43,473 bases of DNA, from the NCBI GenBank assembly GCA_030615105.1, contig JAUWZV010000005.1, forward strand, positions 1 to 43,473, given 5' to 3'. The stretch's first letter is position 1, and the number at the start of each line of letters is the position of its first letter. The notes under the pieces were generated by a model that searched no databases, was not told the origin of the DNA, and saw nothing but the letters and a program-made list of their open reading frames with translations. This document shows, one piece after another, positions 1 to 43,473 of the stretch. The translations under genes were made by a program, and so were the position numbers. The DNA is from Desulfobacteraceae bacterium (GTDB taxonomy: Bacteria > Desulfobacterota > DSM-4660 > Desulfatiglandales > B25-G16).

Positions 1-88
1 CATCGCAAATGCTGTGCAAAAGTTTCTGTTCTTTTACATCTTTGATATTCTTTCCCAATTCTTCTATAATTTTTTCTTTGTCAGTCAT
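1..88 (-). CDS. Partial small protein, N-terminal 29 residues
   Basis: An ATG at 88-86 on the minus strand is preceded by a strong GGAGGT ribosome-binding site 6 nt away, and the frame stays open to the window edge. The visible residues start MTDKEKIIEELGKN and are charged and helix-forming, as in a short coiled-coil. It begins about 50 nt beyond the attC-like site, where the first gene of the next integron cassette would lie. No family is recognised, and most of the gene lies outside the window. Confidence 0.5.
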   Translation of the reverse strand, partial: MTDKEKIIEELGKNIKDVKEQKLLHSICD

Positions 89-136
89 AAAATAACCTCC
101 TTTTTATGAGTATTGGTTATGCGATGCCGTCGTTTC

Positions 137-227
137 GCCTAGCGTTCTGAGCGTAACTGAAGTCCAGCCGTAAGGCTGGATTTAAGCGGAGTGCCGAAGG
201 CACGAAGCCAGATACGCTCTGTTAGGT
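137..227 (-). other. attC-like recombination site (degenerate)
   Basis: Read on the minus strand, the site starts ACCTAAC, a perfect R'' box (RYYYAAC), and ends GCTAGGC, which differs from the R' box GTTRRRY at one consensus position. Inner boxes containing GAGCGTA and TACGCTC are complementary. The middle folds into two hairpins, TCCAGCC/GGCTGGA and GTGCC/GGCAC. The total length of 91 nt is within the attC range. It lies directly downstream of the ATPase gene and upstream of the next small gene, the right place for a cassette boundary. The R' mismatch and the lack of an integron integrase in the window keep this tentative. Confidence 0.4.
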
Positions 228-266
228 GAAGTAGCAGAGTTCTAGAATAGCAAAATTTGGTGATAT

Positions 267-2684
267 TCATTTATAGTATTCATCTAACTTAAGGTCTAGT
301 TTTCTACAAGGGCAAAAAATATGTTCATATCCATCCACTTTCTCATATCTTATAAATTTGTGGCAATTATCACACTCGATTTTATTCTCTATATTCTTCC
401 ATCTTTCAACAATCTCTCCAATTTCTGATGAAGTGTAAGGTATTTCGGGGTCTTTCCAATGAGCACAGAAATTCCTGAATCCTGTATCAGTTTCAAAATC
501 AGATATTAATTTTACAATTGAATGGGTTACCTTTAATTTCTCCTTTAATCTCTCTCTAAATGCTTGGAAAAGTTCAGAAAGGCTATGTTCATTCCTTCTG
601 TTATATTTCATTGAGGCTTCGCAATTTTCACAAAGTAGCTGAACTATCCATTCTAAATACACGCCAAATGTTCGCCCAGCCTCCGTAGGATTATCCTTTG
701 TGAGAAACTCATCTATTTGCTCGTAACTATTTTTTCCAGGTTCGATCCTTGGACCTATAGCATAATCCCAACCAAAAAAGTGTTTTCTTATCCACTGCGG
801 AAAGCTTCTCTGAAGGCGATCCAGCCAAATTGAATCATGAGTGAGAAGTAAAATCTGATAGTCAGAAAAGTTCTCTTCTAATAAATCAATTACACGCGGT
901 CTTTTATAAGCATCGAAACTATTTATGACATCATCAAGGATGATAAATTTGAAATCGGTGTTGAAATTCTTAATAGAAGCTAAAAATATAGAAAGTCCAA
1001 AGCTGTTAAGCTGTGACTCACTTAATATCTTATAAGCAGGACTAATCGGATCGCCACCAAATATAATCTCAAGCTCAACCGCCTTATCTTTTTCAGAAAT
1101 CAATTTGATTTTAGGATCGGCAATAACTTCGCTATCCTTCTCCAGTGTCTTGAAATATTTTGCAAGGTCAGAGGAAATTGCATCGAACGAGGCTTGCACA
1201 CCTCTCTTAGTTTCTTCGACATAGTCACCTCGTATCTTTTCATAGTCATCCTTTATTTCTTCAAGCATTTCGAATTTTTTATTTAATCGAGCCAAATTCA
1301 TGAAGCTCTTCTGCAAATTATTCGCCCGCTGGAAATCATCAACTAATGACCTCCGTGATTCGTCTTTTTCTAGGATTTCAACTTGCCTTAAAATCTTTTC
1401 TTTGATTTCACTTTCAGACTCTAATAAGGATTTATACCCCTCTGTACTTACCTTCGTAATAAAATCAAATTCTTTGTCTATGATTTCTATCTTTTTTTCT
1501 AGCATACCCTTACAATCTTTCAATAGTGGTTTTACATTTATCAAATTTCCCTTGAACTGTATAAGGGGTGGCTCTAGCTCTTTTTCTTCCAAATTCGAAC
1601 TAGCAGAATCAATTTTCCGAATAATCTCATCAATTGATGAAAGCAGCTTTTTCCTTTTGATATCAAGCTCATTTCTTCTTCTACTTAATTCATCTAGGTG
1701 ACCTTGTTTACTTTTTATATGTTCGATTAAATTACCTTCATAAGGTTGATCACAGAGAGGACACTTATCATATATTTTAAGAGACTCAAGAGCTTCTATA
1801 CCTTTCTCGTATAAATCTAAAAGAATTAGTTTTGATACTTCCTCTTCATCTCGTTTAAACGTTATAAGGTCTCTCTGAAATTCAGAAATATTTGAGCGTA
1901 TGTCTTCCACAGGATAGAATCGATTAATAATTCCTTGAATCTCTTTCCATAGCGAAAGTTTCTGGATCCTTTCTTCCTTTTCTACTTGCTCTCTTAATTT
2001 TTCAATGCTTGTCTCTACTTCAGCTAATTCTTTTACAGGTGCAATACCTTGACGATTGAGGATAGCATTTACGATTTTTATGAAATTCCCGATATCCTTA
2101 GGTCCCTCTCCAGAGACTTCTCGATACTCGTCTACAAGCCTATCTCTATCTCTTTGTAAACTTTCTAATTCTTGTTCTAGTCGTCCCGCACATGTCTGTA
2201 AATCATTTTGAATATTAAGTGCATTTGCAAAACCCGTAAACCGTGACAAGATTTCATACTTTTCCGCTTTCCGCTTATAAACAAATTCAGTTAGGTCTCT
2301 ATATCTCAAATGGCAAGGATGTTGAATACGTTCCCTTAACTTTGATAGGTTACCTTCGATTTTTGGATGAGTAATTCGATTTGGATCATATTCCATCTTA
2401 ATCTTTCCAATTTTGCCATCCGTAAATTCAACCTTTATGTATGCTTGTCCTTCACTCGCTTCTTTGTGAGGATAAGCTTGTGGGCCTGCTCCCTCTCGGG
2501 CAAGATACTCTATCTTACCAGAATATAGCCATTCCCATGCATCAACAATAGAGCTTTTTCCGCTACCATTCCGACCATAAATCATCATTGATAGAAGAGA
2601 ATGTCCCTTTTTGAAGTCAAGTTCTAAAGGAGGTGTGTTTACACCACGAAATCCCGAAATGGTGATCCTTTGAACTTCTCCCAT
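267..2684 (-). CDS. SMC/RloC-like ABC ATPase with zinc hook and C-terminal HEPN-like motif
   Basis: This is a large chromosome-maintenance-type ATPase. In track numbering, Walker A GRNGSGKSS is at residues 41-49. A long coiled coil follows, interrupted by a zinc-hook CPLC at 312-315. An ABC signature (LSESQ) and Walker B (FIILDD) come at about 560-610. The C-terminal 170 residues carry RNFCAH at 741-746, an exact RX4H motif with N after R as in HEPN ribonucleases, then a zinc-binding pair CDNC and CPC. The layout resembles the anticodon nuclease RloC, but the C-terminal domain is not one I can name. The GTG at 2696 in the track has no ribosome site; the ATG at 2684 has GGTGAG 7 nt upstream and is preferred. 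It is probably co-translated with the 54-aa ORF upstream. A defence role is inferred. Confidence 0.85.
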   Translation of the reverse strand: MGEVQRITISGFRGVNTPPLELDFKKGHSLLSMMIYGRNGSGKSSIVDAWEWLYSGKIEYLAREGAGPQAYPHKEASEGQAYIKVEFTDGKIGKIKMEYDPNRITHPKIEGNLSKLRERIQHPCHLRYRDLTEFVYKRKAEKYEILSRFTGFANALNIQNDLQTCAGRLEQELESLQRDRDRLVDEYREVSGEGPKDIGNFIKIVNAILNRQGIAPVKELAEVETSIEKLREQVEKEERIQKLSLWKEIQGIINRFYPVEDIRSNISEFQRDLITFKRDEEEVSKLILLDLYEKGIEALESLKIYDKCPLCDQPYEGNLIEHIKSKQGHLDELSRRRNELDIKRKKLLSSIDEIIRKIDSASSNLEEKELEPPLIQFKGNLINVKPLLKDCKGMLEKKIEIIDKEFDFITKVSTEGYKSLLESESEIKEKILRQVEILEKDESRRSLVDDFQRANNLQKSFMNLARLNKKFEMLEEIKDDYEKIRGDYVEETKRGVQASFDAISSDLAKYFKTLEKDSEVIADPKIKLISEKDKAVELEIIFGGDPISPAYKILSESQLNSFGLSIFLASIKNFNTDFKFIILDDVINSFDAYKRPRVIDLLEENFSDYQILLLTHDSIWLDRLQRSFPQWIRKHFFGWDYAIGPRIEPGKNSYEQIDEFLTKDNPTEAGRTFGVYLEWIVQLLCENCEASMKYNRRNEHSLSELFQAFRERLKEKLKVTHSIVKLISDFETDTGFRNFCAHWKDPEIPYTSSEIGEIVERWKNIENKIECDNCHKFIRYEKVDGYEHIFCPCRKLDLKLDEYYK

Positions 2685-2685
2685 G

Positions 2686-2850
2686 TTAATTCTCACCTAT
2701 ATTTTTTTCTAATTGTTCAGATACCCAATTCATGAATTTATCGATATTAAACCTATCTTCAGAAATACATGCTCTTATTTCAGCAATTACCTCTTTTTTA
2801 TATTTTCCTGAATTAATAGCTTCTTCAAACCATTTAATAGGAGCTCTCAT
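2686..2850 (-). CDS. Small 54-aa protein upstream of the ATPase
   Basis: This ORF is too short for the track. The ATG at 2850-2848 follows GGGGTGATTGG, a good ribosome site, and the TAA at 2688-2686 lies one base before the ATPase ATG, so the two should be translationally coupled. The product (MRAPIKWFEEAINSG...) is 54 residues, acidic-amphipathic and probably alpha-helical, with two tryptophans and no transmembrane segment. I recognise no family. Its tight coupling suggests a partner, regulator or antitoxin for the ATPase, which is inference. Confidence 0.55.
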   Translation of the reverse strand: MRAPIKWFEEAINSGKYKKEVIAEIRACISEDRFNIDKFMNWVSEQLEKNIGEN

Positions 2851-2860
2851 CCAATCACCC

Positions 2861-2926
2861 CTAATATATTAAAGCTGCTATTTCACCTGACTTGTTCATA
2901 TCCGACAACGTCGTATATACTTTCAT
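2861..2926 (-). CDS. Possible 21-aa leader ORF
   Basis: An ATG with GAGGAT 7 nt upstream opens a 21-codon frame (MKVYTTLSDMNKSG...) that ends 11 nt before the 54-aa ORF. Its start overlaps the TGA of the recombinase remnant. It may be a leader peptide or simply the frameshifted tail of that recombinase. Confidence 0.2.
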   Translation of the reverse strand: MKVYTTLSDMNKSGEIAALIY

Positions 2927-3198
2927 TTTTTTATCCTCATAAAATCCTTGTTACTTACATGGGTATAAATTTCCGTGGTTTTTGAGCTTTTATGTCCTAA
3001 TAGCTCTTGAATATATCTAAGATGCACCTCTTTCCAGTAAATGAGTAGCAAATGAGTGACGTAAGCTATGCGCACTAATTGTTTTCTTATTCTTGAATCT
3101 TTGAAAGTCTTCTCAAAAACTCGCTGAACAGTTCTGATGGTAACATTTCTTTCTTTATCAGGACCAGGGAATAGCCACCTGGAAGGATTATATTCTTT
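2923..3198 (-). pseudogene. Tyrosine recombinase (XerC/D-type integrase), decayed C-terminal part
   Basis: Minus-strand translation gives the hallmark catalytic region in pieces: NPSRWLFPGPDKERNVTIRT, then in another frame HSLRHSFATHLLERG, then LGHKSSKTTEIYTHVSNKD. The RHSFATH box and the LGH...YTHV box with the catalytic tyrosine are clear. At least two frameshifts separate these parts and the N-terminal core-binding domain is gone, so it is dead. I see none of the extra patch typical of integron integrases, so it is a Xer/phage-type enzyme. It probably marks a past integration event next to the ATPase module. Confidence 0.75.
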
Positions 3199-3518
3199 CT
3201 AATAAGGTTTTGGCCTCTAAGAAATCCTCCACATATAAAGGTCATAATATAACCGGCTTACCCTATACAGCCACTTCCAATATATTTTGTCCACCAAGGG
3301 GAACAAGGTTGCCACCGCAAAAGATTATTGAAGATTATCAGAAATCTAAATACTTAAAAAAATAGCAAGGCCTTAATCTAATCCAATTAAATATAATAAA
3401 GTCTAATAAAAAACTTGGCAAGGATTTAAAATTTTACAAGATTCCAATATTCTTCCATGCTACTAATATCTCAAATTGGCTTTACAAGGAAGAGATAATT
3501 ATGTTAAGAAATTTGTAA
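3174..3518 (+). pseudogene. Unrecognised ORF remnant with one internal stop
   Basis: A single plus-strand frame of about 114 codons runs from about 3174 to TAA 3516-3518, broken only by TAG at 3363-3365. The translation has protein-like composition (LPYTATSNIFCPPRGTRLPP, then KFYKIPIFFHATNISNW) but no recognisable start or family. Its 5' part meets the recombinase remnant head-on, so it was probably truncated by that insertion or a deletion. Function unknown. Confidence 0.35.
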
Positions 3519-3522
3519 CTAT

Positions 3523-3750
3523 TCAGCCACCAAGGCACAAAGACTCAAAGACCTGCCCGACGGACGGCAGGCGGGGAAGATGAATATAAATTGAATAACG
3601 GAGTTTTCATATTAATGAGCCTAAGGCTCATTAATTTCAATGTGCCACGCATTTAAAAAGGCTATTATAAAGAATAATTCTATAATCTTGGTGTCTGCCC
3701 GCCCGCCTCGCCTTAGGCGAGGCGGGCGGGTCTTGGTGCCTTTGTGGCAA
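3523..3750. repeat. CCACCAAGGCACAAAG-bounded repeat element
   Basis: The left end GCCACCAAGGCACAAAGA and the right end TCTTGGTGCCTTTGTGGC are near-perfect inverted copies about 225 bp apart. Inside are a CCTGCCCG...CAGGCGGG palindrome (about 3554-3576), a 25-bp perfect palindrome ATTAATGAGCC/TAA/GGCTCATTAAT (3611-3635), and a second GC-rich palindrome CCGCCTCGCC/TTA/GGCGAGGCGG (about 3697-3731). It lies just upstream of tpiA and encodes the spurious N-terminal extension of that ORF. Confidence 0.6.
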
Positions 3751-3776
3751 GATACCTGAGTAGTTATAACAGGACA

Positions 3777-4547
3777 ATGAAAAACAGAAAAGCTTTAATG
3801 GCAGGTAACTGGAAGATGAATCTCTCCCTTAGTGAGGCAAGTGATCTCCTTATCAGGATTAAAGGGGCTAAAATAGATTTTAGTAAGGTTGATGTACTTG
3901 TTGCACCCCCCTTTACTGCCATGCAATTGGCAACTGAACTACTTGCCGGGACAGATATCCTTATTGCAGGGCAGAATATGCACTGGGAGGCGGAAGGAGC
4001 CTTTACGGGTGAGATTTCTCCCCTGATGCTTAAGGAGGCAGGTTGCAGCCATATAATCCTTGGACACTCAGAGAGAAGAAAGCTCTTTTTTGAAACCAGT
4101 GAGATAATTGATAGGAAAGTGGATGCAGCAATTAAGGCAGGATTGATACCCATTGTATGCATTGGTGAGACATTAAAAGAGAGAGAGGAAAAAAAGACAT
4201 TTGATATTATCAAAGACCAGTTAAATAAATCACTTAAGTTCTTTTCTCAGAAGGAAAGCCTGCCTGCTGAATTGATTCTGGCCTATGAACCTGTTTGGGC
4301 CATAGGCACAGGAAAAACAGCCACTTCTGAGGAGGCACAAGAGGTACATCTTTTTGTACGAAGGTGGCTGAGGGAAAATTTTGACAATGATACAGGCAAA
4401 GCTATTAGGATACTTTATGGTGGCAGTGTAAGGCCGGACAATATTAAAGAGCTAATGTTGGTGCCAGATATTGATGGTGCATTGATTGGAGGGGCAAGTT
4501 TAAATGCCAATTCATTCCTTTCCATCATCCAATTTTATGAGAGTTGA
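3777..4547 (+). CDS. tpiA: Triosephosphate isomerase
   Basis: Interconverts dihydroxyacetone phosphate and glyceraldehyde 3-phosphate in glycolysis, in the cytoplasm. The 256-aa product has every family landmark: GNWKMN with the substrate lysine at the N-terminus, ILGHSERR with the catalytic histidine, AYEPVWAIGTG with the catalytic glutamate and loop 6, and LYGGSV near the C-terminus. The track start at 3744 adds 11 residues read from the upstream repeat; the ATG at 3777 gives the normal N-terminus (MKNRKALMAGNWKMN), though its AGGA ribosome site is weak. The gene stands alone between repeat-rich spacers, with no gap, pgk or secG neighbour in the window. Confidence 0.95.
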   Translation: MKNRKALMAGNWKMNLSLSEASDLLIRIKGAKIDFSKVDVLVAPPFTAMQLATELLAGTDILIAGQNMHWEAEGAFTGEISPLMLKEAGCSHIILGHSERRKLFFETSEIIDRKVDAAIKAGLIPIVCIGETLKEREEKKTFDIIKDQLNKSLKFFSQKESLPAELILAYEPVWAIGTGKTATSEEAQEVHLFVRRWLRENFDNDTGKAIRILYGGSVRPDNIKELMLVPDIDGALIGGASLNANSFLSIIQFYES

Positions 4548-4813
4548 TTTCCTCTTAAGCCTTTTATCTTATTTATCCATTTCACATAAAATACCTTCCT
4601 TCAAAGATTTCCTTAAATAAGATTAGCAGCAGTGGAATTATGACCTATGAAGTGAACCCCATAGACTGCACAAAATGTGATAGAGTATTAGACAGGATCA
4701 TCCCCCCATAGAGGGAGAAAGGATAAAAAAAGTGCTAAGCTTCGAGTACCTTTTCTTCTCTTGAATAACCTCAGTTGCCGAATTCTAAGCTCTACAGTTC
4801 TTCATGTCTCAGG
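4548..4813. other. Intergenic spacer, nothing recognised
   Basis: AT-rich sequence downstream of tpiA, leading into the MITE-like element. I see no ORF with a ribosome site, no RNA gene and no clear terminator hairpin. Confidence 0.4.
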
Positions 4814-5056
4814 ATCAGTATTGTGAGGCCAAAATTGACGGCTTCGTAAAAAGTCGGTTTCAGTGAATGTGTCCTTTCGACCCCTTCGCTTCTGTCATTC
4901 CGAGCGAAGCGAGGAATCTTAGTATTATGCTCAGGACAGGCTCCGGGAGAAATCTTATATTTTCAGCATGTTAGACCGAAAAGATTTCTCGCTTCGCTCG
5001 AAATGACAAGGTATGTGGACTTTTTACGAGTTTATCAGTATTGTGAGGCCAAAATT
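4814..5056. mobile_element. MITE-like element with 23-bp flanking direct repeats
   Basis: A 23-bp sequence ATCAGTATTGTGAGGCCAAAATT occurs exactly twice, at 4814-4836 and 5034-5056. The 197 bp between them have inverted ends sharing TCGTAAAAAGTC / GACTTTTTACGA. Nested inside is a second inverted pair, GTCATTCCGAGCGAAGCGAG and CTCGCTTCGCTCGAAATGAC. There is no coding capacity. The arrangement is that of a small non-autonomous element with a long target duplication or duplicated flank. Confidence 0.65.
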
Positions 5057-5216
5057 AAACTAGCATCATTTTTTTAAAACTTCATCCGCTTTGCCCTTCT
5101 CAAAATATATCTAAATTTAAGGTCTAATATCACATCTTTCTATTTTCTTGACAATGGGCATATCTTTCATTAAAATTCAAGTATATTAATTGATATAGTT
5201 AGAAAGGGGAAATTTT

Positions 5217-5504
5217 ATGTCATTAAAAGTGGTTACAGCACTTAAAGCACGGCAAATATTTGGTACAATAATGAATGCGGTATCATTCAGGAACGACCAG
5301 TATATTGTGGAAAGAAAAGGGATGCCTATGGTGGCTATTATTCCTGTTAAGAAATTCATGCAAATGGATAAGGCAAGACAACGGTTTTTTAGTAATATGT
5401 CAAAAATTAGTGATTCTTTTATTAGAGAAGAACCCAATAAGCTCGACGATATTTTGGAAGAAGCCACACAGGCAGCTAAAAAAATCGAAATCTCTCAGGA
5501 ATAA
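5217..5504 (+). CDS. Phd/YefM-family antitoxin
   Basis: A 95-aa protein whose N-terminal half (VVTALKARQIFGTIMNAV, then QYIVERKGMPMVAIIPVKKF) has the Phd/YefM fold pattern. This domain binds operator DNA, and the C-terminal tail would neutralise the toxin. AAGGGG lies 8 nt before the ATG. It is followed after 6 nt by a PIN-domain gene, the standard antitoxin-toxin order, and such pairs are usually autoregulated. Complete, no defects seen. Confidence 0.85.
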   Translation: MSLKVVTALKARQIFGTIMNAVSFRNDQYIVERKGMPMVAIIPVKKFMQMDKARQRFFSNMSKISDSFIREEPNKLDDILEEATQAAKKIEISQE

Positions 5505-5510
5505 GTATTT

Positions 5511-5948
5511 GTGAAGATTGTTGTCGATGCCAACCTTTTTGCCAGCGGTCTAATCAAGCCGAATTCAAATCCCGGCAAGATTCTTGATCTGGTCAAACAA
5601 AATCAAGTGGAACTGATTTTATCTCCCTCTATTATAAAAGAAATAAAACGTATTTTATTGTATCCCGAAATTCAAAAGTACCATCGTAAAACCCCTCAGG
5701 AAATAGATGCATATTTTGAAGATATCTTAATGTTTGCATGGATTGTTGAAGGAAAAGAAATAGTTGATGTAATTAAAGATGATCCCGCAGATAATAGATA
5801 TTTGGCATGTGCTTATGAAGGCGAAGCAGATCATATTGTTTCTGGAGACCATCACTTGTTAGACTTAGAAACTTATCAGGGAATTGATAGTATTAGTGCA
5901 AAGGCATTCCTAAATCTTTGGGAAATACAAGAGAAAACTTTAAAATAA
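5511..5948 (+). CDS. PIN-domain toxin (COG1569-like)
   Basis: A 145-aa PIN-domain ribonuclease, predicted to cleave RNA when freed from the Phd-like antitoxin upstream. It starts at a GTG. Acidic metal-binding residues are in the expected places: D6 in VVDANLF, E44 in IIKEIKR, D94 in DDPADNR and D113 in SGDHH. Length and motifs match the COG1569 PIN toxin family. All active-site acids are present, so it is probably functional. Confidence 0.85.
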   Translation: MKIVVDANLFASGLIKPNSNPGKILDLVKQNQVELILSPSIIKEIKRILLYPEIQKYHRKTPQEIDAYFEDILMFAWIVEGKEIVDVIKDDPADNRYLACAYEGEADHIVSGDHHLLDLETYQGIDSISAKAFLNLWEIQEKTLK

Positions 5949-5980
5949 ATCCACACCATTTAAACTGAAGGAAGAGCAAT

Positions 5981-6382
5981 TTGGATAGTTCAAGCAGACC
6001 ATCTGATAAGGCCAGAGAGGTATTAAAAAAAGCAAGAAGATTTATCTTTCACGAGAAAAGAATTCCTTTTGCCTTCCTTTTTGGCTCTTATGCACAAGGA
6101 GGAGAAACTGTTCTTTCTGATATAGATATAGCAATCTATTTTAACGACATGGATGAAGATGAAAAGATAGTGTATGAACACAGATTATCCCTTGCATTTG
6201 ATGAACAAGTTAATGTCATGAGACTTGAGGATGAGGATACATCTCCAGTAATACGGTTGAGAGCTATAGAAGGGATTCCGATTACTATAAAGGACGACGA
6301 TTTTTTAAACCGTTTTATCCTTTCAATTATCCATCGAGCCTTTGAGGCCGAGATAGTGCTTGCAAGGATCCAGAAGATTTAA
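5981..6382 (+). CDS. mntA: MntA-type nucleotidyltransferase antitoxin
   Basis: A 133-aa minimal nucleotidyltransferase. GSYAQG at 35-40 and SDIDIAI with D47 and D49 form the nucleotide- and metal-binding site. In characterised MntA/HepT pairs this enzyme AMPylates the HEPN toxin on a tyrosine and so silences it. The gene starts with TTG behind AAGGAAGAG. Its TAA overlaps the ATG of hepT by one base (TAATG), showing tight coupling. Residues needed for catalysis are present. Confidence 0.88.
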   Translation: MDSSSRPSDKAREVLKKARRFIFHEKRIPFAFLFGSYAQGGETVLSDIDIAIYFNDMDEDEKIVYEHRLSLAFDEQVNVMRLEDEDTSPVIRLRAIEGIPITIKDDDFLNRFILSIIHRAFEAEIVLARIQKI

Positions 6383-6816
6383 TGATTGATCACAAAGCAT
6401 ATTCAATTCTAAGTTTTTTAAAGGAAGAGATCGAGTATTTTGAAGCTAAGGCAAAAGATATCACCTTCGAAGATTTTACTTCAAACAAGGATCTTAGAAA
6501 AATCCTGAATTCGACCCTAAATGAATTGGTCTTAGCCCTTGTTGACCTTGCTGGTGAATGTTTAAGAAAGGGTGGAAGAAGGGTCCCAACGACCTATAGG
6601 GAAATAATCCTCACCACTGGTGAAATACTTGGTGATATTGCCATAAAGGCTGGTCCTCTTGCTAAGTTAAGAAATGAAACTATACATGAATATATGAATT
6701 TGAATTGGAAAAATATTCAATATCTGAGGGCAAAGGGGCTAGGAATCATAAGAGAATACGTTGATATAGCAGAAAATATTCTGTTTACTCCTGATAATAC
6801 TGGTAAAAAATCCTAA
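6382..6816 (+). CDS. hepT: HepT-type HEPN ribonuclease toxin
   Basis: A 144-aa all-helical HEPN toxin paired with MntA. The catalytic motif RNETIHEY gives R97-X4-H102-X-Y104, the complete RX4HXY motif. The tyrosine is the residue that MntA modifies in studied systems. The upstream region (DLAGECLRKGGRRVPTTY) fits the DUF86/HepT family. The toxin appears intact. The pair lies directly after the Phd/PIN pair, so two complete modules are adjacent. Confidence 0.88.
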   Translation: MIDHKAYSILSFLKEEIEYFEAKAKDITFEDFTSNKDLRKILNSTLNELVLALVDLAGECLRKGGRRVPTTYREIILTTGEILGDIAIKAGPLAKLRNETIHEYMNLNWKNIQYLRAKGLGIIREYVDIAENILFTPDNTGKKS

Positions 6817-6938
6817 TGAAAAAAGCACCTCACAAGACAAAATAAAATACATTATTATGTATCGACTAAAACAAGCCCTTCCTGGGGAGTAGCTTTTATA
6901 CCCAATGTACTGTCTTAGACCGAGGTATCGCCCGCATA

Positions 6939-7180
6939 ATGATCGGCGAAAAATCAAATAGTACCGAAGCGATTGATATCAACAATTTGCATCAACCAGA
7001 ACCTCTTTCAAAAAGGGTTGTCAGGGGTGGAATATGGGTTTTTGCATTAAGGATTACCACTCGCGGGCTTGGTTTTATCCGAACAATAATCCTTGCTCGT
7101 TTGCTGGCTCCGGAAGACTTTGGACTTCTTGGGATAGCCACACTGTCTATAGCAAAACTTGATTGTATAGGAAATTCCTT
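6939..7180 (+). pseudogene. Polysaccharide flippase, N-terminal remnant
   Basis: Residues 22-70 (LSKRVVRGGIWVFALRITTR, then ARLLAPEDFGLLGIATL) match the first helix and loop of the Wzx/RfbX-like flippase family, which normally has about 450 residues and 12-14 helices. Homology stops after some 70 residues, where a GC-rich palindromic repeat follows. No remainder is present downstream, so this is a broken gene end. Confidence 0.65.
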
Positions 7181-7238
7181 TTTTTCACCCCCTCCCAAAC
7201 CCTTCCCCTTGAAGGGGGAGGGCAGGGTGGGGGTGGTA
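7180..7238. repeat. GC-rich palindromic repeat (CCCTCCC...GGGAGGG type)
   Basis: CCCTTCCCCTTGAAGGGGGAGGG forms a hairpin, flanked by CACCCCCTCCC on the left and GGGTGGGGGTG on the right. It separates the flippase remnant from a PIN-domain remnant and seems to have inserted into, or replaced, coding sequence. Confidence 0.55.
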
Positions 7239-7239
7239 A

Positions 7240-7383
7240 CTAGATTTGCTCAGGGAATTCTATGGTAAAATCAGTATTTCACCATCAGTTTGGAGAGAGG
7301 TTGTTGAAGAAGTAAGTGGGAGATCAGGCAGTATAGAGGTTATGCAAGCGCATCAATCAGGGTGGATAGAGATTGTAGTTTAA
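7240..7383 (+). pseudogene. PIN-like (DUF3368-type) protein, C-terminal remnant
   Basis: Frame 7240-7383 reads LDLLREFYGKISISPSVWRE and then a 27-residue tail ending in WIEIVV. This is the pattern of the C-terminal half of DUF3368-type PIN proteins (LDLL..LYG.I.IP..VW.EVV). The N-terminal half with the first catalytic aspartate is missing, lost at the repeat just upstream. Not expected to be expressed as a working toxin. Confidence 0.55.
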
Positions 7384-7398
7384 TTAGGAAATATATAT

Positions 7399-7644
7399 AT
7401 GGTATCATTTAAAATAAAATCCAGGCCCCTAAGAGTGATGGGAAGACAAGATATGGAATGGATTGCTAAACACCAAAAAGAAATAGACGTGCATAGTGGA
7501 AAATGGATTGCTGTCTGCAATGATGAAATAGTCGGAATTAGCAAAACGGCAAAGGATGCTTTACAACAAAGCAAAGAAAAAGGATTACATAAACCACACC
7601 TGACAATGGTGATGCGAAAAGATGAAGGCATGTATATCTTATGA
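7399..7644 (+). CDS. DUF5678-like small protein
   Basis: An 81-aa soluble protein. The core HSGKWIAVCNDEIVGISKTA resembles the DUF5678 pattern (GKWVAV..GEIVA.G.....). Function unknown. In many genomes such genes sit next to a retropepsin-like gene; here the last four bases ATGA overlap the start of exactly such a remnant. The ribosome site is weak. Confidence 0.6.
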   Translation: MVSFKIKSRPLRVMGRQDMEWIAKHQKEIDVHSGKWIAVCNDEIVGISKTAKDALQQSKEKGLHKPHLTMVMRKDEGMYIL

Positions 7645-7752
7645 TTAAATTTAGGTACACTGAGGAGAGATAAGAAATTTCCCATTATCCCAATTACCCT
7701 TATCAGCTATGGGAAGCCTGTTAAGTGCTATTTTAAGGGTGACTCAAAGTGA
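7641..7752 (+). pseudogene. Retropepsin-like protein, N-terminal remnant
   Basis: ATG at 7641 overlaps the DUF5678 stop. The product reads MIKFRYTEER, then after a one-base frame change KFPIIPITLISYGKPVKCYF and FKGDSK before a stop. This resembles the N-terminus of the small aspartyl-protease-like proteins found beside DUF5678 genes, ending at the expected catalytic D[ST]G. The rest is deleted and an antitoxin gene follows directly. Confidence 0.4.
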
Positions 7753-7774
7753 ACCCCAAGTGACGGAGGTAGAA

Positions 7775-8014
7775 ATGCAAAAAGTAGCGATAAAGAGAGA
7801 AGCTAAGAAAACCTTAGATGAACTTTCAGAAGAAAAGCTGAGGGTTGCGATGGATTTCCTCGGTTACCTAAAAGGGAAAGAGGAAATGGAAGCAACGCTT
7901 GAAACCCTATCCAGTCATGAACTTATGGCCCAGATAGAAGAAGCCGAGACAGCGATTGAAAAGGGAAGGCTTGAGGAATTTATCCCATGGGAAGAGGTCA
8001 AGCGGGATGTATAA
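7775..8014 (+). CDS. Antitoxin-like protein (RelB/DUF2281 type)
   Basis: The track ORF starts at 7709, but the ATG at 7775 has a strong GGAGGT site 4 nt away and gives a 79-aa protein (MQKVAIKREAKKTLDELSEE). It contains LSEEKLRVAMDFLGYLK and ends in an acidic tail with IPWEEVKRDV, typical of RelB-like and DUF2281 antitoxins. Its stop overlaps the start of a RelE-like toxin gene by 8 nt. The antitoxin looks intact while its toxin is broken. Confidence 0.65.
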   Translation: MQKVAIKREAKKTLDELSEEKLRVAMDFLGYLKGKEEMEATLETLSSHELMAQIEEAETAIEKGRLEEFIPWEEVKRDV

Positions 8015-8168
8015 GCCTTTTCTTCATAAGAGAGCAACCAAATACTATAAAAGCCTTGATGATAAGACAGCAAGAAGGATAAACAAGTCCCGCTTTTTCC
8101 TTGACACACAAGCCAATTTTTTCCTATACTCGTCCCATCACAAAGCGATTTCTTACTGCGCCAGGTAA
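8007..8168 (+). pseudogene. RelE/ParE-like toxin, truncated
   Basis: The first 28 residues (MYKPFLHKRATKYYKSLDDK, then TARRINKS) match the N-terminus of RelE/ParE toxins. From about 8090 the sequence is unrelated and the frame stops at 8168. The remaining strands and catalytic residues are missing, so the toxin is inactive. The break point adjoins a group II intron reverse-transcriptase remnant. Confidence 0.6.
8101..8130 (+). promoter_or_regulatory. Sigma-70-like promoter candidate
   Basis: TTGACA (8101-8106, perfect -35) and TATACT (8125-8130, one mismatch to TATAAT) are separated by 18 bp. The next complete gene on this strand is the cyclase at 8570. It may be a relic promoter of the inserted element or may supply the cyclase gene. 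Confidence 0.35.
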
Positions 8169-8277
8169 AGCCTGCGAGATCCAGTTCGTTGAGAGGCCAA
8201 CCTGACAAAGTTAGCCGACCGTCAGAACCGAGTTTTGCATCTATGCGGATAGTCGTGTGGGTGAAGCGTAAACAGGG

Positions 8278-8394
8278 GGCAGCGCGAAGAGGAAGGTCCA
8301 CTCACTGATCGACAAGCTCTACAGTCGGAAGAACTTGGAGCTTGCCTGGGACAAAGTGAAGAGAAACGGGGCTGATCACCTCACGATGCGATGA
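8278..8394 (+). pseudogene. Group II intron reverse transcriptase/maturase remnant
   Basis: The frame reads GSAKRKVHSLIDKLYSRKNL, then ELAWDKVKRN before diverging and stopping at 8394. This matches the LtrA-type N-terminus (KVHSLIDK.Y.RKNL..AW.KVK.N). Only some 35 codons remain, without any catalytic YADD region. Flanking sequence 8169-8277 and 8395-8540 has short hairpins (ACCGACCAGCTTGCTTGTCGG, CCTTAACTTGTTAAGG) but no identifiable intron core. Confidence 0.55.
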
Positions 8395-8569
8395 GGAAGG
8401 TCTGGCAGGAGCTTAACGTGGGGAACTTTTGGATCAGTGGCGGCCGAGTCCCGCAGTTGATCCGATTGGTATGTCACAATAAACATAGATACCGACCAGC
8501 TTGCTTGTCGGAGATCCATATTTTGTTAATACAGACCCCTTAACTTGTTAAGGAGGGTTCCTACTCACA

Positions 8570-10729
8570 ATGGGATGCGACAACCCAGAATCCCCTGACA
8601 GATTCGATCAGTTAATAGAAGAGCTGAGGGCCTTTAGGCAGAAGGGCGAGGAAATCAATGAGACATTGAAGCAAATCCTCGATCCCTTGATGAAAATAGG
8701 GAGGTATTTAGAGGATCAGAGTAAGCTCTACTATCAGATACACGAGGAGAATCAGCACCTCCTTGAGCTGTTTCAAGGCCGTAAAAAAACACTCCCAGAG
8801 CCAACCCCGGTTATCGAGAAAGCCTCAGAAGAGCCCGTCAGCCAACCGCTGTCTGCTGATGAACTAACAGACCTAAGCCCTCGCTCTACGGACAGTATGC
8901 GATGGATAGCGGATGCTATTCTTTGGATTGCAGATAAAGGAAAGGGGTTAAAGGAAATCCTTGGAGGATTTAGATACGGTTTTGCATGGAAAAACACGTT
9001 TCTGTCTATAGCCATAGCCTTGATTATTTTTGGCCTTTCCATCATAGGGGTACTGACCTGGCTGGATGTCATCTTCTCCAATGTGCTCTATGCCTTCAGA
9101 GGTGAAAGAAAGCCTTCGGAGAGGATAGCCATAGTAGCTTTGGATGAACCCTCTATAGAAGCATTGAGCCCTTATGGAAAAGAGTGGCGGCGTTACCATA
9201 GAACCCTTATTGAAAACTTGGTGGATGATGGAACAAAGGTGATAGGCCTCGATTTTAGCTTCTCTAGGCCTACTCACTTTGATGAAGATTTTCTCGAAGG
9301 AATAAGATATGCTCGGGGGAAGGGGGTGGAGGTGGTAGTAGCAACTCAGTACCTGGACAGATACAATACCTTTACTCCCACTGCAAAGCCCATAGAGGAT
9401 TCGGTGAGTGCCGTGGGACATGCCTATCTCAAGAAGGACAGGGTTACTAACTTGGTAAGGTGGGTGCCCATGTATTTAGAAGATTCTTCTACTCAAGGAA
9501 ATGTAAAAACCCTTATCCCTTCCTTTGCCTCAAGAATAGCTATCTTTGCCGGGGCAGATCCAGGGGAAAGAAACAGTAATACCCTTGTCCCCATCAATTT
9601 TATCGGTAAAAGAGGCTCATTCAGGGCATTTTCTTATTCCCGGGTTTACGAGAAGGATTTTGACCCTGGTACCTTCAGAGAAAAGATAGTCTTAATAGGT
9701 AGTATCCTTGAGACCCATAAGGATTTTCATGATGTGCCAGGGCAGAGTCAAATGCCTGGGGTAGAGATTCAAGCCAATGCCGTCTATACCTTCCTTACAG
9801 GGAACATAATCAAGCCTGGAGTCCTTCCTTCCGGGGCTTTGATCCTATCTCTATGCCTCGTTGCCTCCATAATCTGCTCTTCCTATAGATCCTATTGGCG
9901 GGTCTCTATTTTGATCCTTGCCACCATTGGCTATTGGGTCTTAGCAATACAGTTTTTCCGAAGAGATCCACCCCTTGAATTAAGTCTTGCCTATCCCAGC
10001 TTAGCTTTGGCCCTTACCTGGGGAGCTATATCCCTGCAAGAGAAGATCTTTACCAGAAGGGAATTGACTAAGACCGTTGGCCTTCCTGAGAAGTTGCTAA
10101 AGAGGTTGGAGAGAGACCCTGATTTTCGTACAGGGGAGGCAAGAAAGCTTTTGACAGTCCTTGCATCAGATATTGTAAACTACTCAGTATTTTCCAGCCA
10201 AAATCCCCCTAAACATGTAAGGGAAATAATAAATGAGTACAACACCACCATTGAGAAGATAATCTATGCATGTGGTGGTTATGTAAACAAGTATATAGGG
10301 GATGCAGTGCTAGCCATATTTGGTTATCCTATGTCAGACAAAGATACAGTAAAAAGGGCAGTGGTGGCCGCCTATCAAATGCAGGAAGCCTTAAGAAAGT
10401 TGGTACAGAAATGGAAGAAAGAGAACAAGAATTGTTTTGAAAGAATCCGAATAGGTATAAATTATGGGTATGTTAATATAAGCTACCTGGGCAAGAGCAA
10501 GAGGCAGTTGGATGTCTTGGGTGATAATGTGGATCTGGCTGCCAGGCTAGAGAGCGCTGCTGGCAAGATTGAATGCAAGGCCCTTATGAGTCCCACGACT
10601 CATGAGCAGGTAAAGGATATTGTGGCGGCCAGAAGGGTGGATGTAGAACTTAAGAACCGCCCTGACGTGAAGGAGGCGTTTACACTGGACGATCTGTTGA
10701 TAAGACATGAGGATTACCAGTTATGGTAA
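8570..10729 (+). CDS. CHASE2-domain adenylate cyclase
   Basis: A 719-aa membrane signalling enzyme making cAMP from ATP. Residues 1-90 are soluble and coiled-coil-like; a transmembrane helix lies near 145-170; an extracytoplasmic CHASE2 sensor follows (about 175-400, with IAIVALDEPSIEAL and VIGLDFSFSRP); three more helices lie at about 415-490; a class III cyclase domain fills 515-700. The catalytic pieces are complete: ASDIVNYS and GDAVLAIFG supply metal aspartates, KYIGD a purine-selecting lysine, DVLGDNVDLAAR the second specificity aspartate and the transition-state N and R. AAGGAGGG is 14 nt before the ATG, a long spacing. The partner FecR-TPR gene follows directly. Confidence 0.88.
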   Translation: MGCDNPESPDRFDQLIEELRAFRQKGEEINETLKQILDPLMKIGRYLEDQSKLYYQIHEENQHLLELFQGRKKTLPEPTPVIEKASEEPVSQPLSADELTDLSPRSTDSMRWIADAILWIADKGKGLKEILGGFRYGFAWKNTFLSIAIALIIFGLSIIGVLTWLDVIFSNVLYAFRGERKPSERIAIVALDEPSIEALSPYGKEWRRYHRTLIENLVDDGTKVIGLDFSFSRPTHFDEDFLEGIRYARGKGVEVVVATQYLDRYNTFTPTAKPIEDSVSAVGHAYLKKDRVTNLVRWVPMYLEDSSTQGNVKTLIPSFASRIAIFAGADPGERNSNTLVPINFIGKRGSFRAFSYSRVYEKDFDPGTFREKIVLIGSILETHKDFHDVPGQSQMPGVEIQANAVYTFLTGNIIKPGVLPSGALILSLCLVASIICSSYRSYWRVSILILATIGYWVLAIQFFRRDPPLELSLAYPSLALALTWGAISLQEKIFTRRELTKTVGLPEKLLKRLERDPDFRTGEARKLLTVLASDIVNYSVFSSQNPPKHVREIINEYNTTIEKIIYACGGYVNKYIGDAVLAIFGYPMSDKDTVKRAVVAAYQMQEALRKLVQKWKKENKNCFERIRIGINYGYVNISYLGKSKRQLDVLGDNVDLAARLESAAGKIECKALMSPTTHEQVKDIVAARRVDVELKNRPDVKEAFTLDDLLIRHEDYQLW

Positions 10730-10760
10730 ACACTCATGCCCCCAACTATTTTCAGGCCCA

Positions 10761-10800
10761 TTTGTCATTGCGAGGGGCGGAGCAACGAAGCAATCTCTTG
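10761..10800. repeat. REP-like repeat (GTCATTGCGAGG type)
   Basis: TTTGTCATTGCGAGGGGCGG followed by AGCAACGAAGCAATCTCTTG is an interspersed repeat unit of a type common in such genomes. It lies between the cyclase and FecR-TPR genes and makes the track ORF start too early. Confidence 0.5.
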
Positions 10801-10877
10801 TTATTATGGCTGTTCCGAAATGTCCAAAAAATTCCCGACAAAAAGGAGAAGTCTGTAACTGTAAATGGAGGTATGTC

Positions 10878-13037
10878 ATGAATAGATTAATTCTAATTGG
10901 TTTTTTATTGCTCGCTTTTATGGGATTTCATAACAAAGCTCAGGCAAAAACCCCCATTGCCACAATTGAGGGCATCGTCGAAGGAGATAAAAGGGTTGAG
11001 AAATCCTCTGATGGAAAGGCCTACATAGCCAATGAGGGACAGTGGGCAGATATAGAGCAGGGGATAAAAATATCCTCAGGGGATGAAATCAAGTCCGGTA
11101 GCTCTCAAATAATAGCCAAGTATTTAGACGGAAGCGGGGAAACCCTGATTCAATCAGGAAGCCATGTAAAATTTATCCAGCCCGAAGAAGGAGGAAAAAC
11201 TGCTTTTCTAAAGCTGGGTGAAATATTTAACAAGATCAAAGGACATTTCGAGGTTGTTGGGTCGGGGATAAATGGTGTCGTAGAAGGTACAGAGTTTTAC
11301 TCAGCAGTTAGAGGTAGAAAGACCACCTTCGTGGTTCTGGATGGTGCCGTAAGGGTTGGCAAAGGAAAAGATACGGTATTAGTAAAAAGGTTAGAGATAA
11401 CAGAGGGAGGGCTGGAGGCTCCACCTTATACACCAAAAAGGGCCGATGAAAAGACCCTGAGATACATAATAAACTGGATAACCAAGATAAAAACCCTTGT
11501 GGTTACAAAGGTCTCCACAAAACCCTACTTCCCTTCAGAGGAGGAAAGAAATGAAGCCTTCAATAAATTTTCCTATGAAGTTGCCATAGACCCGGATAAT
11601 GTGGAGGCTAATAAAGTCTTGGGCAACGTCTACATGGACTGGCAAGAGCACGAAAGGTCTTTATATTATTTTAGGAAGGCTATGTCCCTAGACCCAAAGG
11701 ATGATATGAGCTTCAATAATGTGGGCCTAGTTTACAGTCAGATGGGTAAATGGGATGATGCTATAGAGCAGTTTGAGAAGGCAATAACATTGAACCCAAA
11801 AAGGGCTGAGACTTACAACAATTTGGCCATGGTTTACCACCAGATGGAAGAATATGATAAGGCCATTGGCTACTTCAAAAAGGCTATTCAGGTGGATAAG
11901 AATTTTGCTGTATCCTATAATAATCTAGGGACGACTTATTACAAGGCAGGAAGCCTTGGGGATGCCACAGCCTCATTTAGCAAGGCCATAGCTTTGAACC
12001 CCGAGTTTGCTTCACCCCACAATAACCTGGGAGTTGTTAATTATCACAAAGGAGAATATGCTAAGGCTAAGGAGGAGTTTGAAGAGGCCATAAGGCTTAA
12101 TCCAAAAGATCCTGCCACTTACGAGAATCTGGGAAATGTTTATTATCAGCTCAGGCAATTCAATCAGGCAGAGGTTCAATACAAAAAGGCCGTAGAAGCC
12201 AATCCCTCTTATGCCTCGGCTTACGCCAGCCTGGGTAATGTCTACGTGGAATTCAAGCGATATGAACTAGCTATCTTTCAATACAGCAAAGCCATAGAGC
12301 TGAACCCAAAGGCTGATATGCCCCATTCAAACCTGGGAAATGTATACTATCAGAAGAAAGACTATGCCCAGGCCATGGAAGAATATAAAAACGCCGTGGA
12401 GTTAAATCCTTCATCTGCCATGGCCCATTTAAATCTAGGCAATGTATACTGGCAGCTTAAGGACTACAACCTTGCCTTAGAGGAATATGGGCAGGCATCC
12501 AGACTAAATCCTAAAGATTCCAGTCCTCATAAGAATATGGCCCATCTCTACACAGAGAAAGAAGACTATGAGGCAGCTATCAGGGAGTACAAAAGGGCAA
12601 TAGAATTGGACTCAAAGGATCTAGCCTCCCACATAAACCTTGCATGGGTTTTCTATCTGGTAGGTAGATATGATGATGCCATAAATTTCAATAAGAAGGC
12701 CCTGAAGATCAATCCCGAACATCCAGGCCCCCAGTATAATTTAGCCCTTGCCTATCTGGGAAAAGGGGACTACAAGAAAGTCCTCGAAGAGTATGAGAAG
12801 GCCTTTGAGCTGGATAAAGATCTAAAGATTATAGATTATGCCATAGAGGACCTAAAACAGGAACTGAAGAAGAAGCCATCTTTTACAGGGGTTCATTTTG
12901 CCTTGGGGCTTTTATATAACAAGAAGGGGAATAGAAAGGATGAGGCCATAAGCCAGTTTGAAGAATATGCAGGGCTTAACCCTGAAGGAATATGGGTAAA
13001 AGAGGCAAGAGAGTATATGGTGGAATTGAGGAAGTAG
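10878..13037 (+). CDS. Secreted FecR-domain / TPR-repeat protein
   Basis: The real start is the ATG at 10878 with GGAGGT 5 nt upstream, giving 719 residues. The track start at 10707 reads through the cyclase stop region and a repeat. A signal peptide (MNRLILIGFLLLAFMGF, cleavage near QAKT) directs export. A FecR-type beta domain covers about residues 45-150 (IKISSGDEIKSGSSQIIAKY). From about 215 to 690 there are roughly 13-14 tandem TPR units of 34 residues with the usual A-x-x-NLGN-x-Y pattern. Such FecR-TPR proteins often accompany CHASE2 cyclases and are thought to be envelope scaffolds or sensors; the exact role is unknown. Confidence 0.85.
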   Translation: MNRLILIGFLLLAFMGFHNKAQAKTPIATIEGIVEGDKRVEKSSDGKAYIANEGQWADIEQGIKISSGDEIKSGSSQIIAKYLDGSGETLIQSGSHVKFIQPEEGGKTAFLKLGEIFNKIKGHFEVVGSGINGVVEGTEFYSAVRGRKTTFVVLDGAVRVGKGKDTVLVKRLEITEGGLEAPPYTPKRADEKTLRYIINWITKIKTLVVTKVSTKPYFPSEEERNEAFNKFSYEVAIDPDNVEANKVLGNVYMDWQEHERSLYYFRKAMSLDPKDDMSFNNVGLVYSQMGKWDDAIEQFEKAITLNPKRAETYNNLAMVYHQMEEYDKAIGYFKKAIQVDKNFAVSYNNLGTTYYKAGSLGDATASFSKAIALNPEFASPHNNLGVVNYHKGEYAKAKEEFEEAIRLNPKDPATYENLGNVYYQLRQFNQAEVQYKKAVEANPSYASAYASLGNVYVEFKRYELAIFQYSKAIELNPKADMPHSNLGNVYYQKKDYAQAMEEYKNAVELNPSSAMAHLNLGNVYWQLKDYNLALEEYGQASRLNPKDSSPHKNMAHLYTEKEDYEAAIREYKRAIELDSKDLASHINLAWVFYLVGRYDDAINFNKKALKINPEHPGPQYNLALAYLGKGDYKKVLEEYEKAFELDKDLKIIDYAIEDLKQELKKKPSFTGVHFALGLLYNKKGNRKDEAISQFEEYAGLNPEGIWVKEAREYMVELRK

Positions 13038-13040
13038 AGG

Positions 13041-13340
13041 TTACTGAAGCTTGACCGAGGGGAGAGGGCCTTTGTGGAGGCCAGGCTTGCACTGAGCTAT
13101 CATCCAAACAGCATCAATGCCGTGAACAACCTCGGGGCTTCCTTGAACGCATCGGGAAGGCCGGACAAGGCCATGGAGGCATATCAAAAGGCCCTCTTTA
13201 TCAAACCAGATGCCAGCACTATTCGTTACAATCTGGGTAACACGTACTTATGATTAGGCAAAAGGGATGAGGCCGTTTCCGAATAAGGAGCCAAAGCTCG
13301 TCTGGAAGAGATTCTATCTCGCAACTGGAAGGGTAATTAA
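13041..13340 (+). pseudogene. TPR-protein remnant
   Basis: One frame encodes about two TPR units (LSYHPNSINAVNNLGASLNA, then AYQKALFIKPDAS) but contains in-frame TGA (13251) and TAA (13284) stops and has no start. Base composition is more GC-rich than the intact TPR gene beside it, so it derives from a different TPR gene, not a duplicate of the neighbour. It is probably the tail of a decayed gene. Confidence 0.6.
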
Positions 13341-13370
13341 AAAGAGGAAAGAGGGCGGAAGAAAAATGGC

Positions 13371-13690
13371 CGGGCTTTCTATTTGGATATTATGGTGGCA
13401 AACAGTCCACCAAGGGAGAGGATAATAGTCACCCACATTATAATAATAAGGTTATATAATTGACATTATTTCGCTCCTTACCTCTTTTCTGAGCCCTTCC
13501 TGCCCCTGGATAAACTCTTTTCTCAGTACTTCCTTGCCCCTCTCTCAAGCTTATCTGTTCGGTCTCGATGTGATTTAGCCTTTCTGCCACCTGCCCGCCA
13601 TCGCGAGCTCAGGCGAGGCGGGCGGGTCTGCTCCAGGATCCCCTCAACCTTTGCCATCCTGTCTTCCAGGTTCGTTTGTGGCATGTAAAC
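13371..13690 (-). pseudogene. Broken paralogue of the small coiled-coil membrane protein
   Basis: The region is colinear with the intact gene at 18987-19220. It starts MPQTNLEDRMAKVEGILEQ, then about 37 bp of GC-rich palindromic repeat (about 13590-13627) interrupts the frame. After it VAERLNHIETEQISLREGQ resumes, with a further one-base frameshift, before the terminal membrane segment. Two independent lesions make it a pseudogene. Confidence 0.75.
13590..13627. repeat. GC-rich palindromic repeat inserted in a gene
   Basis: CCTGCCCGCCATCGCGAGCT followed by CAGGCGAGGCGGGCGGGT is absent from the paralogue at 19165, where the flanks are contiguous. The comparison shows directly that this repeat family moves into genes. 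Confidence 0.7.
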
Positions 13691-13699
13691 CTCTTCTTC

Positions 13700-14458
13700 T
13701 TAAGGGTTCACAACAGCCGAGGTTCGTATGAAAATTTCTTCGCTTACCTGGCGGCCTCCTATTACCTGAACATTAACGAGCTTGGTAGTAGTTGTATCCG
13801 AGACATGGGTAACCTTTACGGCATGGATACCATGATGAGTGTCGAACTTAAAACCATCCGAATGGGTGCTGTCTGATAAGGGCGCAGCATTCTCGGTGCC
13901 GTTACTAGCGTAGTAAACCTCAACCGTTGTCCCCTGTGGATTCGGCACATCGTTTACAAAAACGGTTATCTGAAGTATGCCGTTTACCTCTACCGCTCCG
14001 TCAGTTGACAAATAGGGGAAGATTATGTTGTCACTTGTTGTGGAGAAATCTTTATCAGGACCCGGGCTCCTTATCTGGCCAGTTTTTACAACTCCATAAT
14101 CATACGCGTTGCCCCAGCCGTCTGTCAGCTCTCCGGTATCCTTATCAAGGTATGGCCCCCTCCAGCCATAGCCCACGCTGTTCGTATGGAAGGCAAAACT
14201 GGATACACCACCAGGTTTGGCAACCAGATCGTCTGGACTAGAAGGAAGAGCGCCCACATCCCCAACATATCCGAAATCCCCTTTCTCGGGGTTGCCAAAG
14301 ATGGCATTATAAATCTCCCTGATCTCCTGCCTTGTGGCCTTCTCCCGTCTGGATTCCAGATATTGAAATCCCATCGGTACCATGCCTGCAAGGAGTATAG
14401 TTATTATTGCAAGCACCACTACTATTTCAATTATAGTAAACCCTTTTTTTCCTAGCAT
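13700..14458 (-). CDS. GspG-like pseudopilin with C-terminal extension (pseudopilin A)
   Basis: A 252-aa type IV pilin-like protein. The leader MLGKKG is followed by FTIIEIVVVLAIITILLAGM, with the prepilin peptidase site KG|F and E5 of the mature protein. The globular part carries FGYVGDVGALPSSPDDL and VGYGWRGPYL, like GspG, then a Ca-site-like stretch (SPGPDKDFSTTSDNIIF). A further ~90-residue domain contains VEVYYASNGTEN and THHGIHAV. It shares this whole layout with the next two genes, which precede it in the same orientation, and is separated from them by a REP repeat. It is probably a structural or minor pilin of the MSHA-like system. Confidence 0.85.
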   Translation of the reverse strand: MLGKKGFTIIEIVVVLAIITILLAGMVPMGFQYLESRREKATRQEIREIYNAIFGNPEKGDFGYVGDVGALPSSPDDLVAKPGGVSSFAFHTNSVGYGWRGPYLDKDTGELTDGWGNAYDYGVVKTGQIRSPGPDKDFSTTSDNIIFPYLSTDGAVEVNGILQITVFVNDVPNPQGTTVEVYYASNGTENAAPLSDSTHSDGFKFDTHHGIHAVKVTHVSDTTTTKLVNVQVIGGRQVSEEIFIRTSAVVNP

Positions 14459-14518
14459 CTTTTCTTCACCTATGGTTTAACGCTAATACCAGGTTGCACT
14501 CAAACATACTCTATAAAA

Positions 14519-14593
14519 TGTCATTCCCGCGTAAGCGGGAATCCAGAAAATAAAGCAAAACAATGGATTCCTGCTTCCGCAGGAATGACAAAT
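14519..14593. repeat. REP-like palindromic pair
   Basis: GTCATTCCCGCGTAAGCGGGAATCCAG faces GGATTCCTGCTTCCGCAGGAATGAC, forming an inverted pair in the spacer between two pseudopilin genes. This family recurs at 20.9, 22.7, 23.0-23.2, 23.5 and 26.4 kb. Confidence 0.75.
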
Positions 14594-14738
14594 AATGGTT
14601 CTATTTAGATTGCAACTTAGTATAAGACATAAATCAATGCAAAATTAGCACTTAAAATCATTGTTAATTTTGCATTGCTAATTTATACATTGTTAGCTGA
14701 AATTTCTATACATTAAATTAAACCCTGGTGCCTTAAAG

Positions 14739-15578
14739 CTAAGGGATTACGTCTCCGCTTTGTGGATGACGGAAGACTACATTACTTTGAACCCCGCCTA
14801 TTACTTCCACTGTAAAGAGATTTGTTGTAGTAGTCTCTTGTTCGTTCACAAAGGTGTACTCTACTGCGTGCAGACCGTGATGGGTAGTAAAGATGAACCC
14901 AATATCATCAAAGGCCGTCCCATAGGCACTCGTCTCCAAGGGCGTTGCCACTTCTGTACCGTTAGATGCATAGTAGACCTTTATGGTTGACTTTCTTGGA
15001 TTAGGTATACCGCCGCCCTGCAGGTCTGCGTCTATGCTTGTGTTATCTATCAGTGCCGTAATGAGGAGTGTGGCATTCTTTTCTACCTTTTCACCCGAGG
15101 GTAGAAAGGGGAATACGATATCGTCCGATGTCCCGAAAGTCTTGTCAGGACCTGCGCTCTTTATCTGCCCTTCTGGAAGGCCGTCTGCCGTGGAATACTG
15201 TAATGCGTTTCCCCACCCATCCTCCAGGTCCTCAGATTCTAAATCCAGATAAGGCCCCCTCCAGCCGTAGCCTACGTTATTGGTATTGCTAGTAGAGAAG
15301 GCAGAGAGGCTAACTGGTTTGGATACCAGGTCACTCAGTGCGCTTGGGAAATCGCCTATATCCCCCAGAAAGCCAAAGTCCCCCAGTGCAGGGTCACCTA
15401 CTATTGCCTTATGGATGGCCTTCATCCGCTCTATGGTTTCGCTTTCGGCCTCTGCCTTAAGTGACTGTGAGACAAGAGGGGCCGTTACCCCCACCAAGAT
15501 ACCCAGTAGGGCTAACACTACGATTATTTCTATAAGGGTAAAACCCTTTAGTCTCGCTATTTCTCTTTTTCTTTTCAT
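14739..15578 (-). CDS. GspG-like pseudopilin with C-terminal extension (pseudopilin B)
   Basis: About 279 aa. The leader MKRKREIARLKG precedes FTLIEIIVVLALLGILVGVT with E5. The body has FGFLGDIGDFPSALSDL, NNVGYGWRGPYLDL and AGPDKTFGTSDDIVFPF, followed by the extra domain with IKVYYASNGTEVA and THHGLHAVEY. It is closely related to pseudopilin A. The track starts at a GTG (15584); the ATG two codons in (15578) is as likely, and neither has a strong ribosome site. Only a few bases separate it from the stop of the upstream pseudopilin gene, so they are co-transcribed. Confidence 0.85.
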   Translation of the reverse strand: MKRKREIARLKGFTLIEIIVVLALLGILVGVTAPLVSQSLKAEAESETIERMKAIHKAIVGDPALGDFGFLGDIGDFPSALSDLVSKPVSLSAFSTSNTNNVGYGWRGPYLDLESEDLEDGWGNALQYSTADGLPEGQIKSAGPDKTFGTSDDIVFPFLPSGEKVEKNATLLITALIDNTSIDADLQGGGIPNPRKSTIKVYYASNGTEVATPLETSAYGTAFDDIGFIFTTHHGLHAVEYTFVNEQETTTTNLFTVEVIGGVQSNVVFRHPQSGDVIP

Positions 15579-15589
15579 TGCCACCGAAG

Positions 15590-16429
15590 TTAATCTGGTA
15601 TCAAAATTATAACCAATGTGAGAACGCCACCCTGACAGTTGTATACACCCTGCTGGTTCTTTTTGTCTGCTCCTTCACCTCTACGGGAAAGCTCATAGGC
15701 GTGGGGGCCGTGGTGTGCGGTGTTGAAAGGCATGACATAAAAGGTATTGCCCGCACCATCGGTAAAGCTTATTTTATCTGTTGTTGGATTAAGGGTTATA
15801 GACGTCTGCTCCCCATTGGTCGTCGAATAAAGGATGTGATCTGCCCAACCAGGTATATTGGGGAAATCGCCCAATTTTCGAGGGCTGATATAGACTGCCC
15901 CGCTCTCCCAGATATATTCCGATTTTATGTCATCGTCTGTCCCGAGGGTCTTGTCCGCTCCCCTGCTTGTAATCTGAGCCCGCCTCCAGTTCACTGTGGG
16001 AGTTGAGGCATCATTGTCATGGTCTACGGCCACTGTCTCAATGGTATAGGTGTAATCATTTTCCCAGGCGTCCTTGAGATAGGAATCCTGGTAGACCTCC
16101 GGAACGTAGATACCGTTCCAGCCCATACCCACACTCATGAAATGTCTGGTACCGTTGTCCTCGTTATGGAAGGCGGTCTGAGTACCTATTGTGTTTAACT
16201 CCGATAGTGTGTTGGGCAGCCTCCCCATATCGCCTATAAAGCCGAAGGTCCTGAGCTTGGGATTCCCCCTTATCGCCTCTACTATAAGCTTAATCCCCTC
16301 TCTGGTCTCCTGCTCTTTCTCCTTTTCGAATGTCAAAAAGAGAGGGAGATTGGCAACGGCCAGAGTTATACCAAGAGCCGCAATAGCCAAGATAACTATC
16401 ATTAAAATGAAACCTTTTTGGGTATTCAT
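15590..16429 (-). CDS. Minor pseudopilin lacking Glu5 (pseudopilin C)
   Basis: A 279-aa prepilin-like protein. The leader MNTQKG precedes FILMIVILAIAALGITLAVA. Position 5 of the mature chain is isoleucine, not glutamate, a feature known from the tip pseudopilin GspK. The body has FGFIGDMGRLPNTLSEL and GMGWNGIYVPE, aligned with pseudopilins A and B, and the C-terminal domain includes TAHHGPHAYEL. It is the first gene of the three-pseudopilin set, downstream of the ligase gene. I infer a tip or initiating position in the pilus. Confidence 0.8.
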   Translation of the reverse strand: MNTQKGFILMIVILAIAALGITLAVANLPLFLTFEKEKEQETREGIKLIVEAIRGNPKLRTFGFIGDMGRLPNTLSELNTIGTQTAFHNEDNGTRHFMSVGMGWNGIYVPEVYQDSYLKDAWENDYTYTIETVAVDHDNDASTPTVNWRRAQITSRGADKTLGTDDDIKSEYIWESGAVYISPRKLGDFPNIPGWADHILYSTTNGEQTSITLNPTTDKISFTDGAGNTFYVMPFNTAHHGPHAYELSRRGEGADKKNQQGVYNCQGGVLTLVIILIPD

Positions 16430-16608
16430 ACCATTATCTCAAGGTGATTTGTGATCCTAACGTCATGCGTAAACCTTTAAGAGGTCCTGAACCTAAAGCT
16501 TGATCCTAATTTTTAGACATAGCCTAAATGGAACGATGTGTCAAAACAAAACTGCCAAAACTGCCAAATACCCACGTACCTATAACGGAAAGAACCCCAG
16601 CAGACCTT

Positions 16609-18903
16609 TTATTGCCTTTGGCCATTTTCCAGAATCTCTATGGTGTTTTTTAGTTGCTTGGCCCTGGGGTGGCTGGGGTTCAGTTCAAGGCTTTTCTTAA
16701 AATGAAAAAGGGCCCGATCCTTGTTATGCAAATGAGTTAAAAAGAAGGCCCCCACATCAAGATGAATATCGGGATCATTTGGCTTTAACCTCAAGGCCCG
16801 GAAATACGCATTCATTGCCTCCTTAAATAGCCCTTTCTCTTCATAAGTCTTACCCAGATCCCTGTATGCCTGAACAAAAGTCGGATTAATCTTAAGCGCC
16901 TTTTCATGCTCTTCTATTGCCTCATCAATGAGTCCTTTCTTCCGATAGGCATTTGCCAGGTTATGATGGGCTTCTGCATACCGGGTATCTTTATTAACGG
17001 CTTTTTTGTACCAGGCTATCGCATCATCCAGGGCTCCGGTAAGAAAGTATAAATGTCCCCTTAAGTTCCAGGTTTCGGCTGAATCGGGAGATGAGGCCTG
17101 TGATCTTTCATAATCTGCCTTTACCTTAAGATACGAGGCCTTTTTTTGCTCAAGCTCCTTTAACCGGTAGCGGGCCCGACTGTCCTCTGGATAGAGACTC
17201 AAGGCCTCTTTATACTCTCTACCTGCAAGGTGAAATTGGCCTTGCTCACTATAAGCAAGGCCAAGGTTCCCATGGGCATTGATGTCATTGGGATAGAGTC
17301 TGATTGCCTGAAGGTTATCTCTGGTAGATGCGGCAAAGTTATTGAGCTTATAATAGGCCTTTCCACGGCAAAAATAGGCCCAGTAACTCCAGGGATTAAG
17401 CTCGAGAGACCTTGTATATGCATTCAGGGAATCCCTGATTTTACCCCTGGCCTGGAGGATATTGGCTCTTTGCAGATGATAATCTGAGAAGAGCTGAAAA
17501 TATGAAAGGAGGGCCATGGAGAATAGATAGATCAGAGAAAGGCTGAGAAAGGAGAGGGCAAATACCCTTATTTTGGATTTTCGATTTTGGATTTTCGATT
17601 GATTTTTCTGAGAATTGCGGATTTGCAATTGAGATTGTGGAATAATCCGAAACCTATTCGCCATTACCAGCCCTGCAATCAGCCAGAAGAACAGGGAGGT
17701 GGCAGGCATCTTCAAGGGAAAGCTGAAAAAGGATGTGATCATAAAACCTACAATGCTCCAGAGGAAAAAGGGCGAATACCTGATGTCAGGGGATTTCCAG
17801 CATATCCTGAGAAGGTAAAGAAGGATCCATAAGTAGAAGGCAAATCCCACGATCCCTATCTCGGATATCATCTGGAGGTAGTCATTGTGGGCATTTTGGA
17901 AATGAGTTTCACTACTTGAAACCTTATCTATCATCCGAGAACGGGTATATTTAGGATAGACCACCTTCCAGTTGTTTATACCTACTCCTGCTGGATGATC
18001 CCTGATCATATCGGTTGTATTGGCCCAGACGGCAAAGCGCGCCCCAACGCTTCCCCCACTAAGGTCTAATGCTGAGGCCACCCTCTCACTATACTTGACC
18101 TCAAGCTTTGTGGGCATAGGTAGAATATGGGGAAGGACAAGGTGGATGGATAGGAGAAAAATTAAAAGTGATGTCCGTTTCGGCGAAAGCCCCCAATTGA
18201 GGACTGGACATCCGGCCTTGAAGAAAAAAACCAGGCATGTCAGCCCGCCCAGGGTCAAGCCCAGCCAGGCCCCGCGGGAATTAGCATAGACCACATAGGC
18301 AACCATCTCAATGGTAGCAACCGCCCAGAGAAGCCTTACTTTCTGATTCTTGCTCTCAAGAAAAAGTGCTATGGAAAGGGGGATTATCATAATTACAAAC
18401 TGGGCGGCCATGTTTTTGTTGCCAAAGGTGGCTGAAGGCCTGGCTACCTGATAGAGCCAATCAGGATTGAATGCGGTAAAGTACTGAAAGACACCAAGGA
18501 TTGAGACTATCAAGCCAGCCACCACGGCTGCACCGCAGATATTTGAGATATCCCTCTCATCTTTCACATGGTTTATGACCAGAAAAAAGAGGAGGATATG
18601 GCTTGCCCGCCGCAAAACTTCATATGTACCCGCATAGGGATTTATGGCATTGAAAAGCGAGAAACTCAAGGCCAGAAGGTAGAGGAAAATTGGGAGGCCC
18701 AGGGGGGAGAAACGGATCTCCCATTGGCCTGAAGAGAGCTTCTCAAGGGCCCAGGCCAATAAAAGGAAAGAGATTATCACCCGGAGAAAGGCCTCCTTGG
18801 GAAGGGTGTACAAATTGGAAACCTGGGGCAGGAAAATCAGGGGAGTGAAAAAGACCAGGGCCAGAAACCCGTATCGAATATACCTTTCGGGATTTGTTTT
18901 CAT
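16609..18903 (-). CDS. O-antigen-ligase family membrane protein with TPR tail
   Basis: A 764-aa polytopic inner-membrane protein. Residues 1-470 hold about 11-12 hydrophobic helices with Wzy_C/WaaL landmarks: PSATFGNKNMAAQFVIM, NSRGAWLGL, and VGINNWKVVYP plus AHNDYLQMISEIGIVGF in the periplasmic loop. Residues 490-750 hold six or seven TPR units (AYYKLNNFAASTRDN, RYAEAHHNLANAYRKKG). The family transfers lipid-linked glycans to lipid A core, polymers or, in PglL/TfpO members, to pilins. Placement directly upstream of pseudopilin genes suggests, but does not prove, pilin glycosylation. Confidence 0.82.
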   Translation of the reverse strand: MKTNPERYIRYGFLALVFFTPLIFLPQVSNLYTLPKEAFLRVIISFLLLAWALEKLSSGQWEIRFSPLGLPIFLYLLALSFSLFNAINPYAGTYEVLRRASHILLFFLVINHVKDERDISNICGAAVVAGLIVSILGVFQYFTAFNPDWLYQVARPSATFGNKNMAAQFVIMIIPLSIALFLESKNQKVRLLWAVATIEMVAYVVYANSRGAWLGLTLGGLTCLVFFFKAGCPVLNWGLSPKRTSLLIFLLSIHLVLPHILPMPTKLEVKYSERVASALDLSGGSVGARFAVWANTTDMIRDHPAGVGINNWKVVYPKYTRSRMIDKVSSSETHFQNAHNDYLQMISEIGIVGFAFYLWILLYLLRICWKSPDIRYSPFFLWSIVGFMITSFFSFPLKMPATSLFFWLIAGLVMANRFRIIPQSQLQIRNSQKNQSKIQNRKSKIRVFALSFLSLSLIYLFSMALLSYFQLFSDYHLQRANILQARGKIRDSLNAYTRSLELNPWSYWAYFCRGKAYYKLNNFAASTRDNLQAIRLYPNDINAHGNLGLAYSEQGQFHLAGREYKEALSLYPEDSRARYRLKELEQKKASYLKVKADYERSQASSPDSAETWNLRGHLYFLTGALDDAIAWYKKAVNKDTRYAEAHHNLANAYRKKGLIDEAIEEHEKALKINPTFVQAYRDLGKTYEEKGLFKEAMNAYFRALRLKPNDPDIHLDVGAFFLTHLHNKDRALFHFKKSLELNPSHPRAKQLKNTIEILENGQRQ

Positions 18904-18986
18904 GAAGATAAGCCCACCATAAGACTAGCAGTGCTCAAGGTACCTAAAAGTATACTTCAAGATCCAACCCATCCCTCTTTGGTCTT

Positions 18987-19220
18987 CTATTTGAATACTA
19001 TGGTGGCAAATAGTCCACCAAAGGAGAAAATTATTGTCACCCACATTATGATAATAAGGTTATATAATGACCTTATTTCGCTCCTTACCTGTTTTCTCAG
19101 CCCTTCCTGTCCCTCTCTCAAGCTTATCTGTTCGGTCTCTATGTGATTCAGCCTTTCTGCCATCTGCTCCAGGATCCCCTCAACCTTTGCCATTCTCTCT
19201 TCCGGGTTCGTCTGTGGCAT
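18987..19220 (-). CDS. Small coiled-coil protein with C-terminal membrane anchor
   Basis: A 77-aa protein. Residues 8-50 form a heptad coiled coil (RMAKVEGILEQMAERLNHIE, ISLREGQEGLRKQ), and residues 54-76 a single transmembrane helix (NLIIIMWVTIIFSFGGLF). A GGAGGT site lies before the ATG. No named family is recognised. A disrupted copy lies at 13371-13690, and the two copies bracket the ligase and three pseudopilins. It could be a pilus accessory or a membrane-anchored oligomeriser; unknown. Confidence 0.65.
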   Translation of the reverse strand: MPQTNPEERMAKVEGILEQMAERLNHIETEQISLREGQEGLRKQVRSEIRSLYNLIIIMWVTIIFSFGGLFATIVFK

Positions 19221-19315
19221 ATAAACCTCCTTTCAAGATGCTCTAAACATACCACAAAATCTGTAGATGGCAAGGAGTTTTGGGAGGTGGTAGTAAACAA
19301 AGAAGAAAGAACAAG

Positions 19316-19352
19316 AAAAAAAAGGGGGTCGGGGTCTCTTCCCCCGATCCCC
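19316..19352 (-). terminator. Rho-independent terminator of the prepilin operon
   Basis: On the minus strand GGGGATCGGGGG-AAGAGA-CCCCGACCCCC forms a strong GC stem with one mismatch, followed directly by eight T residues. It lies about 80 nt past the stop of the prepilin gene at 19431-20102 and should end the sigma-54-driven transcript. Confidence 0.75.
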
Positions 19353-19388
19353 TATTCCGAGAGATCTATACCTTAATGCGAGGAAAAT

Positions 19389-19419
19389 ACGGGAACGGGG
19401 GCAATTGCCCCGTTCCCGT
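19389..19419 (-). terminator. Perfect 12-bp hairpin, possible first terminator
   Basis: ACGGGAACGGGG-GCAATTG-CCCCGTTCCCGT is a perfect 12-bp stem with a 7-nt loop, 12 nt after the prepilin stop codon. On the minus strand it is followed by ATTTTCC, a weak T tract. It may attenuate transcription or protect the 3' end. Confidence 0.5.
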
Positions 19420-19430
19420 TACCAAAGGAT

Positions 19431-20102
19431 CTATTTCAGTCGGAAACCGATGTCATCATCTTGCAGTCTAACATCTGTCGCTGTCGCACTTCCCGCACTT
19501 CCTGTCTCTTGATCAAAAGGAGTATCTATTTCCTTGTCCGGCCCCGCAGAAAGTACCCATACAGCGTCTGTGTCATTTTGGGCAAAATGTTGTATGTTGC
19601 AATAATACATGGTTCCCCAGGGATCTTTATTAAGGGCTGGTACGTATGGCCCTCTCCAAACAAAATCCTCAGTAGTGTCCAAAGATTCTCTTTCGTAACC
19701 AGGAATATTTGTAATGAGCTGATTATCAAGGGTGTCTTCCTTAGCACTGCCTACCCAATCCGCAATGAGAAGAGCTTGCGCTGCATCATCTCCATCCGCT
19801 GTTACAAGAACTTCAATAGCTACATCGTCCGTCAGCGGTATCCCTGTAGCAGTGGCAGCAGTATAAAAAGGATACCTTCCTGTATCCTTGATGAAACAAA
19901 TAATGGCTGCACCTATCATATTCACTTCTTGCTGAGCTTTAATTTTTTTCCCTTCATCTATCTTTCCCTTTACGACGGGCAATGCCACTGCAGCCAAAGT
20001 AGCAGTAACTGCCACTACAGCAGCAACCTCAACCAGGGTGTAACCCTTTTTTCCTAAGCCTCTAAAACCATTTTTAATTATTTTTGCAAATTTACTTAAC
20101 AT
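19431..20102 (-). CDS. GspG-like major prepilin (prepilin 2)
   Basis: A 223-aa prepilin with a long leader ending GLGKKG, then YTLVEVAAVVAVTATLAAVA with E5. The globular part has DPWGTMYYCNI, VLSAGPDKEIDTPFD and a C-terminal DDDIGFRLK, the acidic loops typical of calcium-binding GspG pseudopilins. AAGGAGGT lies 6 nt before the ATG. It follows a paralogous prepilin gene by about 100 nt, and terminator hairpins lie downstream, so the two form a transcription unit. It may be a main fibre subunit (MshA equivalent). Confidence 0.85.
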   Translation of the reverse strand: MLSKFAKIIKNGFRGLGKKGYTLVEVAAVVAVTATLAAVALPVVKGKIDEGKKIKAQQEVNMIGAAIICFIKDTGRYPFYTAATATGIPLTDDVAIEVLVTADGDDAAQALLIADWVGSAKEDTLDNQLITNIPGYERESLDTTEDFVWRGPYVPALNKDPWGTMYYCNIQHFAQNDTDAVWVLSAGPDKEIDTPFDQETGSAGSATATDVRLQDDDIGFRLK

Positions 20103-20177
20103 TTCTTACCTCCTTCCTTTATTTAGCGTCCGCGGCGTGTTGTCCGTAGTCCGTTGCGATTGACCACTGACTACTGA

Positions 20178-20192
20178 TCCGCCTGTGGCGGA
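20178..20192. repeat. Micro-palindrome TCCGCC-TGT-GGCGGA
   Basis: A perfect 6-bp-arm palindrome with a 3-nt loop in the spacer between the two prepilin genes. It lies within a degenerate period-7 stretch (GTCCGTAGTCCGTT, ACCACTGACTACTGA). It belongs to the GCC-NNN-GGC family seen elsewhere in the window. Confidence 0.5.
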
Positions 20193-20204
20193 ACCACTGA
20201 CAAC

Positions 20205-20807
20205 TTACTTGATCCTATAGGTAATATCATCCCCACCTCCGCTGAAGGCGGTTATAGCTTGCTCGAAATCGGTGTCGATCAGCTCATTGGGCCCGGCAGA
20301 GAGCGCAAATACCGCCATTTCTGAACCAGGGGAGAGATACGAAGGCTGCAGGTACATCACGTTGACATAGTATTTATTGCCCCAGGGATCCTCGCTGATA
20401 TTCTCCAGATAGGGCCCCATCCATTTTCTCTTTCCCGTGAGGGAATAACTAGGATCATTGGTGACAAGCTGGTCGTCCAGGGAATCCAGACCGGTGGAAG
20501 TATCATAGGTTGCACCTGTAGCCGCTGCTGCATCATCTCCTGCCTCAGAGGAGAGGACATCATAATCGTCGTCGGCTGGCTTGGTTGCAGTTCCAACCGC
20601 CCAGATAGGCCATTCCCTTAGATCCTTGCTGAAGGCCATGATCGCCGCTCCGATGACCTTCACATCGGCCTCGGCCCTCCTGATCTTGGCATCCTTAATG
20701 TATCCTATGATCATGGGTGAGATCACTGCCGACAGTACGGCGATCACCGCCAGGATCACAACGATTTCGATTAAGGTAAAGCCTTTTTTGTTGTGTAACA
20801 TCTTCAT
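20205..20807 (-). CDS. GspG-like major prepilin (prepilin 1)
   Basis: A 200-aa prepilin. The leader MKMLHNKKG precedes FTLIEIVVILAVIAVLSAVI with E5. The C-terminal part has EDPWGNKYYVNV, FALSAGPNELIDTDFE and GDDITYRIK, as in calcium-binding GspG-like pilins, and aligns with prepilin 2. GGAGGT lies ahead of the ATG. A sigma-54 -24/-12 element 50-64 nt upstream makes it the first gene of an NtrC-type-activated unit, an arrangement known for pilA under PilR control. Confidence 0.87.
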   Translation of the reverse strand: MKMLHNKKGFTLIEIVVILAVIAVLSAVISPMIIGYIKDAKIRRAEADVKVIGAAIMAFSKDLREWPIWAVGTATKPADDDYDVLSSEAGDDAAAATGATYDTSTGLDSLDDQLVTNDPSYSLTGKRKWMGPYLENISEDPWGNKYYVNVMYLQPSYLSPGSEMAVFALSAGPNELIDTDFEQAITAFSGGGDDITYRIK

Positions 20808-20856
20808 ATCGTTTTTACCTCCTTTCTTTTTGGTTATTCGTTAATTGATATTTCAA

Positions 20857-20871
20857 GCAATTATCATGCCA
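20857..20871 (-). promoter_or_regulatory. Sigma-54 promoter upstream of prepilin 1
   Basis: The minus-strand sequence TTGGCATGATAATTGCTTG matches TGGCACG-N4-TTGCW with GG and GC exactly 10 nt apart. The predicted start of transcription is near 20845, giving a short leader before the GGAGGT site and the ATG at 20807. A sigma-54-dependent activator is encoded 400 bp upstream. Confidence 0.75.
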
Positions 20872-20897
20872 AAGAAGGTAAGATGTGCGGGGACAAG

Positions 20898-21018
20898 TTT
20901 ACCCCTGCGTAAGCAGGGGCAGGAATGACACGCATTTATACTCACCTGTCATTCCCGCCCCTTTGTCATTCCCGCGAAAGCGGGAATCCAGGGGTAAACT
21001 CCAGCGGGAATCCAGTCA
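20898..21018. repeat. REP-like repeat cluster upstream of the prepilin promoter
   Basis: Three or four units occur, e.g. GTTTACCCCTGCGTAAGCAGG and GTCATTCCCGCGAAAGCGGG with AATCCAG ends. They lie between the sigma-54 promoter and the putative activator sites. A TTGAGAAGTTAC motif follows at 21035. Confidence 0.7.
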
Positions 21019-21140
21019 TTAATACCCGAACTTTTTGAGAAGTTACGAGTGATAAAATATAACAGGTAGGAATTAAGAGGTAAAAAAGGCTGTCAGCCTG
21101 GAGTTTATTATTTTAAAAATTTTTTTGGCATCTTGCTTTT

Positions 21141-21155
21141 TCTACTATTAGTAGA
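21141..21155. promoter_or_regulatory. Candidate activator-binding palindrome 1
   Basis: TCTACT-ATT-AGTAGA is a perfect dyad with a 3-nt centre, about 270 bp upstream of the sigma-54 promoter, a normal distance for an NtrC-family enhancer site. The same dyad arms recur at 21251. Confidence 0.5.
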
Positions 21156-21250
21156 TTGGTGGAGGGGGTTTTGTGGGGATATGGGCTGTAGTTAGTTGAA
21201 AATAAAGGAGATTCTGGAAAATCTACTTGTGGGTGGATTTTACCTGGAAA

Positions 21251-21265
21251 TCTACTAAAAGTAGA
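21251..21265. promoter_or_regulatory. Candidate activator-binding palindrome 2
   Basis: TCTACT-AAA-AGTAGA repeats the arms of the site at 21141 with the same 3-nt spacing. A further half-site, ATCTACT, lies at 21221-21227. It is just past the stop codon of the response regulator gene, and about 380 bp upstream of the sigma-54 promoter. Confidence 0.5.
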
Positions 21266-21266
21266 G

Positions 21267-22646
21267 TTATTGTTTTAACTCCTTCACATCTATCCCGTGC
21301 TTTTTTATCTTTTTCCAGAGGTTTTTTTCGGTAATACCCAGGAGCTTTGCCGCCTCAATCTGTATCCCTGAACACTTTTTGAGGGCATCCAAGATGAGCT
21401 GCCTTTCCACCTCCTCCACAGTTTCCCTTAATGAGGAATGTGGCTCCGGTATGCCAGAATCCAATCCCTGTCCTGATCTTTTAATGGAGAAGTCTATGAT
21501 ATTGGAGGTGATGATTGGTCCCTCCGCCAGCGTCCCTGCCCTCTCTATAATGTTTCTAAGTTCCCTGATATTGCCAGGCCATTGGTATTCCAGAAGGAGT
21601 TCCATGGCATCTCTGGATATCCCGTCTATATCTTTTCCCAACCTCAGACTGGCCTCGTGGATGAAATGGTTGGCCAACAAGGGAATGTCTTCCTTCCTCT
21701 CCCTCAATGGGGGAAGCTGAATGGGAAATACACTCAGGCGAAAGTAGAGATCATCCCGAAATTTTTTCTGTTTCATGGCCTCAGAGAGATCCTGGTTGGT
21801 GGCAGCGATCACCCTCACATCCACCTTCAGGGTATCGCTCCCACCCACCCTTTCCAGCTCTTTTTCCTCCAGCACCCTCAGAACCTTGGCCTGGGTGGCG
21901 AGGCTCATATCCCCAATCTCATCCATAAAGATGGTCCCCTGATCGGCCAGTTCGAATTTTCCTGCCCTTTTTCTTATGGCTCCGGTGAAGGCCCCCTTCT
22001 CGTGGCCAAAAAGCTCGCTCTCCAGGAGACCCTCGGGGATGGCAGCGCAGTTGAGCTTGACCAAGGGCCTGTACCTCCTCCGGCTAAGATGGTGGATGGT
22101 CTCTGCCACCAGTTCTTTTCCTGTCCCGGTATCCCCGGTAACTAATACTGTTAGTTCCGTGGAGGCCACCTTTTTGACAAGCCTCAAGACCTCATGCATT
22201 TTGTCGCTCTGCATGATGATGTTCTCGAATCGGTACCTCTCATCAAGCCTCTCCTGGAGCGCATGAAGCTCTCGCTGGAGGCGCCTTTTCTCCAGGGCGC
22301 GGTCAACGACCACTTCCATTTCTGCCAGCTTGAAGGGTTTGGTGAAGAAATCATAGGCCCCCATTTTTATGGCTTCCATGGCCACTTCCCTTGCACTCAG
22401 GGCAGTGATGACGATGATGGGCAGATGCGAGTCCAGTTCCTTGGCCCCGCTCATGGCCTCAAGCCCCGACATCCCCGGCAATCGGATGTCCATGAGGACC
22501 AGATCGGGATGGAGGATCTCGATTTTTTCGAGGGCCTCTTCCGCTGAGACCGCCTCTTCCACGTCATATCCCCTTTTCGTCAGGGCCTCGACGATCAAAA
22601 ACCGCATATTTTCTTCGTCTTCTACAACCAGGATCTTCTCAGGCAT
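21267..22646 (-). CDS. NtrC-family sigma-54-dependent response regulator (PilR-like)
   Basis: A 459-aa three-domain activator. The receiver domain (1-120) has the acidic pair in VVEDEE, phospho-acceptor D53 in LVLMDIRLPG and the KPF lysine. The AAA+ domain has GDTGTGKE, the sigma-54-contacting GAFTGA loop and FMDEIGD. The C-terminal Fis-type HTH is EAAKLLGITEKNLWKKIKKHG. The true start is the ATG at 22646 behind AGGAG; the track start at 22769 adds 41 residues translated from a REP repeat. The cognate kinase is probably the gene at 23698-25080, separated from it by a GIY-YIG/REP insertion. Expected targets are the prepilin promoter and perhaps other pilus genes. Confidence 0.92.
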   Translation of the reverse strand: MPEKILVVEDEENMRFLIVEALTKRGYDVEEAVSAEEALEKIEILHPDLVLMDIRLPGMSGLEAMSGAKELDSHLPIIVITALSAREVAMEAIKMGAYDFFTKPFKLAEMEVVVDRALEKRRLQRELHALQERLDERYRFENIIMQSDKMHEVLRLVKKVASTELTVLVTGDTGTGKELVAETIHHLSRRRYRPLVKLNCAAIPEGLLESELFGHEKGAFTGAIRKRAGKFELADQGTIFMDEIGDMSLATQAKVLRVLEEKELERVGGSDTLKVDVRVIAATNQDLSEAMKQKKFRDDLYFRLSVFPIQLPPLRERKEDIPLLANHFIHEASLRLGKDIDGISRDAMELLLEYQWPGNIRELRNIIERAGTLAEGPIITSNIIDFSIKRSGQGLDSGIPEPHSSLRETVEEVERQLILDALKKCSGIQIEAAKLLGITEKNLWKKIKKHGIDVKELKQ

Positions 22647-22684
22647 CTCTACTCCTGTATCATCCAGGTTCACCTTGCTAGTCA

Positions 22685-22790
22685 TCTTTGTCATTCCCGC
22701 CCCTGCTTCCGCAGGGGTAAACTTGTCCCCGCGAAAGCGGGGAGCGGGAATCCAGTGGATAAACCTCAATTTATTGACAAGTTACTAATT
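22685..22790. repeat. REP-like cluster at the regulator start
   Basis: GTCATTCCCGCCCCTGCTTC, ACTTGTCCCCGCGAAAGCGG and GGGAATCCAG units, followed at 22770 by TTATTGACAAGTTACT. The cluster supplies the false N-terminal extension of the response regulator ORF. Confidence 0.7.
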
Positions 22791-22896
22791 GACATGAAAT
22801 AAGTCTTATTTTTCGATTCGCCGGGTTTAAAACCTTCGCCTTTCAGACGAATAGCTTTAGCTGAATTTTTAATCTAGGAATTAAACACTTTGTTCG

Positions 22897-23221
22897 TCAT
22901 TCCGTAATTTCTCAATAATTACAGGTATGTACATTATGTGCCACATCTACTGGATACCCGCTTGCGCGGGTATGACAGGAGGGCGCTCTGGATTTGTCAT
23001 TCCCGCGAAACTTGTCCTCGACTCCGATCGGGGAGTGGGAATCCAGTATTCATCTATTTAACTACACAGTCCAAAGTTCTGTCATTCCTGCGGAAGCAGG
23101 AATCCATAACCCCTTGATTTTCCTGGATACCCGCTTGCGCGGGTATGACAGGGGGCAGCTCTGGATTTGTCATTCCCGCGGGACTTGTGCTCCACTCCGA
23201 TCGGGGAGCAGGAATCCAGTG
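22897..23221. repeat. REP-like cluster, left flank of the GIY-YIG gene
   Basis: About six REP-like units occupy this 325-bp stretch, e.g. CTGGATACCCGCTTGCGCGG (twice) and GTCATTCCTGCGGAAGCAGG, with CTCCGATCGGGGAG variants at 23020 and 23196. The left end has TAATTTCTCAATAATTA. No gene is present in it. Confidence 0.75.
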
Positions 23222-23222
23222 T

Positions 23223-23510
23223 TCATATCAGGTCTTTGTATAAGTCTTTCCATTCAGGGTTAAATTTCTCAATCAGTTCTATTTTCCATTGCCTTTTCCA
23301 TTTTTTCATCCTTTTTTCTCTCTCAATGGCACTGTAACTATCATTTGTCTGTTCATAATATACCAATCTATCAACGCCATATTCCTTTGTGAATCCTTCT
23401 ACTAATCCATCCTTATGTTCATATACCCTTTTGACAAGGTCGTTGGTAACACCAATGTATAACGTACCGTTTCTTTTGCTTGCCAGTATATAGACATAAT
23501 AATTCTTCAT
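23223..23510 (-). CDS. Small GIY-YIG endonuclease (UPF0213-like)
   Basis: A 95-aa single-domain GIY-YIG nuclease. The start of the domain YYVYILASKRNGTLYIGVTN gives the Y-V-Y and Y-I-G core, followed by the conserved R of VKRVYEHK, and ERE in AIEREKRMKKW supplies the metal-binding glutamate. The preferred start is the ATG at 23510; the track start 12 nt upstream is a TTG. It is closely flanked on both sides by REP-like repeats and sits between the kinase and the response regulator. Such proteins may act on DNA hairpins, but the function of this subgroup is not established. Confidence 0.85.
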   Translation of the reverse strand: MKNYYVYILASKRNGTLYIGVTNDLVKRVYEHKDGLVEGFTKEYGVDRLVYYEQTNDSYSAIEREKRMKKWKRQWKIELIEKFNPEWKDLYKDLI

Positions 23511-23533
23511 TTTTGATATCAAATAGGATTGTG

Positions 23534-23652
23534 GTCTGGATTCCTGCTCCCCGCTTTCGCGGGGACAAGTTTACCCCTGCGGAAGCAGGGGCAGGAATGA
23601 CAACTTGCACTTGTGGTCTGGATTCCTGCTCCCTGCTTTCGCAGGAATGACA
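23534..23652. repeat. REP-like cluster, right flank of the GIY-YIG gene
   Basis: CTGGATTCCTGCTCCCCGCT, GGGGCAGGAATGACAACTTG and CTGGATTCCTGCTCCCTGCT units. Together with the left cluster these enclose the GIY-YIG gene in inverted repeat sequence. Confidence 0.75.
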
Positions 23653-23697
23653 AACTAATCTATCATTAACCATTTGACCATTTGACCACTTGACTAT

Positions 23698-25080
23698 TTA
23701 GCCATCTTCGAATGGCAACTCTATGCGAAATGTAGTTCCTTCCTTTGTATCGCTTTCTACCTCAATCGACCCCTGGTGGACAAGGATAATCCTCTGGGCC
23801 AGAAAGAGGCCAAACCCGCTGCCGCCTTTTTTGGAAGAATACGAGGGCAAAAAGATCGAATCTCTATTCTCTGGAGGGATATAGGAGTCAGTGTTATGGA
23901 TTCGGATGGAGATGCCGAAAGGAACCCCCTCTGTGGTGACAGAAACCTGCCCTCCATCAGGTGTCGCCTGGAAGGCATTGATGATGAGGTTCACAAAGGT
24001 CTGGGTCAGTTTTTCGGGATCTGCCTTGATGTGAGGGAGGTCCTCTTCATATTTCTCTTGTACCGAAATGTTCTTGGCCTGAAATTCATGTTGGTTCAAA
24101 GCCAGGGCCTCCCGGAGAAGGTCATTGATGTTTACCGCGTCATTCAGATCCAATGCATCCAGGTGGAAGAGATCCAAAAGGTCCTCCGAGAGATGGGTGA
24201 GGCGGTCTATCTCCTGGATAGTTCGATCCACATAGGTTTTTCTTCGGTCCTCCGATGAAAATCCCTCCTGGATGAGCTCCAATAATCCTCGTATGGACCC
24301 CAGCGGGTTTTTGATCTCATGGGATAAGATGGATGTCAACGTTCCCAATCCAGCCAGGCTTTCAGCGCGCCTGATCTGGTCCCTGATGCGCCTCAATTCC
24401 TCCAGGTCTTTCAAGGAGATAATAATCCCCTTTTTCTCCTTCAAGGGGGAGATCCCAACCCATAAGGTGAGATCCTGCCCATTCGTATTTCTTATTTTGG
24501 TTTCCTGGGAAAGCAGAAATCCATCTCCCCTCAGGGCCCTATCCACTCTTTTCAGAAACGACTTATTTTGGGAATGATGGGGGATCACCTCCCAGTAAGG
24601 TCTGCTATCAAGATCTGATCCAAAGATCTCTTCAGCCTTCTTATTAACGCTGATGACGGTGCCTGAGGCCTCAAGGAAGATCAGGCCTTCCGGTAAGTTC
24701 TCCAGGATCTGGTGGTCTTTAAGGAACTGGTTGAGAGAGAAGGTCATTTGATTGAAGACCTGGGCCAAGTCGTCGATTTCACTATGCTGAGGGGGGAGGG
24801 AAGGTGAGGACAGGATTTCCTCACCTTTTTGTTTCATCTTCTTAAGGGGTCTTGTGATCCCAAGGGCCAACAGGATTCCGCCGAACAGAGCAACTCCGGA
24901 CATAGTTAGAATCCACAGCGTAGTGGTGAGCATGGCCTCAGATTCTCCGAAGGGGGGCCTGGTTAAGAATAATGCCAGAATCCCCGAGCCGAAGGTAAAG
25001 AGAAACATAACGACCGGGATGGCGATGATCAGCCGGATGCGCGTTGCCCTGAATTGAGACAGAAATTCATCGTTTTTCAT
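23698..25080 (-). CDS. Membrane sensor histidine kinase (PilS/NtrB-like, HAMP-PAS)
   Basis: A 460-aa kinase. Two transmembrane helices (about 16-40 and 52-75) precede a HAMP linker, a PAS domain (about 120-220, LENLPEGLIFLEASGTVISV) and the HisKA domain with H254 in LSHEIKNPLGSI. The ATPase domain has N364/N368 in VNLIINAFQATPDGG and the G box KKGGSGFGLFLAQRI. All catalytic parts are present. Its start overlaps the TPR protein gene upstream by 14 nt, so it belongs to the pilus operon. The likely partner is the NtrC-family regulator at 21267. Confidence 0.92.
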   Translation of the reverse strand: MKNDEFLSQFRATRIRLIIAIPVVMFLFTFGSGILALFLTRPPFGESEAMLTTTLWILTMSGVALFGGILLALGITRPLKKMKQKGEEILSSPSLPPQHSEIDDLAQVFNQMTFSLNQFLKDHQILENLPEGLIFLEASGTVISVNKKAEEIFGSDLDSRPYWEVIPHHSQNKSFLKRVDRALRGDGFLLSQETKIRNTNGQDLTLWVGISPLKEKKGIIISLKDLEELRRIRDQIRRAESLAGLGTLTSILSHEIKNPLGSIRGLLELIQEGFSSEDRRKTYVDRTIQEIDRLTHLSEDLLDLFHLDALDLNDAVNINDLLREALALNQHEFQAKNISVQEKYEEDLPHIKADPEKLTQTFVNLIINAFQATPDGGQVSVTTEGVPFGISIRIHNTDSYIPPENRDSIFLPSYSSKKGGSGFGLFLAQRIILVHQGSIEVESDTKEGTTFRIELPFEDG

Positions 25081-26170
25081 AGAGGGTCAGAACCTCCAGA
25101 TGTCTCTTTACCTTTTGCACCAGGTTTAGCCGGTGGTCTGGGGCAAGGTCCAGAAATCTCCGGAAATGGAGGACGGCGTCCTTCCAGTTCCCATCATCCT
25201 CCAAGGTAAGGGCCAGATTGTAGTGGATAGGGCCATAGTTAGGGGCGATGGAAAGGGCTTTTGCGAATATTTTTTTGGCCCGATAAAGCTCCTTCTGCTT
25301 TCTGTAAATCAAACCCAGGTTATTGTATGTCTCCGGGTTTTTGGGGTTACAATCGATGGCGAGGTTGAATTCTACAATGGCCTTTTCATAATCCCCTTGG
25401 AGATAATAGGCAACGGCCAGATTGTGATGGGCTTTCTCATAGTTGGGATTGATGGAAAGGGCCTTTTGGTATTGGCTTATCGCCTCGTGCAATCTGCCAA
25501 GTTCTTTGTATACCATCCCAAGATTGTTGTAAGACTGGACATTCAATGGATCGAGATCCAGGGCCTTTTTGTATTCTTCCAGGGCATCGTCGAGTTTTCT
25601 GTTCTTATGAAAAAGAAGGCCCAGGTTGAAATGGGTGATGGCCTCCTGGCTGGGAATAGGTTGGATGATCACCTGCTCTTCTTTTGGCTTCTCCCGGATG
25701 GGCTCCACGGGTTTTGCTGGCGGTGTTGCTGATTTGGGGACGGCCTTTGTGACCTCCCTGGGCGCTTTATACCTTGATGGAGCAGTGACTTTTTTTTTCA
25801 CCTTTGCACCAGAATCACTTTTCAAAGAGGGGGGGATGGAGACATATTTTAATCGTACCTCTTCAAGAGAGGTTAAGGTTAATTCTGGTTTCAATTCCTC
25901 CATTGGAACCTCTCTTATGGGGAGGATGACCATGGAGTCGGCGGTTTGGGAGACGGGGGTTGGTGGCTTATAGGCCACGGGTTTGTAAAGCGTGAAGAAG
26001 AGAGCCACAGCCATTGTCAATCCAAGGGGCAGGAAGAGCCTTCGAGGAGCGATCCATCTTTTGCGCCAACGGGGGAGCCAGGGAATGATGGTCCCCAGTC
26101 TTTTTTCCTGTTGTTTTTTTTCAATCTTTATCTGTTGAGTCCTTTTAAGGGCATCCAGGATGAGGCTCAT
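25067..26170 (-). CDS. MshN/GspB-like membrane protein with TPR repeats
   Basis: A 367-aa inner-membrane protein. It opens with MSLILDALKRTQQ, the N-terminal signature of GspB/ExeB-type partners of ExeA, then has one transmembrane helix (about 44-62), a proline-rich periplasmic linker (65-175), and five TPR units (about 178-355, FNLGLLFHKNRKLDDALEEY and following). In MSHA loci an MshN protein of this plan follows the MshM ATPase, as here. It probably helps secretin assembly across the cell wall. It overlaps the kinase gene by 14 nt. Confidence 0.82.
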   Translation of the reverse strand: MSLILDALKRTQQIKIEKKQQEKRLGTIIPWLPRWRKRWIAPRRLFLPLGLTMAVALFFTLYKPVAYKPPTPVSQTADSMVILPIREVPMEELKPELTLTSLEEVRLKYVSIPPSLKSDSGAKVKKKVTAPSRYKAPREVTKAVPKSATPPAKPVEPIREKPKEEQVIIQPIPSQEAITHFNLGLLFHKNRKLDDALEEYKKALDLDPLNVQSYNNLGMVYKELGRLHEAISQYQKALSINPNYEKAHHNLAVAYYLQGDYEKAIVEFNLAIDCNPKNPETYNNLGLIYRKQKELYRAKKIFAKALSIAPNYGPIHYNLALTLEDDGNWKDAVLHFRRFLDLAPDHRLNLVQKVKRHLEVLTLYEKR

Positions 26171-26214
26171 TCGACCTTCCCCCTTACGTCTTCTGAGATA
26201 ACAGTTTACCTACT

Positions 26215-26545
26215 TAATTATTTTGCCACCAAGGCACAAAGACACAAAGGAATTAAGGCTTTAGCCTTAAAACCCTAAAGGGCAAATTCCGTAACTTCTC
26301 AATAAGTTGGGGTAGATTATATTTGTGACTAAAGAATGGATTCCTGCTCCCCGCTTTCACGGGGACAAGTTTACCCCTGCGGAAGCAGGGGCAGGAATGA
26401 CAGACAATTACACTCAATCGTCATTCCCGCGGAGGCGGGAATCCATAGCTATTACCCGTACTTATTGACAAGTTACTAAATTCCAGGTTAAATTCCTAAT
26501 ATTTTTGTGTTTCTTTGTGTCTTAGTGGCTTAGTGGCTGAGCTAT
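26215..26545. repeat. Composite nested repeat between mshN-like and mshM-like genes
   Basis: The outer ends are inverted copies of the CCACCAAGGCACAAAGACAC family (26225 on plus; TTTGTGTCTTAGTGGCTTAG at 26514). Inside, GTAACTTCTCAATAAGT (26291) faces ACTTATTGACAAGTTAC (26459), and these enclose three REP-like units. A TTAAGGC-TTTA-GCCTTAA palindrome lies at 26253-26270. The outer right end encodes the last dozen codons of the ExeA-like gene. Confidence 0.65.
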
Positions 26546-27827
26546 TACCTTCTGAGATGGCCTTCATCACCTGGACAGAGTCCAGACCTTCTTTAGTCTT
26601 CAGTTCCCTCAGAACGTCCAGGGCCTCATCTTGTGTCTTGAACTTCCCGATCAAAACCCGGTGCCAGATACCCTTCCCCGGGATGTTCACCTTGGATATG
26701 TATACAGGGTGATTTAGATGCCTTAGCCCTTGAATCTCTTCCAAGGCCAGCTCTTGGGTGCGGAAAGATGCTACAAGGAGCGTGTAAGGGAGAGTCTTAT
26801 CTGTGGAGTAAGCCTCTACCCTGGGTGTCTCCTTGGGGGCCTCTACTTCCTTTCTTTCGATATTTTTTGACTCATGTTTGGATAAGAGGGGTTTGAGGGG
26901 TTGTGTAAGCTTATCATGCAAGACAGAATAATAGAAGATCCACCCCAGCATGAGAAAGATCACCACCAAGAGGGTGACTTGAGTTACTCTCGAGAGGATG
27001 GATGGAATGGAGATGGCCTTTTCCTCATCCCGCAGGCTCTTTGCGGCCTGGAGGACCATTCCTGCTGTTATGTGGTACTTTTGTTTGGCATATCCGTTCA
27101 GCAGCGCCCTGTCGCAAATCAGATTGATGAGTCTCGGAATCCCCTGGGAGAAGCTGGCGATTTTCCTCAGGGAGATCCTGGAGAAAGATATCCTTCCCTC
27201 TGAACCCGCCACAGCCAACCGGTGGTAGATGTACCTGGGGGTCTCCTTTTTATCTAAGGGCTTAAGATGGTATCTTACCGAGATCCTCTGATCCAGTTGG
27301 CGAAGTTTGGGAAGCCTGAGCTTTTCTCGCAGTTCCGCTTGACCCACCAGCGCAATCTGAAGGAGCTTATCCTTTTCCGTCTCGAGATTGGAGAGGATGC
27401 GGATTTGTTCCAGCACCTGGAGGGAGAGGTTTTGAGCCTCATCGATGATGAGCACTGAGATCCCTCCGCTGGAGGCATGGCTAAGGAGAAATTTATTGAG
27501 CTCTTCCAGGAGCTCCAGTCTTGTCCCCCCAGAAGGGGTGAGGCCAAAATCGGTGAGGATGTACCTGAGAAGCTCCTCTTCGGAGAAGAAAGGATTGAGC
27601 AAGAGGGCCACGGAGGTCCTCTCATCCAGCCTATTCAGCAGGGCTCGGCAGATGGTGGTCTTACCGGTGCCTATCTCTCCGGTAATAAGTATGAACCCTT
27701 CTTTCTGGGCGATGCCATAGGCCAGATTCTCCAAGGCCTCCCGGTGCCTTGTGCTCAGGTAAAGGAACTTTGGGTCGGGTGTGAGCCCGAAGGGCTTCTC
27801 CTTCAGCCCGTAAAAATCCTCGTACAT
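26496..27827 (-). CDS. ExeA/MshM-like AAA ATPase with C-terminal SPOR domain
   Basis: A 443-aa protein. The N-terminal AAA domain begins with the family signature YEDFYGLKEKPFGLTPDP and has Walker A GEIGTGKTT and Walker B VLIIDEAQNL. A transmembrane helix lies near 283-300 (VTLLVVIFLMLGWIFYY). The periplasmic tail ends in a SPOR-like domain (about 350-425, YTLLVASFRTQELALEEIQG) that in other proteins binds denuded peptidoglycan. ExeA helps its partner place the secretin through the wall; here a SPOR domain replaces the usual PG-binding domain. The last codons (KPLRHKETQKY) are read from a repeat. Confidence 0.88.
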   Translation of the reverse strand: MYEDFYGLKEKPFGLTPDPKFLYLSTRHREALENLAYGIAQKEGFILITGEIGTGKTTICRALLNRLDERTSVALLLNPFFSEEELLRYILTDFGLTPSGGTRLELLEELNKFLLSHASSGGISVLIIDEAQNLSLQVLEQIRILSNLETEKDKLLQIALVGQAELREKLRLPKLRQLDQRISVRYHLKPLDKKETPRYIYHRLAVAGSEGRISFSRISLRKIASFSQGIPRLINLICDRALLNGYAKQKYHITAGMVLQAAKSLRDEEKAISIPSILSRVTQVTLLVVIFLMLGWIFYYSVLHDKLTQPLKPLLSKHESKNIERKEVEAPKETPRVEAYSTDKTLPYTLLVASFRTQELALEEIQGLRHLNHPVYISKVNIPGKGIWHRVLIGKFKTQDEALDVLRELKTKEGLDSVQVMKAISEGNSSATKPLRHKETQKY

Positions 27828-27844
27828 CTATTTCTCCAGATTGT

Positions 27845-28156
27845 AATACTTCAGCCACAAAGCCCGCCCTGGCGCGACATCCTTGCCTATATTACAATCG
27901 CTGTAATATTTCTCGAGCTTAAGCAACATAGCCTAAGCATTACAAGCCAGGTCTGGGCCAGGGACACTAAGACCCGCCCGCCTCGCCTAAGGCGAAGCCG
28001 ATGGCAGGCAGGCACCAAGATTATAAACTTTCTAAAACAAACCTGGCCCTAATATCCCGCATATACAATTTTTTTCGCAATGGATTCTTCTCTTTTTGTT
28101 AAAGGTCTAAAATTCATATCCTTTCTTCGTGCCTTCGTGCCTTGGTGGCTGAACTG
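27845..28156. repeat. Repeat-filled spacer between secretin and ExeA genes
   Basis: Contains CCAGCCACAAAG-type left sequence, a GC-rich CCCGCCCGCCTCGCCTAAGG palindrome with GGCAGGCAGGCACC, and at the right CGTGCCTTCGTGCCTTGGTG, the inverted CCACCAAGGCACAAAG family, which abuts the secretin stop codon. No gene is seen. Confidence 0.6.
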
Positions 28157-29146
28157 TTACTCCAGATTCAAACGCCTCCGCTCTTCCCAAGACAGGTCCT
28201 CTATCCTTTTTCCCGTGAGGATTGTGGGGGTGAGAAAGATCACGAGCTCGCTCTTCTGCACACTCCGCTCCGTCTTCCTGAATAGGTACCCCAGGATGGG
28301 GATATCTCCCAGGAGGGGAACCTTCGTCTTTATATCGCTCTCCTTCTCCTGGATAAGGCCAGCGGTAACCATAGTCTGTCCATCTCTTACCTTGACCACG
28401 GTACTGGTCTCTCGCACAGCAAGAACGGGGACTGTTAATTTCACGTCCTCACTCTCGAAGCTGGATTCTCCAACCTTCTCTGTAATGACGGGATGGATGT
28501 TCATGATGACATCTCCATCATGGCTTATTTGTGGAGTAACCTCCAAGACCACGCCCACATCCACTGTCTTGGAGGTTGCCTCTGTGGTCTTCTCCTTTGT
28601 GTCCGGGTCAACCGTGGTGCTGACATCAAAAAACACCTCTGACGTGACCACCTTGATGGCCGCCTTTTGGTTGTTCATAACGGAGATCTTGGGTGAGGAC
28701 AGCATGTTCACCTTGCCCTGTTTGGACATGGCATCAAGGAGGATGGAAAAGTCTGTATCTGATAGCCCTATCTGGAAAATCCCCGTCCCTGGGCTTAAAG
28801 ACTGGGCAAGAATCATCCCCCCGGTCAGGGTTCCTTTCAGGGCAAGCCCACTGATCTTGGTGAGGGCTGACCAATCCAGTCCCATCTGGTAGTCATCTGA
28901 AAGGATGATATCCACCACCCGGGCCTGAATCATCACCTGACGCTGTACTGAACCCTCAACCCGTTCTAGAAACTCGCCAACCCTTTTCAGATTGGATGGA
29001 TAATCATTGACCACGACCAATCCGGCCATCTTATTTATGGTAACCTTTCCCCTTTCAGAGACGAGGCTTTTCAGGCCAGTCTCGATATCTCCCCATAGGT
29101 CCGATGAGTCTTCGCTGGATATGGTCCCACCGCCTTCACCACCCAC
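28157..29146 (-). CDS. mshL: Secretin, C-terminal part (MshL/PilQ/GspD-like)
   Basis: This 329-aa ORF is the channel-forming part of the secretin: an N-domain (ITINKMAGLVVVNDYPSNLK), then the secretin beta domain with QVMIQARVVDIILSDDYQMG, LSSPKISVMNNQKAAIKVV, VPVLAVRETSTVVKVRDGQT and VPLLGDIPILGYLFRKTER. It forms the outer-membrane pore for the pilus. Translation in this frame can be continued upstream to T-L-N-Y-I-T-T-R-R-T-G-T-S-A-F, which joins the preceding ORF at about 29217 if one T is added. The glycine-rich start listed in the track is therefore not a true start. Confidence 0.85.
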   Translation of the reverse strand: MGGEGGGTISSEDSSDLWGDIETGLKSLVSERGKVTINKMAGLVVVNDYPSNLKRVGEFLERVEGSVQRQVMIQARVVDIILSDDYQMGLDWSALTKISGLALKGTLTGGMILAQSLSPGTGIFQIGLSDTDFSILLDAMSKQGKVNMLSSPKISVMNNQKAAIKVVTSEVFFDVSTTVDPDTKEKTTEATSKTVDVGVVLEVTPQISHDGDVIMNIHPVITEKVGESSFESEDVKLTVPVLAVRETSTVVKVRDGQTMVTAGLIQEKESDIKTKVPLLGDIPILGYLFRKTERSVQKSELVIFLTPTILTGKRIEDLSWEERRRLNLE

Positions 29147-29151
29147 ACCGC

Positions 29152-29742
29152 TTACAGCGATGTGGGCAGTGAAGGCGCTAGTGCCTGTCCGCCTGGTGGT
29201 GATGTAATTGAGCGTGAAACCCTGGTCTCACGCCTGAGCCTTGAGATCCTGATAAAATGCTTCTCTATCTTATATTGAAGCCCCAAGGGGGTTAAAAGGG
29301 CATCCAGGGCCTCCATGGGAGGCACCCTTTTGACCTCTACAGTGGCCCTTCCTGAAACGTCGGGATCTAAGACGATATTGTAGCCAATGGATTTTGAAAA
29401 GGCCAGCAGGGCCTTGCGTATATCGGTATCCCGCAAGGAAAAACTTATGAGCCTTTCCGGCCCCTTCCTCTCTTCCATCAAGGGAACTACAAGCTCTTCC
29501 AACTTTTCTGGTGAAGGGGGTTGTTTAAGAGCTGGCTTGGGGACTTCCTTTGGAGGCCTTGCGCAGCCACCGAGTAGAGTAATGAACCCAAGAAAGATCA
29601 AAAACAGAAACGCCCATTTTTTAACCCTACTACGTAACTTATTTAATTCTAAGCAATATACTATGGTTTCGCCAAAGAAATGTCTGCTACATTTAGAGAC
29701 GAAAGCCACAAATGACGTTGCAGGGTTAATCTTCAGCATCAT
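29152..29742 (-). CDS. mshL: Secretin, N-terminal lipoprotein part (frameshifted from the C-terminal part)
   Basis: It starts at ATG 29742 behind GGAGGGAG, overlapping the pilP-like stop by 4 nt. A hydrophobic stretch ends in the lipobox LLGGC, after an unusually long 55-60-residue N-terminus. A secretin/TonB short N-terminal domain follows (ISFSLRDTDIRKALLAFSKS, NIVLDPDVSGRATVEVKRVP, DALLTPLGLQYKIE). From RLRRETRVS onward the frame is wrong; a single missing base near 29215-29221 in GGGTTTCACG separates it from the next ORF. Either a sequencing or assembly error in a T run, or a real mutation; the otherwise intact operon favours an error. Confidence 0.8.
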   Translation of the reverse strand: MMLKINPATSFVAFVSKCSRHFFGETIVYCLELNKLRSRVKKWAFLFLIFLGFITLLGGCARPPKEVPKPALKQPPSPEKLEELVVPLMEERKGPERLISFSLRDTDIRKALLAFSKSIGYNIVLDPDVSGRATVEVKRVPPMEALDALLTPLGLQYKIEKHFIRISRLRRETRVSRSITSPPGGQALAPSLPTSL

Positions 29743-30236
29743 CTCCCTCCTTCAATCTGAAAGGGATTGGAGAATGAGTCCAATCTGATTGTCCTCTGCT
29801 TACCATTTTTTTTAAGCATAACCCTGTCTGATCCGATCTTGGCAACAATCTCCTCCCCTATACGATCCCCCTCTTTCACGAATTGGCCATCCAGGAGGGC
29901 CCTTTTTGTTCCATCGACCGCCAAGATCATCTCAAGCTTCAATGGTGGCAGGGGCTTTTCCTCTTGAACGGGAGGCCTGGGCGATGGCGCAGGTGGTTGT
30001 GTCGAAGATTTTACGTTTTTCTCCTCCCCGGGCCGGAAGAACGGGTTTCGCTCCCACCCTTTGTCAAAGGGCCTTCGTTTCAGGGTCACAAATTTGTAAT
30101 CGTCCTGGATTGATGGGTTTTCTGCCTCCAGGGGCCTCCTTGGGGCTTTCAATTTAGAAAAGAAATGAAAATTGTAAAGGCCCAATCCTATTAATAACAC
30201 AGCGAAAAGGAGAATTGCAACCTGATTCTTCGTCAT
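29739..30236 (-). CDS. PilP/MshK-like inner-membrane linker
   Basis: A 165-aa protein with one N-terminal helix (VAILLFAVLLIGLGLYNF), a proline-rich linker (STQPPAPSPRPP) and a C-terminal GspC/PilP-type beta domain (LEMILAVDGTKRALLDGQFV, then EEIVAKIGSDRVMLKKNG). In type IV pilus and MSHA systems this subunit links the PilN-PilO inner-membrane frame to the secretin N-domains. Four-base overlaps with both neighbours show translational coupling. Confidence 0.8.
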   Translation of the reverse strand: MTKNQVAILLFAVLLIGLGLYNFHFFSKLKAPRRPLEAENPSIQDDYKFVTLKRRPFDKGWERNPFFRPGEEKNVKSSTQPPAPSPRPPVQEEKPLPPLKLEMILAVDGTKRALLDGQFVKEGDRIGEEIVAKIGSDRVMLKKNGKQRTIRLDSFSNPFQIEGGR

Positions 30237-30784
30237 TTTTCCATCCCTATGGCCATGACCTGGAGTTCTGCGTAGATAAGGGGGAATGTCTTTCTCACCT
30301 CAAGTGAATCGACAACGGCCCCCACAGCAATGGTGTCTATTCCTTTCAGGAAATTGGCCAAATTGCGATAATGGCAATGGAATGATATTTTGATCAAAAA
30401 ATCCCCCGTTTGTACTTTTGAATCGCTCGTTCTGGAGGAAGGGGTATTTCGTTCGTTTGAGAAGGAGACATCAGAGAGGCGATTGACCAGGGCAAGCCTG
30501 GCCAGCTCCTCCATGAGCTTAGGGAGTTTTATCTCAGTTGGTATGGTATCGATCTTTGCTTGCATGGCCTCCCATTTTCTCTTTTCCCCTGCCTTGGGGA
30601 GTTTTGTGTATCTCGCCAAATACTCTGCCTCCCGGAGATCCATTTCAATGTTTTTAACCTCCTTCTTGATCCTCTCCAAGGCCTTCATTTTTGGGGATAA
30701 GAAGAACAGGCAGAATGAGGCAAAAAGGGGCACCGAGATAGCTAAAATCTTAATACTGAAGGGGAGTTCTTTAATGCGATTCAT
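30233..30784 (-). CDS. PilO/MshJ-like alignment-complex protein
   Basis: A 183-aa bitopic protein. One membrane helix (about 12-30, KILAISVPLFASFCLFFL) is followed by a coiled coil (ALERIKKEVKNIEMDLREAE) and a periplasmic ferredoxin-like domain ending FHCHYRNLANFLKGIDTI and VDSLEVRKTF, typical for PilO/MshJ. It pairs with the PilN-like half of the upstream fusion to form the alignment subcomplex. It overlaps the fusion gene by 14 nt and the pilP-like gene by 4 nt. Confidence 0.83.
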   Translation of the reverse strand: MNRIKELPFSIKILAISVPLFASFCLFFLSPKMKALERIKKEVKNIEMDLREAEYLARYTKLPKAGEKRKWEAMQAKIDTIPTEIKLPKLMEELARLALVNRLSDVSFSNERNTPSSRTSDSKVQTGDFLIKISFHCHYRNLANFLKGIDTIAVGAVVDSLEVRKTFPLIYAELQVMAIGMEK

Positions 30785-32234
30785 ATTCGATCTCCACTGC
30801 TGCCAATTCTCCTTTGAGTTGGAATTCCACCCGTAAAAGGCCTCTTTTATCGACCTTCCGGGCCCGAATCACCTTGACGCTGGCTGGCTCCACCACCACC
30901 TTCTCAAAGAGGGGTGAAGACTCTACTTGGGAATAAAATTGGGTGAAGATCTCCCGGCCCGCAAGTTCTTGATGGACGAGTATTTCACCTTTAATGTTCA
31001 CGAGTATCTTTTCCTTCTCCCTTTTTATATTTAGGGACTGAAAGGCCATCTCCTTGGGAACAAGAAGGCTCAGCTCTCTCAGGGCCTCTGCCCAAAGGGT
31101 ATGGTTATCAATCTCCATGAGTAAAGCCAGATTCTTCTCATACATGGTCCTCGACTGCTGGGCCGTTAAGTACGGCACCAACTTATTTAGCTCCTGCTTT
31201 CTCTCCAACAGAGTTCTTTTATTATGGGAAATAGCCCATGAAACGTATCCATAGCTTATGCCCATTACCAGTGCAAAGATAATCAGGACCACTATAGCGA
31301 CCTTCTTTATGGCCGTCTCGCGTGACTTCTTTGCCATCTCGGGATCGGGCAGGTTGATGCAGTCTCTCGCCCTTCTCCCGGCCAAGCCGATAGGGATGGC
31401 GAACTCGGGCAATACACGACGAAACTCCTCCGCCCTTCCTTTAAGGGGGGAAAGGTCGAGGTTCGGGCAAAAGTGCTCGACCTTTACCCCCAGGGACTCT
31501 GACCAGCTTTTCTCTAACTCTTCAGCCCCCTCCCCGCTCAGAAAGACTTTTCTGATCTCCTCTCCCCTGAATTGATGCCGAAAGTAAAGGAGGGATCGGT
31601 TCATCTCGTTCAGCAGATCTCCACTCGGCCCTTCTGATCCGGTGAGTTCTCTGCAGAATGCCCACTTCCCGTCTCTGATAAAGATGGCATGAGCCTTTGA
31701 CTCCCCCAAATAAACCAGGGCACTCGCGCCGCGCTCTGACCCCTGGATCAATTTCAAGGCGTTGAACAGGGAAAGCGGAACTGTGGTGATCAAATCCGGA
31801 GATAGACCGACATCTCGAAATAAGAGTGCCTTCTCCCTCACCGAACTCAAAGGGGCCGCGGTCAGCAGAACCATCTTTTTACCTTCTTCATCATCGCCAA
31901 GGACCTGCCACCCAAAAACCATTTCCTCTACCTGAGGTCCCAAGGCGTTTTTCAGCTCCCTTTCCGCCACCACCTTCATCTCTTTTTTGGGCATGGGGGG
32001 GAAGGATACAAGCTGGTGGGTGCTGTCATCCTCTATCGAGGCCCTTGCCTTTTTGGTCCTGACATCCATATGGGAAAGCACAGATATCAACTGCTGGGAG
32101 ATATTCTCTGGATGGGAGGAGAAAAGGTCGAAAGAGGCGAAGCTGAAAACCTTTGGGGGAGTGGTTGAGGCATCAATCTCGGCCACTTTGATCCGGGATG
32201 ACGTAACCTCGATTCCAAGATATCTTTCGCCCAT
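30771..32234 (-). CDS. PilM-PilN fusion protein (MshI-like)
   Basis: A 487-aa protein that joins two pilus subunits normally made separately. Residues 1-300 are an actin-like PilM domain (YLGIEVTSSRIKVAEIDAST, SALVYLGESKAHAIFIRDGK, ELTGSEGPSGDLLNEMNRSL). At about 300 comes the typical PilN start INLPDPEMAKKSRETAIKK, a transmembrane helix at about 312-332, a coiled coil and a periplasmic PilN-like domain to the end. The normal bridge, the PilN N-terminal peptide INLLP bound in the PilM groove, would here be intramolecular. It resembles the GspL plan. Five nt separate it from the gspF-like gene. Confidence 0.83.
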   Translation of the reverse strand: MGERYLGIEVTSSRIKVAEIDASTTPPKVFSFASFDLFSSHPENISQQLISVLSHMDVRTKKARASIEDDSTHQLVSFPPMPKKEMKVVAERELKNALGPQVEEMVFGWQVLGDDEEGKKMVLLTAAPLSSVREKALLFRDVGLSPDLITTVPLSLFNALKLIQGSERGASALVYLGESKAHAIFIRDGKWAFCRELTGSEGPSGDLLNEMNRSLLYFRHQFRGEEIRKVFLSGEGAEELEKSWSESLGVKVEHFCPNLDLSPLKGRAEEFRRVLPEFAIPIGLAGRRARDCINLPDPEMAKKSRETAIKKVAIVVLIIFALVMGISYGYVSWAISHNKRTLLERKQELNKLVPYLTAQQSRTMYEKNLALLMEIDNHTLWAEALRELSLLVPKEMAFQSLNIKREKEKILVNIKGEILVHQELAGREIFTQFYSQVESSPLFEKVVVEPASVKVIRARKVDKRGLLRVEFQLKGELAAVEIEYESH

Positions 32235-32239
32235 TCTGG

Positions 32240-33442
32240 TTATTTCCCTATCATCCCTATGGATTTATATATGGGAAGATAGATAGAGAGAGCAACCACC
32301 ATGACAACCAATGCCAGGAAGAGGATGAGAGCGGGTTCCATAGCGGAGAGCATCTTTTTCACGGTAGTTGGGACCTCCTGATCGTAATAATTAGAGACCT
32401 TGGTTAAAGAGTCACTCAGGGTGCCGCTGGATTCCCCGATGGAGATCATCCGGATGGTCATAGGGGGAAACTCTCCGCTTGTCCGAAGGCTATCGGTAAG
32501 TGATGATCCTGCCTGAACCTGGTCTCTAGCCCTTCTTAGTGCCTGGGCGATGACCTGGTTTCCCACCACTGTCTCCACAATGCTCAAGGCCTGGATGATC
32601 CCGATCCCGGCCTCTAAGAGAAGACTCAGGTAGTGAGCGAAGCGAGAGAGGCAGATCTTCCTGACAAGGTCACCGATTATGGGAAGCCTCAATTTCCACT
32701 TATCCAGGAATAGCCGTCCCCTTTCCGTAAGAGAGCCCAAGCGAAATCCCACGACGCCCCCAACAATACAAATCACAACAATGTACCAATACGACTCAAG
32801 AATATCACTAATGCCCAAAAGGACTCTGGTGGATAAGGGGAGAGGAATCTTCATTTGTAAAAGGATGCCAGAAATTCGGGGAAAGGCAAAGGCGAAGACA
32901 AGTGTAAGGAGTATGCCAATAGCCACAATCACGACGATGGGATATGTGGTAATCTTCTTGATGTTGGATCTAAGATCTTCTTGCCATTCTAAAAAACTCG
33001 CAAGCTCTCTCAAAACCCTCTCCACATTCCCAGAGGTTTCTCCAGCTTCAACCATATTAATATATGTCTCCCCGAATGCCTGGCGGTGTCGGGCCAGTGC
33101 CTCATGGATGAGAGCTCCTCCTTCCACATCCTCGATGATGCTTGCAATAATTTGTCCGAACTTTGTTCCCTTTCTCTGGCTAGCTAAATCTTGAAGTCCC
33201 TGAAGGATGGGAACGCCCGCTGATAGAATAGTGGCCAAATGGGATGAGAATTCTATGAGGTCGCTCCTTTTGATCTTTTGAGATCCAAAAAAGGCAGAAG
33301 AACTCTTTTTCTCCGATGCGGAGATCAAGTAGAGGTTTTTCTGTCTCAAGGTGGCGGCCAGTTGGTCCACTTCCTTAGCCGCTTGAATACCCTTGACCGT
33401 TCTCCCCAATTCATCCCGTGCTTTGTATGAAAATTCAGGCAT
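32240..33442 (-). CDS. GspF/PilC/MshG-like inner-membrane platform protein
   Basis: A 400-aa polytopic protein of the usual family length. Two T2SSF domains are seen, e.g. LIEFSSHLATILSAGVPILQ and RFAHYLSLLLEAGIGIIQAL, each followed by membrane helices (YPIVVIVAIGILLTLVFAFA; PALILFLALVVMVVALSIYL). The N-terminus FSYKARDELGRTVKGIQAAK is the GspF signature. It anchors the assembly ATPase at the membrane and supports subunit extraction. It lies 2 nt after the gspE-like gene. Confidence 0.93.
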   Translation of the reverse strand: MPEFSYKARDELGRTVKGIQAAKEVDQLAATLRQKNLYLISASEKKSSSAFFGSQKIKRSDLIEFSSHLATILSAGVPILQGLQDLASQRKGTKFGQIIASIIEDVEGGALIHEALARHRQAFGETYINMVEAGETSGNVERVLRELASFLEWQEDLRSNIKKITTYPIVVIVAIGILLTLVFAFAFPRISGILLQMKIPLPLSTRVLLGISDILESYWYIVVICIVGGVVGFRLGSLTERGRLFLDKWKLRLPIIGDLVRKICLSRFAHYLSLLLEAGIGIIQALSIVETVVGNQVIAQALRRARDQVQAGSSLTDSLRTSGEFPPMTIRMISIGESSGTLSDSLTKVSNYYDQEVPTTVKKMLSAMEPALILFLALVVMVVALSIYLPIYKSIGMIGK

Positions 33443-33444
33443 CT

Positions 33445-35124
33445 CTAAGTATGTTGGACGCGGAAGACTTCATCTAAGGTCGTGATTCCCCGTTCAACCT
33501 TCTCCAACCCATCCCCCAGCATGGTTATCATCCCTTCTTCCTTGGCGGCCTCCTTAATGGCCTCGCTCTCTTTGCGTTCTATAATGAGCTTCTCAATCCT
33601 GGGGGTGACCGGGAGGAGCTCGAAGATCCCTATTCTTCCACGGTAGCCTGTGTAATTGCATCTTTCACAGCCCTTTCCCTTGTAGAGGGTTACTTTCCGC
33701 CCCTTCCACCCAATGCTCTGAAGAAGGTTCTCATCCGGTTTGGCGATCTCTTTGCAGTGCCTACAGATCACCCTTACTAACCTTTGGCTCAATACAGCGG
33801 TTAAGGAGGAGGCCATGAGGAAGGGTTCCAGGCCCATATCCAGGAGGCGGGCGATCGCACCTGAGGCGTCATTGGTGTGGAGGGTGCTGAAGACCAGGTG
33901 CCCGGTTAGAGCAGCCCTTATGGCCATTTCCATTGTCTCTGCATCCCGAATCTCCCCAACCAGGATGACATCCGGGTCCTGCCTTAATATCGATCTCAGG
34001 CCAGAGGCAAAGGTCAATCCCGCCCTGGGGTTTATCTGCGATTGTCGGACCAGAGGGAGGAGGTACTCCACAGGGTCCTCCAGAGTTATGATGTTTTTCT
34101 CCCTCGAGTTCAATTGAGATAGGGTGGAATAGAGGGTGGTTGTCTTCCCGGAACCGGTGGGTCCAGTAACCAGAACGATCCCGTTCTGTTTGCTAATGGC
34201 CTGTTTATACATGGAGAGTATTTGAGGAAAAAACCCCAGCTTCTCCAGCCCTAAGATCAGTCGCTCTTTGTCCAGGATGCGCATGACAATGTTCTCCCCA
34301 GACATGCCCGGAAAGATGGAAATCCTGAGATCGATCTTCTTATTGTCTAAAGGGAATTCGGCTCGGCCATCTTGAGGGATTCGGTTTTCGGATATATTGA
34401 GATTTGCCATGATCTTTATACGGGTAGTTAAGGCCGATTGGATCTCTTTGGGGAGGGAAGCGAATTGATTAAGGATCCCGTCGATCCGATATCGGACCCT
34501 GGTGGCCTTCTCTTCGGGCTCAATGTGTATATCCGTTGCCTCTGCTCTTATGGCCTGAAGGATGATTTTGTTGACCAGATCTATGACGGGTGCAAGATCG
34601 GCCAATCTCTCTCCATCTTCACTAGAGTCTATCCTCTCCGTTCTTTGGATGGCCTCTTCCAGAGAGGCCTCAAACTTCTCCGTGGGCCTCCTTTCTTCGG
34701 CCGAACCCTCTTCATAGAGCTCATCAAGAAACTTTATGATCTCGTTCTCTGAAGCGACCAACACCTCTACCTGACTCTTGGACATGGATCTTACTTCATC
34801 AATGACCTTCACATCGAAGGGGTTGGCCATAGCTATCTGGATGCGACCGTTATTTAGAGATAGAGGCAGGATCTTATGCTTTCTAGCGAAAGACAGGGGG
34901 ATCAATTCCAAGGCCGCTGTGTCGATTTGGTAGGCTTGAAGGTCAATACGTGTGACTCCGGCCTGATTTGCCAGCGCAGAGGCGATATCCTTTTGGGATA
35001 CGAACCCCAGCCGAACAAGGAGTTGACCCAAATGCTCTCCTGTCCTCCTCTGTTCACCAAGGGCCTGAAGCAATTGCTCCTTGGTGAGCTTACTGCTCTT
35101 TATCAATAGTTCACCTAACTTCAT
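33445..35124 (-). CDS. GspE/PilB/MshE-like pilus assembly ATPase
   Basis: A 559-aa hexameric ATPase that powers fibre assembly. The N-terminus has two 24-residue repeats of the MshEN type (KLGELLIKSSKLTKEQLLQA and HLGQLLVRLGFVSQKDIASA), a c-di-GMP-binding module in MshE. The core has RYRIDGIL, Walker A GPTGSGKTT, the Asp box with DPVEYLL, Walker B ILVGEIRDAETMEMA, the His box THLHTN-like STLHTNDASGAI, and the tetracysteine zinc site CRHC...CERC near residue 480. It is the first gene of the long pilus operon, with a candidate promoter 70-100 nt upstream. Confidence 0.94.
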   Translation of the reverse strand: MKLGELLIKSSKLTKEQLLQALGEQRRTGEHLGQLLVRLGFVSQKDIASALANQAGVTRIDLQAYQIDTAALELIPLSFARKHKILPLSLNNGRIQIAMANPFDVKVIDEVRSMSKSQVEVLVASENEIIKFLDELYEEGSAEERRPTEKFEASLEEAIQRTERIDSSEDGERLADLAPVIDLVNKIILQAIRAEATDIHIEPEEKATRVRYRIDGILNQFASLPKEIQSALTTRIKIMANLNISENRIPQDGRAEFPLDNKKIDLRISIFPGMSGENIVMRILDKERLILGLEKLGFFPQILSMYKQAISKQNGIVLVTGPTGSGKTTTLYSTLSQLNSREKNIITLEDPVEYLLPLVRQSQINPRAGLTFASGLRSILRQDPDVILVGEIRDAETMEMAIRAALTGHLVFSTLHTNDASGAIARLLDMGLEPFLMASSLTAVLSQRLVRVICRHCKEIAKPDENLLQSIGWKGRKVTLYKGKGCERCNYTGYRGRIGIFELLPVTPRIEKLIIERKESEAIKEAAKEEGMITMLGDGLEKVERGITTLDEVFRVQHT

Positions 35125-35197
35125 TGTGCATCTCTTATGGCCGATTTAAAAAAGCTGAGCGCCCTGGAGGTACGTAATAAAAAATTTTACTCTATAT

Positions 35198-35227
35198 TTT
35201 ATAATTGTACTGCCGTCTATTTGTAAA
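35198..35227 (-). promoter_or_regulatory. Sigma-70-like promoter of the pilus operon
   Basis: The minus strand reads TTTACA (35227-35222), 18 bp, TATAAA (35203-35198), each one mismatch from consensus. The predicted start near 35190 leaves a leader of about 65 nt before the gspE-like ATG. Confidence 0.45.
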
Positions 35228-35317
35228 GAAATTCCAGGCTCATATCGACAATATATATTTTATCTCTTGTGGAGTTAATAATCAATATAAATCGCCAGGT
35301 GGGCAAATAAAAAATTT

Positions 35318-35620
35318 AGTGTCAGAGCTTTTAAAAATTAAAGGTCTGACACTCTTTTACTTTTGGAGGGCTTACAGGGAGTTTGTGGAAGAAAGGGCAG
35401 CCATTGGCACCTCATCTCCTTTTGATGCCCTTGTAGATGTATTTCTTTTAGGAGGGGAAGAGTTTATTTCCATGATCAAGGAACGGTCCAAAGGGCATCA
35501 TCCCGATAGAGATAAATAAAAAAATGGCTGAAGATAAGGGGTTTTGTAAAAAGATTGAGGAAATTATTGAGGCCATCAATGAAGATTAAAAATTAAAGCT
35601 CTGACACCCTTTTACTTTTT
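35318..35620. mobile_element. Small element bounded by TCTGACAC repeats
   Basis: The left end is a hairpin, AGTGTCAGAGCTTTTAA facing TTAAAGGTCTGACACT (35318-35352). A near-identical direct copy of the right arm and flank, AAATTAAAG[G/C]TCTGACAC[T/C]CTTTTACTTTT, recurs at 35590-35619. Between the copies lies a transposase C-terminal fragment. It looks like a deleted element of the REP-transposase type with its cognate hairpins. Confidence 0.55.
35361..35519 (+). pseudogene. REP-associated transposase (RAYT), C-terminal remnant
   Basis: The frame reads FWRAYREFVEERAAIGTSSP, then FLLGGEEFISMIKERSKG, resembling the C-terminus of RAYT/TnpA_REP transposases (YR.FVEEG....SP......LG.EEF......). The catalytic HUH and tyrosine parts are absent. 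The track start at 35205 lies outside homologous sequence. Non-functional. Confidence 0.55.
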
Positions 35621-35638
35621 GAATTCTCTTCACAATTC

Positions 35639-36934
35639 CTAGTGTTTGAATGCCCTCTGGCCGGTAAAAACCATGGTCACCTGGGGTTTGGCCTCATTAC
35701 AGGCCTCAATTGATTCAAAGTCCCTAAGGGAGCCCCCTGGATGAACAATGGCCCTTATCCTCTCCTTTATAGCAACATCCACCCCATCCCTAAAAGGAAA
35801 GAATGCATCTGAGACCATGGTTGAACCTGTGAGCCCGCCGTGTTCTAAAGCAGTTGCTTTATCTATCTCCTCCTTTAAAGCAGCATCTTTCTTGCCTTTG
35901 TTTATTTCAGCTTCCAGTTCCTTATATGGAATGCTGTATTTTCTGAAACAGAGAGAATCCGCATACTTGGTATAGGCCTTGTAAATAGCTATCTCTGCCA
36001 CACCTACCCTATCTTGCTCTCCTGTACCGATGCCAACTGTTACTCCATCCTTAACATAAATAACTGAATTGGATGTAATGCCTTGTTCCACCTGCCAGCC
36101 AAAGAGCATGTCGGCATATTCCTCTTTTGTAGGTTTCCTGGCAATTGTGTATGATTTACCTTTATATTCAGAGGATGCCAGTTTAAAATCATCTGGTGAT
36201 TTTATCCTATTTATAGGAGATTGCTGGAGAATTATTCCCCCGTCAATAAGGCTTTTAAACTCAACAAAGCGTTTCTCCATATATTCAGATAGCCTATCAA
36301 TCCTGCTGATCTTGATAATCCTGAGATTTGGGCTTTTGCTTAGTATAGGCATGGTCTTATTTTCAAATTCAGGTGCAACCACAACCTCGAGATAATTGTC
36401 ACTAATTAATTTGGCTGTCTCTTTATCAATAGGCCTATTAAAGACTGCACAACCGCCGAAGGCTGCTATTCTATCTGCCATGTTTGCCCTTTGATAGGCA
36501 TCGGCAACACTTGATCCATAGGCCACACCACAGGGGTTATTATGCTTAACAATTACTACAGCCGGCCCTAAGGAGAGGTATTTCAATATATTAAGGGCAT
36601 TGTCTATGTCGGTTAGATTGATTTTTCCTGGATGTTTCCCGCTCTGGATCAATTGTTCTTCAGTTATGGCTGAAACCAGGCCTTTTCCTGGTTCAAGAAA
36701 TTGACATTTCCCCAGTGTAAGATTCCCATTTATCAGCTCATAAAGGGCTGCTTCTTGGCCTGGATTTTCTCCATACCTGAGCCCTTTCTCAATCAATTCC
36801 CCTGAACTATCATCAGCTATCTTCCACGTTCTTTTTCTGAAAACAAGTTTTTGGTTGCCAAAATGGATTGTGATCTCAGATGGAAAATGATCATCCATCA
36901 CCGTTCTATACAACTTTTTTAACTCATCAGACAT
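35639..36934 (-). CDS. Stand-alone AICAR transformylase (PurH C-terminal domain)
   Basis: Transfers a formyl group from 10-formyl-tetrahydrofolate to AICAR, the penultimate purine step. The 431-aa protein has RYGENPGQEAALY, the catalytic VIVKHNNPCGVAYG, AFGGCAVFNRPIDKETAKLI, DRVGVAEIAIYKAY, STMVSDAFFPFRDGVD and IVHPGGSLRDFESIEACNE, all typical for AICARFT. The 190-200-residue MGS-like IMP cyclohydrolase domain of ordinary PurH is missing, so IMP closure must be encoded elsewhere. The ATG follows GAGGAAA. It lies downstream of folE2 on the same strand; AICARFT uses a folate cofactor. Confidence 0.9.
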   Translation of the reverse strand: MSDELKKLYRTVMDDHFPSEITIHFGNQKLVFRKRTWKIADDSSGELIEKGLRYGENPGQEAALYELINGNLTLGKCQFLEPGKGLVSAITEEQLIQSGKHPGKINLTDIDNALNILKYLSLGPAVVIVKHNNPCGVAYGSSVADAYQRANMADRIAAFGGCAVFNRPIDKETAKLISDNYLEVVVAPEFENKTMPILSKSPNLRIIKISRIDRLSEYMEKRFVEFKSLIDGGIILQQSPINRIKSPDDFKLASSEYKGKSYTIARKPTKEEYADMLFGWQVEQGITSNSVIYVKDGVTVGIGTGEQDRVGVAEIAIYKAYTKYADSLCFRKYSIPYKELEAEINKGKKDAALKEEIDKATALEHGGLTGSTMVSDAFFPFRDGVDVAIKERIRAIVHPGGSLRDFESIEACNEAKPQVTMVFTGQRAFKH

Positions 36935-36939
36935 GTCTT

Positions 36940-37003
36940 ATTTCCTCGTTGCTGGTAACTTGTTACTGGCTGCTCGTTACTGCTTACTGCCTATTTCTTA
37001 CTG
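36940..37003. repeat. Degenerate period-7 array (TTACTGC/TTACTCG)
   Basis: TCGTTGCTGGTAACTTGTTA, CTGGCTGCTCGTTACTGCTT and ACTGCCTATTTCTTACTG contain a 7-bp-spaced TTACTG/TTACTCG theme at the folE2 to purH junction. The folE2 stop codon lies within it. Related arrays are at 42190 and 43190. Confidence 0.45.
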
Positions 37004-37769
37004 TTTTATCCCTTTCTATATATGCGTATGCATTGTGGTTGTGAATGGATTCAAAATTTTCTGACTCAACTGCAAACCAGGTTATATTTGGATCATGATC
37101 AAGCTTTTTGGCTATATCCCTGACAATATCCTCAACAAATTTAGGATTTTGATATGCCTTTTCAGTTACATATTTCTCGTCCTCTCTTTTTAAAACAGAA
37201 TAAACATCGCTGGAGGCACTCTCTTCTACCAGTTTTATGAGATCCTCTAACCATACAAATTTTTTGAATCTAACCTGCAATATAACCTCCCCCCTCTGGT
37301 TATGGGCGCTGAAATTGCTTATCTCTTTTGAGCACGGGCATAGGGTGGTAATAGGCACATTGATCATAACCACCAGATCTTTCCCTTTATTCAGACTACC
37401 TTTAAAGGTGCACTGATATTCCATCAGTCCCTGGCTATGGGAAACAGGAGAAGATTTCATTACAAAGTATGGAAAGGATATTTCTATATGTGCACTTTCA
37501 GCATCGAGCCGTTTTTTCATGGTCGAAAGGATTTCTGAGATGTTCTGAATAGAGATCATTCTGTTGTGTTCATTCAGGATCTCAACCAGCCGGCTCATAT
37601 GTGTGCCTTTATAGTCCCTGGGAAGGTTAACGTACATGTTAATCAGGGCTACAGTCTGTTGGGTTTTTATTTCTTTGTCCCGAACCGTTATTGGATACCG
37701 GATGTCCTTTATCCCAACCTTGTCTATATCAATATCGCGATCATCTTTTTGATTTTGAATATCTATCAT
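36984..37769 (-). CDS. folE2: GTP cyclohydrolase FolE2 (type IB)
   Basis: Converts GTP to 7,8-dihydroneopterin triphosphate, first step of folate (and queuosine) synthesis. The 261-aa product has the FolE2 layout: early VGIKDIRYPITV, then VNLPRDYKGTHMSRLVEILN, the catalytic-cysteine motif TTLCPCSKEIS, FSAHNQRGEV, and C-terminal VESENFESIHNHNAYAYIER. FolE2 is unrelated in sequence to FolE1 and can use metals other than zinc. No FolE1 or zinc-uptake gene is nearby in the window. It is followed by the folate-dependent AICAR transformylase. Confidence 0.94.
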   Translation of the reverse strand: MIDIQNQKDDRDIDIDKVGIKDIRYPITVRDKEIKTQQTVALINMYVNLPRDYKGTHMSRLVEILNEHNRMISIQNISEILSTMKKRLDAESAHIEISFPYFVMKSSPVSHSQGLMEYQCTFKGSLNKGKDLVVMINVPITTLCPCSKEISNFSAHNQRGEVILQVRFKKFVWLEDLIKLVEESASSDVYSVLKREDEKYVTEKAYQNPKFVEDIVRDIAKKLDHDPNITWFAVESENFESIHNHNAYAYIERDKTVRNRQ

Positions 37770-37852
37770 TGCTCTTTACTTCCTCTTGTTTTTGCTAAAA
37801 CTAATATTATCTAATCTTCATAAAGTCAATAAAAAGATGTTTGTAACTAATC

Positions 37853-38098
37853 AGTTTCAGGTTCAAGGTTCAAAGTTCAGGGTTAGCTACTTTGCGCTCT
37901 TGATACCCACCTGCCAGATGGCGGGCAGGTCTGGACTTCCGTGCAAGACCGCTTGGCGTATCTCAAGAACCGGATGAACTCCGCATTCGTCTCGGAATCG
38001 AAACCTTCGGCAATATATCGCTTTTTAACCTTGAACCCCGCCTGCCAGATGGCGGGCAGGCGTGAACCTTAGAACTTTGAACCTGAGTAGTTACTTAA
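37853..38098. repeat. Repeat-filled spacer before tRNA-Pro
   Basis: A period-7 array (CAGGTTCAAGGTTCAAAGTTCAGG) opens the stretch. Two CCTGCCAGATGGCGGGCAGG palindromes lie at about 37910-37930 and 38042-38061, and the inverted end reads TAGAACTTTGAACCTGAGTAGT. The 300-bp stretch around it (37770-38158) holds no gene. Confidence 0.6.
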
Positions 38099-38158
38099 TT
38101 ATTTCATAATTTTCTTGATTTTTTAAGAGAAAATAAGGTATTAGAGGTATACAGTATT

Positions 38159-38235
<77 letters not shown>

Positions 38236-38263
38236 TATTAATCTCATCCTGGTGAACCATCTT

Positions 38264-38524
38264 ATGGTCACTCTATATGTACTTAAGGGTAAAAGCGGGA
38301 AGAGATATGTAGGCATGACAAATGACCTTGCTCTACGTCTGCGTGAACACCGTTCCAAGAGATCTAAAGGCGGACAATTAATAGACGATTTTATTGTGCT
38401 CCATTCAGAAGAATTCCCTGATTATAAAACAGCCAGAGGGCGGGAGATATTTCTAAAATCTGGACAAGGACGCAAATGGCTGGATGAATTTGAGGTACGC
38501 TCGGAGTCCGCCAAAGGCGGATAA
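38264..38524 (+). CDS. Small GIY-YIG nuclease next to tRNA-Pro
   Basis: The ATG at 38264 gives an 86-aa single-domain GIY-YIG protein (TLYVLKGKSGKRYVGMTNDL, LRLREHRSK, then REIFLKSGQGRKWLDEFE). The Y-V-L...Y-V-G pair, R and E of the active site are present. The track ORF starts inside the tRNA and is wrong at the 5' end. The last codons and stop lie in the micro-palindrome TCCGCCAAAGGCGGA. It occupies the interval between tRNA-Pro and a duplicated tRNA 3' end, i.e. a minimal integrated segment. Confidence 0.75.
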   Translation: MVTLYVLKGKSGKRYVGMTNDLALRLREHRSKRSKGGQLIDDFIVLHSEEFPDYKTARGREIFLKSGQGRKWLDEFEVRSESAKGG

Positions 38525-38622
38525 AGCAATCCCTAAGAAGGGCTTGTGCGCCTCCGGCGCACTTGCCAGCCTCTGGCTGGTTCAAATCAGCCTGAGGCTG
38601 ACAAGTCCTCTCGCCCCGACCA
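38507..38622. repeat. Four micro-palindromes and duplicated tRNA 3' end (att-like)
   Basis: Palindromes are TCCGCC-AAA-GGCGGA (38507), GTGCGCC-TCC-GGCGCAC (38546), CCAGCC-TCT-GGCTGG (38566) and TCAGCC-TGA-GGCTGA (38587). The T-arm GGTTCAAATC (38579-38588) and the 3' end CTCTCGCCCCGACCA (38608-38622) copy the tRNA-Pro terminus but are split by a 19-bp insertion containing the last palindrome. This looks like an attR site later hit by a palindromic insertion. Confidence 0.65.
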
Positions 38623-38732
38623 CAGTCATTGTTCTGTTAGTTGATCATTTATAATTGAGGGATTTAGGAATTTAGGAATTATTACAACTTTAGATCACTT
38701 TAGGCACTTTAGATCACTTTGGTTTTGTTAAG

Positions 38733-39257
38733 ATGGAAAATGTACTCCTTTTAAATATTACTTACGAACCTCTAAAGGTCATTAACTGGAAGAGGGCAAT
38801 TATTATGCTCACCCTTGGTAAGGTTGAGGTGATTGAAGAGTATAACAGGGAGATCCATTCAGTAAGTTTTTCCATTAAATTGCCTGCGGTTATCAGGCTT
38901 TTAAGATTTGTAAGAAGACCAAACACACCAGTTAGATTTAGCAGACAGAATATCTATATTAGGGATGATCACAGGTGTCAGTACTGTGGAAGGCTATTCT
39001 CTCCAGTTGAGCTTACCTGGGATCACGTTATACCCAGGGCAAGGGGAGGTAAGACAGAGTGGGAAAATATTGTTACCTGTTGTATGGAATGCAATAGAAA
39101 GAAGGGCGGGAGGATCCCCTCAGATGCCTCGATGACCTTAATCAGGAAACCGAGCAGACCAGAATGGTTGCCAATTTTAAAGATCACATTAGGTTTTAAG
39201 CATATGCCCCAAACATGGAGGGACTATATTTACTGGAATGTGGAGTTAGAGGAGTAA
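38733..39257 (+). CDS. HNH endonuclease family protein
   Basis: A 174-aa protein. Residues 1-70 form an N-terminal region common in this family (LLLNITYEPLKVINWKRAII). The HNH core is CQYCG...LTWDHVIPRARGGKTEWENIV...CCMECNRKKG, with both zinc CxxC pairs and the catalytic DH. Typical length for the short cytoplasmic HNH proteins widespread in bacteria; function not established, and not a restriction enzyme by context. Its 3' end overlaps the convergent hydrolase gene by 28 nt. Confidence 0.88.
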   Translation: MENVLLLNITYEPLKVINWKRAIIMLTLGKVEVIEEYNREIHSVSFSIKLPAVIRLLRFVRRPNTPVRFSRQNIYIRDDHRCQYCGRLFSPVELTWDHVIPRARGGKTEWENIVTCCMECNRKKGGRIPSDASMTLIRKPSRPEWLPILKITLGFKHMPQTWRDYIYWNVELEE

Positions 39258-39745
39258 GGGGCAATGAGTCGGGACCAATCAATTGAAGTAAATCTTCTGG
39301 ATAGGCGATGATCATCATCCAGCATAGTAAATGTTAGATTGGTGAAAACCTTTTTGGAAATAGCCTGAATAGAGTTTGGGGGAATAACTTCGTCCTCTTT
39401 TCCATGAAAGACATAAACAGGAAGTATGAGTTTTTTCGATAGACATGGGGTAAATTCCGGGAGGTTAAGGGCCGGGGCAAGGAGGATGAGTTTTTTTACC
39501 CTGTCTGGATTTTGAAACACATATAAGGCAGCCATAAGCCCACCCAAAGAAGAGCCTATCATAATTATCCCTCTTTTATCTTTTAGGATATCGTTCAGTT
39601 TTAACATCCTGGCTGATATGTCACCTTCAAAGTCCGGTACAATCATTTCCGGAAAAAGGTCTCTAAAAAAGAGACCTTTTGTTCCCTGGCTGCTACTTTC
39701 TTGCCCGTGAATAAAGATAGTTGGGTTTTTTACTATTTTCCCCAT
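39230..39745 (-). CDS. YqiA/UPF0227-like alpha/beta hydrolase
   Basis: A 171-aa compact alpha/beta hydrolase. IFIHGQESSSQGTKG forms the oxyanion region, IGSSLGGLMAALY carries the nucleophile serine, FHGKEDEVIPP the acid and DDDHRL the histidine. Size and motifs fit the YqiA/UPF0227 esterase group; substrate unknown. Its start overlaps the upstream HTH gene by 13 nt, so the two are co-translated. Confidence 0.82.
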   Translation of the reverse strand: MGKIVKNPTIFIHGQESSSQGTKGLFFRDLFPEMIVPDFEGDISARMLKLNDILKDKRGIIMIGSSLGGLMAALYVFQNPDRVKKLILLAPALNLPEFTPCLSKKLILPVYVFHGKEDEVIPPNSIQAISKKVFTNLTFTMLDDDHRLSRRFTSIDWSRLIAPYSSNSTFQ

Positions 39746-40014
39746 GACCTTTTCCTGGCATCCAGGTCAAGGATCTTATTTTCCAGCTCAGCTATTCTTC
39801 TTTCAAGTTTCTCTATCCTCTTTTGCCTCTCTGTTTTGCCCTTTTTTCCCGTTATCTTCTTTTCAGCTTTTTGGGGGCCTGCTTCTTTGGCTATTCTATG
39901 AACGCTTGAGAGACTTACTCCACATTCTTTGGCTATCTTTCTCATGGGAAGTCCGCTTGCATAGGCTTCTATAACCTTTTGCTTTGTAGTTTCATTTATC
40001 TTTTTTCTTGCCAT
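39733..40014 (-). CDS. HTH protein with coiled-coil tail
   Basis: A 93-aa protein. The N-terminal helix-turn-helix TKQKVIEAYASGLPMRKIAK plus ECGVSLSSVHRIAKEAG resembles resolvase/transposase-type HTH_7 domains. A basic segment (KKITGKKGKTERQKR) and a coiled coil (IEKLERRIAELENKILDLD) follow. It probably binds DNA as a dimer. Co-translated with the hydrolase gene; whether it regulates it is unknown. Confidence 0.7.
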   Translation of the reverse strand: MARKKINETTKQKVIEAYASGLPMRKIAKECGVSLSSVHRIAKEAGPQKAEKKITGKKGKTERQKRIEKLERRIAELENKILDLDARKRSWGK

Positions 40015-40060
40015 TTTTAACTCCTTTCAAGATTTAGGTGTTTTGGTTCCTTAAACAATT

Positions 40061-40102
40061 TAATAAGCCTAAGGCTTATTAATAAGCCTTAGGCTTATTA
40101 AT
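40061..40102. repeat. Two tandem micro-palindromes
   Basis: AATAAGCC-TAA-GGCTTATT and AATAAGCC-TTA-GGCTTATT stand in tandem. They overlap the 3' end of the ubiquitin-like gene and encode its last residues NKPKAY. Confidence 0.6.
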
Positions 40103-40384
40103 TAAAGGTTTATCTCTGAGTCTTATTACTTTGCTAATATCAAGGGACTCAAAAATAGGGTATATACTGATCCTATCTCCCTCGCCAATAATGTGGTCAA
40201 AAGGAACTGATTTACTATTGACAAGAACAAGATCAACCTCCTCAGAAGGCACTCCCAGAGAGCAAATTGCCTCTTTGATAGTAGTTGGAACTTTTAGGGA
40301 TAGGCTGAATGTTATTTTTCTTTTTTTTTCAGGCAGATAATCATTCAGCTCTTCATAAAGGCGGAAATATGCTATATAGCTCAT
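40079..40384 (-). CDS. Mut7-C-type ubiquitin-like (MoaD/ThiS-fold) protein
   Basis: A 101-aa beta-grasp protein. AYFRLYEELNDYLPEKKRK, VPSEEVDLVLVNSKSVPFDH and GDRISIYPIFESLDISKVIR match the Ub-Mut7C domain, which is usually fused to a C-terminal Mut7-C PIN-like RNase domain. Here the RNase domain is absent: homology ends at RLRDKPL and the last codons come from micro-palindromes. It may be a truncated gene or a stand-alone form. No C-terminal GG for sulfur-carrier function is present. Confidence 0.72.
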   Translation of the reverse strand: MSYIAYFRLYEELNDYLPEKKRKITFSLSLKVPTTIKEAICSLGVPSEEVDLVLVNSKSVPFDHIIGEGDRISIYPIFESLDISKVIRLRDKPLINKPKAY

Positions 40385-40461
40385 GGAGGAAAACTTTTTG
40401 TTTAAATAATAGTTAATAGTTTGATAAAATAATAGGAAAATAATCTTATTAGGGGTTAGCC

Positions 40462-41184
40462 ATGTTTAAGATAACATATTTTTATTTTCTTTTGCTACTC
40501 ATTTTTTGCACAATATCCATAGGTGCATCTCGAAAAGACCTATTTACTGATCTTCGGGAGAGGATGGTCACCACCCAGATAATTGCCAGGGGGATAAAAG
40601 ATCCAAAGGTTATTGAGGCTATGAGAAAGGTGCCTCGGCATCTGTTCGTGCCAGAAAACATAAGAGGACGCGCCTATGACGATAGACCTCTACCTATTGG
40701 AGAGGGCCAGACAATTTCGCAGCCATATATAGTGGCATTTATGACTGAGGTCTTAAATCTATCCTCAGTGGATAAGGCTCTGGAAATAGGAACAGGCTCT
40801 GGTTACCAGGCAGCTATTTTAGCAGAGATTGTAAAGGAGGTATATACAATAGAGATAAGGCCTCGCTTGGGTGAGACGGCTCGAGAGAGATTGAAGGAGA
40901 TGGGATACAAAAACATTTTTGTAGAGATAGGAGATGGGTACAAAGGCTGGCCAGAAAAAGCGCCTTTTAATGCTGTAATAGTTACCTGTGCCCCTGAGAA
41001 GATTCCGAGACCACTTATTGATCAGCTTGCAGAGGGTGGAAGGATGATCATCCCTGTAGGAGAAGAGGGAAGCATACAGGAGCTGGTTCTTATGAAAAAA
41101 GAGAAGGGAATGATAATAAGAGAGGAGGTGATGAAGGTTCTTTTTGTCCCCATGATAACAGAGGAGGAGCTTAAGGCTCGATGA
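40462..41184 (+). CDS. pcm: Protein-L-isoaspartate O-methyltransferase, exported
   Basis: Repairs isoaspartyl residues in damaged proteins by AdoMet-dependent methylation. The 240-aa product has VPRHLFVPENIRGRAYDDRP, the substrate-binding GEGQTISQPYIVAFMTE, the AdoMet motif ALEIGTGSGYQAAILAE and VIVTCAPEKIPRPL. A hydrophobic N-terminus (MFKITYFYFLLLLIFCTISI followed by GAS) is a signal peptide, so it should act in the periplasm, unlike the cytoplasmic E. coli Pcm. It overlaps the convergent dehydrogenase gene by 14 nt. Confidence 0.92.
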   Translation: MFKITYFYFLLLLIFCTISIGASRKDLFTDLRERMVTTQIIARGIKDPKVIEAMRKVPRHLFVPENIRGRAYDDRPLPIGEGQTISQPYIVAFMTEVLNLSSVDKALEIGTGSGYQAAILAEIVKEVYTIEIRPRLGETARERLKEMGYKNIFVEIGDGYKGWPEKAPFNAVIVTCAPEKIPRPLIDQLAEGGRMIIPVGEEGSIQELVLMKKEKGMIIREEVMKVLFVPMITEEELKAR

Positions 41185-42190
41185 TTACCTTGATTGAATC
41201 TTGAGCCCTTTCAACAAGGCTGAATCCTTCACCTGCTCTTTCCAGGGGAAAACGATGGGTTATCATATCCTGTACGATGATATTTTTTGACCTGATCAAC
41301 TCTATCGCCTGACTTATATCTAAGGGAGAGCCGGCATAGGATGTGGTAATTGTTATTCCGTCATTCCAGATATCATATAAGGGCAGAGAAATATCGACCC
41401 CTGGCTCTGTAGGGGCGAAAATAAGGACAGTGCCTCCTCTATCAACGGTTTTACAGGCCATACGAATTGCCTCTATGACCCCAGCAGCAACTATTACTCT
41501 GTCAGCCAGACGCCCATTATTGGCCTCTTTAAGATGCTCGGGGATATTATCATCAGCCAGAAAAGCTGCCTTTGCCCCAAATTGTTCAGCAAATAACAGC
41601 CGTTTTTTATTTATGTCAGTTACCACTACAGAGCTTGCTCCTAAGGCCCTTGACAGCTTGAGATGGAGCAATCCTGCAATCCCTCCACCTATTATAAAGA
41701 CTGTTTGGCCTGGCTGTATGTGAGCAGTTTTTTGCCCCCTTAGAACACAGGCCAGTGGCTCAATAAATGTTCCCTCTTCATAGGAAATTTCTTCAGGCAA
41801 GATGAAAACCCCCCGGTCAAGATTGATCCCTGGAACCCTGATGAATTCGGCAAAGCCTCCGGGGTCAAAGTTTGTTTTTCTTAAGGTGTCACATACCGTA
41901 TAGTGGCCATTTAGGCAATAATGGCAAGTGTTACATGGGACATGGTGGGAGACAAAGACACGATCACCCACCTTATATTTTTTAATATTTTCCCCCACTT
42001 TAACTATCTCCCCTGTCATTTCATGACCGAGGACAATAGGGGCCTTTTTTATTCTATACCACTCAAGGACATCACTACCGCATATCCCACATGCATGCAT
42101 CTGGACCAATAACTCATCTGCCCCTATTTTTGGCACAGGGATTTCTTCCAGTCTTATATCCCTGTTATTGTAATACATCGCACATTTCAT
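41171..42190 (-). CDS. Zinc-dependent medium-chain dehydrogenase (polyol/threonine type)
   Basis: A 339-aa NAD(P)-dependent alcohol dehydrogenase. Catalytic zinc ligands lie in CGICGSD, GHEMTGEI and EPLACV; the structural zinc site is CNTCHYCLNGHYTVC. The Rossmann segment is FIIGGGIAGLLHLKLSRALG with TDINKKR, an acidic end suggesting NAD. Related to sorbitol and threonine dehydrogenases, but the substrate is not clear. It follows the LsrF-like aldolase and inositol-phosphate synthase genes on the same strand, so a sugar-alcohol or cyclitol substrate is plausible. Confidence 0.87.
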   Translation of the reverse strand: MKCAMYYNNRDIRLEEIPVPKIGADELLVQMHACGICGSDVLEWYRIKKAPIVLGHEMTGEIVKVGENIKKYKVGDRVFVSHHVPCNTCHYCLNGHYTVCDTLRKTNFDPGGFAEFIRVPGINLDRGVFILPEEISYEEGTFIEPLACVLRGQKTAHIQPGQTVFIIGGGIAGLLHLKLSRALGASSVVVTDINKKRLLFAEQFGAKAAFLADDNIPEHLKEANNGRLADRVIVAAGVIEAIRMACKTVDRGGTVLIFAPTEPGVDISLPLYDIWNDGITITTSYAGSPLDISQAIELIRSKNIIVQDMITHRFPLERAGEGFSLVERAQDSIKVIIEP

Positions 42191-42372
42191 AGTATTGGTT
42201 ATTCGTTACTTGTTACTCGTTACTGGTTTGAACATAGCGCACCTTCGGTGCGGACCTGCCCGCCCCTACAAGTACTTAAAAAGGAAATTCCTATACAATC
42301 AAGTTTCGAGTTTCCAATTTCAAATAACGTCCCTCGTTGCTATTTACTGCATACTCCATACTACTTACTGCT
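42190..42372. repeat. Period-7 arrays and CGCACC-TTC-GGTGCG palindrome
   Basis: GGTTATTCGTTACTTGTTAC followed by TCGTTACTGG opens the spacer. The palindrome CGCACC-TTC-GGTGCG is at 42238-42252, a CCTGCCCGCC unit follows, and TTACTGCATACTCCATACTA with CTTACTGCTTAG runs into the aldolase stop codon. Confidence 0.5.
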
Positions 42373-43152
42373 TAGTTCTTGGTAAAGTTCCCGGGCCTCT
42401 TGGGGCGTTGCATTGTTGTGAATAATGATATTTAATGCCCTCATCATAGGGACTGGATGTGGGCTTTGCCAAACATTTCTCCCCAGATTCACCCCTATTG
42501 CTCCCTTTTGAATACCATCATAAACAAATTCAAATACCTCAAGCTCTGTCTCACATTTTGGGCCACCTGCAATAACAATAGGAACAGGACAACCTTCTGT
42601 TACAGTTTCAAAATCCTGGGGGCAGTAATATGTTTTTACAATCCTTGCTCCCAATTCAGCGGCAATTCGAGAGCTCAGGCTAAGATACCTGGCTTCCCTT
42701 TTTTCCAGTTCCTTACCCACTGCTGTTACGGCCATAACAGGAATGCCATATGGTTCACATTGATTAACAAGCTGGGCAAGGTTGGTCAATGTCTGCTTCT
42801 CATAATCAGAACCCACAAATATAGAGATACCAACGGCAGCAGCATTGAGCTTGATGATCTCGTCTATTGATGTGGTAAGGGTCTCATTAGCCAAGTCAGA
42901 GCCGATTATACTGGTGCCTCCGGAAACCCTCAGGATGATCGGGGTTTGGCAGTTGGGAGGAACTGATGAGCGTAGTATACCTCTGGTGACAAAGAGGCCG
43001 TCAGCATAGGGAAGGAGTCCTTTTATTGTCTCAGATGGTTTTTCCAGGCAACTGGTAGGACCCTGGAAATAGCCATGATCTATAGGCAAAAACTGGCAGC
43101 GGCCATCTTCCTTGATTAATCTGGAAAGTCTGTTTTCAATACCCCAGTCCAT
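42361..43152 (-). CDS. LsrF/DhnA-type class I aldolase
   Basis: A 263-aa TIM-barrel enzyme of the DhnA aldolase family. The start MDWGIENRLSRLIKED, FLPIDHGYFQGPTSCLEKPS, VTRGILRSSVPP, the Schiff-base lysine in ARIVKTYYCPQDF and PVPIVIAGGPK follow the LsrF pattern nearly throughout. LsrF is a thiolase acting on phospho-AI-2 products; no lsr genes are here, so another sugar-phosphate aldol or thiolase reaction is likely. GGAGG precedes the ATG. It lies between inositol-phosphate synthase and a zinc dehydrogenase. Confidence 0.87.
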   Translation of the reverse strand: MDWGIENRLSRLIKEDGRCQFLPIDHGYFQGPTSCLEKPSETIKGLLPYADGLFVTRGILRSSVPPNCQTPIILRVSGGTSIIGSDLANETLTTSIDEIIKLNAAAVGISIFVGSDYEKQTLTNLAQLVNQCEPYGIPVMAVTAVGKELEKREARYLSLSSRIAAELGARIVKTYYCPQDFETVTEGCPVPIVIAGGPKCETELEVFEFVYDGIQKGAIGVNLGRNVWQSPHPVPMMRALNIIIHNNATPQEARELYQELSSK

Positions 43153-43164
43153 ATAATCCTCCTT

Positions 43165-43250
43165 CTCTTAAAGCATGCAGTATGCAGAAAAAAAGTACGC
43201 AGTTATCTCCTTGTTGCCTACTGCTTACTCCTTACTGTCTACTCGGCTTA
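43165..43250. repeat. Period-7 array before the aldolase gene
   Basis: AAAGCATGCAGTATGCAG, GCCTACTGCTTACTCCTTAC and TGTCTACTCGG repeat a 7-bp TTACTSC-like theme up to the inositol-phosphate synthase stop codon. Confidence 0.45.
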
Positions 43251-43473
43251 GTCTTCTCTTTTTCCTTGAATAAAATCCTCTGTGAGTCTATATGCCTCAT
43301 CATCTGTATACTGTTTTGGGGGATGCTTCATAAAATATGCGGAGGGAGAATACAGGATGCCCCCTTTACCTCTCTCAAGAGCAAGCTTACAACATCTTAT
43401 TGCATCAATCACTACCCCACCAGAGTTTGGAGAATCTTCCACAGAAAGTCGCAGCTCTAAGTTCATAGGGACA
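43248..43473 (-). CDS. Myo-inositol-1-phosphate synthase, C-terminal end (partial)
   Basis: The last 70-odd residues only. [31 protein letters not shown] and [13 protein letters not shown] are characteristic of the C-terminus of bacterial/archaeal inositol-3-phosphate synthase, which converts glucose 6-phosphate to inositol phosphate using NAD. The internal ATG used in the track is not the start; the gene continues past the right edge. It is upstream in orientation of the aldolase and dehydrogenase genes. Confidence 0.88.

Follow-up and report, generated by a model that had tools for sequence, protein, structure and literature searches.

The two genes described here, which lie on the reverse strand near the beginning of the window (the whole stretch of 43,473 nucleotides that was analysed), probably form an anti-invader module of the RloC/PrrC type, in which a sensor ATPase would gate a HEPN ribonuclease and a small protein would act as an obligate subunit; we give this reading a probability of roughly 0.6. 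Both open reading frames of the initial annotation were recovered at the place and on the strand that it had given, and the motifs it had picked out in the larger protein (Walker A, the CPLC hook, Walker B, RNFCAH and the CDNC/CPC cysteines) were all found in the ATPase sequence (Table 1). Its start codon for the ATPase gene had to be revised. The start is most likely the ATG at 2682-2684 and not the GTG at 2696, because AGGTGAG precedes the ATG and the nearest relatives (L038, L039, L040 and L042) begin at the matching Met, likewise leaving 1 nt after the small ORF; the GTG falls inside the Shine-Dalgarno-like sequence. Residue numbers are given throughout in the 809-aa count that starts at this GTG.

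Table 1. Positions in the window of the gene pair, its motifs and the flanking elements.
Feature	Position	Strand	Remarks
Small ORF, 54 aa, helical, acidic	2686..2850	-	ends 1 nt before the ATPase start
ABC/SMC-like ATPase, 805 aa, with zinc hook, HEPN-like domain and zinc ribbon	267..2684	-	
Alternative ATPase start, GTG	2696		809 aa
Shine-Dalgarno-like AGGTGAG	2692..2698	-	serves ATG 2682-2684; from the sequence and the start context of L038-L042
Walker A, GRNGSGKS	2553..2576	-	residues 41-48
Zinc hook, CPLC	1752..1763	-	C312-C315
Walker B, FIILDD	930..947	-	D588, D589
HEPN-like helical domain	387..734	-	residues ~655-770
Position of the R-x3-E motif	651..665	-	G678-x3-E682; Gly in the window copy
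RNxxxH motif	459..476	-	R741-N742-F-C-A-H746
C-terminal zinc ribbon	306..374	-	C775-x2-C778 ... C795-x-C797 (CDNC/CPC cysteines)
attC-like folded site, 3' of the ATPase gene	120..245	-	DNA fold z -3.2
Integron-type integrase remnant (C-terminal end), just upstream of the pair	2923..3138	-	lies within 2870-3138

Conservation was assessed in an alignment of 43 full-length homologues from bacteria and archaea. In the ATPase part, G41, G46 and K47 of Walker A, C312, P313 and C315 of the zinc hook and the DD of Walker B were present in 43/43, and S48 in 42; the dN/dS of the ATPase gene was 0.12-0.16. The protein matched SMC_N (1.4e-13) as well as RecF-like models and, weakly, PbeC (1.8e-5), its best match in PADLOC being LmuB (2.6e-26, over the ATPase portion only), and Foldseek matched the full-length AF2 model to the heads of Rad50, SMC and Lamassu LmuB (LmuB 9hqu, 4e-11). 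The LmuB matches in both searches, together with a small ORF in the place of LmuC, could mean that the pair is a compact Lamassu system, i.e., an LmuB-like ATPase with an effector fused to its C-terminus and a small protein equivalent to LmuC. We regard this as quite improbable, since no LmuA gene was found in the window around the pair, the PADLOC match is confined to the ATPase, the small protein gave no meaningful sequence match to PDB chains or any solved structure, and all 43 homologues carry DD at Walker B, where LmuB generally shows an E-to-Q change (PMC10586767).

AF2 modelled the C-terminal domain as all-helical, with a small zinc ribbon of beta strands behind it (pLDDT 82.5). The best solved matches of this model in Foldseek were the HEPN proteins 2q00 (probability 0.98) and 2hsb (0.77), and HEPN proteins occupied ranks 1, 2, 4, 6 and 9 (TM 0.42-0.57); they are the best fold matches by probability, not by E-value, which was weak (0.12). 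A sequence search of the domain against PDB chains returned nothing meaningful. The HEPN-like character proposed for this domain is supported by the predicted fold and by the invariant E...N-x3-H, and the domain, reported as unrecognised by the initial annotation, can now largely be placed, the RloC nuclease domain being the closest to it in motif and, weakly, in profile. Eight of the eight RloC relatives fetched show [LMI]RxxE...SH, and the profile of our domain scored 28.2 against the RloC C-terminal domain (the best of 200 block shuffles reached 18.6) with the R-x3-E helices in register; the hhalign probability was only 36%, over 30 columns. The catalytic triad of RloC/PrrC is R-x3-E-x36-52-H, often with a Ser ahead of the His, and each of its residues was essential in RloC mutagenesis (PMC2610378). 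The canonical HEPN motif is RN-x3-H (PMC3710099).

Among the 43 homologues, H746 was invariant, N742 was present in 41 and E682 in 42 (Asp in the remaining one), and the distance from E to H, 63 residues in the window copy, ranged from 63 to 87. The cysteines of the zinc ribbon were nearly as constant (C775 in 42/43, C778 in 41/43, C795 in 42/43), C797 being found in 35/43. The window's RNFCAH agrees with the HEPN motif Rx4-6H with a polar residue after R, and E682 with the second acidic residue of HEPN domains (often Ex3[KR]); position E+4 is K/R in 24/43 homologues and Gln in the window copy.

The arginine occupies one of two places. It stands four residues ahead of E682 (R-x3-E, LRxxLE) in 32 homologues and directly ahead of N742 (RNxxxH) in the other 11, window copy included, where position E-4 is Gly; no sequence had it in both places or in neither, and 11 held-out homologues obeyed the same either/or rule. 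The initial annotation had taken RNFCAH for a HEPN signature whose R and H should be conserved among homologues. The motif is present and its H and N are upheld across the family, but the column of R741 is not conserved, the Arg shifting between the two sites. We rejected R741 as a universal family signature (11/43 only). The swap appears to be recurrent, because at least two changes of arginine state are needed on a tree built from the ATPase part alone; a phylogenetically strict test has two independent pairs only, with significance out of reach, so that the exclusivity is to be read as descriptive. The R-x3-E state looks ancestral and the RNxxxH of the window copy derived, since the eight RloC relatives and the actinobacterial relatives all keep R-x3-E; judged by its sequence, the window copy is a member of a subclade in which the Arg moved to the canonical HEPN position. 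In the actinobacterial sister group (L018, L019, L080-L092), where R-x3-E...H is kept, the Asn is mostly lost and no terminal cysteine ribbon is visible in the tails.

The lack of a fixed Arg column, the Rad50/SMC-like heads and the existence of non-catalytic HEPN domains (PMC3710099) would also suit a domain that is a mere platform for binding RNA or protein, with the ATPase acting on DNA (repair, plasmid restriction). This is quite unlikely in our view: a binding platform would not need an invariant H or a retained Arg, and the presence of the H in 43/43 homologues with the Arg always at one of two sites argues for maintained chemistry.

The small partner gene, proposed earlier to be coupled to the ATPase, proved to be conserved. 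A small ORF (about 54-115 aa) lies directly upstream of the ATPase gene at 47/47 loci examined in bacteria and archaea, mostly overlapping its start by 4-17 nt, and at 45 of them it falls within a strict interval of -9..+27 nt, with which only 41 of 258 unrelated long ORFs from the same loci comply. The dN/dS of the window's small ORF against its four closest relatives was 0.24-0.62. A jackknife profile of the small proteins recognised the majority of clades (best E 1e-10 to 0.01 for each), and its ranks are conservative, because many of the high-ranking “decoys” are probably family members at other loci that escaped curation. It did not recognise the small protein of the window clade (E = 18), so that for this copy the link rests on position and purifying selection. 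In the actinobacterial relatives the ATPase itself begins with a comparable helical segment, as an N-terminal fusion; the profile match is weak, though higher than in any of 100 shuffles. We conclude from these sequence comparisons that the small ORF is probably an obligate partner of the ATPase. It might instead be an antitoxin that directly inhibits the HEPN ATPase and has no structural or sensing role; a small acidic ORF just upstream, with overlapping or abutting stop and start codons, is the typical antitoxin layout, and other toxin-antitoxin pairs are found close by in the window. This reading is unlikely, as the actinobacterial fusion is more in keeping with a subunit than with a labile inhibitor and RloC is kept inactive by its own ATPase domain (PMC3710099).

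Full-length homologues with 20-25% identity were detected by tblastn on plasmids of Rhizobiales, Rhodobacterales, Sphingomonads and haloarchaea, and profile searches added Methanoperedens, Methanophagales, Nitrospirota, Verrucomicrobiota, Cyanobacteriota and the host's own phylum. A single-sequence pattern scan of the genome contigs gave no match, although the profile scan did. The INPHARED phages contained no homologue; a contig that was classified as viral carries one copy of the family. Occurrence is patchy: the family was found in 1 of 99 close relatives of the host, in 4 of 247 genomes from its phylum and, in one archaeal phylum, in 22 of 394 genomes. An insertion may have split one homologue (L026/L029, contig C7 of G190), whose two parts are separated by about 1 kb.

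The sequences most similar to the window copy, at 73% protein identity, were fetched from an archaeal phylum, and for three of L038, L039, L040 and L042 the DNA identity was 76-77% over both genes. The DNA similarity begins at the stop codon of the ATPase gene and stops within about 55 bases of the start of the small gene, and this limitation suggests that precisely these two genes were transferred horizontally, with the reservation that the relatives probably come from metagenome-derived assemblies. The genes of the window itself (type II secretion, sigma-54 regulator) have a bacterial look, while the closest relatives of the pair are archaeal, and this closeness may reflect either a recent cross-domain transfer or a binning error.

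The neighbourhoods of the relatives support the defence context suspected for the pair. In Halorhabdus (L003, 2018-10661) a BREX-5 operon houses the pair between pglX and pglZ, and in a relative from the window clade (L110, 125-14339) BrxC, PglX, the pair, PglZ and BrxL follow in a row; the pglX-pglZ gap, occupied by the pair in these two distant archaeal lineages, may be a recurrent accessory slot. A further member of the window clade (L108) has a DUF1156 methylase, a GmrSD-type protein, an SNF2 helicase and DUF499 as neighbours, and elsewhere the pair adjoins DUF499/DUF1156 (L071), AbiE (L075) or an N6/N4 methylase (L107); other copies adjoin conjugative plasmid genes or lie in prophages. 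The window copy itself is not within a BREX or restriction-modification operon. With its SMC_N and RecF-like matches the ATPase could be taken for a housekeeping protein of DNA repair or chromosome maintenance (SbcC/RecF type), but the patchy distribution, the plasmid, prophage and integron sites and the residence in BREX and DUF499 clusters make this very improbable.

In the window, the pair is probably an integron cassette, because it has an attC-like site on its 3' side, a decayed integrase on its 5' side, and a host genome with three integron integrases. The attC-like site has three copies elsewhere in this genome (G000; C21:1269-1349, C129:446-506 and 1970-2062) with 75-80% identity. The integrase remnant matches Phage_integrase (3e-6) and, below the family cut-off, TIGR02249 (37.6 bits); the three full-length integrases, on contigs C28, C64 and C124, exceed the curated cut-off of TIGR02249. 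Beside the attC-like site of contig C21 there is an ORF ending in RNDIVH (L106, 584-1249), another Rx4H HEPN-like protein, which possibly sits in a cassette. Also in the window are an MNT nucleotidyltransferase and HepT-like HEPN pair (type VII toxin-antitoxin; 5981-6816, one-base overlap) and a pair of a Phd/YefM-like antitoxin (under the Pfam cut-off) and a PIN-domain toxin (5217-5948).

For the RloC/PrrC-like module we propose the following mechanism. The large protein would dimerise via its ABC heads and the CPLC zinc hook and sense aberrant or invading DNA, or sense that a neighbouring BREX or restriction system has failed. An ATP-driven change in the heads would then turn on the C-terminal HEPN-type ribonuclease, with a putative active site of E682, N742, H746 and one arginine (R741 in the window copy), and the cleavage of RNA, most likely tRNA anticodon loops or other RNA, would stop the infected cell from growing. 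As a translationally coupled, obligate subunit, the small helical protein would regulate or scaffold the ATPase, the zinc ribbon probably aids nucleic acid binding, and the module as a whole may stand behind BREX or methylation-based restriction as a second layer. Counted against this reading are the weak Foldseek E-value (0.12) and hhalign result (36%), the longer E-to-H spacing, the unconserved R column, the small ORF of the window without profile homology and the position of the window copy outside a BREX or restriction-modification operon.

If the reading is true, a widespread candidate immune module common to bacteria and archaea joins the DNA-triggered RNA-cleaving systems, one that is invisible to the defence-gene models tested (the best match, LmuB, covers the ATPase part only); it would also show how the catalytic triad of RloC/PrrC and the usual HEPN motif are converted into each other. 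Its placing between pglX and pglZ, seen in two BREX operons, raises the hypothesis of a second, suicidal BREX layer, comparable to PrrC for EcoPrrI. More tentatively, and with somewhat less than an even chance, the family may represent a hitherto undescribed cross-domain class of ATPase-gated HEPN ribonucleases with an obligate small subunit, often serving as a backup effector within BREX and related systems, in which the Arg moved at least twice between R-x3-E and RNxxxH; such a class would bring both active-site designs of the HEPN superfamily together in a single family. No prior description of the pair was found in the literature searched; a 2020 classification of ABC ATPases, cited by PMC12839542 and PMC10853773, was outside this search and may include the clade. 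Part of a 2026 BREX survey names backup HEPN effectors and OLD-type ABC ATPases, but not this pair (PMC12839542).

Compared with known systems, the pair resembles Lamassu in having an LmuB-like SMC/Rad50 ATPase of similar size and one small partner, but differs in the fused effector domain, the absence of LmuA and the DD, instead of E-to-Q, at Walker B. The CxC ABC ATPase/DndE (Pbe) systems likewise combine a zinc-hook ABC ATPase with a small protein, whereas their DndE has two RHH repeats and our pair has neither helicase nor HKD nuclease. With canonical HEPN toxins (HepT, RnlA) the window subclade has the Rx4H with Asn after Arg in common, along with a predicted HEPN-like fold; in contrast to them, the domain is fused to an SMC-like ATPase, and most members of the family are without the Arg of Rx4-6H. 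PrrC, an anticodon nuclease, is, like the family, an ATPase-gated HEPN nuclease with an R-x3-E...H triad encoded in a methylation-based defence operon, although it lacks a zinc hook and has no sequence match to the family, and its host operon (EcoPrrI) is type Ic hsd, whereas the clusters of the family contain BREX, DUF499 or methylase genes.

Membership in the RloC sequence family was considered and rejected: the window protein has no match to AAA_13 (PF13166) and scores 22.8 bits against PDC-S06 over the ATPase only, compared with 613 and 951 bits for AAA_13 and PDC-S06 in a positive control (RloC L094). RloC, a Rad50-like anticodon nuclease, and the pair have the ABC head, the CxxC zinc hook and the linkage to restriction systems in common, and most family members carry an RloC-like C-terminal site of the type R-x3-E...N-x2-S-H. 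The E-to-H spacing is longer in the family (63-87, against 28-43 in our RloC sample), which also adds the zinc ribbon and the obligate small partner; the window copy departs further from the triad R-x3-E-x36-52-H by its G-x3-E and a spacing of 63, its Arg having moved beside the Asn, whereas 32/43 homologues keep R-x3-E...H. The analogy to RloC/PrrC drawn in the initial annotation is supported by this anatomy and by R-x3-E...H in most homologues, and the best reading of these comparisons is that the pair would work like RloC/PrrC yet belongs outside the RloC sequence family models.
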